Source: Oerskovia jenensis
Lineage (GTDB): Bacteria; Actinomycetota; Actinomycetes; Actinomycetales; Cellulomonadaceae
Assembly: GCF_016907235.1 (NCBI RefSeq)
Contig: NZ_JAFBBO010000001.1
Coordinates: 496,001 to 560,000, forward strand
Direction: 5' to 3'
Length of the DNA stretch: 64,000 nt
In this document: positions 1 through 64,000 of the stretch, piece by piece
Numbering within the stretch: the first letter of the stretch is position 1
How the letters are laid out: the number at the start of each line of letters is the position of its first letter
Notes under the pieces: generated by a model
What the model was told of the DNA's origin: nothing
The model's database searches: none
The model's input: the letters and a program-made list of their open reading frames with translations, nothing else
Made by a program: the position numbers and the translations under genes

Positions 1-723
1 ACCGTGGCCTTCTCCGAGGACGACCGGCAGGTCAGCACGGGCAGCTTCTGCATCCTCGTCGGACCGGACGTCGTGGTCACGGTCGAGAAGGGCGCCGGGG
101 GCGTCCACGACCGGATGCGCGAGCACCTGACCGGCCCGTCGCACGGGCGGGGCAAGGGTGTGCAGCACCTGGCGGGCGAGGCCCTGTTCGCGCTCGTGGC
201 GACCGCCTCCGACGTCGAGCTGGCCCTGGGCGACGCGGTCGCCGAGGTCGAGAAGATCGTGTTCGAGCCCCGACGGAACACCGACCCCGTCCTGCCCATC
301 TACGACCTCAAGCGCGAGATCACCGAGGCCCGGCGGGCGCTGCTGCCCATCACGGCCGAGCTGCCCGAGCTCGTGTCAGGAAGCGCCCGGTCGCGCATCA
401 CGTTCGACAAGCGGCTCATGGACCGCCTCGTCTCGACGGTCGAGCGCATCGACCGCCACCTCGACGCGCACGACGACCTGCTGTCCGACATGCTCTCGGT
501 GCACCTGTCGCAGGTCTCGGTGCGCCAGAACGAGGACATGCGCACGATCAGCGCCTGGGCCGCGATCCTCGTGTTCCCCACGATTGTCGGCGGCGTCTAC
601 GGCATGAACTTCGACCACATCCCCGAGCTGCACTGGTCGCTCGGCTACCCGATGGCGCTCGCGATCATGGTGGCCGGGTGCGTGGGCCTGTACGGGGCGT
701 TCAAGAAGGTGGGGTGGATGTAG
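1..723 (+). CDS. corA: CorA-family Mg2+/Co2+ transporter, C-terminal part
   Basis: The reading frame is open at the left edge, so the true start lies outside the window; about 240 residues are visible. The C-terminus has the CorA hallmark GMN (codons at 601-609) at the end of the first membrane helix, followed by a short loop and a second helix ending in a basic tail (AFKKVGW). Upstream is the long charged helical region expected of the cytoplasmic funnel. CorA proteins form pentameric inner-membrane channels for divalent cations. An in-frame GTG at position 4 is unlikely to be the start because family members are usually 300 residues or more. It converges on uppP with about 40 nt between stops. 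Confidence 0.9.
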   Translation, partial: TVAFSEDDRQVSTGSFCILVGPDVVVTVEKGAGGVHDRMREHLTGPSHGRGKGVQHLAGEALFALVATASDVELALGDAVAEVEKIVFEPRRNTDPVLPIYDLKREITEARRALLPITAELPELVSGSARSRITFDKRLMDRLVSTVERIDRHLDAHDDLLSDMLSVHLSQVSVRQNEDMRTISAWAAILVFPTIVGGVYGMNFDHIPELHWSLGYPMALAIMVAGCVGLYGAFKKVGWM

Positions 724-762
724 CCGGCGGGCCGCGCGACGTGCGCCCGGCCGCGAGGTGCG

Positions 763-1623
763 TCAGGCGAGCGGCTGCAGGACCCCGAACGTGAGCAGCA
801 GCACCACGACCCCGGAGAGCACGAGCCGGTAGATCACGAACGGCGTGTAGCTGAACGTCGAGACGATCTTCAGGAACGCGATGATCACCAGGTACCCGAC
901 GACGAAGGCGACGAGCGTCGCGATCAGGGTCGCCCCGAACCCGGGAGCGCCCGGCACGGGCTCCGCCGACATCGACTTCGCGAGCTGGTAGAACCCCGAG
1001 CCGAGGACCGCGGGGATCGCGAGCAGGAACGAATAGCGTGCGGCCGCCTCGCGCGTGAACCCCATGAGCAGGCCCGCCGTGATCGTGCCGCCGGACCGGG
1101 ACACGCCGGGAACCAGGGCGAGGGCCTGCGCGAGCCCGAAGCCGACGGCCTGTCGCGGGGTCAGCTCGTCGAGCGTGCGCCTCTTGGCCCCGACCCGGTC
1201 GGCGAGCCCGAGGAGGAAGCCGAACGCGGCGAGCATGAACGCCGTGATGTACAGGTTGCGCAGCGACGCCTCGATCGCGTCCTGGAACGCGAGCCCGAGC
1301 ACCACGATCGGGATCGAGCCGAGTGCGATGAACCAGGCCATGGCGGCGTGGTGGTCGCCCTTGCCCGTCCGTGCGCGCCAGTCGGTGCCGTTGTCGCCCC
1401 GGATCGCCCGCCACCACGCGCCGCAGATCGTGGCGATGTCCCGGCGGAAGTACAGCAGGACCGCGGTCTCGGTCCCGATCTGGGTGATCGCGGTGAAGGC
1501 CGCCCCCGGGTCGGCCGAGCCGATCAGCTCACCCACGATGCGCAGGTGCGCGCTCGAGGAGACGGGCAAGAACTCGGTCAGGCCCTGGACGAGGCCGAGG
1601 AGGACTGCTTCCCACGCATTCAC
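763..1623 (-). CDS. uppP: Undecaprenyl-diphosphatase UppP (BacA family)
   Basis: A 286-residue polytopic membrane protein that dephosphorylates undecaprenyl pyrophosphate, recycling the lipid carrier for peptidoglycan and other envelope polymers. Both family motifs are present: the N-terminal QGLTEFLPVSSSAHL segment (Glu/Gln active-site motif) and PGVSRSGGT in the middle. I prefer the GTG at 1623 to the one at 1632. It gives the usual N-terminus (MNAWEAVLLGLVQG), and a TATCGT -10-like hexamer at 1631-1636 lies exactly 7 nt upstream, consistent with a leaderless transcript. UppP overproduction is classically linked to bacitracin resistance; nothing here suggests a dedicated resistance locus. 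Confidence 0.95.
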   Translation of the reverse strand: MNAWEAVLLGLVQGLTEFLPVSSSAHLRIVGELIGSADPGAAFTAITQIGTETAVLLYFRRDIATICGAWWRAIRGDNGTDWRARTGKGDHHAAMAWFIALGSIPIVVLGLAFQDAIEASLRNLYITAFMLAAFGFLLGLADRVGAKRRTLDELTPRQAVGFGLAQALALVPGVSRSGGTITAGLLMGFTREAAARYSFLLAIPAVLGSGFYQLAKSMSAEPVPGAPGFGATLIATLVAFVVGYLVIIAFLKIVSTFSYTPFVIYRLVLSGVVVLLLTFGVLQPLA

Positions 1624-1874
1624 GAAGGGCACGATACCGGCGCGTGACGGCCGACCATGGCCGGACAGGCCGGATCGTCGAAAGCGTCATCGGGGCGTCG
1701 ACCGACGGCCACCGCGCGGGCATCCACCGGTCACCGTCCGGACACCTGCCGGCCCTCGCGACGAGCCAGCCGTGCCCCCGCGTCCGACCGCGCAGGCGGA
1801 AGCGACGGACCTCACCCTCCCGAGAGCGCCACGTCTCCGGGCACCACGCCCTTTTCGCCGGTAACCTGCCGCGC

Positions 1875-2846
1875 ATGGAACTTCGTCAGCTCGGCCGCAC
1901 CGGCCTTCGCGTCTCGCCCGTGGGCCTGGGGACCATGGCGTGGGGTCGGGACACCGACGAGATCGACGCGGCCGAGCAGCTCCGCGACTTCGTCGACGCC
2001 GGGGGCAACCTCCTGGACACCGCGGCCTCCTACGGTGGCGGCGCGAGCGAGGCCATGATCGGCTCGCTCCTCGCGGCGGGCAAGGTCGACCGGGGCGACG
2101 TGCTGCTGTGCACCAAGGCGGGGATCCGCACGACCGCCGACGGCAACACCGTCGACGCGTCCCGTGGGGCGCTCCTCGACTCGCTCGACGCCTCGCTGGC
2201 GCGCCTGGGGACGGATCACGTCGATCTCTTCCTGGTGCACACCCCGGACCCCCGGACGCCCTTCGACGAGACGCTCTCGGCCCTGCGCCTGGCCGTGACG
2301 ACCGGCCGCGCCCGCTACGTGGGCCTGTCCAACCACCCCGGGTGGGCCGCGGCCCGCGCCGCGGCGACGCTCGAGGCGCGCGGCGACGTCGGGCTCAGTG
2401 CTGTGGAGCTCGAGTACTCGCTGCTGCAGCGCGGGATCGAACGGGAGGTCGTGCCGGCCGCGACCGAGATGGGGTTCGGCGTCCTAGCGTGGTCACCGCT
2501 GGGGCGCGGCGTGCTGACGGGCAAGTACCGCAGCTCGCTGCCCGCGGACTCCCGCGGGGCGTCGTCGCACCTGGCCGGGTTCGTCCAGCCGTACCTCGAC
2601 GGCCCGTCGTCGGGCATCGTCGAGGCCGTCGTGACGGCCGCGAACGGTCTGGGGCGGGCGCCTCTCGACGTCGCGCTGGCCTGGCTCCTGCAGCGCCCCG
2701 CCGTCTCGAGCGCGATCGTCGGCGCCCGCACCCCGTCACAGCTGCGCGCCTCGCTCGCGGCGAGCGACCTCGAGCTTCCCGACGCCGTCCACCACGCGCT
2801 AGACGACGTCAGCGCCCTCTCGTTCGGCTACCCCGAGCGCTGGTAG
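1875..2846 (+). CDS. Aldo/keto reductase
   Basis: A 323-residue NADPH-dependent (beta/alpha)8-barrel reductase. The catalytic tetrad is readable: Asp and Tyr in LLDTAASYGGGASE, Lys in LLCTKAGI and His in LFLVHTPD. The C-terminal half has the nucleotide-binding segment around AIVGARTPSQL. The frame stays open far upstream of 1875, but the ATG at 1875 begins the conserved MELRQLGRTGLRVSPVGLG start of the family. A TAACCT hexamer at 1862-1867 sits 7 nt before it, as in a leaderless gene. The substrate cannot be told from sequence. It is divergent from uppP. Confidence 0.92.
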   Translation: MELRQLGRTGLRVSPVGLGTMAWGRDTDEIDAAEQLRDFVDAGGNLLDTAASYGGGASEAMIGSLLAAGKVDRGDVLLCTKAGIRTTADGNTVDASRGALLDSLDASLARLGTDHVDLFLVHTPDPRTPFDETLSALRLAVTTGRARYVGLSNHPGWAAARAAATLEARGDVGLSAVELEYSLLQRGIEREVVPAATEMGFGVLAWSPLGRGVLTGKYRSSLPADSRGASSHLAGFVQPYLDGPSSGIVEAVVTAANGLGRAPLDVALAWLLQRPAVSSAIVGARTPSQLRASLAASDLELPDAVHHALDDVSALSFGYPERW

Positions 2847-2865
2847 CCCGTCCCCTCAGGGCCCG

Positions 2866-3195
2866 TCAGCGGCTCGCGCCGTCGTGAAGGTCGACCTCGT
2901 CGAACTCCTCGTCGAGCTGGTCGTCCTCGTCCGACCCGTCGTCCGCGTCCCGGTCGTCGCCGTCCTCGTCGTCGTCTCGGTCGTCATCGTCGTCGTCCTC
3001 CGCGAGGTAGAACGGCGTGGCCTCGCCGTGGACCTGCGCGAGCGACTCGTCGTAGACCTCGTAGGCGTCCGCGAGCACGTAGTAGGCGTCGTCGACCGCA
3101 GGGTCGTCCTCGCCACGGCGCGCGGCGACGGCGGTGTAATGAGCTTCGAGGGCAGCGATGAATCGATCGAGGGCGGCACGCGGGTCAGCGGTCAT
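2866..3195 (-). CDS. Small acidic protein with Asp-rich tail (conserved actinobacterial hypothetical)
   Basis: A 109-residue protein. Residues 1-60 form an amphipathic helical region (PRAALDRFIAALEAHY, then DDAYYVLADAYEVYDESL). The rest is an intensely acidic tail dominated by Asp. Similar actinobacterial proteins are often auto-named 'primosomal protein', but I see no motif that supports that role and would leave the function open. The start at 3195 is chosen over the frame's 3231 because TACCGT (plus-strand acggta, 3202-3207) lies 6 nt upstream of the ATG, consistent with leaderless transcription. It is convergent with the aldo/keto reductase. Confidence 0.75.
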   Translation of the reverse strand: MTADPRAALDRFIAALEAHYTAVAARRGEDDPAVDDAYYVLADAYEVYDESLAQVHGEATPFYLAEDDDDDDRDDDEDGDDRDADDGSDEDDQLDEEFDEVDLHDGASR

Positions 3196-3306
3196 ACCCT
3201 GACGGTAGCCCTGGGAGAGGCACAATGGCACTCGGAATCCCGGCGCGGGAGAGTGAGGTACGGCTCACGACTCCCCTGCTCACGACCGACCCGAGGACGG
3301 TGGAAC

Positions 3307-3537
3307 ATGGCGAGCACTCCTCCCCCGCAGCGCGTGGCCCGCACGGAGCCCAGCAGCCAGTACGAGTACCGGGTGCTCACGATCGACAGGTCCGTGAGCC
3401 GCCACGACGCCGTCCGCCTCCTGACGGAGGAGGCCGAGTACGGACGCTGGGAGCTCGACCGCACCCGGCTCTACGTGGGTGGCGAGCGCCGCGTGTGGTT
3501 GCGTCGGCGGATCATCCGGGTGCGTTCGACGCTCTGA
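3307..3537 (+). CDS. DUF5703 family protein
   Basis: A 76-residue protein with the pattern YEYRVLTIDR, then LLTEEAEYGRWELDRTRLY, then RRVWLRRRIIRV. This matches the small actinobacterial DUF5703 family as I recall it. There are no membrane segments or enzyme motifs; the C-terminus is strongly basic. The frame is open upstream to 2884, but that part translates into low-complexity sequence antisense to the acidic protein. The ATG at 3307 begins the recognisable product. Function is unknown. A long hairpin follows. Confidence 0.8.
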   Translation: MASTPPPQRVARTEPSSQYEYRVLTIDRSVSRHDAVRLLTEEAEYGRWELDRTRLYVGGERRVWLRRRIIRVRSTL

Positions 3538-3545
3538 CCAGCGCA

Positions 3546-3589
3546 CGGGAGCCGTTGCCGGGCGTGTTCACGCCCGGCGACGGCTCCCG
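3546..3589. terminator. Bidirectional hairpin between convergent genes
   Basis: 20-nt arms (3546-3565 and 3570-3589) pair completely apart from one G-U wobble, around a 4-nt loop. There is no T tract. It lies between the stop of the DUF5703 gene at 3537 and the stop of the M20 peptidase gene at 3596, so it probably terminates both. Confidence 0.8.
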
Positions 3590-3595
3590 GCACGC

Positions 3596-4942
3596 TCAGC
3601 AGGTCCGCAGCAGGCGGTCCAGGACGCGCACCCCGAACTTCAGCGACTCGACGGGCACGCGCTCGTCGACCCCGTGGAACATCCCGGAGAAGTCCAGGTC
3701 CGCGGGGAGCTGGAGCGGGGCGAACCCGTAGCCCGTGATGCCGAGCCGCGCGAGCGACTTGTTGTCGGTGCCACCGGAGAGCGTGTACGGCAGGACCGTG
3801 GCGCCCGGGTCCTCGGCGTGCAGCGACGCGATCATGGCGTCGACCAGGTCGCCCTCGAAGGGCACCTCGAGCGAGATGTCGCGGTGGATGGGCTCGATCC
3901 GCACGTGCTCGCCCACGAGCCCCTCGATGACCGCGAAGCCCTCGTCCTCGTGGCCGGGCAGCAGGCGCGCGTCGATCGCGGCCTCGGCGCGCCCGGGGAT
4001 GACGTTGGCCTTGTAGCCCGCACCGAGCTGAGTGGGGTTGGACGTGTGGCGCACGGTCGCTCCGACGAATCGCGACGCCGGGCCGAGGGCCGCGACGAGC
4101 GCGTCGATGCTCGCCTCGTCGCGGGGGTCGTAGGGCAGGCCGGTCAGCTCGGCCACGCCGCGCAGCAGCGCGTCGACCGTGGGCGTGATGGTGTACGGCC
4201 ACTGGTAGGCGCCGATCCGTGCGACCGCGGCGGCGAGGTGCGTCACGGCGTTGTCGGCGTTGACCTGCGAGCCGTGCCCCGCGCGCCCCTCGGCGACGAG
4301 CCTGAGCCAGGCGATGCCCTTCTCGGCGGTCTGGAGCAGGTAGGCACGCTTGCCGTCGATGTCCACGGAGAACCCGCCGACCTCGCTGATGGCCTCGGTC
4401 GCGCCCTCGAAGATCTCGGGGCGGTGGTCCACGGCCCAGCTCGCGCCGTACGTGCCGCCGGCCTCCTCGTCGGCGAAGAAGGCCACGACGACGTCGCGCG
4501 CGGGCTTGCGGCCCTCGCGGACCATCTGGCGCACGACCGCGAGGATCATCGCGTCCATGTCCTTCATGTCGACCGCGCCGCGCCCCCACAGCAGCCCGTC
4601 CTTCTCCTCGCCCGCGAACGGGTCCACGGACCAGTCCGACGCCTGCGCGGGCACGACGTCGAGGTGTCCGTGCAGGACCAGTGCGGGGCGCGTGGGGTCC
4701 TGGCCCGGCAGCCGGACGACGACGCTCGCGCGACCCGGCGCGGACTCGAACAGCTCGGGGCTCAGACCGACCTCGTGGAGCGAGGCCATCACGTACTCGG
4801 CCGCCGCGCGCTCGCCGGGTCCCGACCCGTCACCGAAGTTCGAGGTGTCGATGCGCAGCAGGTCCTGGCAGATGCGCGCGACCTCCTGCTCGGCGGTCGG
4901 GTGGGTCTGCGGCGGGTTCGCGGGGTGGGCATGGCTCGTCAT
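3596..4942 (-). CDS. M20 family metallopeptidase/deacylase
   Basis: A 448-residue zinc hydrolase of the M20/M25/M40 group (dipeptidase, succinyl-diaminopimelate desuccinylase and acetylornithine deacetylase relatives). The motifs run in order: LVLHGHLDVVPA (zinc His plus catalytic Asp), GRGAVDMKDMDA (second metal-binding Asp), FADEEAGG (catalytic and zinc Glu pair) and the dimerisation-domain signature GRAGHGSQVN. It is probably cytosolic, as no signal peptide is seen. I chose ATG 4942 over GTG 4948 because TACCGT (plus-strand 4949-4954) is 6 nt upstream of 4942. The genes around it do not point to a particular substrate. Confidence 0.92.
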   Translation of the reverse strand: MTSHAHPANPPQTHPTAEQEVARICQDLLRIDTSNFGDGSGPGERAAAEYVMASLHEVGLSPELFESAPGRASVVVRLPGQDPTRPALVLHGHLDVVPAQASDWSVDPFAGEEKDGLLWGRGAVDMKDMDAMILAVVRQMVREGRKPARDVVVAFFADEEAGGTYGASWAVDHRPEIFEGATEAISEVGGFSVDIDGKRAYLLQTAEKGIAWLRLVAEGRAGHGSQVNADNAVTHLAAAVARIGAYQWPYTITPTVDALLRGVAELTGLPYDPRDEASIDALVAALGPASRFVGATVRHTSNPTQLGAGYKANVIPGRAEAAIDARLLPGHEDEGFAVIEGLVGEHVRIEPIHRDISLEVPFEGDLVDAMIASLHAEDPGATVLPYTLSGGTDNKSLARLGITGYGFAPLQLPADLDFSGMFHGVDERVPVESLKFGVRVLDRLLRTC

Positions 4943-5035
4943 GGCCACACGGTACCCGCTGTCGCGGCACGCTCCGGGGCTCTGCCGGAGTGTCTCGCCC
5001 CGTGGGCACCGGTCCGGCAGGGCTGTGGTCGGACC

Positions 5036-6760
5036 TCAGCCGTGGTCGCCGGTCGCGGTGTGCTCCTGGGCGCCCTGGGCGGGGAGCCGCGGCCCGGTCC
5101 CGCCGCGCGGCGCGGCACCGGTGTGCGCGTCTTCGTGCCCGACGTCGTCGCCCACCCCCGGCAGCAGGTCCCCCGGGGCGGGGCGCCCCGCCGTACCCGC
5201 GGCGGCCGAGGGGTCGACGACCACGAACTGCCCCATCATCCCCTGGTCCTCGTGGCGGAGCAGGTGGCAGTGGAACATGTAGGGGCTGTCGGCGTCGGGC
5301 GTCGTGCCGAACGTGACCAGGAGCCGGGTGACCTTGCCGGGGCGGACGTAGACCGTGTCCTGCCACCCTCGGAGATCGAGAGGTGGCGGTTCGCCCGAGA
5401 CGTCGAGGACCTGGAACTGCGCGTCGTGGACGTGGAAGTTGTGCGGGGTGTCGTCGATGCCCGTGACCTCCCAGACCTCGGTGGCCCCGGCGTCGACGAC
5501 CTCGTCGATCCGGCGCAGGTCCATGTCCAGGTCGTTGATCGACGTGCCGGACAGCTCGAAGCGGCGCGTGACGGTCGCGTCCCCCTCGTCCGCCACCGGG
5601 ACGCTCGCGAGCGTCGTGGGCACGGGAGCCGTGGGCGCGAGCTCGGCCGCAGCCCGCAGCTCGAGGACGTCGAGCGTGTCGTCCCCGCCCGAGAAGCGCG
5701 CCGTGAAGGGGTTCGCACCGAGGTCCTGCGCGAAGCTGCGCAGCACGGTGCGCTCCCCCGGGACGACCCCGACCACGATCTCGGCCCGGTCCCCCGGGGA
5801 GAGCTGGAGACGGTCGGTCGTGACGGGGGCGTCGAGGAGACCACCGTCCGAGCCGACGACCTGGAAGTCGCGACCGTCGTCGAACCCGAAGTCGTAGATC
5901 CGCGCGTTCGATCCGTTGAGGATCCGCAGCCGGACCCGCTCGGTCGTGACGTCGAGAGAGGGGTTCGCGGTGCCGTTCACCAGGACGACCGCACCGCGCA
6001 CCCCCGTGGTCGACAGGAACGGGTCGGCGTCGTCGAGCCGGCCGTCGGCGTGGAACTTCTTGTCCTGCACGACCAGCGGGACGTCGTCGACGCCGTACTC
6101 GTGCGGCAGGCCGTCCTGGACCGCGGCCTCGGGCGACCCCGCGGGCTCGTCGAGCAGGAAGAGCCCGGCCAGCCCGCGGTACACGTGGTCGGCCGTGCGC
6201 CCGTGCAGGTGGGGGTGGTACCAGAGCGTGGCCGCGGGCTGGTCGATCGTCCAGGTCGGCGACCACGTCTGCCCCGGCTCGACCTGCTGGTGCGGGCCGC
6301 CGTCCATGACCGCGGGCAGCCTCATGCCGTGCCAGTGCAACGTGCTCGTCTCGGACATCGAGTTGGTCACGTCGATGCGTACCTGCTCACCACGCGTCGC
6401 CCGCACCGTCGGGCCGAGGAACGAGCCGTTGACGCCGAGGGTCGGCGTGAGGCCGCCCTGCCCCAGGTCCGTCTCGCCCTCCTGCAGGTCGAGCGCGAAC
6501 ACCCGGACGCCGTCCTCGACCGTCGAGGCCGCGAGCGGCGGGATCGCGAGCGGGCGCGTGAACTCGACGTCCCCGGCCGTCGAGGTCACGCCGCGCGTGA
6601 AGGCCACCGCGAGACCCGCGAGGACCCCGACGACCGCGAGAGCCAGGAGCCCGGCCACGACCACGACCCAGCGCCGCCGGGGACGTGGCCCCGGCCGGGC
6701 CGCGGCACGGCCGTCGGCGGGCGGTGCGGGGGCGACGGCGTCGTCGGGCGTGGCGGTCAT
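5036..6760 (-). CDS. Membrane-anchored multicopper oxidase
   Basis: A 574-residue three-cupredoxin oxidase. A short basic N-terminus and one transmembrane helix (about residues 30-53) act as an uncleaved anchor or signal. All four copper-ligand clusters are readable: HWHG (about 139), WYHPHLHG (about 182), HNFHVHD (about 438) and HCHLLRHEDQGMM (about 496), the last supplying the type-1 Cys and Met. Such enzymes oxidise Cu(I), Mn(II) or phenolics with O2 outside the cell. The His-poor, Met-poor loops give no clear sign of a cuprous oxidase, so the substrate is left open. No copper exporter is adjacent. Confidence 0.93.
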   Translation of the reverse strand: MTATPDDAVAPAPPADGRAAARPGPRPRRRWVVVVAGLLALAVVGVLAGLAVAFTRGVTSTAGDVEFTRPLAIPPLAASTVEDGVRVFALDLQEGETDLGQGGLTPTLGVNGSFLGPTVRATRGEQVRIDVTNSMSETSTLHWHGMRLPAVMDGGPHQQVEPGQTWSPTWTIDQPAATLWYHPHLHGRTADHVYRGLAGLFLLDEPAGSPEAAVQDGLPHEYGVDDVPLVVQDKKFHADGRLDDADPFLSTTGVRGAVVLVNGTANPSLDVTTERVRLRILNGSNARIYDFGFDDGRDFQVVGSDGGLLDAPVTTDRLQLSPGDRAEIVVGVVPGERTVLRSFAQDLGANPFTARFSGGDDTLDVLELRAAAELAPTAPVPTTLASVPVADEGDATVTRRFELSGTSINDLDMDLRRIDEVVDAGATEVWEVTGIDDTPHNFHVHDAQFQVLDVSGEPPPLDLRGWQDTVYVRPGKVTRLLVTFGTTPDADSPYMFHCHLLRHEDQGMMGQFVVVDPSAAAGTAGRPAPGDLLPGVGDDVGHEDAHTGAAPRGGTGPRLPAQGAQEHTATGDHG

Positions 6761-6950
6761 GCGCTGCGGGTTCTCCTCGGGTCACGACGGGGCCGGGACG
6801 CTCCTGCTGCCTCGGAACCACCGGTGGCGGCTCGCCTCCAGGTTAGGGAGGGGTCGCCGTCGGGCACATCAGGGGTGTCCCCCACCCGTGCCCTGACCGG
6901 ACCCCGACCGCGCCCGAGCACGCCCGACGACGCGCCCGGTGGGACCGCCG

Positions 6951-6983
6951 GCGCGAGGTGGACCCGGGAGGTCCACCTCGCGC
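6951..6983 (-). terminator. Hairpin downstream of the M3 peptidase gene
   Basis: Perfect 13-nt inverted arms (6951-6963, 6971-6983) enclose a 7-nt loop, 30 nt beyond the stop of the leftward M3 peptidase gene (7013). It lacks a T run, as is common in high-GC actinobacteria. Confidence 0.7.
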
Positions 6984-7012
6984 ACCACGGTCACCAGGCG
7001 CGAAGGGGGCGC

Positions 7013-9100
7013 CTACGCGTCGAGCCCGCGACGCGTCAGCAACGGCGCGATCTCCGGGTCGCGGCCGCGCAGGTCCGCGAACGCGACCATGGGGTCGACC
7101 GAGCCGCCGCGCGCGAGGAGCTTCTTGCGGAACGCGTCACCGTTGGCCCGGTGGAGGCCACCGTTCTCCTCGAACCAGGTCACGGTGTCCGCGTCGAGGA
7201 CCTCGGACCAGATGTAGGAGTAGTAGCCGGCCGAGTAGCCGCCGCCGAACACGTGGTTGAAGTACGTCGTGCGGTAGCGCGGCGGCACGGGCGCGAAGGC
7301 GACCCCGGCCGCGTCGAGGGCCGCGGCCTCGAACGGCAGGACCTCGTCGACGCTCGTGGGGACCTGCTCCGGGGCGAGCTGGTGCCAGGCCTGGTCGAGC
7401 AGCGCGGCCGCGAGGTACTCGGTCGTCCCGAAGCCCTCGTTGAACAGGCGCGAGGCGAGCATGGTCTCGACCCACGCGGTCGGCAGGGGCTCGCCCGTGA
7501 CGTGGTGGACCGCGTAGGACGTGAGGATCGTCGGCTCCCAGGCCCACATCTCGTTGACCTGCGAGGGGTACTCGACGAAGTCGCGCGGCACCTCGGTACC
7601 CGACTGCGACGGGTAGCGCACGTCCGAGAACAGCCCGTGCAGCGCGTGGCCGAACTCGTGGAAGAGCGTGATGACCTCGTCCCACACGAGCAGCGTGGGC
7701 TCGCCCGCCGGGGGCTTGACGATGTTGAGGTTGTTCACGACGACGGGCGGCTGGTCGAGCAGGTGGTTCTGGTCGACCAGGTTGTTCATCCACGCGCCGC
7801 CACGCTTGGACTCGCGCGTGTAGAAGTCCGCGAGGAACAGCCCGAGGCCCTGGTCCCGCTCACCGACCGGACCGTCGAAGACCTCGAACACGCGGACGTC
7901 GGGGTGGTATCCCACGAGGTCGGTGCGCTCGGCGAACGAGATGCCGTAGAGCAGGTTCGCGGCCTTGAAGACGCCGTCGGTCACGACGCGGTCGAGCTCG
8001 AGGTAGGGACGCAGCGCGGCGTCGTCGAGCGAGTAGCGCTCCTTGCGGACCTGCTCGGCGAGGTACGCCCAGTCCGAGGCGCGCAGCTCGGCGCCGTCGC
8101 CGGCCTCGCGGGCGAGCGCGACCTCGAGGTCCCCGGCCTCGCGGCGGGCGTTCGCGACGGCCGCCGGGGCCAGGCGCGAGAGCATCGCGTTGACGGCTCC
8201 GGTCGTCTTGGCCGTGGCGTCCTCGGCGATGTACGCCGCGTGGTGGTCGTACCCGAGGAGGCGGGCGTGCTCGGCCCGCAGGCGCGCGAGGTCGAGCACG
8301 ATCTGGCGCGTGTCGTTGTCGTCGCCCGTCGCGCCGCGCGTCACGGACGCCTGCTGGACGCGCTCACGGGTCTCGCGGCGCGCGAGCGAGGCGATGACGC
8401 CCTGCTGCGTGGGGAGCTGCATCTCGAGCAGGTACCTGCCTTCGTGCCCGCGCGTCGCGGCGGCCGCGGCGGCAGCGGCGATCGCGTCCTCGGGCAGCCC
8501 CTCGAGGTCGGCGGCGTCGTCGACCAGGACGCTCGCGGCGTTGGCACCCGCGAGCAGCTTGCGGCCGAACGCGGCCTCGAGCGAGGTCAGCTTCCCGTTG
8601 AGCTCGCGCAGGCGGTCCTGGTCGGCGGCGTCGAGCTCGATGCCCGATCGGCGGAAGTCGACCAGCAGGGTGTGCAGGAGCCACGCGGTGTCGGCCTCGA
8701 GCGTGAGGTCACCGGCGTCGACGGCGTCCTGGAGCGCCCGGACCCGCGCGTACAGGCGCGCGTCCATGTAGATCGCGTCGTGGTGCGCCGAGAGCTCGGG
8801 CGCGACGGTCTCCTCGATGTCCTCGAGGCCGGGTGTCGAGTCGGCGCTCGCGACGTTGTAGAAGACCGTGACCGCGCGGGTCAGGAGCTGTCCCGCGGAC
8901 TCGAGGGCCTCGAGCGTGTTGGCGACCGTGGGCGCCTCGGGGTTGGTGACGATCTGCTCGACCTCCGCGCGCTCGGCCTCCATGCCGGCGCGGAGGGCGG
9001 GGAGGTAGTGCTCCTCGCGGATCGTCGTGAAGTCGGGGAGCTGGTACGGGAGGGTGGACGCCGCGGCGAACGGGTTGGCCGGGTCGAGGGTGCTCGTCAT
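7013..9100 (-). CDS. M3 family metallopeptidase (oligopeptidase A / peptidyl-dipeptidase Dcp type)
   Basis: A 695-residue cytosolic zinc peptidase. The HEFGHALHG motif (HExxH, about residue 480) gives two zinc His and the catalytic Glu; the family's downstream Glu ligand is in the NEMWAWEP segment. The C-terminal YIWSEVLDADTVTWF block and length are typical of the M3A subfamily, which degrades short peptides and released signal peptides. The start at 9100 (MTSTLDPANPF) is preferred to the earlier GTG at 9115, which would add five unconserved residues. It is flanked by unrelated leftward genes. Confidence 0.95.
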   Translation of the reverse strand: MTSTLDPANPFAAASTLPYQLPDFTTIREEHYLPALRAGMEAERAEVEQIVTNPEAPTVANTLEALESAGQLLTRAVTVFYNVASADSTPGLEDIEETVAPELSAHHDAIYMDARLYARVRALQDAVDAGDLTLEADTAWLLHTLLVDFRRSGIELDAADQDRLRELNGKLTSLEAAFGRKLLAGANAASVLVDDAADLEGLPEDAIAAAAAAAATRGHEGRYLLEMQLPTQQGVIASLARRETRERVQQASVTRGATGDDNDTRQIVLDLARLRAEHARLLGYDHHAAYIAEDATAKTTGAVNAMLSRLAPAAVANARREAGDLEVALAREAGDGAELRASDWAYLAEQVRKERYSLDDAALRPYLELDRVVTDGVFKAANLLYGISFAERTDLVGYHPDVRVFEVFDGPVGERDQGLGLFLADFYTRESKRGGAWMNNLVDQNHLLDQPPVVVNNLNIVKPPAGEPTLLVWDEVITLFHEFGHALHGLFSDVRYPSQSGTEVPRDFVEYPSQVNEMWAWEPTILTSYAVHHVTGEPLPTAWVETMLASRLFNEGFGTTEYLAAALLDQAWHQLAPEQVPTSVDEVLPFEAAALDAAGVAFAPVPPRYRTTYFNHVFGGGYSAGYYSYIWSEVLDADTVTWFEENGGLHRANGDAFRKKLLARGGSVDPMVAFADLRGRDPEIAPLLTRRGLDA

Positions 9101-9154
9101 GCGTCCTATCTTCACCCGGCGCGCCCCCGGCCCACGACATCATTCCCGGCCGCG

Positions 9155-9778
9155 TCAGCGCGCCCGCGTCTGCCCCACGTGGTCCTTCGCCTCGGCGGAC
9201 GGCCAGGGCTCGACCGGTTCGCGCGGGTCGTCGGCCAGGAGCGTGCCGATCCACGCGTCCCGACGCGTGCCCCGTTGGATGCCGTGGCCCCGCACCGTGC
9301 CCTCGACCCGGAACCCGAGTCGCCAGGCGACGCGGCGCGAGGCCCAGTTGCCCGTGAACGCGGTCCAGACCATGCGGGACAGCCCCAGCCCCTCGGGGTC
9401 GAACGCCCAGTCGACCACCAGGCGCGCGGCCTCCGTCATGAGCCCCTCGCCGCGCGCCTCGGGCGCGAGCCAGTACCCGATCTCGGCCGACGTGTCGTGC
9501 GTGGGCGAGGAGTCGAGCGTGATCCCGACCATGCCGAGGACGGGTCCGTGCGGGGCGTCCGGGCGGCGGATCGCCCACGTGTTCCCGCGGCCCGTGCGCC
9601 ACGCCTCGGGCACGACGCCCTCGATGAAGGTGGCCGCGTCGGCGCGCGTGTACGGGCTGGGCACCGTGGTCCAGGCAGCGACCTCCGCTCCCTGGCAGAG
9701 CTCGGTGATGCGGTCCACGTCGGCCGCGGTGGGCATCGCGAGGTGGACACGTTCGTTGGCGAGGACGAAAGGCTCCAT
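9155..9778 (-). CDS. GNAT family N-acetyltransferase (RimJ/RimL-like)
   Basis: A 207-residue acetyltransferase. It opens with the RimJ/L-type pattern ANERVHLAMPTAADVDRI. It carries the GNAT core IGYWLAPEARGEGLMTEAARL (acetyl-CoA pyrophosphate-binding region) and the following SRMVWTAFTGNWASRRVAWRLGF motif typical of Acetyltransf_3 enzymes. These usually acetylate protein N-termini or small-molecule amines; the substrate here is unknown. The frame is open far upstream, but ATG 9778 begins the conserved domain. It lies between the M3 peptidase and alanine dehydrogenase, all leftward. Confidence 0.88.
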   Translation of the reverse strand: MEPFVLANERVHLAMPTAADVDRITELCQGAEVAAWTTVPSPYTRADAATFIEGVVPEAWRTGRGNTWAIRRPDAPHGPVLGMVGITLDSSPTHDTSAEIGYWLAPEARGEGLMTEAARLVVDWAFDPEGLGLSRMVWTAFTGNWASRRVAWRLGFRVEGTVRGHGIQRGTRRDAWIGTLLADDPREPVEPWPSAEAKDHVGQTRAR

Positions 9779-9876
9779 CCGGACAGCATGCCACCGCCTC
9801 GCGCGGGGCCGACAGGCATTTCGGGAAGCGGACCGACGGCGTCCGTGCGGGCGGTCCGCCCGCGCGCCGTGCCCCG

Positions 9877-10992
9877 CTACCGGCCCGACGTGTCCTCGAC
9901 GGGCGTCCAGGGCAGCCCGAGCGCGACGCCGACCTGCTCGTTGACGAGCGTCCCCGCCACGGTCGTCAGACCGTTGCGCAGCAGCGGCACGGTGCGCAGC
10001 GCGCGGGTCCCGCCGTCCGCGAGCTGCGCGAGGTAGGGCAGGGTCGCGCTCGTCAGGGCGTGCGTGCTCGTCACGGGCACCGCTCCGGGCATGTTCGCGA
10101 CGCAGTAGAACGTCGAGCGGTGCACCGCGAAGGTGGGCTCGTCGTGCGTCGTGGGGCGGGTGTCCTCGAAGCAGCCGCCCTGGTCCACGGCGATGTCGAC
10201 GAGCACCGAGCCGGGCTTCATGCGGGACACGAGGTCGTTCGTCACGAGCCGCGGCGCCCTGGCTCCCGCGACCAGGACGGCGCCGATCACCAGGTCGGCT
10301 GCGAGCACCTCCTGCTCGATCGCGTACGCGCTCGACGCCACGGTCCGCACGTGGCCCGCGAACTCCTGGTCGAGCGCACGCAGGACGGGCAGCGACAGGT
10401 CGAGGATCGTGACCTCGGCGCGCATGCCCACCGCGATCTCGGCCGCGTGCCGTCCGGCGGTCCCGCCGCCGAGGATCACGACCCGTCCCGGCCTGCTCCC
10501 GGGCACGCCGCCGAGCAGCACGCCCGCACCGCCCGCGGGACGCATCAGGTGATAGGCCCCGACCTGCGTCGCCATGCGCCCGGCCACCTCGCTCATGGGT
10601 GCGAGCAGCGGGAGCGAGCCGTCGGGGGCCTGGGCGGTCTCGTAGGCGACCGCGGTCGTCCCGGCGTCGAGCAGCGCGGCCGTGCCGAGGGGGTCGGCCG
10701 CCAGGTGCAGGTACGCGAAGAGCAGGAGGTCGTCGCGCAGCAGGGGGTACTCGCTCGGCACGGGCTCCTTGACCTTGCACACGAGCTCTGCCTGCCCCCA
10801 GACCTCCTCGGCAGTACCCAGGACGCGCGCGCCCGCGAACGCGAAGTCCTCGTCGGAGATCGCCGAGCCTGTCCCGGCCCCTGCCTGGACCAGCACCTCG
10901 TGCCCTGCGGCGACCAGGTGGTGCGCGCCCGCGGGGGTGAGCGCGACCCGGTACTCGTTGTTCTTGACCTCGGCAGGTATCCCGATCCTCAT
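9877..10992 (-). CDS. ald: Alanine dehydrogenase
   Basis: A 371-residue NAD-dependent L-alanine dehydrogenase interconverting alanine with pyruvate plus ammonia. It starts with the near-invariant MRIGIPAEVKNNEYRVALTP. The substrate-binding Lys is in CKVKEPV and the catalytic His in FAYLHLAAD. The Rossmann fold glycine motif is VVILGGGTAGRHAAEIA, and the PGAVPVTSTHALTSATLPY block follows. Length matches the family. No Lrp-type AldR regulator is adjacent. Pyruvate-uptake genes lie 45 kb away, with no evidence of a link. Confidence 0.96.
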   Translation of the reverse strand: MRIGIPAEVKNNEYRVALTPAGAHHLVAAGHEVLVQAGAGTGSAISDEDFAFAGARVLGTAEEVWGQAELVCKVKEPVPSEYPLLRDDLLLFAYLHLAADPLGTAALLDAGTTAVAYETAQAPDGSLPLLAPMSEVAGRMATQVGAYHLMRPAGGAGVLLGGVPGSRPGRVVILGGGTAGRHAAEIAVGMRAEVTILDLSLPVLRALDQEFAGHVRTVASSAYAIEQEVLAADLVIGAVLVAGARAPRLVTNDLVSRMKPGSVLVDIAVDQGGCFEDTRPTTHDEPTFAVHRSTFYCVANMPGAVPVTSTHALTSATLPYLAQLADGGTRALRTVPLLRNGLTTVAGTLVNEQVGVALGLPWTPVEDTSGR

Positions 10993-11157
10993 GCCGCCAG
11001 CGTGTCGTGTGCGCGCCGATCGCGCGCGCCGAGAGCGCTGCCCCTCACGTTCGGTCCCGCCTTCCCGCCCGCCCGACGGCGGAGCGCACCCTCGCGCGGC
11101 AGGTGCGCTCCGGCGTCGGGCGACGGACCGGTCCCACGCCTCGCGGGCGCGACGGCG

Positions 11158-11189
11158 AGCCGCCCCCTCCGTGGTGGGAGGGGGCGGCT
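11158..11189 (-). terminator. Intrinsic-type hairpin after the surface-protein gene
   Basis: Perfect 13-nt arms (11158-11170 and 11177-11189) flank a 6-nt loop, about 30 nt past the stop of the leftward gene ending at 11218. There is no long T run. The stem is nearly all G/C. Confidence 0.75.
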
Positions 11190-11217
11190 GGTCGTGCGTC
11201 GCGTGGGGCTGGGTCGC

Positions 11218-13311
11218 TCAGCGCTCGGTGGTGCGGGTCCTGCGGCGTCCGGCCAGGACGAGCCCGGTGCCGGTCAGGACGATGAAGGCTCCGGCGAGGG
11301 CCAGGGCGCCGGCGTCGGCACCGGTCGAGGCGAGGTTCACGGCCGGTGCCGCCTGTGCCACGCCAGCGACCGGGACGGTCCGCGTCAGGCCGAGGTTGGT
11401 CGGGTCGCTCGAGGTCACCGGGGCGACGGTCGTGGCGGTGACCCCGGTGTCGAGGAAGATCGGGTCCACGGCGGCGGTCTCGACGACGGGCGCCTCGGGG
11501 TCCTCCGGCACGACCGGGTTCTCGGGCTCCGTGGGGTCCTCGGGGACCACGGGCGCCTCGGGCTCGTCGGCCAGGCTGATGCCGACCCAGTCCCACGCGG
11601 TCGAGGGCTGGTCGAGCTCGCCCAGGCCGATGAGCCAGTGCGGGAACTGGGTCGGGCTCCACTGACCGTCCTCGTCGTAGGTGCCCGCGCCGTGGTTGTT
11701 GTGGTCGTTGCCCGTGTAGAAGTGCGGGCTGCCCTGCTCGGTGCCCTGCGCCGAGCCCCAGAGCTGGAACTGCGGCAGGGACGCGACGTCCAGGCCCGCG
11801 GGGACCCGCACGAACACCTGCTGGCCGGGCGTCACCGACGTGACCGTGGCGCCGTTCGCGTCGACCAGCGTCACTCCGGCCGGCACGGCCTGGCCGTCGG
11901 CGGTGCGCAGCTCGACGTGGATGTCCCCCGTGCCGCCCACGAGCGAGGCCGTGAAGCCGTAGTCCGTGGAACCGTCGGAGTTCTTGAGGTACCCGTGCGA
12001 GACGAAGCCGGGCTGAGGCATGACCACGTTCGTGGTCAGCGCCTGCTCGATGAGCCAGGCCGCGGTCTGCATCGTCGCCATGCGGTCGCTCTGGTTGTAC
12101 GCGTCGTCCCAGTTGCGTGTGCCGTCGTACTGGAAGGTCTCGTCGGGGTTCTCCGGGACCACCTGCGCGGTGAACTGGTCGAGCGCCTTCTGGCTCAGGG
12201 TCACGTGACCGGCGTCGTCGACGTCGAAGAACAGGCCCATGACGTCGTGGCCGGTCGAGAAATACCAGACCGCGAACTGGGTGGCCTCGTACGCCGTGTA
12301 GTCCGCGCGACGCGCGTTCTCGGACGCGACGTACTCCTCGGCCTGGGCCTGGGTCCACCAGCCGTTGTCGATGTACGACTGGTACTGCTCGATCGTGACG
12401 GAGTTCTGCACGACACCCGCCCGCGCGAAGAGCGCCTGCGCGTCGATCCCCCGGGCCGCCTCGTCCGCGCCGCCCTTGTAGCCGTTGACGAGCACGGTCT
12501 GCTGGGCCGACGTGTTCTCCCAGTGGATGCCCTCGGCGTCCGGGGTCACGGTCTCGTCGCCCGACCACACGTGGTACCAGTAGTTCGCGATGTCACGGTC
12601 GTAGACCATGTGGACCGTGCCGTCGGCGTCCTTGAGCGTGTGGTGCAGGATGTGCAGCTGCGGGCTCCCGTACCAGCCCTGCCAGTCACGGCCGGACGTC
12701 ACGTCACCGAGCTCCATGAAGTACCAGTAGTCGCATCCGAACCCGTCCTCGCCGCCGTCCTCCCAGTGCGGGTGGTAGTCGGCGTCGGGGTAGACGGGCG
12801 TCGCCTGCAGGGCACCGAACGCCGACGCACCGGCCGGAGCGTCGGTCAGCGCCTCGGGAGGGGTCTCTGCGGTCTCTGCGGTCACGGCGTCGGCCTCGGG
12901 AGCCGTCTCCCCGGCCGGGTCCGCTGCGGGGGTCTCGGCGGGGTCCCCTGCGGGAGCCTCGGCGGGGTCAGCCTCGGGAGCCGTGCCTTCGGGGGCCGGC
13001 GTGTCGGCCGCCTCGACGGCAGGTGCGACGACGGGCACCTCGGGGGCAGGTGCCACGACCGGGTTCACCGGCGCAGCGTGCGTCGTCGCCGCAGGAACGA
13101 CCGGGGCCGGAGCGGCCGGGGCCTCGGGAGTCGGCGCCTCTGCGGCGGGGGCCGCCTGCTCGCCACCGACGCTGGACGTGCCGGCGTCGGGAGCCGCGGG
13201 CGCGCCCGCCTCGGGGGCGTCCGCTCCCTCGGCCGCGAAGGCCGCTGCTCCACCGCCCAGCACGAGCGCCGCGGAGACTGCGGTGGTGGTGACGGTACGA
13301 AGAACCTTCAT
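11218..13311 (-). CDS. LASTG-anchored, thioester-domain-like surface protein
   Basis: A 697-residue secreted protein. Residues 1-27 are a Sec signal peptide (KVLRTVTT, hydrophobic core, AFA-A). Next comes an Ala/Pro/Glu-rich spacer to about 165, a globular domain, a Pro/Glu-Val linker, and the C-terminal sorting signal LASTG (660-664) with a hydrophobic helix and RRR tail, as expected for a class E sortase. The globular part has ATQFAVW (about 342-348), the TQxA signature of actinobacterial thioester domains that bind host or surface amines covalently. The mature protein has a single Cys (about 193), not in the usual YC-D setting, so thioester formation is uncertain. The start at 13311 is fixed by the signal peptide. 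Confidence 0.8.
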   Translation of the reverse strand: MKVLRTVTTTAVSAALVLGGGAAAFAAEGADAPEAGAPAAPDAGTSSVGGEQAAPAAEAPTPEAPAAPAPVVPAATTHAAPVNPVVAPAPEVPVVAPAVEAADTPAPEGTAPEADPAEAPAGDPAETPAADPAGETAPEADAVTAETAETPPEALTDAPAGASAFGALQATPVYPDADYHPHWEDGGEDGFGCDYWYFMELGDVTSGRDWQGWYGSPQLHILHHTLKDADGTVHMVYDRDIANYWYHVWSGDETVTPDAEGIHWENTSAQQTVLVNGYKGGADEAARGIDAQALFARAGVVQNSVTIEQYQSYIDNGWWTQAQAEEYVASENARRADYTAYEATQFAVWYFSTGHDVMGLFFDVDDAGHVTLSQKALDQFTAQVVPENPDETFQYDGTRNWDDAYNQSDRMATMQTAAWLIEQALTTNVVMPQPGFVSHGYLKNSDGSTDYGFTASLVGGTGDIHVELRTADGQAVPAGVTLVDANGATVTSVTPGQQVFVRVPAGLDVASLPQFQLWGSAQGTEQGSPHFYTGNDHNNHGAGTYDEDGQWSPTQFPHWLIGLGELDQPSTAWDWVGISLADEPEAPVVPEDPTEPENPVVPEDPEAPVVETAAVDPIFLDTGVTATTVAPVTSSDPTNLGLTRTVPVAGVAQAAPAVNLASTGADAGALALAGAFIVLTGTGLVLAGRRRTRTTER

Positions 13312-13472
13312 GATCGTCGAGCTCCTGAGGTGAGGTGGGCACCGGTCGCGCCCTGATCCCTCTACGTTCCCGCCCACCAGGGGGTCCCCGACTCACCCGT
13401 TCGGACCGACCCCCCTCATCCGAACGTCTCGCACTGTCCCCGGCCGTCCCCGGCGCCGTCCCCGGCCGCCGT

Positions 13473-13527
13473 CGAGAACGGGATGGAGGTCGTCTCCGCT
13501 CGGAAGACGACCTCCATCCCGTTCTCG
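13473..13527 (-). terminator. Long perfect hairpin downstream of rtcB
   Basis: 23-nt arms with no mismatch (13473-13495, 13505-13527) and a 9-nt loop, starting 19 nt beyond the rtcB stop at 13546. It is the likely terminator for rtcB and separates it from the surface-protein promoter. Confidence 0.8.
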
Positions 13528-13545
13528 GCACCCCGCGGCGGCCGG

Positions 13546-14787
13546 TCAGTCGCCCTTGACGTTGACGATCTGGCGCAGCGTGTGACGGACCTCGACGAGG
13601 TCCGCCGCGTCCTGCATGACCCGGTCGATCGACTTGTAGGCCGCCGGGATCTCGTCGATGAACGCGTCGGTGTCGCGGTACTCGATCCCGGCCATGGCCT
13701 CACGGAGCTGGTCGTGCGTGAAGGTCTTTCGCGCCTTGCTCCGCGAGTACTCGCGGCCCGCGCCGTGCGGTGCGGAGTCGAGCGCGAGCGGGTGCCCCTT
13801 GCCCACGACGACGTACGACGCCGTGCCCATGGACCCCGGGATGAGCCCCGGGTCGCCCTCACGGGCACGGATCGCGCCCTTGCGCGAGACCCACACGTCC
13901 TTGGAGAAGTGATGCTCCTGCTCGGTGAAGTTGTGGTGGCAGTTGATGCGCTCGGCCTCCTCGACCGGGGCGAGCCCCGACCAGGCGTCGAACGCGGCCA
14001 CGACGCGGTCCATCATCTCCTCGCGGTTGAGCAGCGCGAAGTGCTGGGCCCACCGCAGCTCGCGGATGTACGCCCAGAACTCGTCGGTGCCCTCGACGAG
14101 GTACGCGAGATCCTTGTCCGGCAGGTCGATCCAGTACCGGTCCATGAGCTCGCGCGCGACCGCGATGTGGTGCTGCGCGATCTTGTTGCCCACGCCGCGA
14201 GACCCCGAGTGCAGGAAGAACCAGACCCGGTCCTCCTCGTCGAGGCTGACCTCGATGAAGTGGTTCCCGGACCCCAGCGACCCGAGCTGCAGGCGCCAGT
14301 TCCCGGCGTACCGCACGGGGTCGAACCCAGCCGTGTCCGCGAGCGCCTCGAGCTCGGCCACGCGTGCCTCGGCCGTCTCGGTCAGGCGCTGGTTGTAGGA
14401 GCCGGCGCTCGTGGGCACGGCCCGCTCGATCGCGAGCCGCAGGTCGCGCAGCGCGGGCCCGGTGACGTCGCCGGCCGTGTACTGGGTCCGGACCGCGACC
14501 ATGCCGCAGCCGATGTCGACGCCGACCGCGGCGGGGATGATCGAGCGCAGCGTGGGGATCACGGAGCCCACGGTCGCACCCAGGCCCCGGTGGGCGTCGG
14601 GCATGAGGGCCAGGTGCGGGTAGACGAAGGGCATGGTCGACGTGCGCTCGGCCTGCTCGCGGGCGCCGTCGTCGAGGATCGAGGCCCAGCTCCACAGGGT
14701 CGCGGTCAGGCGGGTCGCCGCGTTCTTGGACGCCCGGGTGTTCGTGGTCACCGGGGTGTTCGTGGTCTCCCGGTCGTTCGTGGTCAT
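13546..14787 (-). CDS. rtcB: RNA-splicing ligase RtcB
   Basis: A 413-residue GTP/Mn2+-dependent RNA ligase that joins 2',3'-cyclic phosphate ends to 5'-OH ends, acting in RNA repair or tRNA ligation. Metal-binding and active-site blocks are present: GVDIGCGM (Asp and Cys ligands), SLGSGNHFIE, HSGSRGVGNK, NCHHNFTEQE, GSMGTASYVVVGKG and SAPHGAGR (conserved His that is guanylylated). The frame is open upstream through the next gene, but ATG 14787 gives family length. A short Thr-rich N-terminus (TTNTPVTTNT) is unusual. No archease or rtcA neighbour is present. Confidence 0.96.
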   Translation of the reverse strand: MTTNDRETTNTPVTTNTRASKNAATRLTATLWSWASILDDGAREQAERTSTMPFVYPHLALMPDAHRGLGATVGSVIPTLRSIIPAAVGVDIGCGMVAVRTQYTAGDVTGPALRDLRLAIERAVPTSAGSYNQRLTETAEARVAELEALADTAGFDPVRYAGNWRLQLGSLGSGNHFIEVSLDEEDRVWFFLHSGSRGVGNKIAQHHIAVARELMDRYWIDLPDKDLAYLVEGTDEFWAYIRELRWAQHFALLNREEMMDRVVAAFDAWSGLAPVEEAERINCHHNFTEQEHHFSKDVWVSRKGAIRAREGDPGLIPGSMGTASYVVVGKGHPLALDSAPHGAGREYSRSKARKTFTHDQLREAMAGIEYRDTDAFIDEIPAAYKSIDRVMQDAADLVEVRHTLRQIVNVKGD

Positions 14788-14924
14788 GGCGAGAACTGTG
14801 GCAGGTGACCGGGGTCGGCGGCGAGCGATTTGCGCCGCTCGTCCGGGTGCCGTCGCGCGGGTGCTGACCGCGCGAGACGAGCGGCGCCGTCGGGCCGTCC
14901 TCCTGCCCGACGACGGCGCTCGCC

Positions 14925-16247
14925 TCAGGCCTCCGCCGAGACCGCCTTGTCGCTCTCCTTGCCGTTCGAGCCGCCGTTCGACGAGCGTTCCTTGCCGGAC
15001 AGGGCGATCTCCTTGGCCGTGGGGATCTCCTTCTCCATGGGCGGGTCCTTGCGGCGCAGCCTGCTGAACACGGCCCATGCGACCGCGACGAGCGGCACGG
15101 ACACCACGGCCCCGAGGATGCCCGCGATGAACGTCCCGGACGTGACCGCAAGCGCGACCACCACGGGGTGCAGCGAGACCTGCTTGCCCATGACCAGGGG
15201 CTGCAGGATGTGTCCCTCGAACTGGCCGATGAGGGCGATGAAGATGCCGACCAGCGCCGCGTTGACGATGCCGTTCGCCGCCAGCGCGACGACCATCGCG
15301 ATGACCATCGCGGCGGGGGCACCGATGAGTGGGATGAACGCACCGATGAACACCAGGACCGCGAGCGGCGCCGCGAGCGGCACCCCGAGGACGACCAGGA
15401 CGATCGCCGCGAGGATCCCGTCCGCGAGGGCGATGATGACGGTGCCGCGGGCATACCCGGAGAACGTGTACCAGCCCGCTCCCCCGGCGAACGTCCAGGT
15501 CTCCCGGGACCGGGCCGGGAGCTGGTTGAGGAACCAGGTCCACATGTCCTTGCCACGGGCCAGGAAGAAGACCGTGCAGAAGATCGCGAGGGCGAGGACC
15601 GCGAAGGCCTCGAAGACCGAGCCTGCGCTCGCCGCGGCCTGGCTCGCGATGTCGCCGCCGTGCTCGGTGATCCACGTGCGGGCGTTCTCGATCCAGGTCT
15701 CGATGTCCTGCGGGGTGATCGTCACGGGCAGCGGCCCGTTCTCCAGGAAGTCGAAGATCTTCTCGATGCCGGTGTTGAACTGCCCCGCGAGGCTCTCCCA
15801 CTGGCCCGCGACCGACGTGACGACGTAGGTCAGCAGCCCGCCGAGCACCAGGAAGGCCGACAGGAGCGCGAGGCCCGTCGCGAGGCCGCGGGGCATGATC
15901 TTGGCGTACCAGTCGGTCACGGGATTGAGGACCGAGGTGATGACGAGGGCCAGGAAGACCGCGATGAAGACGATCTGCACCTGGGACGTCGCGAAGAAGA
16001 CCAGGCCGACCGCCGCGACCAGCAGCAGGATCCGCCACGACCAGCCCGCGCTCGTCCGCAACCAGGCCGGCACCGAGTCGTCGACGCCCACGACCGACGG
16101 GTTGCGGCGCGCTCCCGCGACCTTCTTGGCCGCGGGGCTCAGCCCGGCCAGGTGCTTGACGGACGCCGCCGGGCGGTCGGCCCCGCCCCCTGAGCTCGAC
16201 GCCGTGGCGCCGTCCGGTCCTGCGTCCTTGTCCTCAGCCACGAGCAC
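14925..16247 (-). CDS. AI-2E family transporter (PerM-like permease)
   Basis: About 440 residues. A hydrophilic, Ala/Gly-rich N-terminus of about 65 residues leads to the multi-helix permease: two helices, a large extracytoplasmic helical segment (WESLAGQFNTGIEKIF to WITEHGGD), then about six helices with FIGAFIPLIGAPAA and GQFEGHILQPLVMG, the family's best-conserved motif. The C-terminus is charged and Lys/Glu-rich. Known members export AI-2 or act as Na+/H+ antiporters; specificity is not evident here. The start is uncertain: GTG 16247 or GTG 16241 (after GGATGGGG) are favoured over the frame's limit at 16349. Confidence 0.88.
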   Translation of the reverse strand: MLVAEDKDAGPDGATASSSGGGADRPAASVKHLAGLSPAAKKVAGARRNPSVVGVDDSVPAWLRTSAGWSWRILLLVAAVGLVFFATSQVQIVFIAVFLALVITSVLNPVTDWYAKIMPRGLATGLALLSAFLVLGGLLTYVVTSVAGQWESLAGQFNTGIEKIFDFLENGPLPVTITPQDIETWIENARTWITEHGGDIASQAAASAGSVFEAFAVLALAIFCTVFFLARGKDMWTWFLNQLPARSRETWTFAGGAGWYTFSGYARGTVIIALADGILAAIVLVVLGVPLAAPLAVLVFIGAFIPLIGAPAAMVIAMVVALAANGIVNAALVGIFIALIGQFEGHILQPLVMGKQVSLHPVVVALAVTSGTFIAGILGAVVSVPLVAVAWAVFSRLRRKDPPMEKEIPTAKEIALSGKERSSNGGSNGKESDKAVSAEA

Positions 16248-16419
16248 CCCATCCGCTGTCGGTCCGACGGTGAAACCGCCCCTGACCTGCACCGACCGGT
16301 GCGACGGGTCCAGGGACGCTCCCCAGTCTGCCCCACGGGCCGGATGCACGCTCGGTGCCCGAAACGTGTTATGTTTTTCCCCGCAAGGCCCCCGGCGGGA
16401 ACGCCGGGACCTGACACCT

Positions 16420-16504
16420 GTCCGGGTGGCGGAATGGCAGACGCGCTAGCTTGAGGTGCTAGTGCCCTTTATCGGGCGTGGGGGTTCAAGTCCCCCTCCG
16501 GACA
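16420..16504 (+). tRNA. tRNA-Leu(GAG), copy 1
   Basis: An 85-nt class II tRNA. The acceptor stem pairs GTCCGGG with the 3' TCCGGAC plus discriminator A73 (16504). The D-arm is GGCGGAATGGCAGACGC, and the anticodon stem CTAGC/GCTAG encloses TTGAGGT, giving anticodon GAG. A long variable arm (TGCCCTTTATCGGGCG) follows, with T-loop GTTCAAG. CCA is not encoded. A TATGTT -10-like hexamer lies at 16370-16375. The sequence is identical to copy 2, 177 nt downstream. Confidence 0.97.
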
Positions 16505-16524
16505 CTCGTTGAGACAGCGAACCG

Positions 16525-16556
16525 CGAAGCGGACCAGGGAAACCAGGTCCGCTTCG
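16525..16556 (+). terminator. Hairpin after tRNA-Leu copy 1
   Basis: 11-nt perfect arms (16525-16535, 16546-16556) with a 10-nt loop, about 20 nt downstream of the tRNA. The sequence is repeated after copy 2, so each tRNA carries its own terminator. Confidence 0.75.
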
Positions 16557-16596
16557 TTGTGCGAGACCCGGTGGCGACACCGGCAGCAGGACACCC

Positions 16597-16681
16597 GTCC
16601 GGGTGGCGGAATGGCAGACGCGCTAGCTTGAGGTGCTAGTGCCCTTTATCGGGCGTGGGGGTTCAAGTCCCCCTCCGGACA
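16597..16681 (+). tRNA. tRNA-Leu(GAG), copy 2
   Basis: Identical over all 85 nt to the copy at 16420, with the same anticodon GAG, long variable arm and discriminator A73. The duplication includes the downstream spacer and terminator with a few substitutions and also a short upstream block (GACACC before the gene), so it is a 177-nt tandem repeat rather than an independent locus. It reads CUC and CUU codons. Confidence 0.97.
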
Positions 16682-16701
16682 CTCGTTGAGACAGCGAACG
16701 G

Positions 16702-16733
16702 CGAAGCGGACCAGGGAGACCAGGTCCGCTTCG
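16702..16733 (+). terminator. Hairpin after tRNA-Leu copy 2
   Basis: Same 11-nt arms as the first terminator (16702-16712, 16723-16733) with a one-base change in the loop. It separates the tRNA pair from the convergent M15 peptidase gene. Confidence 0.75.
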
Positions 16734-16786
16734 TCGTTTCTGTCTGCCCGGCCGCTCGCTGCGTCGATCGCGAGCCCCTCGCGCGT

Positions 16787-17350
16787 TCAGGCGCGGTAGA
16801 CCCAGTGCCACGGTTCGCGGGGAGTGTCCTCGACGAAGCCGAAGCGCTCGGCGTTCGCCCGCATCCAGCCCTGCGCCCGGTCGTCCAGGGCGAGGTCGAC
16901 CGCGATGCCCCAGCCGTGCGGGCTGGTCCCCGGCTCGGCCGCGAGCCCGCCTTGGGAGTAGAGGCCCTTGCGCTGGGCGACGTCCACCTGCGCGTCGTAC
17001 GACCGGTAGGAGTCGGTGATACCGACCTGGACCCCGTCGCGGGCAGCGGCGGCCAGGAGGGACTCGAGCGCCTGCCCGGCCGGCGCCCAGAGCCGGTGAC
17101 CTGTCGTCCCGACCTCCTGCAGGGCCGTGCGCGGGATCTGGCCGTTCCCGAAGACGACGAGGTCGCCGGGGACGCCGTCGGCCGTCCGGGTCCGGCCCGT
17201 GTCCGTCGTTCCTGCGACCACGGTGCTCAGGACCTGGTCGAACCTCGCACCGGCCCCGACCACGACCGGCTCCGGTGCCGACGCACCGGCAGTGCGGAAG
17301 CTCGCCTCGAGAGCGGCCACACGCTGCGAGATCGCGGTGATGGCGTCCAT
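16787..17350 (-). CDS. M15 family D-alanyl-D-alanine carboxypeptidase-like metallopeptidase
   Basis: A 187-residue protein. The N-terminal ~40 residues are helical (AITAISQRVAALEASFR). The C-terminal ~110 residues form a VanY-type zinc peptidase with VGITDSYRSYDAQ, the SPHGWGIAVD motif (SxHxxGxAxD: His and Asp zinc ligands) and EPWHWVY (third His ligand plus catalytic neighbour). Such enzymes trim peptidoglycan stem peptides. No signal peptide is seen, so export or self-association through the N-terminal helix is unresolved. ATG 17350 is chosen because upstream residues are non-conserved. Divergent from the sortase gene. Confidence 0.85.
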   Translation of the reverse strand: MDAITAISQRVAALEASFRTAGASAPEPVVVGAGARFDQVLSTVVAGTTDTGRTRTADGVPGDLVVFGNGQIPRTALQEVGTTGHRLWAPAGQALESLLAAAARDGVQVGITDSYRSYDAQVDVAQRKGLYSQGGLAAEPGTSPHGWGIAVDLALDDRAQGWMRANAERFGFVEDTPREPWHWVYRA

Positions 17351-17582
17351 GGGTGGCCCGTCCTTCCGTCGTGGGTCGCTGTCGTCGGCCGGTGCGGTCC
17401 CGGTGCGGTCCTCGGTACAGGACGCCCTGCGCGTCGACACACCTATGCACGGCGGCGCGAGCCGTGCGGTCCGTGGCGGGTGCGCACACCTCCCTGCGCC
17501 ACCCGGCCCGGCCCGACCGACTAGGCTTGTGAGGTCGATCCGGCACGGGTCGCCAGGGGCTTGGTCGGGAGAAGAGGGGCTC

Positions 17583-18344
17583 GTGAGGCACACCAGCAAC
17601 CGGAGACGGGAGCGCTCGGGCGGCGGCGTCGTCTCCACGACGTTCGGCGTGCTGGGCGAGCTGCTGATCACGCTCGGCATCATCGTCGGGCTGTTCGTGG
17701 TGTGGCAGCTGTGGTGGACCACGGTCCAGTCGAGCCAGGCGGCGTCGACCATTATGACCGAGTTCCAGGAGACGCTTCCGCCGGCTCCGGAGGTCGCCGC
17801 CGAGCTGCGCACCGACGCCCCGCCGGTCCCCGAGGCGGTCGCCGAGGGCGAGACGATCGGCGCGCTCATCGTCCCCACCTGGTACGGCAAGACCGACAAC
17901 ACCATGCCGATCGTCCAGGGCACCACGACCGCGCTGCTGAACAAGGCCGTCGCGGGGCACTACACCCAGACGCAGCAGGTCGGTGAGGTCGGCAACTTCG
18001 CGCTCGCCGGGCACCGGCGCACGTACGGCAACTCGTTCCGGTTCGTCAACGAGCTCGTCGAGGGTGACCAGGTCATCGTCGAGACCGCGACGACCTGGTA
18101 CGTGTACGAGGTCACGAGCCACGAGATCGTCCTGCCGAGCCAGGTCGAGGTCCTCGCCCCCGTGCCCAACCAGCCGGGCGTCGAGCCGACCGAGCGGATC
18201 CTGACCCTCACGACGTGCCACTCCCCCACGCTCGGGGAGTTCGGCAACTCCCACCGGTGGATCACCTACGCGAAGTTCGTCGGCTGGATGGACCGCGCCG
18301 ACGGTATGCCCGAGCAAGTCCTCAACGACCCGGGAGTGCAGTGA
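17583..18344 (+). CDS. Class E sortase
   Basis: A 253-residue membrane-anchored transpeptidase that cleaves LAxTG-type sorting signals and attaches surface proteins to peptidoglycan. After a basic N-terminus comes one membrane helix (about 20-45), then the sortase barrel. The catalytic His144 is in LAGHRRTYG, Cys212 in LTLTTCHSP and Arg225 in GNSHRWITY. The GTG at 17583 places the helix correctly; the open frame further upstream is shadow. TAGGCT at 17522-17527 may be the -10. Its stop overlaps the ATG of the next small membrane protein. Two LASTG proteins in this window (11218-13311, 38425-40566) are plausible substrates. Confidence 0.93.
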   Translation: MRHTSNRRRERSGGGVVSTTFGVLGELLITLGIIVGLFVVWQLWWTTVQSSQAASTIMTEFQETLPPAPEVAAELRTDAPPVPEAVAEGETIGALIVPTWYGKTDNTMPIVQGTTTALLNKAVAGHYTQTQQVGEVGNFALAGHRRTYGNSFRFVNELVEGDQVIVETATTWYVYEVTSHEIVLPSQVEVLAPVPNQPGVEPTERILTLTTCHSPTLGEFGNSHRWITYAKFVGWMDRADGMPEQVLNDPGVQ

Positions 18345-18502
18345 TGTACGGGTGGATCTTCCGGCACCTGCCGGGCAACCGCTTCTGGCAGGTGCTGCAG
18401 TCGCTCGTCCTGGTGGCGGCGGTCGTGGCCGTCCTGTTCACCTGGGTCTTCCCGTGGGTCGCCGACACGTTCAACATCAACGGCGACCCGAACTTCGACT
18501 GA
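18344..18502 (+). CDS. Small single-helix membrane protein coupled to sortase E
   Basis: A 52-residue protein: short aromatic/basic N-terminus (YGWIFRHLPGN), one transmembrane helix (about 17-40) and a short polar tail (NINGDPNFD). The ATG at 18344 overlaps the sortase stop (TGATG), so the two are translationally coupled. Comparable tiny proteins follow class E sortases in many actinobacteria as I recall, but none has an assigned role. It might stabilise or localise the sortase; that is inference. Confidence 0.75.
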   Translation: MYGWIFRHLPGNRFWQVLQSLVLVAAVVAVLFTWVFPWVADTFNINGDPNFD

Positions 18503-18506
18503 GCGG

Positions 18507-19994
18507 CTACGACGAGGCGCGACGAGCGGCGCGTCGCCGAGCGTGCCGGAGCCGACGCTCGGCACGCTCGTCCCGCGCGTACGCCGCGGCGTCGCGGCTG
18601 GACAGCGTGAGCAGGACCAGGATGTCGAGCGCCACGGTGAGCAGGGTCGTGCGGAACGTGATCTGGTTCCCGGACACGGCCCACCCCACGAACGACGACG
18701 TCGTGCTGATCGCGGCGAGCACCATGACGAGGTCCCGCGCCCAGTTGCGGCCCCTGAGGACGCGCCAGGCCAGGAAGAGCTGGAAGAGCGCGACGAGCGA
18801 GAGCAGCACCACGACGAGGACCAGCAGCGGACCCGACGCCTCGTCGATGTCGGCCTGGGTCACACCGTCGCCCAGGAAGAGAGAGCGCAGCGTCTGGTCC
18901 CAGTGCAGCGCGAGGTTCGCGAGCCAGACCAGGTCGGCCACGACGCCCAGCACGACGAGCAGCGCCCCGACCGTGGTGGCCGCGGGCCGGTGCACCGGCC
19001 GCGTCGCGGTCCCGGTGTCGTCCGGTACGGCAGCGCTCGACGCGGGGACCGCGACACCTCGGACGTCCGCGATCGGGAGGTCGCCGTCGGTCCGGATCGC
19101 GTCACCTCCGCCGTTGCGCGCGTGGTAGCCCGTCGAGAAGTCCTCGATGACCTCGACCTCGACGCCGACGTCCGCCCGGCGCAGGGTGGCCACGACGTGG
19201 TCACGCTCCTCGTCGGTGTCGGCCTCGATCTTGTGAGTGACCTGGAGCGTGAACAGGGAGATGCCCACCGACCGGTCGTAGGTCCCGGCCGCGAGCCAGT
19301 CGACGCGGCGCCCGCCCGGCAGCGGCCAGCCCGGCGGGCAGCGCCAGAACCGGATGTGGTGGCGACGTGACGGGTTGCCCTCGACCTCCTGCTGGTACGC
19401 GAAGTCCTGCTGGCGCCCGAACAGGAACAGCGGGCTCACGGGCGCCTGGTCGTAGCTGCGGCGCCCGAGCGTCGCGGCGACGATGCGTCCGCTCGAGGCG
19501 AGCGTGACGTCGTCGGCGAGCGTCCATCCGGCGGCCGCCATCGCGGCGCGGACCTGTTCCTCCTCGCCCAGCAGCGCGAGGTTGACGGGGTCGCCCAGCA
19601 GTCCGTTCGCGGTGCGCGTGCGGCCGATGAAGTACTCGGGCACGTAGAGCGTCGTGAGGATGCGGTGCAGGCGCGGCAGCGCGAGATAGGCGATGACGAG
19701 CCACACCGCGACGACGTAGAGGATCGCGAACCAGCCGAGGTGGATCGACTCGCTCAGCACGAGCCACGCGAGCCACACGGCCGCGAGACCCGCGAAGACG
19801 AAGAAGAACCCGTCGCCCAGCTCGACGAGCCGGCGGCTCAGGCCGCCCCGCCGGGTCGGCTCGGCAGACGGGCCGGCAGACGGGCCGGCAGACAGGCCGG
19901 CTGGCGCGGCGACGGTCTCGGCGGGCCCGCCCGCGGGCACGTCGACGCGCGCAGCGGTGCTGCGGGCGGCGTCGGGCGCGCTCTCGCGGGTCAC
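18507..19994 (-). CDS. Membrane protein with LssY C-terminal-like domain
   Basis: A 495-residue protein. It has a Gly/Pro/Ala-rich N-terminus containing a short internal repeat (GPSAGPSAEP; a roughly 12-bp DNA repeat near 19863-19900) and two helices (about 57-103). Next is a soluble domain of about 190 residues with RTANGLLGDPVNLALLG, SPLFLFGRQQDFAYQ, RRHHIRFWRCP and DRSVGISLFTLQVTHKI, matching the LssY_C family as I know it. Four more membrane helices follow. LssY_C is otherwise found with PAP2-like or secretion-linked membrane proteins; function is unknown. It is convergent with the sortase pair, 4 nt apart. Confidence 0.78.
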   Translation of the reverse strand: MTRESAPDAARSTAARVDVPAGGPAETVAAPAGLSAGPSAGPSAEPTRRGGLSRRLVELGDGFFFVFAGLAAVWLAWLVLSESIHLGWFAILYVVAVWLVIAYLALPRLHRILTTLYVPEYFIGRTRTANGLLGDPVNLALLGEEEQVRAAMAAAGWTLADDVTLASSGRIVAATLGRRSYDQAPVSPLFLFGRQQDFAYQQEVEGNPSRRHHIRFWRCPPGWPLPGGRRVDWLAAGTYDRSVGISLFTLQVTHKIEADTDEERDHVVATLRRADVGVEVEVIEDFSTGYHARNGGGDAIRTDGDLPIADVRGVAVPASSAAVPDDTGTATRPVHRPAATTVGALLVVLGVVADLVWLANLALHWDQTLRSLFLGDGVTQADIDEASGPLLVLVVVLLSLVALFQLFLAWRVLRGRNWARDLVMVLAAISTTSSFVGWAVSGNQITFRTTLLTVALDILVLLTLSSRDAAAYARDERAERRLRHARRRAARRASS

Positions 19995-20074
19995 GCTCCC
20001 ACCCTAGGTCGCGCGGCGGGTTCAGGCCGGGCGAGGGCCCGGGCCGTCGCCCGGGCGACGCACGCCCCAGCGCG

Positions 20075-20308
20075 TCAGACCGAGCAGTCGCAGACCGGGT
20101 TGAACTGGACGACCTCGTCGCCGAGCTCGGGGTGGGCCCACGCCTGCGCCTCGGCGAGCGAGGCGAAGCGGCGTCCGGCGAGGCGCCCGTTGGCGAACAG
20201 GACCCCTGCCTCGATCTGTTCGCGGACGTCGTCGGGGTCCCCCACCCCGACCGCACCGGTGGACCCCGCTGTGCGGGTGGTCGTGGTCGTGGTCGTCGAC
20301 ATGCTCAT
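20075..20308 (-). CDS. Small protein of unknown function
   Basis: 77 residues. A Thr-rich N-terminus (MSMSTTTTTTTRT) leads to a compact part with FANGRLAGRRFASLAEAQAWAHPELGD and a Cys pair near the end (PVCDCSV). I do not recognise the family. The VCDC end could bind a metal or be redox active, but nothing else supports it. Starts at 20308 or 20302 are both possible; an AGGACAT stretch precedes 20308. It sits between the LssY-C gene and alkA on the same strand. Confidence 0.6.
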   Translation of the reverse strand: MSMSTTTTTTTRTAGSTGAVGVGDPDDVREQIEAGVLFANGRLAGRRFASLAEAQAWAHPELGDEVVQFNPVCDCSV

Positions 20309-20361
20309 GTCCTGCCTCTCGGTCGGTGGTCCTCTTCCAGTATGGCTCGGGGCCGGGCGGG

Positions 20362-21297
20362 TCAGTAGGCCGTGTGCGTCCAGAGGTGGAACAGCGCGTA
20401 GGCCCGCACGGGCGACCAGACCTCGGACGCGCGCGCCGCGGCGCGGGCGTCGATCCCGCCCAGGGCCTTGCGCAGCACGAGGTCCCCGGGCACGAACCCG
20501 TCCCGGTCCCCCAGCACCTTGACCGACAGGTAGTCGACGGTCCAGGGCCCGATCCCCGGCAGGGCCAGCAGCCGGGCGCGCGTGTCCGCGAGCGTCGCCG
20601 GGTCGCCTGCCGTGCCCGGCCCGAGCGTCAGCCCGTCCGCGCAGGCCGTGGCGAGCGCGAGCAGCGTCCGGGTCCGGGCGCCCGTGATCCCGACGGCGGA
20701 CTGCAGCTCCGCGGCCTGCGCGCCGGCGAGCGTGTCCGGGTCGGGGAAGAGCCGCAGGCCGTCCGAACCGGCGACGTCCGCGTCGCGCCCGTACGCGGCC
20801 GCGAGCCGTCCCGCGAAGGTCCGGCACGCGGCGAGCGAGACCTGCTGACCCAGGACCGTCGTGACCGCGGCCTCGAACCCGGAGGGGTGCCCGACGACGC
20901 GCAGACCGGGACGTGCGGCGAGCAGGGGCGCGAGCACGGGGTCGGCGCCGAGGACGGTGTGCACGGTCGCGAGGTCGGCGTCGGCGTCGAACCAACGAGC
21001 GACCACGGCACAGACCTCGTCGGCGTCCGGCCCGCTCCCCCGGACCTCGATCTCCTCGGGCGTCAGCCGCACGGTCACTGCCGCCGTGCCCGAGCGCGTC
21101 TCGACGAGCCGCGTCACCTCGCCGTGCGCGGCGTCGGAGCGGTCGACCCGGTCGACGCCGGGCACGGCGTGCGCGACGAGCGTCGCGAGCGCCGAGGCCG
21201 CGTCGAAGGGCTGGGCCACGGCCACGCGCCGCGTCCAGGCCACCGCCTCGGGCGCGCCGGCTCCCGGGAGGGTCGCGGCGCCGTCGGGCAGCGTCAT
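20362..21297 (-). CDS. alkA: DNA-3-methyladenine glycosylase II (AlkA-like)
   Basis: A 311-residue base-excision glycosylase. The N-terminal half has the AlkA beta-domain; the C-terminal half is the HhH-GPD fold with HPSGFEAAVTTVLGQQVSLAA, the hairpin LPGIGPWTVDYLSVK and the catalytic Asp in DGFVPGDL. It removes 3-methyladenine and related alkylated bases. ATG 21297 overlaps the upstream ogt stop by 4 nt (ATGA), so it is the third gene of a coupled sigma-ogt-alkA unit. Confidence 0.92.
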   Translation of the reverse strand: MTLPDGAATLPGAGAPEAVAWTRRVAVAQPFDAASALATLVAHAVPGVDRVDRSDAAHGEVTRLVETRSGTAAVTVRLTPEEIEVRGSGPDADEVCAVVARWFDADADLATVHTVLGADPVLAPLLAARPGLRVVGHPSGFEAAVTTVLGQQVSLAACRTFAGRLAAAYGRDADVAGSDGLRLFPDPDTLAGAQAAELQSAVGITGARTRTLLALATACADGLTLGPGTAGDPATLADTRARLLALPGIGPWTVDYLSVKVLGDRDGFVPGDLVLRKALGGIDARAAARASEVWSPVRAYALFHLWTHTAY

Positions 21298-21944
21298 GCC
21301 GCGTGCTCCAGGGCGAGCAGGAGGCGCTTGGCCTCCGGGCCGCCCGCGTAGCTGCCGCTCGTGCCGTCCGAGCGCACGACGCGGTGGCACGGCACGACGA
21401 GCGGCAGCGGGTTCTTGGCGCACGCGGTCCCCACGGCCCGCACGGCGCGCGGGCTGCCCGCGGCGACCGCGACCTGGGCGTAGGACGCGGTGCGGCCGTA
21501 CCCGATGTCGCGCAGGTGGGTCAGCACCTCGCGCCGGAACGGGCCGGAGGCCATGGTCAGGTCGAGCGGCAGGTCGAACGCGCGGCGCTCGCCCGCGAAG
21601 TACTCGTCGATCTCGGTCGCGAGCCGATCGAGGCGCCCCGGGGAGCGCAGGACACGGGGGCTCACGGTGCGGGCGATGCGGTCGAGCACGGCGTCGTGCC
21701 CCTCGACGTCGAACGCGATGCGCACGACGCCCACGTCGGTCGCGGCGAGCAGCAGCGTGCCCACGGGGGTGTCGAGCGTGCGGTAGGCGACGTCGAGCAG
21801 GCCCGACGACGCAGCGCCCGCCGCGAGGCGCTCGTGCAGCCGCGAGAGCGTGGCCCGGGAGTCGTCGGCGGGCGCGGCGCCGCGGTCGAGCGCGGTCCCG
21901 AGGGCCGCGAGGAAGGCGACGTCGTCGGACGAGGTGTCACTCAT
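21294..21944 (-). CDS. ogt: Methylated-DNA--protein-cysteine methyltransferase (first Ogt paralogue)
   Basis: A 216-residue suicide alkyltransferase repairing O6-alkylguanine. The active-site block is VVPCHRVVRSDG, preceded by RAVGTACAKNPLP and the helix-turn-helix GYGRTASYAQVA. The N-terminal ~45 residues (polar, helical, LAALGTALDRG) are longer than in simple Ogt proteins and are absent from the second paralogue at 22563. ATG 21944 overlaps the sigma-factor stop by 4 nt, and its own stop overlaps alkA by 4 nt. Confidence 0.94.
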   Translation of the reverse strand: MSDTSSDDVAFLAALGTALDRGAAPADDSRATLSRLHERLAAGAASSGLLDVAYRTLDTPVGTLLLAATDVGVVRIAFDVEGHDAVLDRIARTVSPRVLRSPGRLDRLATEIDEYFAGERRAFDLPLDLTMASGPFRREVLTHLRDIGYGRTASYAQVAVAAGSPRAVRAVGTACAKNPLPLVVPCHRVVRSDGTSGSYAGGPEAKRLLLALEHAA

Positions 21945-22495
21945 GAGGCACTTCCCTTCGAGGGAGGAGTGGGCGAGGGGGCCGCCGACCGGGCAGAAGA
22001 CGAGGAGCGGGCGGGTGGGTACGTCCGCCGCAGCGCCGCCATGCCGTCGGACGCGGCGCGGCGCGCGGCCTCGGCGCTGCCACCGAGGATCGCTGCCACC
22101 TCCAGGTAGGGCAGGCCCGCGACGTGGTGGTAGGCCACGGCCTGGCGCTGCTTGGGCGGCAGGGCCGCGAGCGCCCGCCACAGGTCGTCGTCGCTCTGGT
22201 CGATGCGCCGTTCGGGAAGCCCGTCGCGGCTGGGCCGGTGGGTGATCTCGGCGACGTCGGGCACCGCGATCGGGGCCCGGGCGCGCACGCGGGTCACGTC
22301 GATCGCCTTGCGGTGCGCGATCGTCACGAGCCACGCCTCGACGTTGGCCCCCTCGTCGAGGCGCGGGTACGCCACGAGGGCCGACAGGAACGTCTCGGAC
22401 CAGGCGTCCTCGGCGTCGACGGGACCGAGGACCGCGCGGCACACCCGCAGGACCGTGGCACCGTGCTCGGCGACGACGCGTTCGAAGGGCTTCAC
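21941..22495 (-). CDS. ECF-type RNA polymerase sigma factor
   Basis: About 184 residues. Region 2 covers DAEDAWSETFLSALVAYPRL and VEAWLVTIAHRKAIDVTR. Region 4 covers ALAALPPKQRQAVAYHHVAGLPYLEVAAILG and the following recognition helix. A Ser/Pro-rich tail ends the protein. No anti-sigma gene is next to it; instead it is translationally coupled to ogt and alkA, so it may autoregulate a DNA-alkylation response. The start is uncertain: GTG 22495 gives a tidy N-terminus (VKPFERVVAEHG), while GTG 22546 would add 17 residues. Confidence 0.88.
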   Translation of the reverse strand: MKPFERVVAEHGATVLRVCRAVLGPVDAEDAWSETFLSALVAYPRLDEGANVEAWLVTIAHRKAIDVTRVRARAPIAVPDVAEITHRPSRDGLPERRIDQSDDDLWRALAALPPKQRQAVAYHHVAGLPYLEVAAILGGSAEAARRAASDGMAALRRTYPPARSSSSARSAAPSPTPPSKGSAS

Positions 22496-22562
22496 GTCGG
22501 GTAGACGCCGCCGGGGCGCAGAACGTGAGGTGCCGGGCGACGGCACGGCACGGCGGTGACCA

Positions 22563-23156
22563 TCAGAAGAGCCTGGTCGCGCGCGTCTCGTCGGACTCCT
22601 CGAGGGCCAGCAGGAACCGCTTGCGCTCGAGCCCGCCCGCGTACCCCGTGAGGGACCCGTCGGCGCCGACCACGCGGTGGCACGGCACGACGATGCTCAG
22701 CGGGTTCTGGCCGTTGGCCGCCCCGACCGCGCGCGCCAGGTTCCGGTCGCCGAGCGCGAGCGCGAGGTCGCCGTAGGACCGCGTCTCGCCGTACGGGATC
22801 TGGGCGAGCAACGCCCAGACCTTCTTCTGGAAGCCGTCCCCGACCGGCGCGAGGTCGAGGTCGAAGTCGCGCCGCGTCCCCGCGAAGTACTCCCCGACCT
22901 GGACGCGGACCTCCTCGAACGCGTCGTCGTCCCGCTCGCCGAAGGTCTCGCCCGTGGGGCGTCGCCGGTGGGCGTCGAAGTACAGCGCGCGCAGCCCGTC
23001 GCTCGTGCCGACCGCCGTGAGATCGCCCACGGGCGAGGCGATCAGCGCGTGGCGCACGGTGCGCGGCGGGGCCGGCAGGTCCTGCCGATCGGGGGGCTCG
23101 AGCACGGTGACGTCTCCCGTCCTGGTCGTGCGCTGCGTGTCGTCGATGTGTCCCAT
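22563..23156 (-). CDS. ogt: Methylated-DNA--protein-cysteine methyltransferase (second Ogt paralogue)
   Basis: A 197-residue Ogt-type protein with SIVVPCHRVVGADGSLTGYAGGLERK around the active Cys and a typical wing sequence IPYGETRSYGDLALALG. It is clearly a different paralogue from the ogt at 21294, lacking that protein's N-terminal extension and differing throughout. It lies 67 nt upstream of the sigma factor on the same strand, so it could be co-transcribed. ATG 23156 is chosen; the open frame to 23252 looks like leader sequence. Confidence 0.94.
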   Translation of the reverse strand: MGHIDDTQRTTRTGDVTVLEPPDRQDLPAPPRTVRHALIASPVGDLTAVGTSDGLRALYFDAHRRRPTGETFGERDDDAFEEVRVQVGEYFAGTRRDFDLDLAPVGDGFQKKVWALLAQIPYGETRSYGDLALALGDRNLARAVGAANGQNPLSIVVPCHRVVGADGSLTGYAGGLERKRFLLALEESDETRATRLF

Positions 23157-23290
23157 GCACTGTAGACGCCAGGGTCCGACAAGACGTGAGGTCCGGTGTC
23201 GGTCCCTCGCGGGTAGGGTGTGCTGTCGCGTCGGACAGACCGCGCGAACCACACTTGCTGGACGAACACGACCGACGGGACGAACACATC

Positions 23291-24100
23291 ATGATGGGTG
23301 GCCACCACGCCGCCTGCGGCGCGGCCGCATGGGTGGCGGTCACCTCGACCGCCCCGTACACGCTCGGCATCTACCCCGTCTCGGACGTGGGCGTCATCAC
23401 GGGCGCGATCGTGTGCGCGGGCGCGGCCCTGCTGCCCGACGCCGACCACCACTCGGGCACGATCGCGCACTCGCTGCCCCCCGTCTCGGAAGGCGTCGCG
23501 AACCTCGTCGAGACCATCTCCGGCGGGCACCGGCGCGGGACGCACTCGATCCTGGGGATCGCAGTCTTCACCGCGCTAGCGTGGCTCGCGGGACTCGTGA
23601 CGTACGAGTCGGACACGTTCGGGACCATCGCGGTCGGGGCCGGCGTCGTCGCGATCCTGCTCGTCGCGTTCGCGCTCAAGGCCCTCAAGCTCACGCGCGG
23701 GGGCAAGCTCGGACCGTGGATCGGGTCGATCACGATCGCGATCCTCATCGCTCTCCTGGCCCCCGAGGAGTGGAACTGGCTCCCCGTGGCGGTCGGGCTC
23801 GGTGTCACGGTCCACATCATCGGCGACGTCATGACCACGGGCGGGTGCCCGCTGCTGTGGCCCATCACGTTCAAGGCGCCGCGCTGGGTGCGCAGGACCA
23901 ACGTGCTCAACGACATCTGGCGCCCCGGCGGCAACTTCGCGCTGCCCGTCCTGGGCAACGCCGGCTCGGTGCGCGAGTGGCTGTTCCTGATCCCCGTCAC
24001 CGCGTACGCCGTCGCGGGCGTGGTGTGGTCGCTGCTGACCCAGATGGGCCTCGACACGAGCGGCACGTACACGCTGCTCGTGTCCTCGTTCGGAGGCTGA
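23291..24100 (+). CDS. Membrane-bound metal-dependent hydrolase (YdjM/DUF457 family)
   Basis: A 269-residue integral membrane protein with family motifs in membrane-proximal loops: MGGHHAACG near the start, LLPDADHHSGT, GGHRRGTHS and VHIIGDVMTTGGCP. These His/Asp clusters are typical of the YdjM-like family, annotated as predicted metal-dependent hydrolases. In E. coli ydjM is LexA-regulated, but I see no SOS box here. ATG ATG at 23291/23294 are alternative starts. The biochemical reaction is unproven. Divergent from ogt. Confidence 0.85.
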   Translation: MMGGHHAACGAAAWVAVTSTAPYTLGIYPVSDVGVITGAIVCAGAALLPDADHHSGTIAHSLPPVSEGVANLVETISGGHRRGTHSILGIAVFTALAWLAGLVTYESDTFGTIAVGAGVVAILLVAFALKALKLTRGGKLGPWIGSITIAILIALLAPEEWNWLPVAVGLGVTVHIIGDVMTTGGCPLLWPITFKAPRWVRRTNVLNDIWRPGGNFALPVLGNAGSVREWLFLIPVTAYAVAGVVWSLLTQMGLDTSGTYTLLVSSFGG

Positions 24101-24117
24101 CGGGCAGATCCGACGTT

Positions 24118-24163
24118 CGTGTCAGAACCAGCGTGGACCGGGGTGCTCGCTCGTTCTGACACG
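24118..24163. terminator. Inverted repeat downstream of the ydjM-like gene
   Basis: Perfect 11-nt arms (24118-24128, 24153-24163). An inner AGCG/CGCT pairing (24130-24133, 24148-24151) extends the hairpin. It starts 18 nt after the stop at 24100 and has no T tract. It is probably a terminator; a protein operator cannot be excluded. The remaining ~220 nt to the RIO kinase start show no further gene. Confidence 0.6.
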
Positions 24164-24388
24164 CCCGGGCGGGTCTGCTTGAGAGTCGGATATTCCGTTG
24201 CCCACCCCCGCCGCCAGGTGCGAGGGTGGGCACGTCCGCCGGAGAAGGTCCGGCACGAGCGCGCGGCCAGGGGCCGCGAGAAGGAGAGGTGTCGTGATGA
24301 CCGTCGTCGTCGTTCCCCACGCCTCCACCTTCCCGAGGAGCCCCGGCCGCTGACGCCGGCTCCTCACCTCACCCGAGGAGCCCCACCC

Positions 24389-25360
24389 GTGCACGAGCAC
24401 ATCGACCTTCCCGCACTCCCCCGCTCCACCCCCGCGTCCGGCACGTTCGACGCCGAGGCTCTCGCCGCCTTCCACGACGGCTCGCCCGACCGCGCCCTGG
24501 GACGCACCTCCTTCCCGGGCGATGCCGTCGAGGACGACGACCCCGGGCTCGACCCCGACCAGCGCTGGTCCACGTGGTCGAGCGTCGAGAAGGGCATGCG
24601 CGGACCCGAGCCCCGACCCGGCTGGGTCGTGACCGCCGACGCCGCGATCGACACCGACCTCGGCGTCCTCAAGACGGGCAAGGAGGCCGACGTCTTCCTG
24701 CTCGAACGCGCCGTGCCCGACGACCCCGACCAGTTCTCGCTGCTCGCCGCCAAGCGCTACCGCAGCTCCCAGCACCGCGCGTTCCACCGTGACTCGGCGT
24801 ACGTCGAGGGTCGCCAGGTGCGGCGCTCGCGCGACCGGCGCGCGATCGAGCGCAAGTCCTCGTACGGGCGCGAGGCCGCGGCCGCGCAGTGGGCCAACGC
24901 CGAGTTCGCGGCGCTGACGATGCTGTGGTCCGCCGGGGCCCCGGTCCCGTACCCGGTCCAGATCGACGGGACCGAGATCCTCATGGAGTTCGTCGGGGAG
25001 CACGCGAGCAGCGGCGAGGTCGACGGGTCGCCCGCGAGCCGCGTCGCGGCCCCACGCCTGGCCCGCGTCCGACCCGACGCCGGCACGGTCGAGGCGTACT
25101 GGGACCAGCTCCGGCACGCGATGGGGATCCTCGCCGCGCACGGGTACGCGCACGGCGACCTGTCGCCCTACAACGTGCTGGCCCAGGGTGGGCGCATCGT
25201 GATCATCGACCTGCCGCAGGTGCTCGACCTCGTCGCGAACCCGCACGGCACCGACCTGCTGATGCGCGACTGCCGGACCATGTGCGCGTGGTTCCGCTCC
25301 CGGGGGCTCGACGTCGACGAGGGCGAGCTGTTCGCCGAGCTCATCGCGCAGGCGTGGTGA
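24389..25360 (+). CDS. RIO1-family atypical serine kinase
   Basis: A 323-residue protein. An acidic, disordered N-terminus (to about residue 85) precedes the RIO kinase domain with the flexible P-loop LKTGKEADVFLLE, the phosphate-anchoring Lys in LAAKRYRSS, the catalytic loop HGDLSPYNVL and the metal-binding IIDLPQ. RIO kinases act as ATPases or kinases in ribosome maturation in eukaryotes and archaea; the bacterial role is largely unknown. The GTG start at 24389 has a GAGGAG Shine-Dalgarno 8 nt upstream, which decides it against the longer open frame. Confidence 0.9.
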   Translation: MHEHIDLPALPRSTPASGTFDAEALAAFHDGSPDRALGRTSFPGDAVEDDDPGLDPDQRWSTWSSVEKGMRGPEPRPGWVVTADAAIDTDLGVLKTGKEADVFLLERAVPDDPDQFSLLAAKRYRSSQHRAFHRDSAYVEGRQVRRSRDRRAIERKSSYGREAAAAQWANAEFAALTMLWSAGAPVPYPVQIDGTEILMEFVGEHASSGEVDGSPASRVAAPRLARVRPDAGTVEAYWDQLRHAMGILAAHGYAHGDLSPYNVLAQGGRIVIIDLPQVLDLVANPHGTDLLMRDCRTMCAWFRSRGLDVDEGELFAELIAQAW

Positions 25361-25387
25361 GGTCGTGCGGTCCGGCAGAATGACCGG

Positions 25388-26302
25388 ATGACCCGGACCG
25401 TCCGCCTCGCGCTCGTGGGGCTCGACTCCTCGCACGCCGACCAGTACGTGCGCCTGCTGAACGTCGAGCAGCGCTTCCCGGGCGTGCGGGTCACGGTCCT
25501 CGCGGACGGCGACCCGGGGCGCGTCGCGGAGCTCGCCGCCCGGAGCGCGGCGGCGGGCGTCCCGGTCCGGGCGGGTGGGCCCGACGACGTCGCGTCCGTC
25601 GACGCGGTCGTCGTCGCCCACCGCGCTGGCCGCCTCCACCACGCGGCAGCCCTGCCCTTCGTGCGGGCCGGGCTGCCCGTGCTGGTCGACAAGCCGTTCA
25701 CCGCAGCGGTCGCCGACGCCGAGGACCTCGTGACCGCGGCCCGCGCGAGCGGGTCCGTGCTGACCTCGTGCTCGGCGCTGCGCTTCGTGCCCGACGTCGC
25801 ACCGCTGCGGGCCACGGCCCTCGCGCACGGCCGGATCACGACGCTGACCCTGTCCGGGCCCGCCGACCCGGGCTCGCCCCACGACGGCCTGCACTTCCTC
25901 GGCATCCACCTGGTCGAGGCGGCCCGCTCGCTCCTCGGAGGCGACGCCGACCTCACGTGGGGGGAACCCGCCGTCGGGCCTGAGAACGACGCCGTGACAG
26001 CGACCGTGACCGCGACGACGGGCGGACGCGACGTCGTCGTGCGGCTGCGCCTCGTGGACCCCGCCCAGCACCCCACCCACCCCTTCCACGCAGCCCTGAC
26101 CACCACGGGCGGGACCGTCGACGGGACGCTCGACGTCGGTCCGGACTACCTCGAGCCCGTGCTGGCGCACTTCCTCGACCAGGTCGCCGGGACGCTCGCC
26201 GCCGACACGCGCGCCCAGCTCGTGGGGCCGGTCGCGCTCCTGGCCGCGGTCCAGGCGGCAGTCCAGGCTCCATCTCGTGCAGGGTCGGCGCGCTCGGCCT
26301 AG
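25388..26302 (+). CDS. Gfo/Idh/MocA family oxidoreductase
   Basis: A 304-residue NAD(P)-dependent dehydrogenase. The Rossmann N-terminus is LALVGLDSSHADQYVRLLN; the central LPVLVDKPFTAAVADAEDLV contains the DKP motif (the common EKP variant position), which carries the catalytic Lys. The C-terminal half is the substrate domain with HDGLHFLGIHLVEAA, where the His may be catalytic. The substrate, probably a sugar or inositol derivative, is unknown. It is 27 nt after the RIO kinase and 9 nt before the NTF2-like gene, suggesting a short operon. Confidence 0.86.
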   Translation: MTRTVRLALVGLDSSHADQYVRLLNVEQRFPGVRVTVLADGDPGRVAELAARSAAAGVPVRAGGPDDVASVDAVVVAHRAGRLHHAAALPFVRAGLPVLVDKPFTAAVADAEDLVTAARASGSVLTSCSALRFVPDVAPLRATALAHGRITTLTLSGPADPGSPHDGLHFLGIHLVEAARSLLGGDADLTWGEPAVGPENDAVTATVTATTGGRDVVVRLRLVDPAQHPTHPFHAALTTTGGTVDGTLDVGPDYLEPVLAHFLDQVAGTLAADTRAQLVGPVALLAAVQAAVQAPSRAGSARSA

Positions 26303-26311
26303 CGTGAACGG

Positions 26312-26728
26312 ATGACGACCCCCGGCACCGACGCGACCGCCTACGACCACGACGACGTCCAGACGTTCCTCAACTCGTACGGCGTGGCGCTCGCCGCGGG
26401 CGACCTCGACACGATCGCCGAGACGTACGCCTTCCCTGCGCTCGTGGTGACCGACGAGACCTCGCTGCTCATCAGCGACCCCGACGTCGTGCGCGAGTCC
26501 TTCCGGGGCGCGGCCGAGACGTACCGCGAGCGCGGGCTCGTCGGGGCCGTCGCGCAGATCCGGTCGCTCGGGACCACGAGCGCGGGCCTCGTGTGGGCCG
26601 ACGTGCGCTGGAGCTACCGCGACGAGTGGGCGGGCGAGGCCGACACCGAGAGCTTCCGCTACCTGCTGCGGCGCGGGCGCGACACGTTCCAGATCTGCGT
26701 CGTGGTGCCCGTCGACCCGTTGGCGTGA
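26312..26728 (+). CDS. NTF2-like/SnoaL-fold protein
   Basis: A 138-residue protein with the NTF2-like pattern: an N-terminal helix FLNSYGVALAAGDLDTIAETYAFP, a second helix after LLISDPDVVRESFRG, then strands VAQIRSLGTTSAGLVWADVRWSY. The fold serves as enzyme or binding domain in many contexts; no active-site residues can be assigned. TAGCGT at 26300-26305, 6 nt before the ATG, suggests a leaderless start even though the gene follows the oxidoreductase by 9 nt. The -35 element of the next transcription unit overlaps its last codons. Confidence 0.72.
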   Translation: MTTPGTDATAYDHDDVQTFLNSYGVALAAGDLDTIAETYAFPALVVTDETSLLISDPDVVRESFRGAAETYRERGLVGAVAQIRSLGTTSAGLVWADVRWSYRDEWAGEADTESFRYLLRRGRDTFQICVVVPVDPLA

Positions 26729-26748
26729 GACGGGGCGGCTGCTAGGCT
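26720..26748 (+). promoter_or_regulatory. Promoter of the leuS leader transcript
   Basis: TTGGCG (26720-26725) and TAGGCT (26743-26748) are separated by exactly 17 nt. The -10 lies 7 nt before the ATG of the 11-codon leader peptide, so transcription probably starts at or next to that ATG. The -35 overlaps the end of the preceding gene. Confidence 0.65.
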
Positions 26749-26755
26749 CCCCGCC

Positions 26756-26791
26756 ATGCGTTCCTCGCTCCTGCTTACACCGCCGCGCTGA
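26756..26791 (+). CDS. Leucine-rich leader peptide of leuS (attenuator)
   Basis: An 11-residue [14 protein letters not shown], ending in TGA, with three consecutive Leu codons (CTC CTG CTT). It has no Shine-Dalgarno and appears leaderless. The last codons lie inside the 5' arm of a 10-bp hairpin, and an intrinsic terminator follows 23 nt later, upstream of the leucyl-tRNA synthetase gene. By analogy with classical amino-acid attenuators, ribosome stalling at Leu codons when charged tRNA-Leu is scarce would favour readthrough. The ORF is seen directly; the mechanism is inferred. Confidence 0.75.
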
Positions 26792-26839
26792 CAAGGCACG
26801 ATCAGCGCGGCAGCCCCTCGTACCCCGAGGGGTTTTTTT
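26782..26839 (+). terminator. Attenuator: pause hairpin plus intrinsic terminator
   Basis: Hairpin 1 has perfect 10-nt arms (26782-26791, 26802-26811) and covers the end of the leader peptide. Hairpin 2 is a true intrinsic terminator: CCCCTCG (26814-26820) pairs with CGAGGGG (26826-26832) over a 5-nt loop, followed by seven T (26833-26839). It is the only hairpin with a clean T tract that I found in the window, and it lies 39 nt before the leuS ATG. Confidence 0.85.
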
Positions 26840-26878
26840 GTGCCCACGCACAGGACGGAGCACCGCCGAGGAGACGCC

Positions 26879-29445
26879 ATGACGCAGGAGCAGGACACCA
26901 CCGGGACGACAGCGCCCGCCCCGCCGACCACTGCGGGCCGGGCCCGGCACGCCGAGGTCGAGGAGCACTGGCAGGAGGTCTGGGAGACGCTCGGGGTCTT
27001 CCGCGCCCGCGACGACGGCTCCGGCGAACGTCGCTACCTGCTGACGATGTTCCCGTACCCGTCGGGCGACCTGCACATGGGGCACGCCGAGGTCTTCGCG
27101 CTCGAGGACGTCGTCGCGCGCTACTGGCGCCAGCTCGGCCACGACGTCCTGAACCCCATCGGGTGGGACTCGTTCGGGCTGCCCGCCGAGAACGCCGCGA
27201 TCCGCCGGGACGAGCACCCCGAGGTCTTCACCGAGACCAACATCGCGACCCAGGCCCGCTCGATCCGGCGCTACGGGGTGTCGTTCGACTGGTCGCGCCG
27301 CCTGCAGACCTCGGACCCCGCGTTCATGCGGTGGCCGCAGTGGCTGTTCGTGCGCCTGGTCGAGCGTGGGCTGGCGTACCGCGCCACTGCCCCCGTCAAC
27401 TGGTGCCCGCAGGACGGGACCGTGCTCGCGCACGAGCAGGTCGTCGGTGGGGTGTGCGAACGGTGCGGCACACCGGTCGTCCGGCGCGACCTGACCCAGT
27501 GGTTCCTGCGCATCACCGACTACGCCGACCGGCTCGTCGACGACATGGACGCGCTCGAAGGGCACTGGCCCCAGAAGGTCCTGGCCATGCAACGCCACTG
27601 GATCGGCCGCAGCGCGGGGGCGCAGGTCGACTTCGCGGTCGTCGACGGGGCGGACGCCCGCGGATCCCGGACGCCGCCGCGTGGGGGCCCGCGCACCGTG
27701 TCGGCGTTCACCACGCGGCCCGAGACCCTGTTCGGCGTGACGTTCCTGGCCGTGGCGCCCGACGCCGACGTCGCCCGCGAGCTCTGCGCCCCCGAGCACG
27801 CCGAGGCGCTCGAGGCGTACCGCGCCGCGAGCCTGACCCTGAGCGACATCGACCGCCAGGCCACCTCACGAGAGAAGACCGGCGTCTTCCTGGGGGCCTG
27901 GGTCGAGCACCCGGCGACAGGCGAACCGCTGCCCGTGTGGGCCGCCGACCACGTGCTGCCCGGGTACGCGTCGGGGATCGTCATGGGGGTCCCCGCGCAC
28001 GACGAGCGCGACCAGGCGTTCGCCGACCGCCATGGCCTGGCCGTGCGCCCGGTCCTGACCACCGCGCCGGGCGACGGGACCTCGCCGGCGCGCGACGTCG
28101 TCGTGCACTCGGACGGAGGTGGGCTGACGCTCGACGGCCTGTCCCCCGCCGAGGCCGCCGCGCGCGCCACGACGTGGCTGTCGGCCCAGGGGCGCGGCGG
28201 GCCGCAGGTCGTGCACCGCCTGCGCGACTGGCTGGTCTCGCGCCAGCGCTTCTGGGGAGCCCCCGTCCCGATCGTGCACTGCGCCGCGTGCGGGGAGGTC
28301 CCCGTGCCCGACGACGAGCTGCCCGTCCGTCTGCCCGACCTGCGGGGCGAGGCCCTCGCCCCCCGCGGGGTCTCGCCCCTGGCCGGTGCCGAGGACTGGG
28401 TACGGACCACCTGCCCGCGCTGCGGGCGCGAGGCCCGACGGGACACCGACACGCTCGACACGTTCGTCGACTCGTCCTGGTACTTCCTGCGCTACTGCTC
28501 CCCGGGACACACCGACGGGCCGTTCGACCCCGAGGCCGTGCGTCGATGGATGCCCGTGGCGCAGTACGTCGGGGGCGTCGAGCACGCCGTCCTGCACCTG
28601 CTCTACAGCCGCTTCGTGACCAAGGTGCTGCACGACATGGGCCTGGTCGACGTCGTCGAACCGTTCGCACCCTGCTCAACCAGGGGCAGGTGATCAACCA
28701 GGGCCGGGCCATGAGCAAGTCGCTCGGCAACGGCGTGGACCTCGGGGCCCAGCTCGACGCGTACGGGGTCGACGCGGTGCGGCTCACGATGGTCTTCGCC
28801 GGGCCGCCCGAGGACGACGTCGACTGGGCGGACCTGTCCCCCGGGAGCATGCAGCGGTTCCTGGGCCGGGTGCTGCGCGTGGCCCAGGACGTGACGAGCC
28901 CGGCCGTCGCCCACGCATGGTCGACGGCCAGCCCCGCGGCGGCGAGCGGCCACGCCGCACTGCGCCGGGTGACGCACCGGACCGTCCACGACGTCACCGG
29001 GTTGCTCGACACGTCCCGGTTCAACGTGGCGGTGGCGCGCGTCATGGAGCTCACGAACGCGGCACGGCGGGCGATCGACACCGGGCCTGGGCCCGCCGAC
29101 CCCGCCGTGCGGGAGGCCGCCGAGTCCCTCGCGATCCTGCTGAGCCTGTTCGCCCCGTACACGGCCGAGGAGATGTGGGCCGCGCTCGGGCACGACCCCT
29201 CGGTCGCGGTGGCCGGATGGCCGCGGGTCGACCCCGCCCTGCGGGCAGAGTCGACGGTCGAGGCCGTGGTGCAGGTCGACGGCCGCGTGCGGGACCGGGT
29301 CACGGTGGACACGTCGGTCGGCGAGGACGAGCTCCGGGAGACCGCGCTGGCGCGCGAGGCGGTCCGGCGCGCCGTCGCCGGGCGCCCGGTGGTCCGGGTG
29401 GTCGTGCGGGCACCGCGGGTGGTCAACGTCGTCACCCGGACGTGA
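26879..29445 (+). pseudogene. leuS: Leucyl-tRNA synthetase with an internal frameshift
   Basis: A class I synthetase of about 855 residues if repaired. Frame one (26879 to stop near 28693) has [15 protein letters not shown] (HIGH motif), a zinc-type CERCGTP pair, the CP1 editing domain with TTRPETLFG and [14 protein letters not shown], and [11 protein letters not shown]. At about 28667, after VVEPF, the frame breaks. The other forward frame continues with [20 protein letters not shown] (KMSKS loop, here AMSKS) and the anticodon-binding C-terminus to 29445. One missing base (EPF then RTLLNQG expected) explains it. The ATG has a GAGGAG ribosome site. It is shorter than the usual ~950-residue actinobacterial LeuRS, so probably a second copy. 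Pseudogene, sequencing error and recoding cannot be separated here. Confidence 0.85.
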
Positions 29446-29462
29446 GGCGGTCGGGGGCACGG

Positions 29463-29858
29463 TCAGGGGCGGACCGAGAGCCCCGACAGGTCCGGGACCA
29501 CCCAGCGGTCGTCGACGCGGTCGAGCTCGACGACGGCCGCGACCGTCCGGCCGTCCATGGGGAACGCGCCCAGGATCCGCGGGGCCAGGCCACCGGGGAC
29601 CCCGTCGTGCGGCTCCCACGCGACCTCGATGCCCTCGGCGGCGAGGGAGTCCTCGTCGATCACGGCGAGGACCAGCGGGATCGAGGCGTCGGCGTACCGG
29701 CCGTCGAGCACCGACGGCAGCCCCGCCAGGGTCGTCGCATGGACGAACCCTTCGACCTCGTACAACGTGTTGCGCGTGGCGACGTCGTACTCGCCGAACC
29801 GCTCGCAGGCCTCCCAGTCGTCACTGAAGGCCACGTGCAGCACTCTGTGTCCACCCAC
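29463..29858 (-). CDS. DUF952 family protein
   Basis: A 131-residue protein of the DUF952 type: HVAFSDDWEACERFGEYDVATRN, then EGFVHATTLAGLPSVLDGRY, then LVLAVIDEDSL and HDGVPGGLAPRILGAFP. The family resembles ADP-ribosyltransferase-like folds and is otherwise uncharacterised. The GTG start at 29858 is favoured by a GAGGAG sequence 8 nt upstream; the open frame extends to 29969 without similarity. It is divergent from a TetR regulator over a 50-nt AT-rich spacer, so that regulator may control it. Confidence 0.8.
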   Translation of the reverse strand: MGGHRVLHVAFSDDWEACERFGEYDVATRNTLYEVEGFVHATTLAGLPSVLDGRYADASIPLVLAVIDEDSLAAEGIEVAWEPHDGVPGGLAPRILGAFPMDGRTVAAVVELDRVDDRWVVPDLSGLSVRP

Positions 29859-29908
29859 GGGTGATCTCCTCGTTCGCAGGAAATGAAACGCGACCGTATC
29901 ATTAATGC

Positions 29909-30613
29909 ATGACGACGACAGCAGACGGATCGACGGGCCCGACGGCGGCGCGACGCCCTGGGCGGCCACGCACCACAGAGCGCGCGGCGCGTCGGGCGGG
30001 GCTGCTCGACGTCGCGATCCGGATCTTCGGCGCGCGCGGGTACGGCGCGACCACGATCGAGGCCGTCGCGAGCGAGGCGGGCGTCACCAAGCGCACGATC
30101 TACCAGCACTTCACGGACAAGGCCGGGCTCTTCGTCGCCGCGGTCGAGAGCCAGCACGCGCACGAGCACACGATCGCCGGGGAGGACCTCGAGTCGCTCG
30201 CCACCCGGATCGTCCACACCCTGCACGGCGACCAGGCGGTCACCCTGCACCGGCTCGTCATCGCGGAGGCGCTGCAGTTCCCCGACCTGGCCGCGGCGTT
30301 CTACACCCACGGCCCCGCGAGCTCGACCGAGGCGCTCGCCCACCACCTCGCCGTGCACCTCGGCGCCGCCCCGAGCGACCCGGTCGACGACGCCACCCGC
30401 GCGCTCGCCGAGGCCCTGTACACGCTCCTCCTCGGCGAGGCGCACCGGCGACGCCTGCTCGGCCTCGTCCCCGCTCCGACCGTGGCGCAGGCGCGCGAGC
30501 ACGCCCACCGCGCGGTCGCGACCGTCCGCGGGCCGCGTCGCCCCCTGCCCGACCTCCCGGGCGACGAGCCCCGGCACCCGCGGCGTCGCAGGGCCGCGCC
30601 CGTCGCGGACTAG
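29909..30613 (+). CDS. TetR/AcrR family transcriptional regulator
   Basis: A 234-residue repressor. After a Pro/Arg-rich start (RRPGRPRTTERAARR) comes the TetR helix-turn-helix: LLDVAIRIFGARGYGATTIEAVA, then AGVTKRTIYQHFTDKAGLF. The C-terminal ligand domain is helical, with a TetR_C-like FPDLAAAFYTHGPASSTEALA segment. A basic tail ends the protein. TATCAT at 29897-29902 is 6 nt before the ATG, suggesting a leaderless transcript. The ligand is unknown; the divergent DUF952 gene is a candidate target. Confidence 0.9.
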   Translation: MTTTADGSTGPTAARRPGRPRTTERAARRAGLLDVAIRIFGARGYGATTIEAVASEAGVTKRTIYQHFTDKAGLFVAAVESQHAHEHTIAGEDLESLATRIVHTLHGDQAVTLHRLVIAEALQFPDLAAAFYTHGPASSTEALAHHLAVHLGAAPSDPVDDATRALAEALYTLLLGEAHRRRLLGLVPAPTVAQAREHAHRAVATVRGPRRPLPDLPGDEPRHPRRRRAAPVAD

Positions 30614-30623
30614 GCTCGACCGC

Positions 30624-31088
30624 ATGATCTTGCGTGCCTACGACGAGTCCGACGCGGAAGCGACGCTCCGCGTGTTCCTGCGCGCCGTGCGGGTCACGGC
30701 GAGCAAGGACTACTCGCCCGAGCAGATCGCGGCCTGGGGGTCGGACGACATCCCGCTCGACGTCTGGGCGGTCAAGCGGCTGCAGACCGGCACGGTCGTC
30801 GCGGTCGAGGGCGACGAGGTCCTCGGGTTCAGCGACGTCGACGAGCGCGGGTACATCGACATGATGTTCGTCGATCCCGCGGTGACCCGGCGCGGCGTCG
30901 CCTCGGCACTGCTCGCCCACGTGGCGCGCACCGCCCGGGATCGCGGCGCCGTCGAGCTCACCACGTACGCAAGCCTCACGGCCCGCCCCTTCTTCGAGAA
31001 GCACGGGTTCGTCGTGGTCGAGGAACGCCAGCCCGTGCTCCGGGGCGTGTCGCTGACCAACTTCAGCATGCGCAAGCCGCTCGTCTGA
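30624..31088 (+). CDS. GNAT family N-acetyltransferase
   Basis: A 154-residue acetyltransferase with GYIDMMFVDPAVTRRGVASALLAHV (motif A, acetyl-CoA binding R/Q-x-x-G-x-A) and ARPFFEKHGFVVVEERQ (motif B). It resembles the YafP-like group of small GNATs with an N-terminal SKDYSPEQIAAW helix. TAGGCT at 30611-30616 lies exactly 7 nt before the ATG, indicating leaderless expression. It begins 10 nt after the TetR gene. The substrate is unknown. Confidence 0.88.
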   Translation: MILRAYDESDAEATLRVFLRAVRVTASKDYSPEQIAAWGSDDIPLDVWAVKRLQTGTVVAVEGDEVLGFSDVDERGYIDMMFVDPAVTRRGVASALLAHVARTARDRGAVELTTYASLTARPFFEKHGFVVVEERQPVLRGVSLTNFSMRKPLV

Positions 31089-31176
31089 CCGCCTCGCGAT
31101 GCATCACCGTCGGTCCGGGCGGTCTCCTTCCAGGTAGCGGGTGCATCCGCGCCCGCCCACCGAAGGAGGGGGCACC

Positions 31177-31647
31177 ATGGCACTCACGACCAGCGCGCTG
31201 ACACTCATCGGCCGACGGCACCCAGCGATCTTCGACCTGCTGGGCAACCCGTACGGCCCCTTCACCGGTTCCCGAGGGGCCGAGGCCTCCCTCAACCCGC
31301 AGCCGCTGCCCCCCGGACCTCCGGACGGGATGCGCACCGGGTTCCACGCGGGCGCCGCGCTCGTCCAGCTCGCGTTCACGGCGCACCACCTGCACGTCGG
31401 GTTCGACATCGACGTCGACGACTGGTGCCCCACTCCCCCGCGCCGCCCCAAGCTGCCGCCGTGGCCGGGGCCTCGTCCGCGCCCCTGGCGCTTCGAGGTG
31501 GTCGACGAGAGCTGGGGCGTGGACTACGTGCTCGGCCTCGCGGTCTCGCTCGAGGTGTCGACCTCCGTCTGGGAGGGCTTCGCCGGGGCAGACGTCCTGG
31601 GCGGCATCCACGGCCGGGCGCTGGAGATCGGCGCCAAGCAGGGATAG
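31177..31647 (+). CDS. Unrecognised protein with an NPQPLPPG motif
   Basis: 156 residues. The start is decided by GAAGGAGG upstream of ATG 31177. Visible features are an N-terminal LTLIGRRHPAIFDLLG helix, the Pro-rich stretch SLNPQPLPPGPPDG, a second Pro-rich basic segment (PPRRPKLPPWPGPRPRPW), and a C-terminal part rich in Gly and Ser (LAVSLEVSTSVWEGFAG). No signal peptide or membrane helix is present. NPQPLPP recurs in scattered bacterial hypotheticals as I recall, without assigned function. It converges on dnaE2 across a long hairpin. Confidence 0.65.
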   Translation: MALTTSALTLIGRRHPAIFDLLGNPYGPFTGSRGAEASLNPQPLPPGPPDGMRTGFHAGAALVQLAFTAHHLHVGFDIDVDDWCPTPPRRPKLPPWPGPRPRPWRFEVVDESWGVDYVLGLAVSLEVSTSVWEGFAGADVLGGIHGRALEIGAKQG

Positions 31648-31665
31648 GCGGGCCCACGGCCAGCG

Positions 31666-31722
31666 CGAGATGCGGCCAGCTGGGGTTCCTCCGGCGAGAG
31701 GACCCCAGCTGGCCGCATCTCG
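31666..31722. terminator. Bidirectional hairpin between convergent genes
   Basis: 21-nt perfect arms (31666-31686, 31702-31722) around a 15-nt interior that can itself pair. It lies 19 nt after the stop at 31647 and 30 nt from the dnaE2 stop at 31752, so it likely terminates both transcripts. Confidence 0.8.
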
Positions 31723-31751
31723 GCGGGCGGCCCGAGTATGCCAGCGGAGCC

Positions 31752-34700
31752 CTACTGGAAGTCCCGCGATCGCGACGCGACCTGCAACGACAACGGCGCG
31801 AGGTGCTCCGCGAGCAGGTTCGTGGCGCCGTCGGCGCGTTCGAGACGGCCCCGCACCACGAGCGCGGGCGAGGACCGCGCGACCCGCCGGAACCGTTGCC
31901 ACAGGCCGGGCGTGCAGATGACGTTGAGCAGCCCCGTCTCGTCCTCGATCGACAGGAACGTCACACCCCCGGCGGTCCCGGGGCGCTGCCGGTGCGTGAC
32001 GACGCCGCCCACGGCCACGCGCGACGGTGGGTGCGACCTGGAGCCTGGCGCCTCGCCCGCCGCACGCTCGGCCTCCCGGGCGCGCTCGATCTCCTGGGAC
32101 ACCGCGACCGCGCCGGCGACGGTGAGCACTCCGGCCGCGGTCAGCCCGGGACGCACGTACTGGGTCGGGTAGGAGTCGGTCGAGACGCCCGTGGCCCACA
32201 CGTCCGCGACCGCGGTCTCGACCTCGCTCATGCCCGGCAACGTCGGCGCCTCGACCCCGACCGAGACCCCCGGCAGGGTGCCCGGACCCTCCTGGGCGAG
32301 CGCCCCCGCGGCCCACAGCGCCTCGCGCCGCGCCACGCCCAGGGACTCGAGCGCGCCGCCCGTCGCGAGCGCCTCGAGCTGGGCCGTGGTCAGGTCGACG
32401 CGTCGCACCAGGTCGCGCAGGTCCGTGAACGGACCGGCAGCACGCGCCGCGACGACCGCCTCCGCGACCGGGTCCCCCACCCCGCGCACGCTGCCCAGCC
32501 CCATGCGCACCGCGAGGGACAGGTCGGGGTGCGCGGCGCCGTCGGGCGTGGCGGGAGAACGCGGGGTGACGGGACCGCGGTGGGGCGCGGCGCCGTCGGG
32601 CCGCACGTCCCTGCCCGACGGCGCCCCCGCCCCCCGGCTCGCCGAGGCGGGCAGCCGCTCGACCCCCGCCTTGACGCCCGACGCGTTGACGTCCGGGCGC
32701 AACGCCGTGACCCCGTGCCGGCGCGCGTCCGCGACGAGCGACTGCGGCGAGTAGAACCCCATGGGCTGGGCCGCGAGCAGGCCCGCGTAGAACGCGGCCG
32801 GGTGGTGCACCTTGAGCCACGCGCTCGCGTACACGAGGTACGCGAACGAGTAGGCGTGCGACTCGGGGAACCCGAAGTCCGCGAACGCCTTGAGCTTGTC
32901 GTAGATCTGCTCGGCGACGTCGGGCGCGACGCCGTTCTTCGCCATGCCGTCCAGGAGCCGCCCGTGCAGCGCCTCCATGCGCTCGACCGACCGCTTGGAC
33001 CCCATCGCACGGCGCAGCTGGTCCGCCTCGGCCGCGCTGAACCCCGCGACGTCGATCGCCATCTGCATGAGCTGCTCCTGGAAGAGCGGCACGCCCAGCG
33101 TCTTGGCGAGCGACTTCTCGAGCAACGGGTGCAGGAACGTGACCGGCTCCCGGCCGCGCGCCCGGTTGATGTACGGGTGCACCGAGCCGCCCTGGATGGG
33201 ACCGGGACGGATGAGCGCGACCTCGATCACGATGTCGTAGAACGTGCGCGGCCGCAGGCACGGCAGCGTCGCCATCTGGGCGCGCGACTCGACCTGGAAC
33301 ACCCCGACCGTGTCCGCCGCGCACAGCAGGTCGTACACCGCCGGGTCGTCGTCGGGCAGCGAGTGCAGCTCGAGGCCCAGGCCCTCGTGCTCGGCGATCA
33401 GCTCGAACGCGACCCGGATCGCCGTGAGCATCCCCAGGCCCAGCAGGTCGAACTTCACGAGCCCCGCGTCCGCGCAGTCCTCCTTGTCCCACTGCAGGAC
33501 CGTGCGCCCCTCCATGCGCGCCCACTCGACCGGGCACACCTCGATCACGGGTCGGTCGCACATGACCATGCCGCCCGAGTGGATGCCGAGGTGCCTCGGG
33601 AGCCTCAGGAGGCGCTCGGCCAGCTCGAGCACGGGGGCCGGGATCTCCCCCTCCTCGGCGGCCGACGGCGGGCGGCGCGCGGGCACGACGTCGTGCGGGT
33701 CGTCGGAGCGCAGCGTGGGGTCGTCCCGCCGATCGGCGTCGTCGTGGGCCAGCGGGTCGACGACGCGACCCGACAGGTCCGGGGTCCAGTCGGCGTGGCC
33801 CGTGTGCGGGCGGTCGGGGCGTCGCTGTGACGGGCCCTGCCGGCCCTGCTTGCCCTGCCGCGGTGCGCCGGTCCCCCAGACCTCGGCCGCGCGGGCGTCC
33901 TTGGCCGCGGTGCGGGTCACGACGGCGGGCGGCGCGTCGGCGCCCGCCGTGCCCCCTGCCGCAGACGCCCCTGCCACCGCGGGCCCGACAGCCCCAGGGG
34001 CCGACCCGTGCGCCCCGCGCGCGGCGATCGCCCGGTCGCGGACGGCCCGGTCCGCCGCGGGCGACGACGGATCGGGCCCGCGCAGCGACCCCCACCGCTC
34101 GATCGACTTGCTCCACGCGTCCTGCTGCCCGACGTCGTGCCCGAGGGCCCGTGCGGCGTCGCGCACCGCGGACTTGGGCCGGTAGGAGATGACGTTGGCG
34201 ACCTGCGCCGCGTGCGTGCGCCCGAACCGCTCGTACACGTACTGGATGACCTCCTCGCGGCGCACCGACTCGATGTCGACGTCGATGTCCGGGGGGCCGT
34301 CGCGCTCGGGCGCGAGGAAGCGCTCGAACAGCAGACCGTGCTTGACGGCGTCCACGGCCGTGATGCCCAGCGCGTAGCAGACGGCCGAGTTCGCGGCCGA
34401 GCCGCGCCCCTGCGCGAGGATGCCGCGCGCGCGGCAGAACTCGACGAGGTCGTACACGATGAGGAAGTACCCCGGGAAGCCGAGCTGCTCGATGATCGCG
34501 AGCTCGTGGTCGATCTGCCGCCACGCCCCGGGCTCGCGCTCTGCCCCCCGGGGACCGTAGCGGTCGGTGCCGCCGCGCTCCACGAGCACGCGCAGCCACG
34601 ACCTCTCGTCGTGCCCCGCGGGCACCGGGTACGGCGGCAGCTCGGGGGCCACGAGGCGCAGGTCGAACTGGCACTCGGCACCCAGCTCGGCCGCGGTCGC

Positions 34701-35552
34701 CACGGCCTGCGGGTGGCGGCGGTGCCGGTCCGCCATCTCGGCCGCCGAGCGCAGGTGTGCGGTGGGGGCGCCGGGCAGCCAGCCGTCCATGTCGTCGAGC
34801 GACGAGCGCGCACGGACGGCCGCGAGCGCCCCCGCGAGGGCCGCGTCGCGGGGGCGCGCGTAGTGCACGTTGCCGGTCGCGACGAGCGGCAGGTGCGCAT
34901 CGGCGGCGAGCCCGGCGAGCGCGTCGCACAGGTCGCTGTCGCGGGGGTCGCCCGCGTCGGTGATCTCCACGGCCACGTTGTCGGCGCCGAAGACCTGCAC
35001 GAGCCGGTCGAGCTCGCGCCGGGCGGCCCGCGGCCCCTCGGTGAGCAGCGCCGAGCGCACGGCCCCCTTGCGGCAGCCCGTGAGGACGAGCCACTGGCCG
35101 TCCGACTGCTCACCGAGCCGTTCGAGCCGGTAGTCGGCCGCGCCCTTGGTGCCCGTCGCGAGGTGCGCGGTCGCGATCGCGCTCGACAGGTTGCGGTACC
35201 CGTCCGGGCCGCGGGCCAGGACGAGCAGGTGGGACGCGCGCGGGTCCGGCACGCCCGTGGGCGCGTCGAGGACGGGGGCCGCGCCGGGGGCGGGCGCGAC
35301 GGGCAGGTGCAGCTCGGCGCCGAACACGGTCGGCAGGGACACCGCGCGCGCCGCGGTCGCGAAGCGCACGACCCCGTACAGGCCGTCGTGATCCGTCACG
35401 GCGAGCGCGGACAGTCCCAGGTGCGCGGCCTCGGCCGCGAGCTCCTCGGGGTGGCTCGCGCCGTCGAGGAAGCTGAACGCGGAGTGCGCGTGCAGCTCGG
35501 CGTAGCGGGGCGTCCGGCGCGCCCCGGTGCCCGGCGGGGCGGCCCTAGTCAT
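31752..35552 (-). CDS. dnaE2: Error-prone DNA polymerase DnaE2
   Basis: A 1266-residue C-family polymerase, longer than the usual ~1050-1100. In order: PHP domain (YAELHAHSAFSFLDGASH), the catalytic palm with DIDVDIES (about 420), the LGIHSGGMVM and KFDLLGLGMLT blocks, fingers with GSKRSVERM and SHAYSFAYLVYASAWLK, and a C-terminal OB fold (TFLSIEDETGLLNVIC). The extra length comes from two low-complexity insertions, about residues 500-630 and 955-1005. It performs translesion synthesis with ImuA' and ImuB. Its ATG overlaps the imuB stop by 8 nt; the operon is preceded by a LexA box. Confidence 0.96.
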   Translation of the reverse strand: MTRAAPPGTGARRTPRYAELHAHSAFSFLDGASHPEELAAEAAHLGLSALAVTDHDGLYGVVRFATAARAVSLPTVFGAELHLPVAPAPGAAPVLDAPTGVPDPRASHLLVLARGPDGYRNLSSAIATAHLATGTKGAADYRLERLGEQSDGQWLVLTGCRKGAVRSALLTEGPRAARRELDRLVQVFGADNVAVEITDAGDPRDSDLCDALAGLAADAHLPLVATGNVHYARPRDAALAGALAAVRARSSLDDMDGWLPGAPTAHLRSAAEMADRHRRHPQAVATAAELGAECQFDLRLVAPELPPYPVPAGHDERSWLRVLVERGGTDRYGPRGAEREPGAWRQIDHELAIIEQLGFPGYFLIVYDLVEFCRARGILAQGRGSAANSAVCYALGITAVDAVKHGLLFERFLAPERDGPPDIDVDIESVRREEVIQYVYERFGRTHAAQVANVISYRPKSAVRDAARALGHDVGQQDAWSKSIERWGSLRGPDPSSPAADRAVRDRAIAARGAHGSAPGAVGPAVAGASAAGGTAGADAPPAVVTRTAAKDARAAEVWGTGAPRQGKQGRQGPSQRRPDRPHTGHADWTPDLSGRVVDPLAHDDADRRDDPTLRSDDPHDVVPARRPPSAAEEGEIPAPVLELAERLLRLPRHLGIHSGGMVMCDRPVIEVCPVEWARMEGRTVLQWDKEDCADAGLVKFDLLGLGMLTAIRVAFELIAEHEGLGLELHSLPDDDPAVYDLLCAADTVGVFQVESRAQMATLPCLRPRTFYDIVIEVALIRPGPIQGGSVHPYINRARGREPVTFLHPLLEKSLAKTLGVPLFQEQLMQMAIDVAGFSAAEADQLRRAMGSKRSVERMEALHGRLLDGMAKNGVAPDVAEQIYDKLKAFADFGFPESHAYSFAYLVYASAWLKVHHPAAFYAGLLAAQPMGFYSPQSLVADARRHGVTALRPDVNASGVKAGVERLPASASRGAGAPSGRDVRPDGAAPHRGPVTPRSPATPDGAAHPDLSLAVRMGLGSVRGVGDPVAEAVVAARAAGPFTDLRDLVRRVDLTTAQLEALATGGALESLGVARREALWAAGALAQEGPGTLPGVSVGVEAPTLPGMSEVETAVADVWATGVSTDSYPTQYVRPGLTAAGVLTVAGAVAVSQEIERAREAERAAGEAPGSRSHPPSRVAVGGVVTHRQRPGTAGGVTFLSIEDETGLLNVICTPGLWQRFRRVARSSPALVVRGRLERADGATNLLAEHLAPLSLQVASRSRDFQ

Positions 35553-37227
35553 AGACGGCCTCCACGGTCCAGCGCCCCTGGGCGCTCGCGAGCAGCACGC
35601 CGCGCCCGTCGTCGAGCAGGACCTGGAGGTATGCCCGACGGCGCGGCGTCTCGCTCCACCAGCGTTCGGCGAGCGGCCACGGCCCGGCCCAGCCCAGCAC
35701 GCGTCTGCTCGTCCCGGCTCGCGGCGCGAGCCACCGCACGGTCGCGGGCGGTGCGCTCATCGCGAGGCGCGCGTCGACGCGGACGGGCGCGCCGGCGTCG
35801 TCCAGGACGGCGACGTCCTCCGGGACGTCCAGCACGAGGGCGGGCGCGGGCTCGGGCAGGCGCCCCGGCCACGGCAGGTCCGCGCGCCGCGGCGCGGGGG
35901 CCGCGTCCCCCCAGGGCGCGAGGTGCACCTGGTCGTGGACGTCGCGCCCGCCCTGCGTGACGACGCTCAGGACGCCGTCCCCGCCCAGGAGGCCCTGGAC
36001 ACGCCCCAGGGCGCGCTGGGCGCGGGCGTCCTCGCCGCTCGACGCGCCCCACAGCCGCGGCTGCTCGGCGCCCGCGGCCACGACCTCCTCCGCGGTGATC
36101 GCGAGCCGCACGAGCGGCGAGGGCCGGTCCTCGGGCAGGTCCGGCAGGTCGTCGTGGGTGGTCTGTGCGTGCTCGTCCCGGCGTGTCCCACGCCCCTGCC
36201 GCTGCCGCTGCCCCAGCGCGACGCGCGACGCCGTGAGCCACCCCTCGAGCTGCCAGCGCACGCGGTCGGTGATCCGGGCCGCGGTGAGCCCGCCCATGGC
36301 GCCGTCGTCGCAGCGCCAGGTCCGTTCGAGCTCGCGCCCGTCCTCGGTGCGGGCCGTGATGCGCAGCCGCCCGCACGACGACGACCGCTCGACGAGCTGG
36401 GCGTGCAGGTCCTCGGCGAGGCGGCGGGCCGCGAAGGTCGCGACGTCGACGCGCTCGGCGGGCGGGTCGAGATCGCACTCGACGGCGACGTCGGCCTCGA
36501 TGCGGCGCCTCGCGGGCGGGCGCAGGTCCTCGCCCTGGGCAAGACGCTGGGCCCATGCGCCCAGGTCGCCGAAGCGGGACAGGACGCTCGCTGCGGGCAG
36601 CGCCGCGAGGTCCGCGAAGGTCCGCACGCCCAGGCGGCCCAGGAGGTCGACGAGCTGCGCGACGGGCTGGGCGTCGCCCACCACGACGTGCGCGAGCTCG
36701 CCCAGCGAGCGCGGGGCGAGGTAGGCCCGGGAGGTGCCCGCGGGCACGACGAGCGAGGCCCGCGCGCCCAGCACCGCGGCGAGGATCCCGTCCGCGACGC
36801 CGACCTGGCTCTCGTGGCCGGTGTCCGCGGCGACGCGTTCGACGAGCACCTGTGCGAGGCGCTCCTCGGTGCCGTGGTAGCGCGCGGGGCCGCCCGAGGG
36901 CAGGAGCAGCAGGCCCGGGCGCGCGACCTCGATGCCCGCGACCACGGTCTCGGCGGCGAGCGCGACGGGCTCGAACTCGCGCGCGTCGCGTGCGTCGTCG
37001 GCGTCGAGCAGCGCGAGCTCGGGGCAGCACTCCTGCGCCCGACGACGTCGCATCCCCCGGCGCACGCCCTGCGCCCGCGCGGTGGCCGAGACCGCGAGGA
37101 CGCGGCGACCGTCGTGCGTGGCCGCGGGCACGTGCGCGGGGACCTGGGCCGCGTCCATCGCGGCGACGACGGGCCAGTCCGGCACCCACAGGACCGCGGT
37201 GCGGGTGGCCGTGCTCTCGATGCTCAT
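35545..37227 (-). CDS. imuB: ImuB, inactive Y-family polymerase-like mutasome subunit
   Basis: A 560-residue protein with the Y-family fold (VLWVPDWPVVAAM at the start, GVRRGMRRRRAQECCPEL, LGRLGVRTFADLAALP helix-hairpin-helix, then a little-finger region). The acidic residues that bind catalytic metals in DinB-type polymerases are not where expected; the N-terminal DxD position reads WVPDW. That agrees with ImuB acting as a beta-clamp-binding hub rather than a polymerase. The long C-terminal region would contact ImuA' and DnaE2. ATG 37227 overlaps the imuA' stop by 4 nt. Confidence 0.93.
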   Translation of the reverse strand: MSIESTATRTAVLWVPDWPVVAAMDAAQVPAHVPAATHDGRRVLAVSATARAQGVRRGMRRRRAQECCPELALLDADDARDAREFEPVALAAETVVAGIEVARPGLLLLPSGGPARYHGTEERLAQVLVERVAADTGHESQVGVADGILAAVLGARASLVVPAGTSRAYLAPRSLGELAHVVVGDAQPVAQLVDLLGRLGVRTFADLAALPAASVLSRFGDLGAWAQRLAQGEDLRPPARRRIEADVAVECDLDPPAERVDVATFAARRLAEDLHAQLVERSSSCGRLRITARTEDGRELERTWRCDDGAMGGLTAARITDRVRWQLEGWLTASRVALGQRQRQGRGTRRDEHAQTTHDDLPDLPEDRPSPLVRLAITAEEVVAAGAEQPRLWGASSGEDARAQRALGRVQGLLGGDGVLSVVTQGGRDVHDQVHLAPWGDAAPAPRRADLPWPGRLPEPAPALVLDVPEDVAVLDDAGAPVRVDARLAMSAPPATVRWLAPRAGTSRRVLGWAGPWPLAERWWSETPRRRAYLQVLLDDGRGVLLASAQGRWTVEAVYD

Positions 37228-37988
37228 CCGACGAGCCGGAGGCCGGGCGGGGTCTTCTCGACCTGCCGCGGGTTCTTCACGACGCCTCCGCGCAACGGCA
37301 GCTCGACCTGGCGCTCGATGCCGCGCGAGGCGCCGGCCCGCCCACCGCGCTGGACCGTGAGCCGCCGCCTGCGCAGGTACCCGGCGCCGTGGTCGGTGCC
37401 CGACCACGTGCCCTCGCGGACCGTGAGGACCACGTGCGCCCCGGCCCAGGGCTGCGCTGCGACGAGGAGGTTGCCGCGCTCGCGGGCCCGGGAGGTCAGG
37501 CGGCGACGGTCGGCGTCGGTCAGCGCGGCCTGCGGCCCGACCACGACGACGTCGATCCCGTCGAGCAGGGCCGCGACGGCGGCCGCGGCGTCCGGTCCGG
37601 GGGACGGGACCAGGGCGACGCGGCCCAGGTCGATCCCGGCCTCGGCGGCGGCGAGGACCCCGAGGCGTGGGAAGCCGACCATCGCGGTCCAGGCCCCCGT
37701 GCGTGAGGCCTCGGACAGCAGCGCGAGCAGGAGCGAGGTCGAGCCGTCGACCACCACGGCGGTGCCTCGCTGAAGGCCGCCGAACGGGAGCAGGTCGGCC
37801 AGCTCGTCGGGGACCGGGAGGAGCTTCTCCTCCCCCGTGCTCCCCGGTGCGCGCCGGGCCGAGAGCTCCGCGCGGCGCAGCACCGACCGGGCCAGGAGCG
37901 CCCGCTGGGCGTGCGTGGACTCGGCGGACGTGACGGCGGCCGCAGGGCTGCCCAGGGTCTCCCGGAGGGTGTCGTCGACCAGGGTCAT
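37224..37988 (-). CDS. imuA: ImuA' (RecA-like mutasome accessory protein)
   Basis: A 254-residue RecA/SulA-like protein: LLPFGGLQRGTAVVVDGSTSLLLALLSEAS in the degenerate P-loop position, then FPRLGVLAAAEAGIDLGRVALV and DVVVVGPQAAL. The C-terminus is basic (YLRRRRLTVQRGG) and ends with RQVEKTPPGLRLVG, typical of the actinobacterial ImuA' group. It is the first gene of imuA'-imuB-dnaE2. ATG 37988 is chosen over the longer frame because AGGAGG lies 5 nt upstream; the LexA box is 28 nt upstream of it. Confidence 0.9.
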   Translation of the reverse strand: MTLVDDTLRETLGSPAAAVTSAESTHAQRALLARSVLRRAELSARRAPGSTGEEKLLPVPDELADLLPFGGLQRGTAVVVDGSTSLLLALLSEASRTGAWTAMVGFPRLGVLAAAEAGIDLGRVALVPSPGPDAAAAVAALLDGIDVVVVGPQAALTDADRRRLTSRARERGNLLVAAQPWAGAHVVLTVREGTWSGTDHGAGYLRRRRLTVQRGGRAGASRGIERQVELPLRGGVVKNPRQVEKTPPGLRLVG

Positions 37989-38015
37989 GACACCTCCTGC
38001 ACGCTCGAAAGTTCT

Positions 38016-38031
38016 TCGAACAGGTGTTCGA
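38016..38031 (-). promoter_or_regulatory. LexA (SOS) box of imuA'-imuB-dnaE2
   Basis: TCGAACAGGTGTTCGA, an exact match to the actinobacterial SOS consensus TCGAAC-N4-GTTCGA and a near-perfect palindrome. It lies 28 nt upstream of the imuA' ATG, predicting LexA repression and damage induction of the mutasome. Confidence 0.93.
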
Positions 38032-38424
38032 ACACTTCCAGTACACGCGCTCGCCGAGGAGGTGTCAACTCGTCTCACCCGGTCGACCCAAGGGGTCGAT
38101 ACGCGGTCGAGAGTTGCGCGACTGAGCAACAATTAACCTCGGGTGCAGGCATTCCGGAAGCCTCAAGCAGCGCCTCAGGCTTGAGCCGGGAGGGGCGGAA
38201 TGTCAACGATCATGCCCCTCGAAGTGGCCGCAGGGGCGGCTCGCAAACCCTCGACACGCGACCGACGCCCCACGAGAGCACCCCAATTGCCCGGACCCCA
38301 CACCCTCGCCTCAACCCTGCACTCCTCCTCCCTGCTCCGTGCATGTGAAAGTCTTCACAAGCAGGAAGGATGAGAAGCATCCCACCACGCTCCGACGTCC
38401 CGTCGGTCCGACCAAGGAGGAACC
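38032..38424. other. Intergenic region between imuA' and a surface-protein gene
   Basis: About 390 nt between divergent units with no convincing gene; short ORFs here are unsupported. It contains the SOS-controlled promoter on the left, a 7-nt inverted repeat at 38162-38168/38179-38185, a CRP-like palindrome at 38344-38359 and, just before 38425, the AAGGAGG ribosome site of the surface-protein gene. The middle is moderately AT-richer than neighbouring genes. Confidence 0.6.
38344..38359 (+). promoter_or_regulatory. CRP/FNR-type operator upstream of the surface-protein gene
   Basis: TGTGAAAGTCTTCACA matches TGTGA-N6-TCACA exactly, with 6-nt perfect arms. It ends 65 nt before the TTG start at 38425. 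In actinobacteria such sites bind CRP/GlxR/Cmr regulators; which one is present here is unknown. Confidence 0.65.
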
Positions 38425-40566
38425 TTGCACCCCGCACCCACGACCCGGCCTGCACACCGGCGCCACCAGGCGGTCGCCGCCTGCGGCGCACTCGCCCTGG
38501 CCGCCACCGTGCTGGGCGCAGGCGCCTCCCCCGCCCAGGCGGGTGAGATCACAGCGACGGACGACACCGCCCTCACCGGTTCTGGCGTCCCGGTCACCGT
38601 CGACGTCCTGGCCAACGACCAGGTCGACGGAACGGTGGCCTCCGTGCACGTCGGGGCCGTCACCGGGACCGACGCCAGCACCGTCGAGGTCGGAGACGAC
38701 TTCCGCATCACCTTCGCGAACAAGAACCCGGACCACCCGAACTCGTCCACCGCGCGCGTCTTCAAGACCGCGGAGTTCACCGTGCCGTACACGGTCACGG
38801 ACACGGACGGCAGCACCACCGGCGCCACGCTGACGGTCACCGTGGCCGGCAAGCCGGTGAGCCCGACGATCAGCTCGTGGATCGTCAACGATCCCAGCAC
38901 GGGCGTGAAGGCGGTCACGAACCTCACCCAGCTCGACCTGCGCACCTACCCGCAGACCAGCACCACCTCCAAGAGCGCCGTCCCGGGCCACGGGGTCAGG
39001 GTCACCGGACTGGTCGACGCGGAGCACGCGACGGCGGTGCCGACGGCCGGCGGCATCGAGCTGCAGGCGAGCCCGCGGGACTACGTCGGCAACGACGTCG
39101 TCACCCTGGAGCTCACCGACACGTGGGGCCGCAGCGTGCACCACAAGGCCGGCGTGAGCTGGGTCGAGCGGGCCGCCGTCTCCAGCCTGCGCACCAAGGT
39201 GGGCATCGGCCAGAGCGCCCGTGTCGACCTCCGGGAGATCGTGGCAGGCACCAGCTTCGCGAACTTCACCAACGGCTACTTCTCCTCGACGATCAACACG
39301 TGGCGCGGCACCTTCACCACCGGTGCGCACGCGCAGGACATCGTCGTCATGCCGAACGCGGGCTTCGTCGGGACCTCGAACGACTCCGTGGGGACACGGT
39401 TCACCTGGGCCTACACCCTGGTGAACCCGTGGACGTTCAGCGGCTCCACGGGCCCTGCCACCGACGCCAGGTACAACACCATGTACATCGACGTCCAGGC
39501 GCCTCCGCAGGCCGCGGACGTCGCGGCGTCGACGAACCCGGGGCAGGCGGTGGCACTGGACCTGCGCGCCCCGGCCACGCTGCCCTGGGCGGCCTCCACC
39601 TTCGAGGTGCGCGAGGGGCCCCAGCACGGGACGGTCTCCGTGACCGGTGACGGTCAGGTCCGCTACACGCCCGACGACGGCTTCCCGGCCGCCGAGACCT
39701 TCGCCGGGACGGACACCTTCACCTTCGCCTGGATCGACGACCTCGGTCAGGAGTCGTCGGCGCGCGCCACCGTGACCGTCCGCAACCTGCCCACACTGGC
39801 CGACCACGCACTGACGACGCCCGCAGGGGTCGCCGTCGGGGTCGACCTGCTGGCCGGCTCCTTCGGCGACACCCTGACGATCACCGGGGTAGGTGCGCCC
39901 CTCGCCGGGGCAGCCGACCTGAGCAGCGCCACGGGCACCTACCACCCGCACGAGGGCTTCGTGGGCGAGGACTCGTTCACGTACGAGGGGGTCGATGCCC
40001 ACGGTCAGCCGGCGCGGGCCACCGTCCGGATCCAGGTGCTCGGTACACCGGCGATCGCGGACCAGCACCACCGCACTCCGCGCAACACGGCGGTCGTCTT
40101 CGAGCCGCTCCTCCCCGTCTCCGACGCCGCCTACCAGCCGGAGCTGGTGCTCGACGCCGTCGGCGAACCCCAGCACGGCACCGTCACGCAGGGCGAGGAC
40201 AGCACCCTCGTCTACTCCCCCGACCTCGGCTACCTGGGGCCGGACCGGCTCACGGTCCGTGCCCGTGACGCCTGGGGCCGCACGGCCGAGGCGTCGGTGA
40301 CCATCGACGTCTACGGCGAGCTCGCGCCCCCCGCGCCCCCTTCGACCGACGCGTCCCCCGGCCTCACCCTGACCGCGCTGAACCCGGGCGCCGAACCGGG
40401 CGCGATCCCGAGCGACCGCCAGGCCGTCCCGGGCTCGTCGGCCCCCTCGCTCGGCCGCCTGGCGTCGACGGGAGCGTCGGTGGCGTCCCTGCTCGCCATC
40501 GGAGGCCTCGTCCTGGGCGCCGGCGTCGCGGGTGTGCTGGTGCGAGGCCGCTCCCGCACGGTCTGA
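38425..40566 (+). CDS. LASTG-anchored surface protein with tandem Ig/cadherin-like repeats
   Basis: 713 residues. The TTG start is supported by AAGGAGG 5 nt upstream and by a proper signal peptide (RRHQAVAACGALALAATV, cleavage near AQA-G at about 40). The mature part has several tandem bacterial Ig/cadherin-like repeats of the Big_9 type; recurring blocks are PQHGTVSVTGDGQVRYTPDDGF, YHPHEGFVGEDSFTYEG and PQHGTVTQGEDSTLVYSP. The C-terminus has LASTG (679-683), a hydrophobic helix and RGRSR, so it should be a sortase E substrate. It probably acts in adhesion or wall architecture. Divergent from the SOS operon; a CRP-like site lies upstream. Confidence 0.85.
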   Translation: MHPAPTTRPAHRRHQAVAACGALALAATVLGAGASPAQAGEITATDDTALTGSGVPVTVDVLANDQVDGTVASVHVGAVTGTDASTVEVGDDFRITFANKNPDHPNSSTARVFKTAEFTVPYTVTDTDGSTTGATLTVTVAGKPVSPTISSWIVNDPSTGVKAVTNLTQLDLRTYPQTSTTSKSAVPGHGVRVTGLVDAEHATAVPTAGGIELQASPRDYVGNDVVTLELTDTWGRSVHHKAGVSWVERAAVSSLRTKVGIGQSARVDLREIVAGTSFANFTNGYFSSTINTWRGTFTTGAHAQDIVVMPNAGFVGTSNDSVGTRFTWAYTLVNPWTFSGSTGPATDARYNTMYIDVQAPPQAADVAASTNPGQAVALDLRAPATLPWAASTFEVREGPQHGTVSVTGDGQVRYTPDDGFPAAETFAGTDTFTFAWIDDLGQESSARATVTVRNLPTLADHALTTPAGVAVGVDLLAGSFGDTLTITGVGAPLAGAADLSSATGTYHPHEGFVGEDSFTYEGVDAHGQPARATVRIQVLGTPAIADQHHRTPRNTAVVFEPLLPVSDAAYQPELVLDAVGEPQHGTVTQGEDSTLVYSPDLGYLGPDRLTVRARDAWGRTAEASVTIDVYGELAPPAPPSTDASPGLTLTALNPGAEPGAIPSDRQAVPGSSAPSLGRLASTGASVASLLAIGGLVLGAGVAGVLVRGRSRTV

Positions 40567-40643
40567 CGGCCTTCGGCGGTGCTGCCAGCACCGCTCCCCC
40601 GTCTCCTCTGGCCCCTCCAGGACGCACCGGGCACGATGGACCG

Positions 40644-41189
40644 ATGAACCTCGCCGACCGCCCGATCGCCCCCGACCCCTACTCGCTGCTCCCCCCGGTG
40701 CCGCGCTTCACGGTGACGAGCGACGACATCGGGCACGGCGAGCCCCTGGCACGTGCGCACGCGGCCGACGGCGACAACCGCTCGCCCGAGCTCGCCTGGA
40801 ACCACTTCCCCGCAGCCACGCGCTCGTTCCTCGTGAACTGCTTCGACCCCGACGCGCCGACCCCGGCGGGGTACTGGCACTGGACCGTGGTGAACGTGCC
40901 CGTGGCGACCGTGGTCCTCGCGCAGGGCGCAGGCTCCCCCGGCGGCGGCAACCTCCCGCCGGGCGCGTTCCAGACCCGGCACGACGGCGGAGGCCCCGGC
41001 TACCTGGGCGCCGCGCCCCCGCCCGGGGACCGGCCGCACCGGTACGTGTTCGCGGTGCACGCGCTCGACGTCGAACGGCTCGACGTGACCCCCGAGACGC
41101 CCCCGACCGCGGTCGCCATGGCCGCCCTGTCCCACACGATCGCGCGGGCGACCCTCACGCCCACCTACCAGGCCCTGGTCACCGCATGA
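40644..41189 (+). CDS. YbhB/YbcL-type PEBP family protein
   Basis: A 181-residue phosphatidylethanolamine-binding-protein homologue (Raf-kinase-inhibitor-like). Typical blocks are NRSPELAWNHFP, FLVNCFDPDAPTPAGYWHWTVVNVP (DPDAP-x-G-x-WHW ligand pocket) and YVFAVHALDVERLDV. There is no signal peptide, so it is probably cytosolic. Bacterial members have no settled function. Its stop overlaps the ATG of the YbaK-like gene by 4 nt, indicating co-translation. Confidence 0.92.
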   Translation: MNLADRPIAPDPYSLLPPVPRFTVTSDDIGHGEPLARAHAADGDNRSPELAWNHFPAATRSFLVNCFDPDAPTPAGYWHWTVVNVPVATVVLAQGAGSPGGGNLPPGAFQTRHDGGGPGYLGAAPPPGDRPHRYVFAVHALDVERLDVTPETPPTAVAMAALSHTIARATLTPTYQALVTA

Positions 41190-41779
41190 GCCACGAGCGG
41201 AGCGGCCGCCTCACCCTCCCGACGCTCGGCGACCTCGCCTGGGTCCCGGCCACGAGCAGACCGGACCTGCTCGCACGACCCGTCGACGAGGCCCTGTCCC
41301 GCTGGGCCTCGCGAGAACCGGGCGTCGTGGACCAGGTCGCGGTCGTCGAGATCGACCCCGACCTCGCGGACACCGCGACGCTCAACGCCGCCCACGACCT
41401 ACCGCCCGCCGTCTCGGCGAACTGCGTCCTGGTCGCCGGACGGCGCGGCGGCGACGAGCGCATCGCGGCGGCCGTGGTGCGTGCCACGACCCGGGCCGAC
41501 GTGAACTCGCGCGTCCGGTCGCTGCTCGACGTGCGCAAGGCGTCGTTCCTGCCCACGGACCGGGCCGTGGCCGAGTCCGGCATGGAGTACGGCGGGATCA
41601 CCCCGATCGGGCTCCCCGACGGGTGGCGCGTGCTGCTCGACGCCCGCATCGCGACCGACGGCGAGCCCGCGCTCATCGGCAGCGGGCTGCGCCGGTCCAA
41701 GCTGCTGCTGCCTGGCGCGCTGCTCGCGCGGCTGCCCGGGGTCGAGCTGGTCGAGGAGCTGGGCGTGCCGGTGGGGTGA
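41186..41779 (+). CDS. YbaK/ProX-type aminoacyl-tRNA deacylase domain protein
   Basis: A 197-residue protein. Its C-terminal two thirds match the YbaK/EbsC editing domain: VNSRVRSLLDVRKASFLPTDRAV (conserved Lys), GMEYGGITPIGLP, LLDARIA and IGSGLRRSKLLLP. Members hydrolyse mischarged Cys- or Pro-tRNA in trans; specificity here is not resolvable. The N-terminal ~50 residues (LPTLGDLAWVPATSRPDLL) are an extra lead. Translationally coupled to the PEBP gene. Confidence 0.88.
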   Translation: MSHERSGRLTLPTLGDLAWVPATSRPDLLARPVDEALSRWASREPGVVDQVAVVEIDPDLADTATLNAAHDLPPAVSANCVLVAGRRGGDERIAAAVVRATTRADVNSRVRSLLDVRKASFLPTDRAVAESGMEYGGITPIGLPDGWRVLLDARIATDGEPALIGSGLRRSKLLLPGALLARLPGVELVEELGVPVG

Positions 41780-41837
41780 GCGCGAACGGCACGGCCACCC
41801 GCGTGGCCCTCGCGGGCGTCAGCCCGTCGCGCGGCCC

Positions 41838-42827
41838 TCAGCCCTCGGCGCGGCCCTCACGCCAGTAGCCCATGAACGCGACCGACCGGCGGTCGACGCC
41901 ACGCTCGGACACGAGGTGACGGCGCAGGGTCTTGATGACCGACGCCTCGCCCGCGAGCCACGCGTAGAGCTCGGCGCACGCGACGAGCGGCGTGCCGTCC
42001 TCGTCCACGGGGACCTCCCAGAGGATGTCCGTGTCGATGTCGACGTCCTCGAGCTCGGCCGCCCCACCGGTGCGCGGGCCGAGCCCGCGGGCCGCGCACG
42101 TGAGCGAGTGCGTCGCGGCGCAGACGTTGCGCTCGAGCAGGCGGTCGGCGGCCTCGCGGACCGCGGGGACCAGCAGGTCGCCGTGCGCGCGCCCCTCACG
42201 GGCGAGCCACGTGACGTTGACGCCCGCAGGAGCCGTGACGGGCAGGACGTCGCCCTCGTACGGGACCTCGAGGAAGACCTCGCCGACCTCGTCGGCGGGC
42301 AGGGAGCCCAGGATCGAGGCGATCGCGGGGACCGCGGTCTCGTCGCCCGCGAGCAGCAGCGCGTGGCTGCGCACGGGGCGGGAGAACTCGACGCCGCCGT
42401 GCGCGCCCGTCCACAGGCCGTTGGGGCCGAGCAGCACGATCTCGCTGCCGGGGCGCGCAGCCAGCGCCCACCGGGACGCGGGACCCGCGTCGCCGTGCAG
42501 GACGAGGTCGATGTCGACCTCGGAGGTCTCGGGGCGCACGGCCCGCACGGTGTAGGTGCGCAGCGGGTTGCGGCGCTCCTCGGGCTGCGCGCGCCACGCC
42601 GCGTACCACTCGCCCGTGCGGACGAGGTGCTCGTAGCCGCCGTCGGGCGCGGGGAAGACGAGCTTGATGCGCTGGTCGAGGCCGTTGTCGGCAAACTCGT
42701 GGAGGTCGTGACCCGTGAAGGTCACGCGCAGGAAGCTCGGCGAGAGCTTCTCGACCCGTCGCACCTGCACGTCGAACATGCGGAACGGGGAGATCTCCTG
42801 AGCGGTCACGACACTGGTCTGGGTCAC
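41838..42827 (-). CDS. Siderophore-interacting protein (ViuB-like FAD ferric reductase)
   Basis: A flavoprotein of about 329 residues releasing iron from imported siderophores. The FAD domain has [12 protein letters not shown] and [12 protein letters not shown] (RxYT flavin motif). The NAD(P)H-binding SIP domain has [16 protein letters not shown], and the C-terminal [19 protein letters not shown] is typical. The open frame begins at TTG 42845, inside the iron box; I prefer GTG 42827, which sits directly after the box and 7 nt after TAGGCT, as in the paralogous ATPase promoter at 47013. The gene follows the ferric-siderophore permease on the same strand. Confidence 0.92.
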
Positions 42828-42863
42828 GTAGGCGAGCCTAACCAAACATCGGGGCCGGGTGAA
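42828..42863 (-). promoter_or_regulatory. IdeR/DtxR iron box and leaderless promoter of the siderophore-interacting protein gene
   Basis: Read leftward: TTCACC (-35, 42858-42863), 17 nt, TAGGCT (-10, 42835-42840), 7 nt, then GTG. The iron box occupies 42828-42846 (TTTGGTTAGGCTCGCCTAC), matching 15 of 19 positions of TTAGGTTAGGCTAACCTAA and covering the -10 and start site. Iron-loaded IdeR/DtxR should block polymerase. Confidence 0.82.
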
Positions 42864-42896
42864 CCCCTGAAGCCGAACGTGTGGTCGGGATCACTC

Positions 42897-45059
42897 TCAC
42901 GCCTCGCGGCCGCGGCTGCGCCACAGCAGCCACACGAAGTACGGGGCGCCGATGAGCGCGGTCGTCAGTCCGGCGGGGATCTGGGCCGGCGCGATGACCG
43001 TCCGCCCCACGGTGTCGGCCACGCTCACCAGGACGGCCCCGAGCAGCATCGCGACCGGGATCACCCGGCCGTTGCGCGAACCGACCAGGGCACGCGCGGC
43101 GTGCGGGGCGACGAGCCCCACGAACCCCACGACCCCGACCGCGCACACCGCGGCGGCGGTCAGGACCGCGCTGGCCCCCAGGAGCAGCAGGCGCGTGCGG
43201 TCCAGGCGCAGGCCCAGGACGCGCGGGGTGTCCTCGTCGAGAGCCAGGACGTCCATCTCGCGCCGGTGGAGCACCGCGACGGGCACGACCACGAGCAGCG
43301 CCAGGACGACGGGGATCAGATGGTCGAAGGTCCGTCCGTACGTCGACCCGGACAGCCAGGTGAGCGCGACGTTGAGGTTCCAGGGCGCGACGACCACGAT
43401 CACGAGCGTCGTCAGGGCCGTGGCGCCCGTGCTCATGCCGATGCCGATGAGCACGAGCCGGTCCGAGCTCAACCCTCCCCGGTACGCGAGGCGGTACACG
43501 ATCGCGAACGTGCCGAGCGCGCCGACGACCGCGGCGAGGGACATGCCCATGATGCCGACGCCGGGAACCAGCAGCACGACCCCGACGGCGCCCAGGCCCG
43601 CGCCCGCCGTCACGCCGAGCAGGCCGGGCTCGGCCAGCGGGTTGCGGCACACGGCCTGCACGACCGTCCCGGCCAGGCCCAGCGCCGCCCCCGCGAGGAT
43701 CGCGGCGAGCACGCGCGGGACGCGCTGGTCGAGCACGAAGCTCACCTGCTTGCCCGCCTGGTCCGCAGCCCAGTTGAGGACGTCCCCCGTGAGCAGGAGC
43801 CGGTCGCCCAGCAGGAGCGCGACGACCGTCGCCGCGACCAGGAGCGCGACGAGGACGGTCATCACGACCAGGGCGCGGCGGGCGCCGCGCGGCCGGACGT
43901 GCGCGGCGCGGGTCCCGGCGGCGGGACCGGAGTCCTTGAGCCGGCGCGCGAGCCACACGAGCACCACTGCACCGAACACGGTCGTGATGACGCCCGTCGG
44001 GACCGCCACGCCGTACGTGCCGGGCAGGACGAGGCGCAGCAGGACGTCGGCACCGAGGACCACGATCACGCCCGCGATCCCCGCCAGCGGGATGAGCACG
44101 CGGTGCCGGTTGAGCCCGGGGACCCTGCGGGCCACGAGGCGCACGACCACGGGGGCGCACAGGCCGACGAAGCCGACCGGGCCCGCGACCGTGACGGCCG
44201 TGGCCGAGAGCAGCACCGCGAGCAGGATGGTCACGACGCGCGTCGCGCGCACGTCGATCCCGAGGACCGTCGCGGTGTCGTCGCCGAGCGCCAGCAGGTC
44301 CAGGCGGTGGGCCACGAGGATCAGGCCACCGAGGCCGACGACCACGAGCGGGGCCGCGAGCACGACCTGCGACGTGCCGGACTGGACGATCGAGCCGCTC
44401 CCCCACGCGAACAGCCCCATGGTCTCCTGCTGGAACAGCACGAGCAGCACGGTCGTCAGGGAGTGCAGCGCGAGCGTGATGGCCGAGCCCGCGAGGATGA
44501 GCCGGGTCGGCCCGGCGGCGCCGCCGCGGGCCAGGACCAGCACGAGGCCGGACGCCGCGAGCCCACCGATCAGCGCGAGCGTCCCGGAGAGGTAGAACGG
44601 CAGGGTCACGCCGATCACGGCCGCGCCCACGACCGCGACGTAGGCGCCCGCGTTGACCGCGAGCGTGTCGGGCGAGGCGAGCGGGTTGCGCGCCACGGAC
44701 TGCAGCGCGGCGCCCGCCGCGCCGAGCGAGACGCCCACGAGGAGGCCCGCGAGCAGGCGCGGCAGGCGCGAGGCGACCAGGACGGCCGCGGCGGTCCGGT
44801 CGGCGTCGGCGTCGCCGCCGGTCACGAGACGCAGCAGGTCGCCGAGCCCGACGTCGGCCGTCCCCTGCGTGAGGTGGACCCCGGCCAGCACCAGGACCGC
44901 GAGGATCCCGACGACGAACGCCGAGGCGACCGTCAGGCGGAACCGGAGGCGCGAGCGCCCCGGGGGAACCGGCGGGACCGGCGGGGCGAGGAGTCCGGTG
45001 CTGTCGTCCGGGACCTCGTGCCGGGCCGTCGAGAGTCCCCCCGGGGCGCTCGTGCTCAC
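42897..45059 (-). CDS. Fused double-permease for ferric siderophores (FecCD/FhuB type)
   Basis: 720 residues containing two consecutive FecCD permeases, each about 330 residues with around 9-10 helices. The first has RLPRLLAGLLVGVSLGAAGAALQ and GFVGLCAPVVVRL; the second repeats RVPRVLAAILAGAALGLAGTVVQ and GFVGLVAPHAARA. They are joined by a charged linker (RRLKDSGPAAGTR). This FhuB-like fusion replaces the usual heterodimer. GTG/ATG overlap with the substrate-binding gene is 4 nt (45056-45059). With the lipoprotein and ATPase it completes an importer. Confidence 0.95.
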   Translation of the reverse strand: MSTSAPGGLSTARHEVPDDSTGLLAPPVPPVPPGRSRLRFRLTVASAFVVGILAVLVLAGVHLTQGTADVGLGDLLRLVTGGDADADRTAAAVLVASRLPRLLAGLLVGVSLGAAGAALQSVARNPLASPDTLAVNAGAYVAVVGAAVIGVTLPFYLSGTLALIGGLAASGLVLVLARGGAAGPTRLILAGSAITLALHSLTTVLLVLFQQETMGLFAWGSGSIVQSGTSQVVLAAPLVVVGLGGLILVAHRLDLLALGDDTATVLGIDVRATRVVTILLAVLLSATAVTVAGPVGFVGLCAPVVVRLVARRVPGLNRHRVLIPLAGIAGVIVVLGADVLLRLVLPGTYGVAVPTGVITTVFGAVVLVWLARRLKDSGPAAGTRAAHVRPRGARRALVVMTVLVALLVAATVVALLLGDRLLLTGDVLNWAADQAGKQVSFVLDQRVPRVLAAILAGAALGLAGTVVQAVCRNPLAEPGLLGVTAGAGLGAVGVVLLVPGVGIMGMSLAAVVGALGTFAIVYRLAYRGGLSSDRLVLIGIGMSTGATALTTLVIVVVAPWNLNVALTWLSGSTYGRTFDHLIPVVLALLVVVPVAVLHRREMDVLALDEDTPRVLGLRLDRTRLLLLGASAVLTAAAVCAVGVVGFVGLVAPHAARALVGSRNGRVIPVAMLLGAVLVSVADTVGRTVIAPAQIPAGLTTALIGAPYFVWLLWRSRGREA

Positions 45060-46045
45060 TGGGTCAGTGCCGCGACGAGCGCGTCGACGTAGGCGTTCGC
45101 GGACGCGGGCCCGCCGAACATCCAGATGCCGTCGGGGATGCGGTGCACGTCACCGGCCACGACGAACGGGAGCTGCTCCCAGATCGCGTTGCCCGCCAGG
45201 CCGTCGGCGAACGGGTCGGCCTCGGAGTCGCTCGCGGCGTAGACGAACTGGACGTCGCTCAGCGCCGTCAGGCCCTCGACGTCGGTCTGTGCGAGCCCGT
45301 AGTCGGGGTCGCCCTCGCCGGTCCACGCGTTCGCCAGGCCGAGCTCGGCACCGACCGCGCCGAGGAACGAGCCGGGCGTGTACATGCGCACCGAGACGGT
45401 GCCGTTGTTGACCCAGCCGTCGGCCATGACGTACGAGGCGCCCGCGACGCCGGCCTCCTCGAGGGCCTTCTTGCCCTCGGCGATCTTCGCGTCGAACCCT
45501 TCGAGCAGCTCGGTGCCCTTGTCCTCGGTGCCCGTGGCGGTCGCGAGGGTCTCGACGGTCTGGCGCATGTACCCGATCGGGTCGGTGCCGTCGGAGCCGC
45601 GCAGGGTCACGACGGGCGCGATGTCCGCGAGCTGGTCGATCACGTTGTCGGGGGTGTCCGTGGTGACGGCGATGAGCTCGGGCTCGAGCGCGGAGATGGC
45701 GTCGAGGCTGGGCTCGCCGCGCATCCCGACGTCGGGCGTCGAGGCATCGAGCGCGACCGAGGTGTCCCACGTGTTGTAGCCCTCGACGTCGGCCTGGCCC
45801 ACGACGTCCACGCCGAGCGCCAGCAGGTTCTCGGTCAGGCCCCACTCGAGCGAGACGACCTCGGTCGCGGGGGCGTCGAGCGTCTGCTCGCCGCGCTCGT
45901 CGGTGAAGGTGACGGGGCCCGCGTCGGCGGCGGGGGCCTTGGACGCGCCACCGGCGTCGGCCTCCTCCGTGGTGCCGCACGCGGTGAGGGTGAGCGCTGT
46001 CACGAGCAGGACGGCGGGCAGGCCGGTCCGGAGGGTCTTTCGCAT
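45056..46045 (-). CDS. Iron-siderophore ABC transporter substrate-binding lipoprotein
   Basis: A 329-residue FecB/FepB-type lipoprotein. The signal peptide ends in the lipobox LTAC (Cys at about 24), followed by an Asp/Ala-rich linker. The mature part shows the class III binding-protein fold: VTFTDERGEQTLDAPATEVVSLEWGLTENLLALG, LDAISALEPELIAVTT and FVYAASDSEADPF. The start at 46045 is fixed by the signal peptide. It is the middle gene of the ATPase-lipoprotein-permease unit, 101 nt after the ATPase. Confidence 0.95.
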   Translation of the reverse strand: MRKTLRTGLPAVLLVTALTLTACGTTEEADAGGASKAPAADAGPVTFTDERGEQTLDAPATEVVSLEWGLTENLLALGVDVVGQADVEGYNTWDTSVALDASTPDVGMRGEPSLDAISALEPELIAVTTDTPDNVIDQLADIAPVVTLRGSDGTDPIGYMRQTVETLATATGTEDKGTELLEGFDAKIAEGKKALEEAGVAGASYVMADGWVNNGTVSVRMYTPGSFLGAVGAELGLANAWTGEGDPDYGLAQTDVEGLTALSDVQFVYAASDSEADPFADGLAGNAIWEQLPFVVAGDVHRIPDGIWMFGGPASANAYVDALVAALTQ

Positions 46046-46146
46046 GGGGGTCCTGTGTCCTTCAGGGTGCTGCCCGCGCCGGGAGGCGGGGCTCGGTGGG
46101 CTGCCGCGCCGGGGTGCGCGGCAGCACGGTGAGTTGGCTCGGGGCG

Positions 46147-47013
46147 TCAGGGGACGGCGACGAGCCTGCGGGTCGTGTGCCGCCCGACGGGCGCGGTCTG
46201 CACCGTGCCCGTCAGCGGGTCGTGCGTGACCTCGATGCGGATGCCGTAGGTCTCGCTCAGGGCGTCGGCGGTCAGGACGTCGGCGGCCTCGCCCGCGGCA
46301 CGGACGACGCCGCGCTGGAGCAGGACGACGTGGTCCGCGACCGCGGCCGCCTGGTTGAGGTCGTGCAGCACGACGCCCACGGCCACGCCGTGGTCGTCCG
46401 CGAGGTCGCGCATGAGGTCGAGGATCTCGACCTGGTAGCGCAGGTCCAGGTAGGTCGTGGGCTCGTCGAGCAGCAGCACGCCCGTGTCCTGCGCGAGGCA
46501 GGTCGCGAGCCACACGCGCTGGAGCTCGCCGCCCGACAGCTCGTCGACGCCGCGCCCGGCCATCGCCGCGACGCCGGTGACGTCCATGGCCCAGGCGATC
46601 GCGCGGGCGCCGTCGGGGTCCGTGGAGCGGAAGCGCGCCCGGTGCGGGTGGCGCCCGTACCCGACGACGTCGCGCACGCTCACGCCGTTGGGCGTGGGCC
46701 GGCTCTGCGAGAGCAGGGTCACGCGGCGCGCGAAGTCCTTGGGGTGCAGCGCGAGGGCGTCCGGGACGTCGGGCAGGCTCACGGTCCCCTGGACGGGCTT
46801 GTGGAGCCGGGCGAGCGAGCGCAGGAGCGTCGACTTGCCGCTCCCGTTGGGCCCGATGAGCGCGGTGACCTGGCCGGGGAGCAGGCGCAGGGAGGCGTCG
46901 TGCACGACGGCGGTCCCGTCGTACCCGAGGCTCAGGCCGGTCCCGGCAATGGCCGGTCGGGCGTCGTCCTGGGTGGCCGTGGCGTCGTCGGCTCCCGATA
47001 AGGTGTGGCTCAC
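46147..47013 (-). CDS. Iron-siderophore ABC transporter ATP-binding protein (FepC/FecE type)
   Basis: A 288-residue ATPase with Walker A GPNGSGKST, Q-loop LLSQSRPTPNGV, ABC signature LSGGELQRV, Walker B LLLDEPTTYLD and the H-loop in VLHDLNQAA. The frame opens at TTG 47031 inside the iron box; GTG 47013 immediately after the box and 7 nt after TAGGCT is the likely leaderless start. First gene of the importer operon, transcribed leftward with the lipoprotein and fused permease. Confidence 0.95.
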   Translation of the reverse strand: MSHTLSGADDATATQDDARPAIAGTGLSLGYDGTAVVHDASLRLLPGQVTALIGPNGSGKSTLLRSLARLHKPVQGTVSLPDVPDALALHPKDFARRVTLLSQSRPTPNGVSVRDVVGYGRHPHRARFRSTDPDGARAIAWAMDVTGVAAMAGRGVDELSGGELQRVWLATCLAQDTGVLLLDEPTTYLDLRYQVEILDLMRDLADDHGVAVGVVLHDLNQAAAVADHVVLLQRGVVRAAGEAADVLTADALSETYGIRIEVTHDPLTGTVQTAPVGRHTTRRLVAVP

Positions 47014-47049
47014 ACAGGTGAGCCTAACCAAACATCCCGACCGGGTGAA
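47014..47049 (-). promoter_or_regulatory. IdeR/DtxR iron box and leaderless promoter of the siderophore importer
   Basis: Same architecture as at 42828: TTCACC (47044-47049), 17 nt, TAGGCT (47021-47026), 7 nt, GTG 47013. The box is TTTGGTTAGGCTCACCTGT at 47014-47032, 15 of 19 consensus positions. Upstream similarity with the other copy continues to an imperfect palindrome GTGATCCCGACCAC (47069-47082; twin at 42881-42894). Confidence 0.82.
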
Positions 47050-47102
47050 ACCCTCAGAACCGAAGATGTGGTCGGGATCACGCCGACCGCCGGGAACGCC
47101 GC

Positions 47103-47972
47103 TCAGCGCACGATCGTCACGGGACAGTGCGCGTCACGCACGAGCGAGTGGCTCACCGACCCCAGGACGAGCGCCGCGAACCCTCCCCGCCCGCGCGAGC
47201 CGACCACGAGCCGCTCGGCCCCCTCCGAGGCCCTGACCAGCGCGGGAGCCGGCTGCGCCTCCACGGTCGACCCCTCGACCTCCAGGTCCGGGTACTCCTC
47301 GTGCACCTGCGCGAGCGCCGCTGCGAGCAGTCGCTCGGCCCCGTTCTCGGCGCGCTCGCGCGGGAACTCCGCGGCCATGTAGCTCTCGAGGTGCGCCGAG
47401 GCGCGCGTCCACCACGCGACCACGACCCGCAGGGACGCACCGCGCGAGACCGCGACCTCGGCCGCGTGGCTGAGCGCGCCGGTCGCGTGCGTCGAGCCGT
47501 CGACCCCCACGACCACGGGCAGGTTCACGTCTCGCAGAGCCTCGACGTCCCCGTGGACCACGACGACCGGGCAGTGCGCGTGCGCGGCGACCGCGAGCGC
47601 CACCGAGCCGCCGAGCTCGCCGCGGACCCGCCCGTGGTCCCCCGACCCGACGACCACCATCGAGGCGTCGAGCGAGGTGCCGACGAGCGTGGCCGCGGCG
47701 GTCGTGTACTCCACGGTCGCCTCGACCTCGACGTCGGGCTCGACCTCGAGCGCCTGGACCCGGCCGCGCTCGGCGAGCGCCCGCGCGCCTGCCTGCGCGT
47801 TCTCCCCGCCACCGGGCAACGAGGGCTCGAGGTGAGTGTCGTGCGCGTCGCGTGCGTAGACGACCTCCAGGCGGGCACCTCGGCGTCGGGCCTCGCGCAC
47901 GGCCCAGCGCACTGCGGAGGTCGCCGAGGGCGACCCGTCATACCCGACAACGACCGGTCCGACGGTGGACAT
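47103..47972 (-). CDS. Tandem-domain universal stress protein
   Basis: A 289-residue protein with two UspA folds (about 1-145 and 150-289). The first opens PVVVGYDGSPSATSAVRWAV and contains VVVGSGDHGRVRGELGGSVALAV. The second opens PVVVGVDGSTHATGALSHA and ends LVVGSRGRGGFAALVLGSVSHSL, the G-x2-G-x9-G-[S/T] ATP-binding motif. ATG 47972 is favoured as the family start. Such proteins help survival under hypoxia or stress. No partner gene is apparent. Confidence 0.93.
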   Translation of the reverse strand: MSTVGPVVVGYDGSPSATSAVRWAVREARRRGARLEVVYARDAHDTHLEPSLPGGGENAQAGARALAERGRVQALEVEPDVEVEATVEYTTAAATLVGTSLDASMVVVGSGDHGRVRGELGGSVALAVAAHAHCPVVVVHGDVEALRDVNLPVVVGVDGSTHATGALSHAAEVAVSRGASLRVVVAWWTRASAHLESYMAAEFPRERAENGAERLLAAALAQVHEEYPDLEVEGSTVEAQPAPALVRASEGAERLVVGSRGRGGFAALVLGSVSHSLVRDAHCPVTIVR

Positions 47973-48079
47973 GTGTCCATCGTCACCCCGTCGGCGGTCC
48001 GGCGCGAGGGCGGGGTCCCGGCCGCAGGCGCGTGGTGCGGCCGGGATCCCGCGCGTCACGGCCGGACCAGGCCCTCACG

Positions 48080-50670
48080 TCACTCCCGCAGCCCGATGCT
48101 CTCGACCGGGCTGCCCCGCAGAGCGGCGCGGGTCGGCAGGATCATCGAGAGGTAGCCGACGAGCGCCGCCCCCGCGACCGTCGCGAGGTACGCCACGGGT
48201 GACAACGCCGGTACCGCACGCTGCCCCTCGCTCAGCCCGAGGCTGATGCCCGTGAGCGGCGGCAGGAGGATCACGGTCGCGACGAGCACCGCGATGCCGA
48301 CCACCACGCCGGCCTCGACCCGCATCATCCGCAGGACCTGCCGGTCCCGCGTCCCGACCAGGCGCAGCAGCGCGAGCTCGCGCCGCCGGTCGGCCGTCGA
48401 CATGACGAGCGAGTTCGCCACGTTGAGCGCGACGTACCCGAAAAGCACGACGAGCAGGATCATCGAGGTCCACGTGCTGGCCTCGAGCGCCGCCTTCTCG
48501 GCGGCGACCAGCGAGGCCCGGTCGGCGAGCACGACGCCCGCGTGCGCGTCCACCACGTCGTCGAGCGAGGCCGCGAGCCCGGCGACGTCGACCCCCTCCT
48601 CGGCCACCACGAACAGCGAGCCGTCGAGCCCGTCGCCCGTGCTGCCCAGCACCAGGTCGTGCGGGAGCAGGGCGTCACCGAACCCCAGGCCCCGGCCGTA
48701 GATCGCGACGACGACGGGCTCGGTCCGGGTGCCGTCCGCGAGGTAGAGCTCGATCGTGTCCCCGAGCCCGGCCCGCGCCTTGCTCGCCCCCGTGACGCTG
48801 AGCGCGACCGACTGCCCGCGCAGGGCGTCGGTCGACCCCTCGCGCACGTCCAGGTCGATCGCGGCGGCCAGGTCCGACGGATCGACCCCCTGCGTGCTCA
48901 AGGCCTCGGCCGTGAGCGTCCCGTCCGACTCGGGGAAGCGCACGAGGGCCTGGCTCCGCACGGTCGGGGTCACCGAGGCGACGCCCGGGACGTCCGCGAC
49001 CTGGCCCGCGAGGTCGGGAGAGAGTCCCGTGCCGCTGCTCGCGAGCACGAGGTCGGCGCGCAGCCCGTCGGCCACCTGACGCTCGGTCTCGGCCACCTGC
49101 GCGGCCCCGAGCGAGACCTGCACGACCGTGATGGTGATCGCGAGCACGAGCGGTACGACGGCCCCCGCGAGCCGCCGCGAGCTCGCGCGGGTGTTGCGGC
49201 CCGCGAGATAGGTGCTCGCGTGCGGGCTGCGCCGCAGGAACGGCTCGACGAGCAGCACGAGGGCGTGCACGATCCGCGGGCCCAGGAGCGCGACCGCGAT
49301 CACGAGCACCATGCCCGACACCGCGGCTCCCGCGAGCGTGTCCTCGCCCGCGACGAACGCGGGCAGCATCGACAGGAACACCCCGCCGGCGAGCAGGACC
49401 ACGCCGATCACGGTACGCGTGACGCCCAACCGCGGGGTCTCCACGGCGGCCTCGCCCAGCGCCTCGACCGGCTTGACCCTGATCGCGCGACGCGCGGACA
49501 TCCGCCCCGCGACCCAGGCCACGCCCACCGTGAGCACCACGGCGATCACGACCGGCAGCGGGCCCACCGCGACCGGGTAGTCCACCGAGACGACCCCCGC
49601 GCGGACGAACAGGGCATGCAGGCCCCGGACCGCGACGATGCCCAGGAGCGCCCCCGGGACGGCCGCCGTCGTCGACAGGACGAGCATCTCGGCCGAGATC
49701 ATCCGACGGACCTGCCGCGGGGTCGCGCCGACCGCGCGCAGCAGCGCGAGCTCGCGCCGCCGCTGCTGCACCACGAGGCCCAGGGCGCTCGCGACGACGA
49801 ACACGACGACCAGGAGCATGATCCCGCCGAAGCTCCCGGCGATCGCGATCAGCGTGGTCGCCGACCCGGAGGCGTCGGCGAACTCGACCGAGCCGCGGGC
49901 GGCGCCCGTGCGCACGGTCAGCCCGGTCCGCTCCCGGACGTCCGCGGCGAGCGCCCGCACGTCCGTCCCCTCCGCGGCCACGATCCCCACGGCGTCGACC
50001 TCGTCGCGTGCGCCTGCCTCACCGGGGGCCGAGCGCGCGGCGGCCAGGTCCGCGACCTGCTCGTCGGTGAGGAACGCCACGCCCTGGCGCAGGGCTCCGG
50101 CCCCCGCGGGCGGGGAGACGATCCCGGTCACCCGGTACTCCCCCGGCGTCGAGCCCACGGCCAGGGTGACGTCGTCGCCCACGTCCACGGCGAGCCGCCC
50201 GGCGAGCGCGTCGTCGAGCACGACCTGGCCCGGCGCCGTCGGGCGCTCGCCTCGCGCGAGGACGAACGGCCCCAGGTCCGCGGTGGACCACGCGTGACCC
50301 ACGGGCGGGCGCCCGTCGATCGTCCCGGCCGGGTCCCCCGACGGCCCGACGGCGCTCAGCGCGACCCCGACGTCGCCCACCGCGCGCTCGACCCCTGGGA
50401 TCGCGGCGAGCTCGTCGACCGCGGACGCGGGCAGGGGGACCCGCCCGCCGAAGGGCTCGTCGTAGTCCACGTCGACCGCGAGCGACTGCTTCGCGGTCAC
50501 GACCAGGTCCGCGCCCGCGTAGCGCTCGGGGCCGATGCCCTGCCGGATGCCCGACTCCATGAGCAGCCCGCACGCCGCGACGAGCATCGCGCTCAGGAAC
50601 AGCGCGACGAACGGGCCGACGAAGCTCCTGCGGCGCGCGCGCAGCGTGCTCAGCGCGAGACCCAGCACGC

Positions 50671-50674
<4 letters not shown>
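48080..50674 (-). CDS. FtsX-family ABC transporter permease (MacB/LolE-like)
   Basis: An 864-residue permease with ten or so helices in the FtsX-duplicated arrangement. There is an N-terminal helix (VALFLSAMLVAACGLLM), a large extracytoplasmic domain, and a three-helix block (LLVVVFVVASALGLVVQQRRRELALLRAVGATPRQVRRM). A second extracytoplasmic domain and a second block follow, with RRRELALLRLVGTRDRQVLRMM. Such exporters move lipids, peptides or antibiotics out of the membrane. GTG 50674 overlaps the ATPase stop by 4 nt, so the pair is coupled. Substrate unknown. Confidence 0.93.
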
Positions 50675-51459
<785 letters not shown>

Positions 51460-51608
51460 CTCGAAACCCCCGTCGTGGTGCGAGCCTCGAACGTAACGAG
51501 CGGGGGACGAACCGGACCATCCGGCCAGTCCCCCGAACGGGGTGGGGTTGTCCCCCGTGCCGGGTTGCGGGCACCGGTCGCCACGGCTCCCGCCCCCGCT
51601 CCCGCCCG

Positions 51609-52946
51609 CTAGGGCGCGAGCCGGTGCAGGTCGCGCGGGAACAGCGTGACCTCGCGGACGTTCGCCGCGCCCGTCAGGCGCGCGGTCCACCGTTCGAGCC
51701 CGATCGCGAATCCCCCGTGGGGCGGCATCCCGTGCTCGAACGCCTCGAGGTACGTCGCGTACGCGGCCGGGTCCTCGCCACGGGCCGTGATCGCCGCGAC
51801 GTAGTCCGCGTACCGGTGCAGGCGTTGACCACCCGTGACGAGCTCGACGCCTCGGAAGAGCAGGTCGAAGCTGTTGCTCCACCGCGCGTCGCCCGGCTGC
51901 GGGTGCGTGTAGAACGGGCGCTTGGCCATCGGGTAGCCCTCGACCGCGAGGAGGTCGCTGCCGTGCTCCGCGAGCGCCCACCGTCCCAGCGCGCGCTCGT
52001 GCTCGGGCGCCAGGTCGGGCTCGTCGGCGGAGGCCCCGACGAGGGCCAGCGCCTCGGCGAAGTGGATCACGGGGATCTCGTCGGGGACGACCGGCACGGC
52101 GAAGCCCTGCGTCGCGACGGCGGCCCCGGCGTGCTCGTGGACCGCGGCTGCCATGCCGGCCAGGACGTCGCGCAGGACTCCGAGCACGTCGCGGTGGTCG
52201 CGGACGAAACCGAGCTCGACGTCGAGCGAGACGTACTCGGCGAGGTGCCGCACGGTGTCGTGCGGCTCGGCCCGGAAGACCGGCCCCACCTCGTACACGC
52301 GCTCGAAGACCCCGACGAGCTGCTGCTTGAAGAACTGCGGGCTCTGCGCCAGGAAGGCCGGGCGTCCGAAGTAGTCGAGCGCGAACACCTCGGCCCCCGA
52401 CTCGGTCGCCGACCCGACGATCTTGGGCGACTGCACCTCGGTGAACCCCCGGGCGTCGAGGGCCTCGCGGAACCCGCGCAAGGACGCGGCCGCTACCTCC
52501 CAGCGTGCGCGCTGCGCGGGGTGCCGCCAGGCGACCGCGGCATGGTCGAGCATCGTGGAGAGCCCCACGTCGAGCGAGGGACGCCACAGCTCGACGGGCG
52601 GGGTCACGGCAGGGTCGGTGAGGAGCACGACGGCCGGCGAGGTCACCTCGACCCCGCCCGGAGCCTGCACGTTCGCCGTCGTCAGGCCCGTGACCTCGAC
52701 CACGGTCTCCTCGGGCGGCACGACCTGCCCGTCGCCCGCGCGCACGACGACCTGGGCCGACCCCGACCGGTCGCGCAGCACGAGGAAGGTGACGGTCGCG
52801 AGGGCGCGACGCCGGTGCACCCAGCCACGGAGCGTGACGGGCGTGCCGGGTGGGAGGGCGGGCAGGTCGGCGGCGAGGGTCCGGTGCGCCGCGGACGGGG
52901 CTGCCGGGGTCGGCGTCGGAGGGACGGGCGGGGTCGGTGGTCTCAT
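51609..52946 (-). CDS. aspS: Archaeal-type aspartyl-tRNA synthetase
   Basis: A 445-residue class IIb synthetase. The OB-fold anticodon-binding domain (GWVHRRRALATVTFLVLRDRSG) is followed by the catalytic core with motif 2 PVFRAEPHDTVRHLAEYVSLD and motif 3 GGFAIGLERW. Length and the lack of the bacterial GAD insertion domain place it with archaeal or nondiscriminating AspRS, not the ~590-residue bacterial enzyme. It may charge tRNA-Asn with Asp for amidation, or be a stress-induced second copy. ATG 52946 has GGAGG 4 nt upstream; that ribosome site is sequestered by the T-box leader. Confidence 0.9.
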   Translation of the reverse strand: MRPPTPPVPPTPTPAAPSAAHRTLAADLPALPPGTPVTLRGWVHRRRALATVTFLVLRDRSGSAQVVVRAGDGQVVPPEETVVEVTGLTTANVQAPGGVEVTSPAVVLLTDPAVTPPVELWRPSLDVGLSTMLDHAAVAWRHPAQRARWEVAAASLRGFREALDARGFTEVQSPKIVGSATESGAEVFALDYFGRPAFLAQSPQFFKQQLVGVFERVYEVGPVFRAEPHDTVRHLAEYVSLDVELGFVRDHRDVLGVLRDVLAGMAAAVHEHAGAAVATQGFAVPVVPDEIPVIHFAEALALVGASADEPDLAPEHERALGRWALAEHGSDLLAVEGYPMAKRPFYTHPQPGDARWSNSFDLLFRGVELVTGGQRLHRYADYVAAITARGEDPAAYATYLEAFEHGMPPHGGFAIGLERWTARLTGAANVREVTLFPRDLHRLAP

Positions 52947-52950
52947 GGTT

Positions 52951-53102
52951 CCTCCAGCAGGCGAAGGCCCTGGAGGAGCGGGCGGGGGCTAGGTCGCGGT
53001 GCCACCACTCCTTCGCCGGGAGGTCCCGGCCTCTCGTCGGTCCGCCGGACGCGCGGGGGTCGCGTGCCCGGGCCACGAGGTCCGGGCCGAGGGTCGTCAC
53101 GC
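52951..53102 (-). promoter_or_regulatory. Translational T-box riboswitch upstream of aspS
   Basis: The T-box element AAGGAGTGGTGGCACCGCG (within 52992-53013, minus strand) contains UGGC, whose C can pair with a G73 discriminator as in tRNA-Asp. AGGAG (53008-53012) can pair with CUCCU (52974-52978); alternatively CCUCCAG (52970-52976) pairs with CUGGAGG (52951-52957), masking the Shine-Dalgarno. The shared strand makes these exclusive. A short Stem-I-like hairpin (GCGUG/CACGC, 53098-53102 and 53062-53066) has an inner loop with GAC (53080-53082), a possible Asp specifier. Confidence 0.75.
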
Positions 53103-53165
53103 CTCACGTCCACCGGTTCCGACGATACCCACGGACGGCGAAGGCGTCGCGGGGATTTCCGGAGC

Positions 53166-53236
53166 CGAGCGCTGAGTGCGTGGTTCGGCGGCGACTCGCC
53201 GGGCGTGTCGCCGCCGAACCATGCACTCAGCGCTCG
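53166..53236 (-). repeat. 30-bp-stem palindrome after the symporter gene
   Basis: Arms 53166-53195 and 53207-53236 pair over 30 bp with a single G-U, around an 11-nt loop. The 3' arm overlaps the last codons of the symporter gene (stop at 53227). It is far longer than a terminator needs, so it may be a dispersed palindromic element acting as terminator or mRNA stabiliser. Confidence 0.75.
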
Positions 53237-54696
53237 GGAGCGCGCTCGGGCACGTGCAGCCGCCGCAGGAAACGGTCCGTGCGGGGCTGCGGCCCGCGCC
53301 GGTCGCGCAGGGACACGACGACGGTCGTGGCGGTCGCGAGCGGGATCGTCCAGGCCGCGGGCTGGGCCAGGAGGCTGCGTGCGAGCCCGTCGCCGGGCCC
53401 GAGCGCCGAGGTGACGAGGAGCGCCGCGGCGCACAGCGCGCTGCCGACGACCATGCCCGCGATCGCCCCGCGCGCGGTCAGGCGCCGCCACCACACGCCC
53501 AGCAGGATCGTCGGGGACAGCGCGGAAGCCGCGAACACGAACACGGTCCCGACGCTCGTCACGAGCCCCTGCGGGATGGTCACGAGCGCGAACGCGAGGG
53601 GCACGATCGTGCACGCGACCGCGGACCAGCGGAACGAGCGGACCGTGCCGCCGAACAGGTCCTGACTCACGACGCCCGCGAGCGAGACCACGAGCCCTGA
53701 GGACGTCCCGAGGAACGCCGCGAACGCCCCGGCGATCACGAGCGCCGAGAGCAGCTCGCCGCCCAGGCCCGGCACGAGCCGCGACGGCAGCACGAGCGCC
53801 ACGGTGTCCGCGACGCCGGGCTCGGCGAGGTCGGGGGCGACGACGCGGGCGATCAGTCCCATGGTGCTCGAGACCATGTAGAAGACGCTGATCATGCCGA
53901 TCACCACGACCGTGGTCCACCGGGCCGAGACGCCGTCGGGGCTCGTGTAGAAGCGCACGAGGACGTGCGGCAGGCCGATCGTGCCGAGCAGCAGTGCGAG
54001 CAGCAGCGAGGCCGTCGTGTAGGTGTCGTACGCGCGCGGCCCGGCCTCGGGCGGGAAGACCTGCGCCGGGTCGAGCGTCAGGTCCTGCCCGCCGAGCACG
54101 ACGAGCAGGAAGACCACGGGGACCGCGAGCGCCGTGAGCTTGACCCAGAACTGGAACGCCTGGACGAACGTGACCGAGCGCATGCCGCCCGCGGCGACCA
54201 CGGCGCTCACGACCGCGGCCACCCCGACCGACCCGACCCATGGCGGCACGGGGGCCACGGTCGTGATGACGAGCGCCGCGCCGTGGAGCTGCGGCACGAC
54301 GTACAACCACCCGATGACGAGCACCAGGACGCTCGTGACGCGCCGGGCCGCGAGCGAGTCGAGCCGCGCCTGGACGAAGTCGGGGATCGTGTAGGCCCCG
54401 CTGCGCCGCAGGGGCCCGGCCACGAACAGCAGCACGAGCAGGTAGCCCGCGGCGTACCCGACGGGGAACCAGAATGCCTCTGCCCCCGAGAGCAGGACGA
54501 GCCCCGACAGTCCCAGGAACGTCCCGGCCGACAGGTACTCGCCGCTGATGGCCGACGCGTTCCACACGGGCTGCACCGTCCGGGACGCGACGAAGAAGTC
54601 GCTCGTGGTCCGCGAGATCCGCAGCCCGTAGAAGCCGATGAGCCCGGTCGCGAGCAGCAGCAGACCGACCGCGACGAGCGGCAGGGCCGAGCTCAC
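53227..54696 (-). CDS. Sodium:solute symporter (SSS family, ActP-like)
   Basis: A 489-residue permease with about 13 helices. Family signatures are YGLRISRTTSDFFVASRTVQPVWNASAISGEYLSAGTFLGLSG at the start and GTSSGLVVSLAGVVSQDL in the middle; the latter resembles the Na+-site helix of acetate/pyruvate-type members. GTG 54696 overlaps the stop of the small membrane gene by 4 nt. With the upstream LytS/LytTR pair it is the likely regulated output for acetate, pyruvate or another small carboxylate; the exact substrate is inferred. Confidence 0.9.
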   Translation of the reverse strand: MSSALPLVAVGLLLLATGLIGFYGLRISRTTSDFFVASRTVQPVWNASAISGEYLSAGTFLGLSGLVLLSGAEAFWFPVGYAAGYLLVLLFVAGPLRRSGAYTIPDFVQARLDSLAARRVTSVLVLVIGWLYVVPQLHGAALVITTVAPVPPWVGSVGVAAVVSAVVAAGGMRSVTFVQAFQFWVKLTALAVPVVFLLVVLGGQDLTLDPAQVFPPEAGPRAYDTYTTASLLLALLLGTIGLPHVLVRFYTSPDGVSARWTTVVVIGMISVFYMVSSTMGLIARVVAPDLAEPGVADTVALVLPSRLVPGLGGELLSALVIAGAFAAFLGTSSGLVVSLAGVVSQDLFGGTVRSFRWSAVACTIVPLAFALVTIPQGLVTSVGTVFVFAASALSPTILLGVWWRRLTARGAIAGMVVGSALCAAALLVTSALGPGDGLARSLLAQPAAWTIPLATATTVVVSLRDRRGPQPRTDRFLRRLHVPERAPER

Positions 54697-55130
54697 TCGT
54701 CGTCCACCAGCGCGCGGAAGCGCCGCTCGTTGCGGGCGGCGGCCAGCGCGAACACGAGCGCGAACGCCCCGATGACCGGGTAGAAGCCGTACGCGTGCAG
54801 CAGCCACGGCAGGGGCACGCCGAGCACGTGCACGTCGCCCAGCGTCGGCACCGCGCTCATCGCGACCGTGAGCAGCGCGACCACGACCAGGAACGACACG
54901 ACGCACGCGAGCGCGAGCCGGAGCTGGGTGCGCGCGAGGCTGCGGGCGTAGACGGCCGCGGGTTCGCTCCCGCCGTCGGGCCCGGGCGTGTCACCAGGGC
55001 CCCCGGGCACCCCGCCCGACGGCGCCTCCTCCCCCGCGCCCGGCGCGGCCGGTGGGGCGTCCGGCGGGCTGGGCGGCAGGGGGTCGGTCGAGCGGACGAC
55101 GACCCGCGGCAGCGGCTCCTGCGAGCTCAC
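54693..55130 (-). CDS. Small membrane protein coupled to the symporter (DUF485-like)
   Basis: 145 residues. A Pro/Gly-rich cytoplasmic N-terminus (about 1-60) is followed by two transmembrane helices (LRLALACVVSFLVVVALLTV and WLLHAYGFYPVIGAFALVF) and a short basic tail (AARNERRFRAL). Two-helix companions of the DUF485 or DUF4212 kind commonly precede SSS symporters such as ActP. Stop and start overlap on both sides (ATGA with the response regulator, GTGA with the symporter). Confidence 0.78.
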   Translation of the reverse strand: MSSQEPLPRVVVRSTDPLPPSPPDAPPAAPGAGEEAPSGGVPGGPGDTPGPDGGSEPAAVYARSLARTQLRLALACVVSFLVVVALLTVAMSAVPTLGDVHVLGVPLPWLLHAYGFYPVIGAFALVFALAAARNERRFRALVDDE

Positions 55131-56029
55131 GGACGACCCCCTGGGCGGCGCAGGAGCGCGTCGCGCACGGACGGCGCCATGCGCCGGCTCACGGGAACCT
55201 CCTGCCCGGCGACGACCACGACCGGGTGCGCGCCACCGAGGCGGACCGCGGTCACGGCGGCACGGTCGACGAGGTACGAGCGGTGCACGCGCAGGAAGCC
55301 CGCCGGGGTCCAGCGCTCCTCGAGGTCGGAGAGGGGCTCGCGCACCAGATAGCTGTCGGAGTCCGTGACCAGGCGCGAGTAGTCGCCCTGGGCCTGGACC
55401 CAGCGCACGGCCGAGCGCAGCACGACGCGCGTCGTCGTGCCGACCGTGACGGCGATGGTCTCGTCGGCCGGGGGGACCTGCGTCGTCGGGCCGGACCGCT
55501 CGCCGTCGCGGGCGACCGTGCCACCGGTGCCGCCCGTGCCGCTCGTGCCTCGGGGCGGCGCGCCCTCGACGGCACGGGACGCGGCCGCCTGGACCGCGAC
55601 GGCCCGCTCGACCGCGCGGGCGAGCCGCTCACGCCGCACGGGCTTGAGCACGTAGTCGACGGCCTCGACGTCGAACGCCTCGGTGGCCCGGGCCTCGTCG
55701 GCCGTCACGAACACCACCGCGGGCCGGACCGAGAACCGCGACAGCGCCCGGGCGAGGTCGAGCCCCGTCAGGCCCGGCATGTGGATGTCGAGGAACGCGA
55801 CGTGCACGGGATGCTCGGACAGCCAGCGCAGGGCCTCGGCGCCCGACGCGACACCGTGCACCGAGCGCACGTGCGGGTCGCGGCGCAGCAGCGCGGTCAG
55901 CTCGTCGAGGGCCGGGCGCTCGTCGTCGGCCACGAGGACGTCGACGCCGTCGGGCCGGGGCGTGGCGCCCTGCGCCGGGCTGTCGACGGGCGGGGCGGCC
56001 GGGGCGAGGCGGGGCGGGTCGTCGCTCAC
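55127..56029 (-). CDS. LytTR-family response regulator
   Basis: 300 residues. A receiver domain (about 25-145) has the acidic pair VLVADDERPA, phosphoacceptor Asp in VAFLDIHMPGLTG and the conserved Lys in VDYVLKPVRR. A Gly/Thr-rich linker (GTSGTGGTGGTV) leads to the LytTR DNA-binding domain with RWVQAQGDYSRLVTDSDSYLVREPLSDLEERW and FLRVHRSYLV. GTG 56029 overlaps the kinase stop by 4 nt. With the kinase and nearby cstA it resembles the E. coli BtsSR and YpdAB systems that sense pyruvate. Confidence 0.92.
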   Translation of the reverse strand: MSDDPPRLAPAAPPVDSPAQGATPRPDGVDVLVADDERPALDELTALLRRDPHVRSVHGVASGAEALRWLSEHPVHVAFLDIHMPGLTGLDLARALSRFSVRPAVVFVTADEARATEAFDVEAVDYVLKPVRRERLARAVERAVAVQAAASRAVEGAPPRGTSGTGGTGGTVARDGERSGPTTQVPPADETIAVTVGTTTRVVLRSAVRWVQAQGDYSRLVTDSDSYLVREPLSDLEERWTPAGFLRVHRSYLVDRAAVTAVRLGGAHPVVVVAGQEVPVSRRMAPSVRDALLRRPGGRP

Positions 56030-57216
56030 GGCCTGCTCACCTCGGTCTCGTGCTGGGGCTGGGACTTCGGGACGCGCATCCGCACGAGGGTACCCGCGCC
56101 CTCGTTCGTCTCGATCTCGAGCGCGTGCTGGTCGCCGTAGAGCTGGCGCACGCGCGTGTCGACGTTGCGCAGCCCGACGTTCGTCGCGCGAGAGCCCGTC
56201 GCGAGCAGGGTCCGCAGCGTCTCGGGAGACATGCCGACGCCGTCGTCCTCGACCGTGATCTCGGTCTGGGTGCCCTCGTCGCGCGCGCTGATGACGATCC
56301 GCCCACCCCGCTCGCGCGGTTCGAGGCCGTGCCGGACCGCGTTCTCGACGAGCGGCTGGACCGACAGGAACGGGATGACGGTCGACAGGGACTCGGGCGC
56401 GATCTGGAGCGTCACGGTCAGGCGGTCCCCGAACCGCGCACGTTCGAGCTCGACGTACGAGTGGATGCTGCCCAGCTCGTCGGCGAGCGTCGTGAAGTCG
56501 CCACGGCCCCGGAACGAGTAGCGCGTGAAGTCCGCGAAGTCGAGCACGAGGTCGCGCGCCCGCTCGGGGTCGGTGCTGATGAAGGACGCGATAGCGCCCA
56601 GCGAGTTGTAGATGAAGTGCGGGCTGATCTGGGCGCGCAGGGCGCGCAGCTCGGCCTGGGCGAGCGCGGTGCGCGAGGTCTCGAGCTCGCCCAGCTCGAG
56701 CTGGGCCGAGCACCACTGCGCGACCTCGCCCGTGGCCCGCACGAGCGGCGGGCGTACGCGCGTCGCGAACGCGACGACGGCCCCGGCCACGGCACCGCCC
56801 GCGAGCACGGGCGCCCCCACGGCTTCCACCGTGCCCGACGACGGCTCGCCGCCCGCGTAGACCTGTCGCCTCCCGGTCTCGATCGTCCGGGCGCCCACGC
56901 GCTGCGCCTCGGCCCGGAGGGCGGCCGGGCCGTCGAGGGCCACGACGCCGTCGGCCGTCACGACCGCGAGCCCCTCGCAGCCGAGCAGGGTGCGCAGGTG
57001 ACGGGCGGCGCGTCCGACGTCGTCGCCCTCGAGGCCGTCCCGCAGGTGCTTAGCCGCGCGCGACGCGAGGTGCAGCGTGCTGAACGTCGCACGCTCGGAG
57101 TCGCTGCCGAGCTCGCGCGTGCCGCGTGCCAGCCGCCACGCGAGGACCAGCGCGGCGGTGAGCAGGACGCCGACGACCAGGCCGACGACGGCCCCGGTGA
57201 ACACGGGTCCGGACAT
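56026..57216 (-). CDS. LytS-type sensor histidine kinase
   Basis: A 396-residue kinase. One N-terminal helix (about 7-28) is followed by a GAF-like sensory region (LLGCEGLAVVTADGVVALDGP). Next comes the His_kinase domain, with the phospho-His in ALRAQISPHFIYNSLGAIASFI, then HATPase with VENAVRHGL (N box) and VEDDGVGMSPE (G1). Only one membrane span distinguishes it from multi-span LytS or BtsS, so the input may be cytosolic. First of four overlapping genes (kinase, regulator, small membrane protein, symporter), 112 nt after ybdD. Confidence 0.92.
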   Translation of the reverse strand: MSGPVFTGAVVGLVVGVLLTAALVLAWRLARGTRELGSDSERATFSTLHLASRAAKHLRDGLEGDDVGRAARHLRTLLGCEGLAVVTADGVVALDGPAALRAEAQRVGARTIETGRRQVYAGGEPSSGTVEAVGAPVLAGGAVAGAVVAFATRVRPPLVRATGEVAQWCSAQLELGELETSRTALAQAELRALRAQISPHFIYNSLGAIASFISTDPERARDLVLDFADFTRYSFRGRGDFTTLADELGSIHSYVELERARFGDRLTVTLQIAPESLSTVIPFLSVQPLVENAVRHGLEPRERGGRIVISARDEGTQTEITVEDDGVGMSPETLRTLLATGSRATNVGLRNVDTRVRQLYGDQHALEIETNEGAGTLVRMRVPKSQPQHETEVSRP

Positions 57217-57328
57217 GTCGCGATCCTATTCGCCGAGGGTGACGGACTGGCGCCGCGAGCGACCCGATGCTGACGCCGTCGGACGGCGGGGGCCGCGCGC
57301 CCGGCGCGTCCCCCGCGGCACCCCGCGC

Positions 57329-57535
57329 TCAGCAGCAGCGGGCGCCCGGGTTGCGGTCCTGGTCGTCCATGCGCTGGCGCCAGAACTGGCGCTCGGTCAG
57401 GACGGGGACGTCGGGCCCGTGCGCGGCGCGGCGGTGCTCCACGTACACCCGGTACGCGTCGTCGCCCATGAGCTGGCGGACGTACCAGGCCGTACCCCTC
57501 GCCGCGCGGGCGAGCGCGTCGCGCACGGGCCCCAC
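57329..57535 (-). CDS. YbdD/YjiX family small protein
   Basis: 68 residues ending in the diagnostic NPGARCC double Cys. The body GDDAYRVYVEHRRAAH and LTERQFWRQRMDDQ is the YbdD/YjiX (DUF466) pattern. It is encoded 1 nt after cstA, the usual arrangement of cstA-ybdD or yjiY-yjiX pairs, where the small protein is needed with the CstA-type pyruvate transporter. GTG 57535 is the start. It is probably peripheral to the membrane. Confidence 0.92.
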   Translation of the reverse strand: MGPVRDALARAARGTAWYVRQLMGDDAYRVYVEHRRAAHGPDVPVLTERQFWRQRMDDQDRNPGARCC

Positions 57536-57536
57536 G

Positions 57537-59822
57537 TCAGTGCCCCGCGCCCGAGGACACGGGCCGCTTCTCGGGCGGGAGCTGGGCCCACTCGGCCTCG
57601 ATCTCCTTCTCGGTCGCGGTCGTCAGGAGCCCGGCGGGAGCGAACCGGCGCGAGGCCACGGGCTCGTCCTCGTGGTTCTCGCCTCCCCCCGCACGCAGCG
57701 CCTTCACGGTCGTCACGAGGGCCGCGACCATCACGACGATCGCGAGGACCACGAAGATGATCGACAGCGTGCCCTGGACGAACGTGTTGCGCACGACCGC
57801 CTCCATGGCCTCGACCGACGTCGCGGTGCCGAACGAGGTCTCCCCGGCGGCCAGGGCGGCCTTGAACGCGTTGTGGTTGGCCCAGTACCCGACGGCGGGG
57901 ACGGGCGAGAAGATCTTCTCGAACGACGCCGTGATCGTCACGACCGCGGTGAAGGCCAGCGGCACGGCCACGATCCACAGCCAGCGGAAGTACGAGCGAC
58001 CGCGCTTGGCCACGATCGCCAGGACGACCGCGAGCGCGATGGCCGCCAGGAGCTGGTTGGCGATGCCGAACAGGGGGAAGAACGTGTTGATCCCGCCGAG
58101 GGGGTCGGTCACGCCGAGGTAGAGGATGCTGCCCCACCCGGCGACCATGACCAGGGTGCAGAACCACACCCCGGGTCGCCAGGTCACGTCCCGGAACTTC
58201 GGGGCGACGTTGCCGAGCGAGTCCTGGAGCATGAAGCGCGCGACGCGCGTCCCGGCGTCGACGGCCGTGAGGATGAACAGCGCCTCGAACATGATCGCGA
58301 AGTGGTACCAGAAGCCCATCATCGCGGCGCCGCCGAAGAGCTGCTGCATGATGTGCGCCAGGCCCAGCGCCAGGGTGGGGGCACCACCCGTGCGCGAGAC
58401 GATCGACTCCTCGCCGACAGCCGCCGCGGTCGAGGACAGCATGTCGGGCGTGAGGTTCACGCCGGCCAGGCCGAGCGAGTTGACGAACGCGACCGCACCC
58501 TCGATGGTCCCGCCGGTCGCGGCCGCGGAGGCGTTCATGGCGAAGTAGATGCCGCGGTCGAGCGAGATCGCGGCGACGAGCGCCATGATCGCGACGAAGG
58601 ACTCCATGAGCATGCCGCCGTACCCGATGAAGCGCGTCTGGCGCTCCTTCTCGAGCAGCTTGGGCGTCGTGCCCGAGGCGATGAGGGCGTGGAAGCCGGA
58701 CAGGGCGCCGCACGCGATCGTCACGAAGAGGAACGGGAAGAGCGACCCGGAGAACACCGGTCCGGTCTCGCCGCTCGCGAACTCGCTGACCGCGGGGACA
58801 GAGATCTCGGGGCGCACGATCACGATGGCCCCCGCGAGCATCACGATCACGCCGACCTTCATGAAGGTCGACAGGTAGTCGCGCGGGGCCAGGAGCAGCC
58901 ACACGGGCAGGACGGCCGCGACGAAGCCGTAGACGATGATGCCGATCGCGATGGTCGTGCGGTCGAGGTGGAACAGGTCGGCACCCCACGAGGTGTTCGC
59001 GACCCAGCCGCCACCGACGATCGCGGCCATGAGCAGCACGAAGCCGATGATCGAGACCTCGGTGATGCGCCCGGGGCGCAGGTAGCGCAGGTAGACGCCC
59101 ATGAAGAGTGCGATGGGGATGGTCATCGCGACGCTGAAGACTCCCCAGGGGCTCTCGCCCAGGGAGTTCACGACGACGAGCGCGAGGATCGCGACGATGA
59201 TCAGCATGATGAGCAGGGACGCGACGATCGCGGCCGTGCCGCCGATGCGGCCGAGCTCCTGGCGGGCCATCTGGCCGATCGTGCGGCCGCCGCGGCGCAT
59301 CGAGAAGAACAGGACGACGTAGTCCTGCACGGCGCCCGCGAAGATGACGCCGACGATGATCCAGACCGTGCCGGGCAGGTAGCCCATCTGGGCGGCCAGG
59401 ACCGGTCCGACGAGCGGGCCGGCGCCCGCGATCGCGGCGAAGTGGTGCCCGAACAGCACGCGGCGGTCGGTCGGGACGTAGTCCTTGCCGTCCGAGCGCA
59501 CCTCGGCGGGGGTCGCGCGGCGGTCGTCGGGGCGCGTGATGTACCGCTCGATGACCTTGGAGTAGAAGCGGTACCCGATGAGGTAGCTGCAGACCGCGGC
59601 GAACACGAACCAGATCGCGTTGACGGTCTCGCCGCGCACGAGCGCGAGCATGACCCAGGCCACGCCGCCGAGCAGCGCGATGCCGGTCCAGAGCGCGACC
59701 TTCTGCCAGGTCCAGCGGGGCTTCAGGGCAGCCTCCGGGACCGCGGTCGGCGGGAGCGTCGGGTCGGGCGAGAGCCCGTCGTCCGGGGCGGTGTCCGCCG
59801 TCGATCGGATGTCTGTCGTCAT
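57537..59822 (-). CDS. cstA: Carbon starvation protein A / pyruvate transporter
   Basis: A 761-residue polytopic protein with about 16-18 helices. It shows the CstA signatures: FGHHFAAIAGAGPLVGPVLAAQMGYLPG near the N-terminus, MRRGGRTIGQMARQELG, CGALSGFHALIASGTTPKLL, and LFGIANQLLAAIAL in the second half. CstA and its relative BtsT take up pyruvate or peptides under carbon limitation. A -10-like TAGCCT (plus-strand 59866-59871) and a CRP-like palindrome (59887-59902) precede it. It heads the run cstA-ybdD-kinase-regulator-small protein-symporter. Confidence 0.96.
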   Translation of the reverse strand: MTTDIRSTADTAPDDGLSPDPTLPPTAVPEAALKPRWTWQKVALWTGIALLGGVAWVMLALVRGETVNAIWFVFAAVCSYLIGYRFYSKVIERYITRPDDRRATPAEVRSDGKDYVPTDRRVLFGHHFAAIAGAGPLVGPVLAAQMGYLPGTVWIIVGVIFAGAVQDYVVLFFSMRRGGRTIGQMARQELGRIGGTAAIVASLLIMLIIVAILALVVVNSLGESPWGVFSVAMTIPIALFMGVYLRYLRPGRITEVSIIGFVLLMAAIVGGGWVANTSWGADLFHLDRTTIAIGIIVYGFVAAVLPVWLLLAPRDYLSTFMKVGVIVMLAGAIVIVRPEISVPAVSEFASGETGPVFSGSLFPFLFVTIACGALSGFHALIASGTTPKLLEKERQTRFIGYGGMLMESFVAIMALVAAISLDRGIYFAMNASAAATGGTIEGAVAFVNSLGLAGVNLTPDMLSSTAAAVGEESIVSRTGGAPTLALGLAHIMQQLFGGAAMMGFWYHFAIMFEALFILTAVDAGTRVARFMLQDSLGNVAPKFRDVTWRPGVWFCTLVMVAGWGSILYLGVTDPLGGINTFFPLFGIANQLLAAIALAVVLAIVAKRGRSYFRWLWIVAVPLAFTAVVTITASFEKIFSPVPAVGYWANHNAFKAALAAGETSFGTATSVEAMEAVVRNTFVQGTLSIIFVVLAIVVMVAALVTTVKALRAGGGENHEDEPVASRRFAPAGLLTTATEKEIEAEWAQLPPEKRPVSSGAGH

Positions 59823-59865
59823 CTGTTCTCTCTCCCAAGGTCGCGTCGTTGCGTCCGACCGGGAA

Positions 59866-59902
59866 AGGCTAGGGACGTCGACGTGCCGTGATCCAGGTCA
59901 CG
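59866..59902 (-). promoter_or_regulatory. cstA promoter with CRP-type operator
   Basis: CGTGATCCAGGTCACG (59887-59902) fits GTGA-N6-TCAC. It is centred about 35-40 nt upstream of the start site predicted from TAGCCT (-10, 59866-59871), the position expected for class II CRP activation. The ATG is at 59822. CRP control of cstA is known in E. coli; here it is inferred from sequence. Confidence 0.65.
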
Positions 59903-60048
59903 TCGACGGACGGTCGAGGTGTGCGACGAGCGGTAGGTGCCGTGCGACGAACGGTCGTCGAACGGTGACCGACGACCGTCCGGACGGGCGCTCCGCGTAG
60001 TGTTCTCCCGTCGTGCCGACCTCCGGCACGGTGCCCGAGAGGACCCCT

Positions 60049-61653
<1,605 letters not shown>

Positions 61654-61681
61654 CCTCGACGGGCCGCGCCCCGGGTGCGCA

Positions 61682-61718
61682 GGTGTCAGTGGGTGTCAGT
61701 GGGTGTCAGTGGGTGTCC
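61682..61718 (+). repeat. 10-bp tandem repeat before the DUF4240 gene
   Basis: The unit GGTGTCAGTG occurs three times head to tail (61682-61711) and a fourth partial copy GGTGTCC follows. It ends 2 nt before the TAGGTT -10-like hexamer at 61720-61725, so it lies exactly where the upstream promoter region would be. Confidence 0.85.
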
Positions 61719-61732
61719 CTAGGTTTCCCGGC

Positions 61733-62341
61733 ATGGACCACGACACCTTCTGGCAGATCCTCGACGACGCACGCACCCGGGCAGGCCGAGGGGCCGACGA
61801 CCGCGGCGCCGAGGACGACCCCCTCCCGGCCGCCCTGACCGCCGTGCTCGTCGAGCGGCTGTCCCCCGACGAGATCCTCGCGTTCGCCGCCGTGTCCGAC
61901 GAGGTGAGCGCGACGGCCTACGCCTGGCCCGTGTGGGGCGCGGCGTACCTGATCGAGGGCGGCTGCAGCGACGACGGGTTCATGGACTTCCGCGACGGGC
62001 TCGTCCTCGCCGGGCGTGACGTGTTCACCCGGACGGTCGCGGACCCGGACTCGCTCGCGGAGCACCCCGTCGTCGCAGCCATGGCGAGCGACAAGGGCTG
62101 GTTCGGGTACGAGTCGCTCAGCTCGCTCGTGGGCGACGCCTGGACGCGGGCCACCGGGCACGGCGACGAGGAGTACTACGAGGCGCGAGACACCGCCGCC
62201 TCGGCACGGGCGGTCCCGGACGCCGGCGACGGCGAGACGTCGGTCGGGGCCTCGACCGACCCGGCGGGCGAGAGCTGGGACTTCGACGACGAGGACGAGA
62301 ACCGCCGTCGGCTCCCCCGGCTCGCGGCGCTCTTCGGCTGA
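61733..62341 (+). CDS. DUF4240 family protein
   Basis: A 202-residue protein with the DUF4240 hallmarks: FWQILDDAR at the start, AYAWPVWGAAYLIEGGCSDDGFMDFRDGLVLAGRDVF (WxxAAY-GG-SDD-FxxFR) and DPDSLAEH. The C-terminus is Asp/Glu-rich. The family is of unknown function and often occurs next to phage-related or secreted-toxin immunity genes, none of which is evident here. TAGGTT 7 nt before the ATG suggests a leaderless transcript. Confidence 0.85.
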   Translation: MDHDTFWQILDDARTRAGRGADDRGAEDDPLPAALTAVLVERLSPDEILAFAAVSDEVSATAYAWPVWGAAYLIEGGCSDDGFMDFRDGLVLAGRDVFTRTVADPDSLAEHPVVAAMASDKGWFGYESLSSLVGDAWTRATGHGDEEYYEARDTAASARAVPDAGDGETSVGASTDPAGESWDFDDEDENRRRLPRLAALFG

Positions 62342-62366
62342 CCGCGGACCTCTCCGGTCTGCGGTC
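62340..62366. terminator. Hairpin after the DUF4240 gene
   Basis: 11-nt arms (62340-62350, 62356-62366) with one G-U and a 5-nt loop, beginning inside the stop codon. The next gene on the right is convergent and stops at 62423, so the hairpin may serve both. Confidence 0.65.
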
Positions 62367-62422
62367 GCGGGCTCGCAGGACTCCGTAGACCAGGCCAGCG
62401 GGCGGCCCGTCGGCCGCGGTGC

Positions 62423-63019
62423 TCAGTGCGCCGGGGCGTCCGCCTCGTCGTCTGTCCAAAGGTCCAAACCGCCCAGAAGCACCGTCGCGGCACCGATGGT
62501 CAGCCCCACGCGCAGGTGGGGCGCGCGCACCCCGCGGGCGCGCATGCGCTCGCCCCACCGGTAGGCGGCCTTTTCCCCGAAGACGGCAAACATGGTCGTG
62601 ACCCCGAGGACGACGGCCGCGCCGCTCACGATCACCGCCTTGCCCGCAGGAGAGATTTCGATGGACGTCAGGCTGTGCACGGTGTCGTCGGGGACCTCGT
62701 CGATGTCGAGACCTTGGGTGGCATCACGAACTGGGTCGTCCCAGACGGGCGAACGGTCGGCGCCGTCGATCTCTGACGTGGCGTCCCGCACCGCGTCGCG
62801 CAGCGAGCGTACAGCCTCGATCGCCTGGCGCCCCTCGTCGGTCCGTAGCAGCACAGCCAGTCCGGCGACACCGCACGCGGTCTTGAGCAGCGCCCTCGTG
62901 CCCCTCCGGCGGACGATGTCCGGGACCGTGTACCACGCGGCAGTCGTGAGGCCGTAGACGACGCCGGTTTTCGTGTCGAACACCCAGGGGCAGGTGGTCT
63001 CCGTCAGCCGCGTCGGCAT
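62423..63019 (-). CDS. Unknown membrane protein
   Basis: 198 residues. ATG 63019 begins a soluble segment (ETTCPWVFDTKTGVVYGLTTAAWY), followed by a weak helix (LLKTACGVAGLAVLL), an acidic loop of about 60 residues, and two clearer helices (AVIVSGAAVVLGVTTMFAVFG and LRVGLTIGAATVLLGGLDLW). The helix-rich C-terminus has a basic loop (RWGERMRARGVRAPH). I recognise no family. It is the last gene of typical base composition before the AT-richer segment. Confidence 0.65.
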   Translation of the reverse strand: MPTRLTETTCPWVFDTKTGVVYGLTTAAWYTVPDIVRRRGTRALLKTACGVAGLAVLLRTDEGRQAIEAVRSLRDAVRDATSEIDGADRSPVWDDPVRDATQGLDIDEVPDDTVHSLTSIEISPAGKAVIVSGAAVVLGVTTMFAVFGEKAAYRWGERMRARGVRAPHLRVGLTIGAATVLLGGLDLWTDDEADAPAH

Positions 63020-63156
63020 CGTGTCGTCCTTGCTGTGCGCCGAGCGCACCCTCGTTCGTCCCAGCGCACCGGCGTCGTTCGCCGGCCCGCGCTCAAAGGG
63101 CTGTCGTGAAACACCAACGAACGTCCTACCGCGTTCGTTCCCGTCAAACCAAACCA

Positions 63157-63456
63157 TCATTGCGCAACACCGCAATCAAGAAGACACACCGCCCCAGTAC
63201 GAGCGAGAAAATCATAGTGTCGAACCTCACCCCGAGTCATCGCGATGATCTCCACAGGCGGCTCCTCAAGATGCCATGCTCTGGCACTCCGGATGAAGCA
63301 GAGCGCGTCGCGACTTTCATAGACGAGCAGTAAATCCAGGTCGCGAGGAAACTCTGAGTAGAGGGAAGAGCCGAAAATCCAAACATCGACCCTTCCCGCG
63401 TCGCGGGCGGCATTGCACAAATCCACGAGGACTGGCCACTTGTTGATCAATTCCAC
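63157..63456 (-). CDS. Minimal nucleotidyltransferase-fold protein
   Basis: A 99-residue protein with the Pol-beta-type nucleotidyltransferase motif: IFGSS (29-31) and DLDLLLVYE carrying Asp39 and Asp41, the GS-x-DxD pattern. Length matches MNT antitoxin-like proteins that adenylylate a partner in toxin-antitoxin pairs. It overlaps the preceding unknown gene by 10 nt, so the two are likely an operon. Base composition and codon use are clearly AT-richer than the rest of the window, suggesting transfer. The start is a GTG. No HEPN partner is visible. Confidence 0.7.
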   Translation of the reverse strand: MELINKWPVLVDLCNAARDAGRVDVWIFGSSLYSEFPRDLDLLLVYESRDALCFIRSARAWHLEEPPVEIIAMTRGEVRHYDFLARTGAVCLLDCGVAQ

Positions 63457-63962
63457 CTGGAGCCCAGCAGACTCAAAAACTCGTTCAAAGGGAGAATGTC
63501 AACCCCTGCATTGCTCGCCGCACGAACCGCCTCGGGGGCAAATCCGCGGGCATACGGATTAGTCGATACAATCGCGTCAATCTTGAGACCGTCTCGCGAA
63601 TTGATGAGCGCATAAACGCCGTCGGAAGTGACCTCGTAATGATCGATCGCAACTATTATGACAGGACGAGCCGGAGCGCTTCGGTGGATCTCAAAGATCG
63701 CTTTTCCTCGTCGCACAACTCGGACGGTTGCACGATTCCCCTCCAAGCGATTGAGCAAATATTCAATCTCGCGACTTCGATGTTCAGAAACGTCGTCCAG
63801 AAGTCGCAGCGCCGTCTGAAACTCTCCGAAACCGTCTAGGCAAACACCCGTCTCGGCCGCAAGTTCGTATGCACGATCGGTCGCGTCTCGCCGCACGAGA
63901 ATGAGGAACTGCAACTCTGGCATCTCATCGAGCGCACTTGCAAAATCAGCCTCGTCAAACAC
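63447..63962 (-). CDS. Unknown protein, C-terminus resembling restriction-endonuclease-like folds
   Basis: 171 residues from GTG 63962; the frame stays open to the window edge, so the true start may lie beyond 64000. The N-terminal half is helical and acidic (DEADFASALDEMPELQF). The C-terminal half alternates strands and helices (RPVIIVAIDHYEV, then IDAIVSTNPYARGFAPEAVRAASNAGVDILPLNEF). Its last part resembles the end of Mrr/NERD-type nuclease folds, but I cannot identify a full D-ExK active site. Encoded upstream of, and overlapping, the nucleotidyltransferase. Function unknown; a defence or toxin role is speculation. Confidence 0.6.
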   Translation of the reverse strand: MFDEADFASALDEMPELQFLILVRRDATDRAYELAAETGVCLDGFGEFQTALRLLDDVSEHRSREIEYLLNRLEGNRATVRVVRRGKAIFEIHRSAPARPVIIVAIDHYEVTSDGVYALINSRDGLKIDAIVSTNPYARGFAPEAVRAASNAGVDILPLNEFLSLLGSRWN

Positions 63963-64000
63963 CGACGTAGGACTCGGCTCAATACAATACGCGAAAGCAT

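Follow-up and report, generated by a model that had tools for sequence, protein, structure and literature searches.

The aspS2 gene lies on the minus strand at positions 51609-52946 of the window, the whole stretch of 64 000 nucleotides of Oerskovia jenensis DNA that was analysed. Its product (445 aa) was classified as an archaeal-type aspartate--tRNA(Asn) ligase using NF003483 (512 bits, cut-off 353); against TIGR00458 it scored 331 bits, under the cut-off of 368.4. By sequence, the nearest solved structure is T. thermophilus AspRS-2 (1n9w). The His and the Pro that we take to be marks of non-discriminating AspRS were both present in the 1n9w alignment of the product. AspRS2 is only 36% identical to the AspRS1 of the same genome (residues 5-264). 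One AspRS1 each was found in 18/18 aspS2 genomes tested, which suggests that aspS2 encodes a reserve enzyme. That it serves to withstand an AspRS inhibitor is speculative. Genome G487 contains two aspS2 genes (L171 and L175), each with its own T-box.

The leader of aspS2 covers about 52947-53115 (minus strand). Read 5' to 3' on the minus strand from 53127 to 52944, the sequence contains the −10-like hexamer TATCGT (53122-53127), a hairpin with a UGAC loop, a GC-rich conserved block, Stem III and the T-box core GGAGUGGUGGCACCGCG. These are followed by the 3' partner CGCCCGCUCC, then by UCCUCCAG, the SD-bearing CUGGAGGA and the AUG of aspS2 (from 52946). Stem I is ultrashort (53089-53105): GAGG, at 53105-53102, pairs with CCUC around the 9-nt loop CGUGACGAC, which contains the Asp specifier GAC (53096-53098). 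The long Stem I with AGUA/GAA and distal loops, present in 35 aligned LONG relatives, is absent in the window. A Stem II-like block, CCGCGCGUCCGGCGGACCGACGAGAGGCC (53028-53056), was delimited on the alignment of 45 ultrashort leaders; it holds a CGC/GCG hairpin in which C-G is changed to U-A in 3/45 leaders. Inspection of the leader for the Stem II S-turn and IIA/B pseudoknot of class II T-boxes led to this conserved block. Stem III (GCCGG/CCGGC) is at 53015-53030. The antisequestrator (52975-53011) is composed of helix A1 (GGAGUGG, 53011-53005, with CCGCUCC, 52981-52975), the T-box bulge UGGCACC (52998-53004), complementary to G73-CCA, and helix A2 (GCG/CGC). Two other helices use parts of the same region: S1 (52967-52989), in which GCCC of the A2 loop (52989-52986) pairs with GGGC (52970-52967), located 3' of A1, and the sequestrator S2 (52950-52977), in which UCCUCCAG (52977-52970) pairs with CUGGAGGA (52957-52950). 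S2 places CUCCAG on CUGGAG and covers the SD GGAGG (52955-52951).

The first-pass annotation had reported a T-box-like element with UGGC in this minus-strand leader, and all the motifs that it named were found by direct reading of the sequence. Its right edge at 53102 cuts Stem I. The two competing pairings that it assigned to the CUCCUCCAG strand both exist and are both kept in relatives. Its T-box call stood, but it had missed the specifier and the ultrashort form of Stem I, as well as the existence of other architectures and of examples on aspS1 and serS. A long-range helix, UCGUCGG/CCGACGA, predicted in the single-sequence MFE structure, was discarded since by eye it is lost in relatives.

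TANNNT was present 26-29 nt before UGAC in 42/53 US (ultrashort) and INT leaders (mononucleotide shuffles: mean 5.1, maximum 13). Because of this fixed distance, the RNA probably starts just before Stem I. A generic sigma-70 scan gave no promoter at the window leader. A long inverted repeat at 53163-53235, which separates the aspS2 promoter from the symporter gene upstream, is perhaps a terminator.

Distribution, target genes and forms of Stem I

Relatives were collected by two protein searches that yielded 109 loci (L001 and L008-L115; L002-L007 are other synthetase places). These listed loci are the nearest relatives (one search confirmed 566, of which the best 80 were kept) and some organisms are represented twice. 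A motif scan, independent of the covariance model, detected the core upstream of the gene in 100/109 listed loci, corresponding to 81 distinct cores. The same scan gave no core motif upstream in the other nine listed loci (L078, L029-L035 and L027). L029-L035 are a family 36-38% identical. L027 contains the 3' end of a gene that begins, together with its T-box, in L144; this aspS2 (G007:C895) is apparently split, with the T-box and the N-terminal part from 201 and the C-terminal part from 3714. L078 is the aspS2 of Nocardioides litoris, which has no T-box motif though its relatives carry one.

A covariance model of the core (58 sequences, the window's own included) gave one strong match in the 4.45-Mb genome (67.1 bits, E 1.1e-16), the next reaching 18 bits (E 0.24). 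A chance motif was ruled out by this single strong match, by the presence of the core in 100 of the 109 listed loci and by the A1 pairing. Archaeal-type AspRS is encoded in 29/394 genomes of the class (protein search). The core model, built partly from the class genomes searched, gave 30 matches in as many class genomes, 22 of which belong by position to the 29 aspS2 genomes: 21/21 close ones plus G182, and 0/7 distant ones. The other eight were two aspS1, one serS and five weak matches (25.7-35 bits). Weak matches L150-L153, L154 and L176 were judged by eye not to be T-boxes, and match L174 was without the motif. At the order level, 24/396 genomes had a match at E<=1e-4; at the phylum level, 6/396 had one, three of them strong and all already known, and three weak. 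The Rfam T-box model, proposed as a check in the first-pass annotation, misses the window element: RF00230 gave no match in its own genome even at E<=10. In the class genomes it gave 0/388 over the cut-off and matched 216 at E<=0.01, ileS T-boxes included.

Among 24 core-model loci examined, 16 were located before AspRS2 genes, six before AspRS1 genes and one before a SerRS gene, and one was without the motif. The AspRS1 loci (L131, L133, L155, L157, L158 and L161) have a bacterial-type aspS1; the L131 product was identified with NF001750 (650 bits, cut-off 443). AspRS2 is absent from these six genomes, where its best matches, 33-36% identical, fall at the aspS1 places. In this group, the helix of the UGAC hairpin varies between GGUGG/CCACC and GGCGG/CCGCC. 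At some aspS1 loci, the SD seems by eye to be masked by a separate local hairpin. The SerRS locus, L145 (also L199; genome G225), was found by the core alone and precedes a serine--tRNA ligase gene (TIGR00414, 363 bits, cut-off 302). It reads GAAUCC in place of GAAGAC. The genome encodes two SerRS, and the product of this locus is the second copy, with 38% identity to the first. This serS case with UCC is a natural control. With the Rfam T-box model, 30 loci were obtained among the matches listed for the class genomes and 28 were parsed: three aspS2/serS and 25 ileS-like, as judged from the beginning of the reading frame (two were printed in another frame).

The leaders of related genes have three forms, with a full canonical, a minimal or an ultrashort Stem I (the window), and these forms track the gene tree. 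Streptomycete-like relatives retain the full canonical Stem I. In some of these LONG loci (L092, L107 and others), GAUCA...UGAUC flanks the start codon by eye and is perhaps an alternative initiation mask. The tree was built from 105 proteins by a quick method, with several long branches and architecture labels assigned manually. In it, the 48 ultrashort rows all fell to the same side of a branch with support 77. Four changes each were required for LONG and INT, and for all groups together seven versus 47 when shuffled. Because leaders with a full Stem I and identical motifs turn up at three separate places, we infer that LONG would be the original form, from which shorter ones arose on more than one occasion; transfer is an alternative.

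Conserved helices and the predicted closed form of the leader

The ultrashort alignment (45 leaders of listed loci) was prepared after removal of duplicates (L039, L060, L064, L076), a near-copy (L067) and two leaders with no recognisable SD or start (L071, L075). The LONG alignment contained 35 leaders; L023, L082, L101 and L111 were omitted, L021 was placed in neither set and eight INT leaders stayed outside the alignments. In the ultrashort set, 99.8% of the cells of the ON structure were paired, with changes on both sides at seven pairs. Covariation was 0.181 versus 0.095 for shuffled alignments (0/500), and slid versions of the structure paired in 46-56%. Most of the changes sit in Stem I (both sides changed at 3/4 pairs, 98.9% of cells paired) and Stem III (3/5 pairs, 100% of cells paired). 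Compensatory changes were also present in the antisequestrator helices in the alignments of ultrashort and LONG leaders. An alignment of aspS leaders had been suggested in the first-pass annotation as a way to find covariance in Stem I or the antisequestrator, and both have it. A1, whose 3' strand was taken to be whichever 7-mer in range paired best, has 7/7 pairs in 78 of the 81 distinct listed cores and six pairs in the other three; A2 has three to seven pairs. The bulge reads UGGCACC in 66 of these cores, UGGCACA in 11 and UGGUACC in four.

RNAalifold, applied to the 35 LONG leaders, returned A1, A2 and a long Stem I, with both sides changed at 29/51 pairs. For the 45 ultrashort leaders it returned Stem I and Stem III along with S2, while the T-box strand folded into a register-shifted hairpin that replaces A1/A2. 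This consensus is an OFF state. The drawn OFF structure (S1 and S2) had 99.6% of its cells paired in the ultrashort set. S2 was found at p<=0.05 in 52/81 distinct strand/target pairs of the listed loci (US/INT 46/47, LONG 6/34), a test that is inflated because SD sites by nature resemble anti-SD strands. The failing US/INT pair was L086; no SD was found for L071 and L075. The extensions of S2 past the SD co-vary (CAG/CUG, CUG/CAG and CGG/CCG). S1, scored by its best helix, reached 4 bp or more in 79 of the 81 distinct listed cores (shuffled: mean 33.7, maximum 44). When its partners were swapped, kinship being ignored, the native score was 12.6, versus a mean of 11.7 and a maximum of 12.5 in 300 swaps. 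Since S1 and S2 are nearly invariant in the ultrashort set, with a double change in one sequence each, their support comes from the comparison between groups.

From this comparison and from the geometry, S1 and S2 together may form an H-type pseudoknot that masks the SD in the OFF state. There is a little less than an even chance that S1 is no OFF-state helix: GCCC could mask the T-box through the register-shifted GGC/GCC pairing, S1 could be part of the ON state, or it could just reflect strands that are rich in C and G. The RNAalifold structure of the ultrashort leaders, in which the GGC of the bulge pairs with the GCC of the A2 loop (kept in 44-45/45), speaks for the first of these. As this hairpin shares the GCC strand, S1 is one of two candidates in ultrashort leaders. 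Moreover, S1 survives without S2 in serS L199 and in most LONG leaders, and the fall of its score on partner swapping is small. However, many LONG loops (e.g. UUCCCUU) are without GCC and yet retain CCCUU/AAGGG, and with A1/A2 formed, the geometry indicates that S1 would need 3-4 nt to span 10-12 bp.

Fold energies were computed for A1/A2 and S2. The best fold of the 86-nt 3' part was the OFF structure (−38.6 kcal/mol, versus −32.3 with A1/A2 forced), with pair probabilities of 0.73 for S2 and 0.27 for A1. As isolated hairpins, A1/A2 had −11.2, the 7-bp S2 −10.8 and the 8-bp S2 −12.7 kcal/mol. Means over 47 US/INT leaders were −11.6 for A1/A2 and −13.4 kcal/mol for S2. The RNA alone is thus predicted to be OFF and the ON state would need the help of tRNA, as expected of a switch for uncharged tRNA.

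The tRNA sensed and the level of control

A pattern search, which deviant copies would escape, found one tRNA-Asp (GUC) and one tRNA-Asn (GUU) gene in the genome. The discriminator is G73 in both. The first-pass annotation was right to match the C of UGGC with G73 of tRNA-Asp/Asn, but this match is of no use for choosing between the two. UGGC fits them alike and GAC fits tRNA-Asp only; the specifier alone indicates Asp because both tRNAs have G73. Sorting of 100 leaders of the listed loci was done by UGAC or GAAGAC in 98 cases, the other two reading AGAC and CGAC. The invariance of the specifier in the ultrashort and LONG alignments is therefore partly by construction. UGAC in a small hairpin was present in 22/22 aspS loci that the core model by itself had picked up, some of whose organisms overlap the earlier set. 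The specifier matches the gene: GAC before aspS in these 22 loci and UCC before serS.

The anatomy of the leader, the conservation of its pairs, the match of its codon and discriminator with tRNA-Asp and its association with the gene are those of a T-box. We consider it very probable that the aspS2 leader is a T-box riboswitch of class II (translational) and that it senses whether tRNA-Asp is charged, AspRS2 being probably a reserve enzyme. A translational T-box on an archaeal-type aspS, as originally proposed, is the best reading and is supported by the pairings kept in relatives. Binding of the tRNA and the direction of the switch would be as follows. GAC in the Stem I loop would read the GUC anticodon of tRNA-Asp. 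With uncharged tRNA-Asp, the 3' GCCA would pair with UGGC and stabilise the antisequestrator A1/A2, so that the CUCC strand would be held and GGAGG left open to the ribosome (ON). With charged tRNA-Asp, A1/A2 would fail and CUCCAG would pair with CUGGAG over the SD (OFF). The output would be a second, archaeal-type AspRS, probably for times of low tRNA-Asp charging. We infer its reserve role because the controlled copies are second copies.

SD-masking hairpins can also trigger Rho-dependent ending of transcription, and the leader could control transcription in this way instead of translation. This is improbable, given that a terminator search found no terminator-like site in 52900-53300 and that a competing helix lies over the SD in all but one of the distinct US/INT pairs tested. 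Sensing of tRNA-Asn, or of both tRNAs, is less likely still and was set aside: the enzyme is annotated as an aspartate--tRNA(Asn) ligase, predicted to charge tRNA-Asn, and the G discriminator is common to both tRNAs, but the loop is GAC and never AAC in the 22 aspS loci detected through the core alone, and the serS example carries UCC.

Relation to known T-boxes

Sherwood is said to have reported actinobacterial ileS translational T-boxes in PNAS in 2015. Such T-boxes were described for ileS by Seliverstov in 2005 (PMC1262725) and in a review (PMC7583486), and one doubtful case is given for a his operon (PMC3896937). Wels 2008 counted 32 T-boxes across 12 actinobacterial genomes, Symbiobacterium accounting for 18 (PMC2494555), and TBDB applied a class II model of its own to actinobacterial reference genomes (PMC7778990). 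No description of an aspS or serS translational T-box was found in the portions of the literature searched; the TBDB tables may hold such sequences. As in the ileS T-boxes, the window element combines an SD-masking expression platform with an antisequestrator bearing a UGGN bulge, and a short Stem I with the specifier in a hairpin loop (PMC3896937, citing Vitreschak 2008). It differs from them by the tRNA (tRNA-Asp instead of tRNA-Ile), by its target genes (aspS2, aspS1 and serS) and by UGGC, where UGGU, as UGGUACC, was read in 25/25 parsed ileS-like loci among the matches listed. Its relatives also include the full canonical Stem I of streptomycete-like organisms. S1 of at least 4 bp, present in nearly all the listed cores here, was found in 6/25 ileS T-boxes, whose A2 loops are mostly just 3-4 nt.

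The aspS T-boxes of Firmicutes (PMC2494555; hisS-aspS operon, PMC7927825) likewise place an operon with an AspRS gene under tRNA-dependent control. They act on transcription, whereas the window element is predicted to mask the SD. B. subtilis tyrZ is likewise reported to be a second synthetase copy under T-box control; the amino acid is different, and here the two enzymes share just the limited identity given above.

A wider reading, which we regard as doubtful, is that actinomycetes have, in addition to the ileS T-boxes, a second T-box lineage specific for tRNA-Asp that was retuned to tRNA-Ser on at least one occasion. Starvation or inhibition of the housekeeping enzyme would make it switch on reserve synthetases (aspS2, the second serS); in some aspS2-less genomes it is located on aspS1. 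Its OFF state would be the H-type pseudoknot of S1 and S2 masking the SD, and it would include a series from full to ultrashort Stem I on one orthologous gene. An Asp form on a reserve synthetase would extend the targets of actinobacterial translational T-boxes beyond ileS. With long and ultrashort Stem I on orthologous genes, the cost of Stem I loss for tRNA binding is directly testable, and the serS case with its altered specifier would be a natural retuning experiment.

Matches to miRNA families corresponded to an inverted repeat and were rejected as family members. Elsewhere in the window, two tandem tRNA-Leu (GAG) genes with equal Rfam scores are located at 16420-16505 and 16597-16682.
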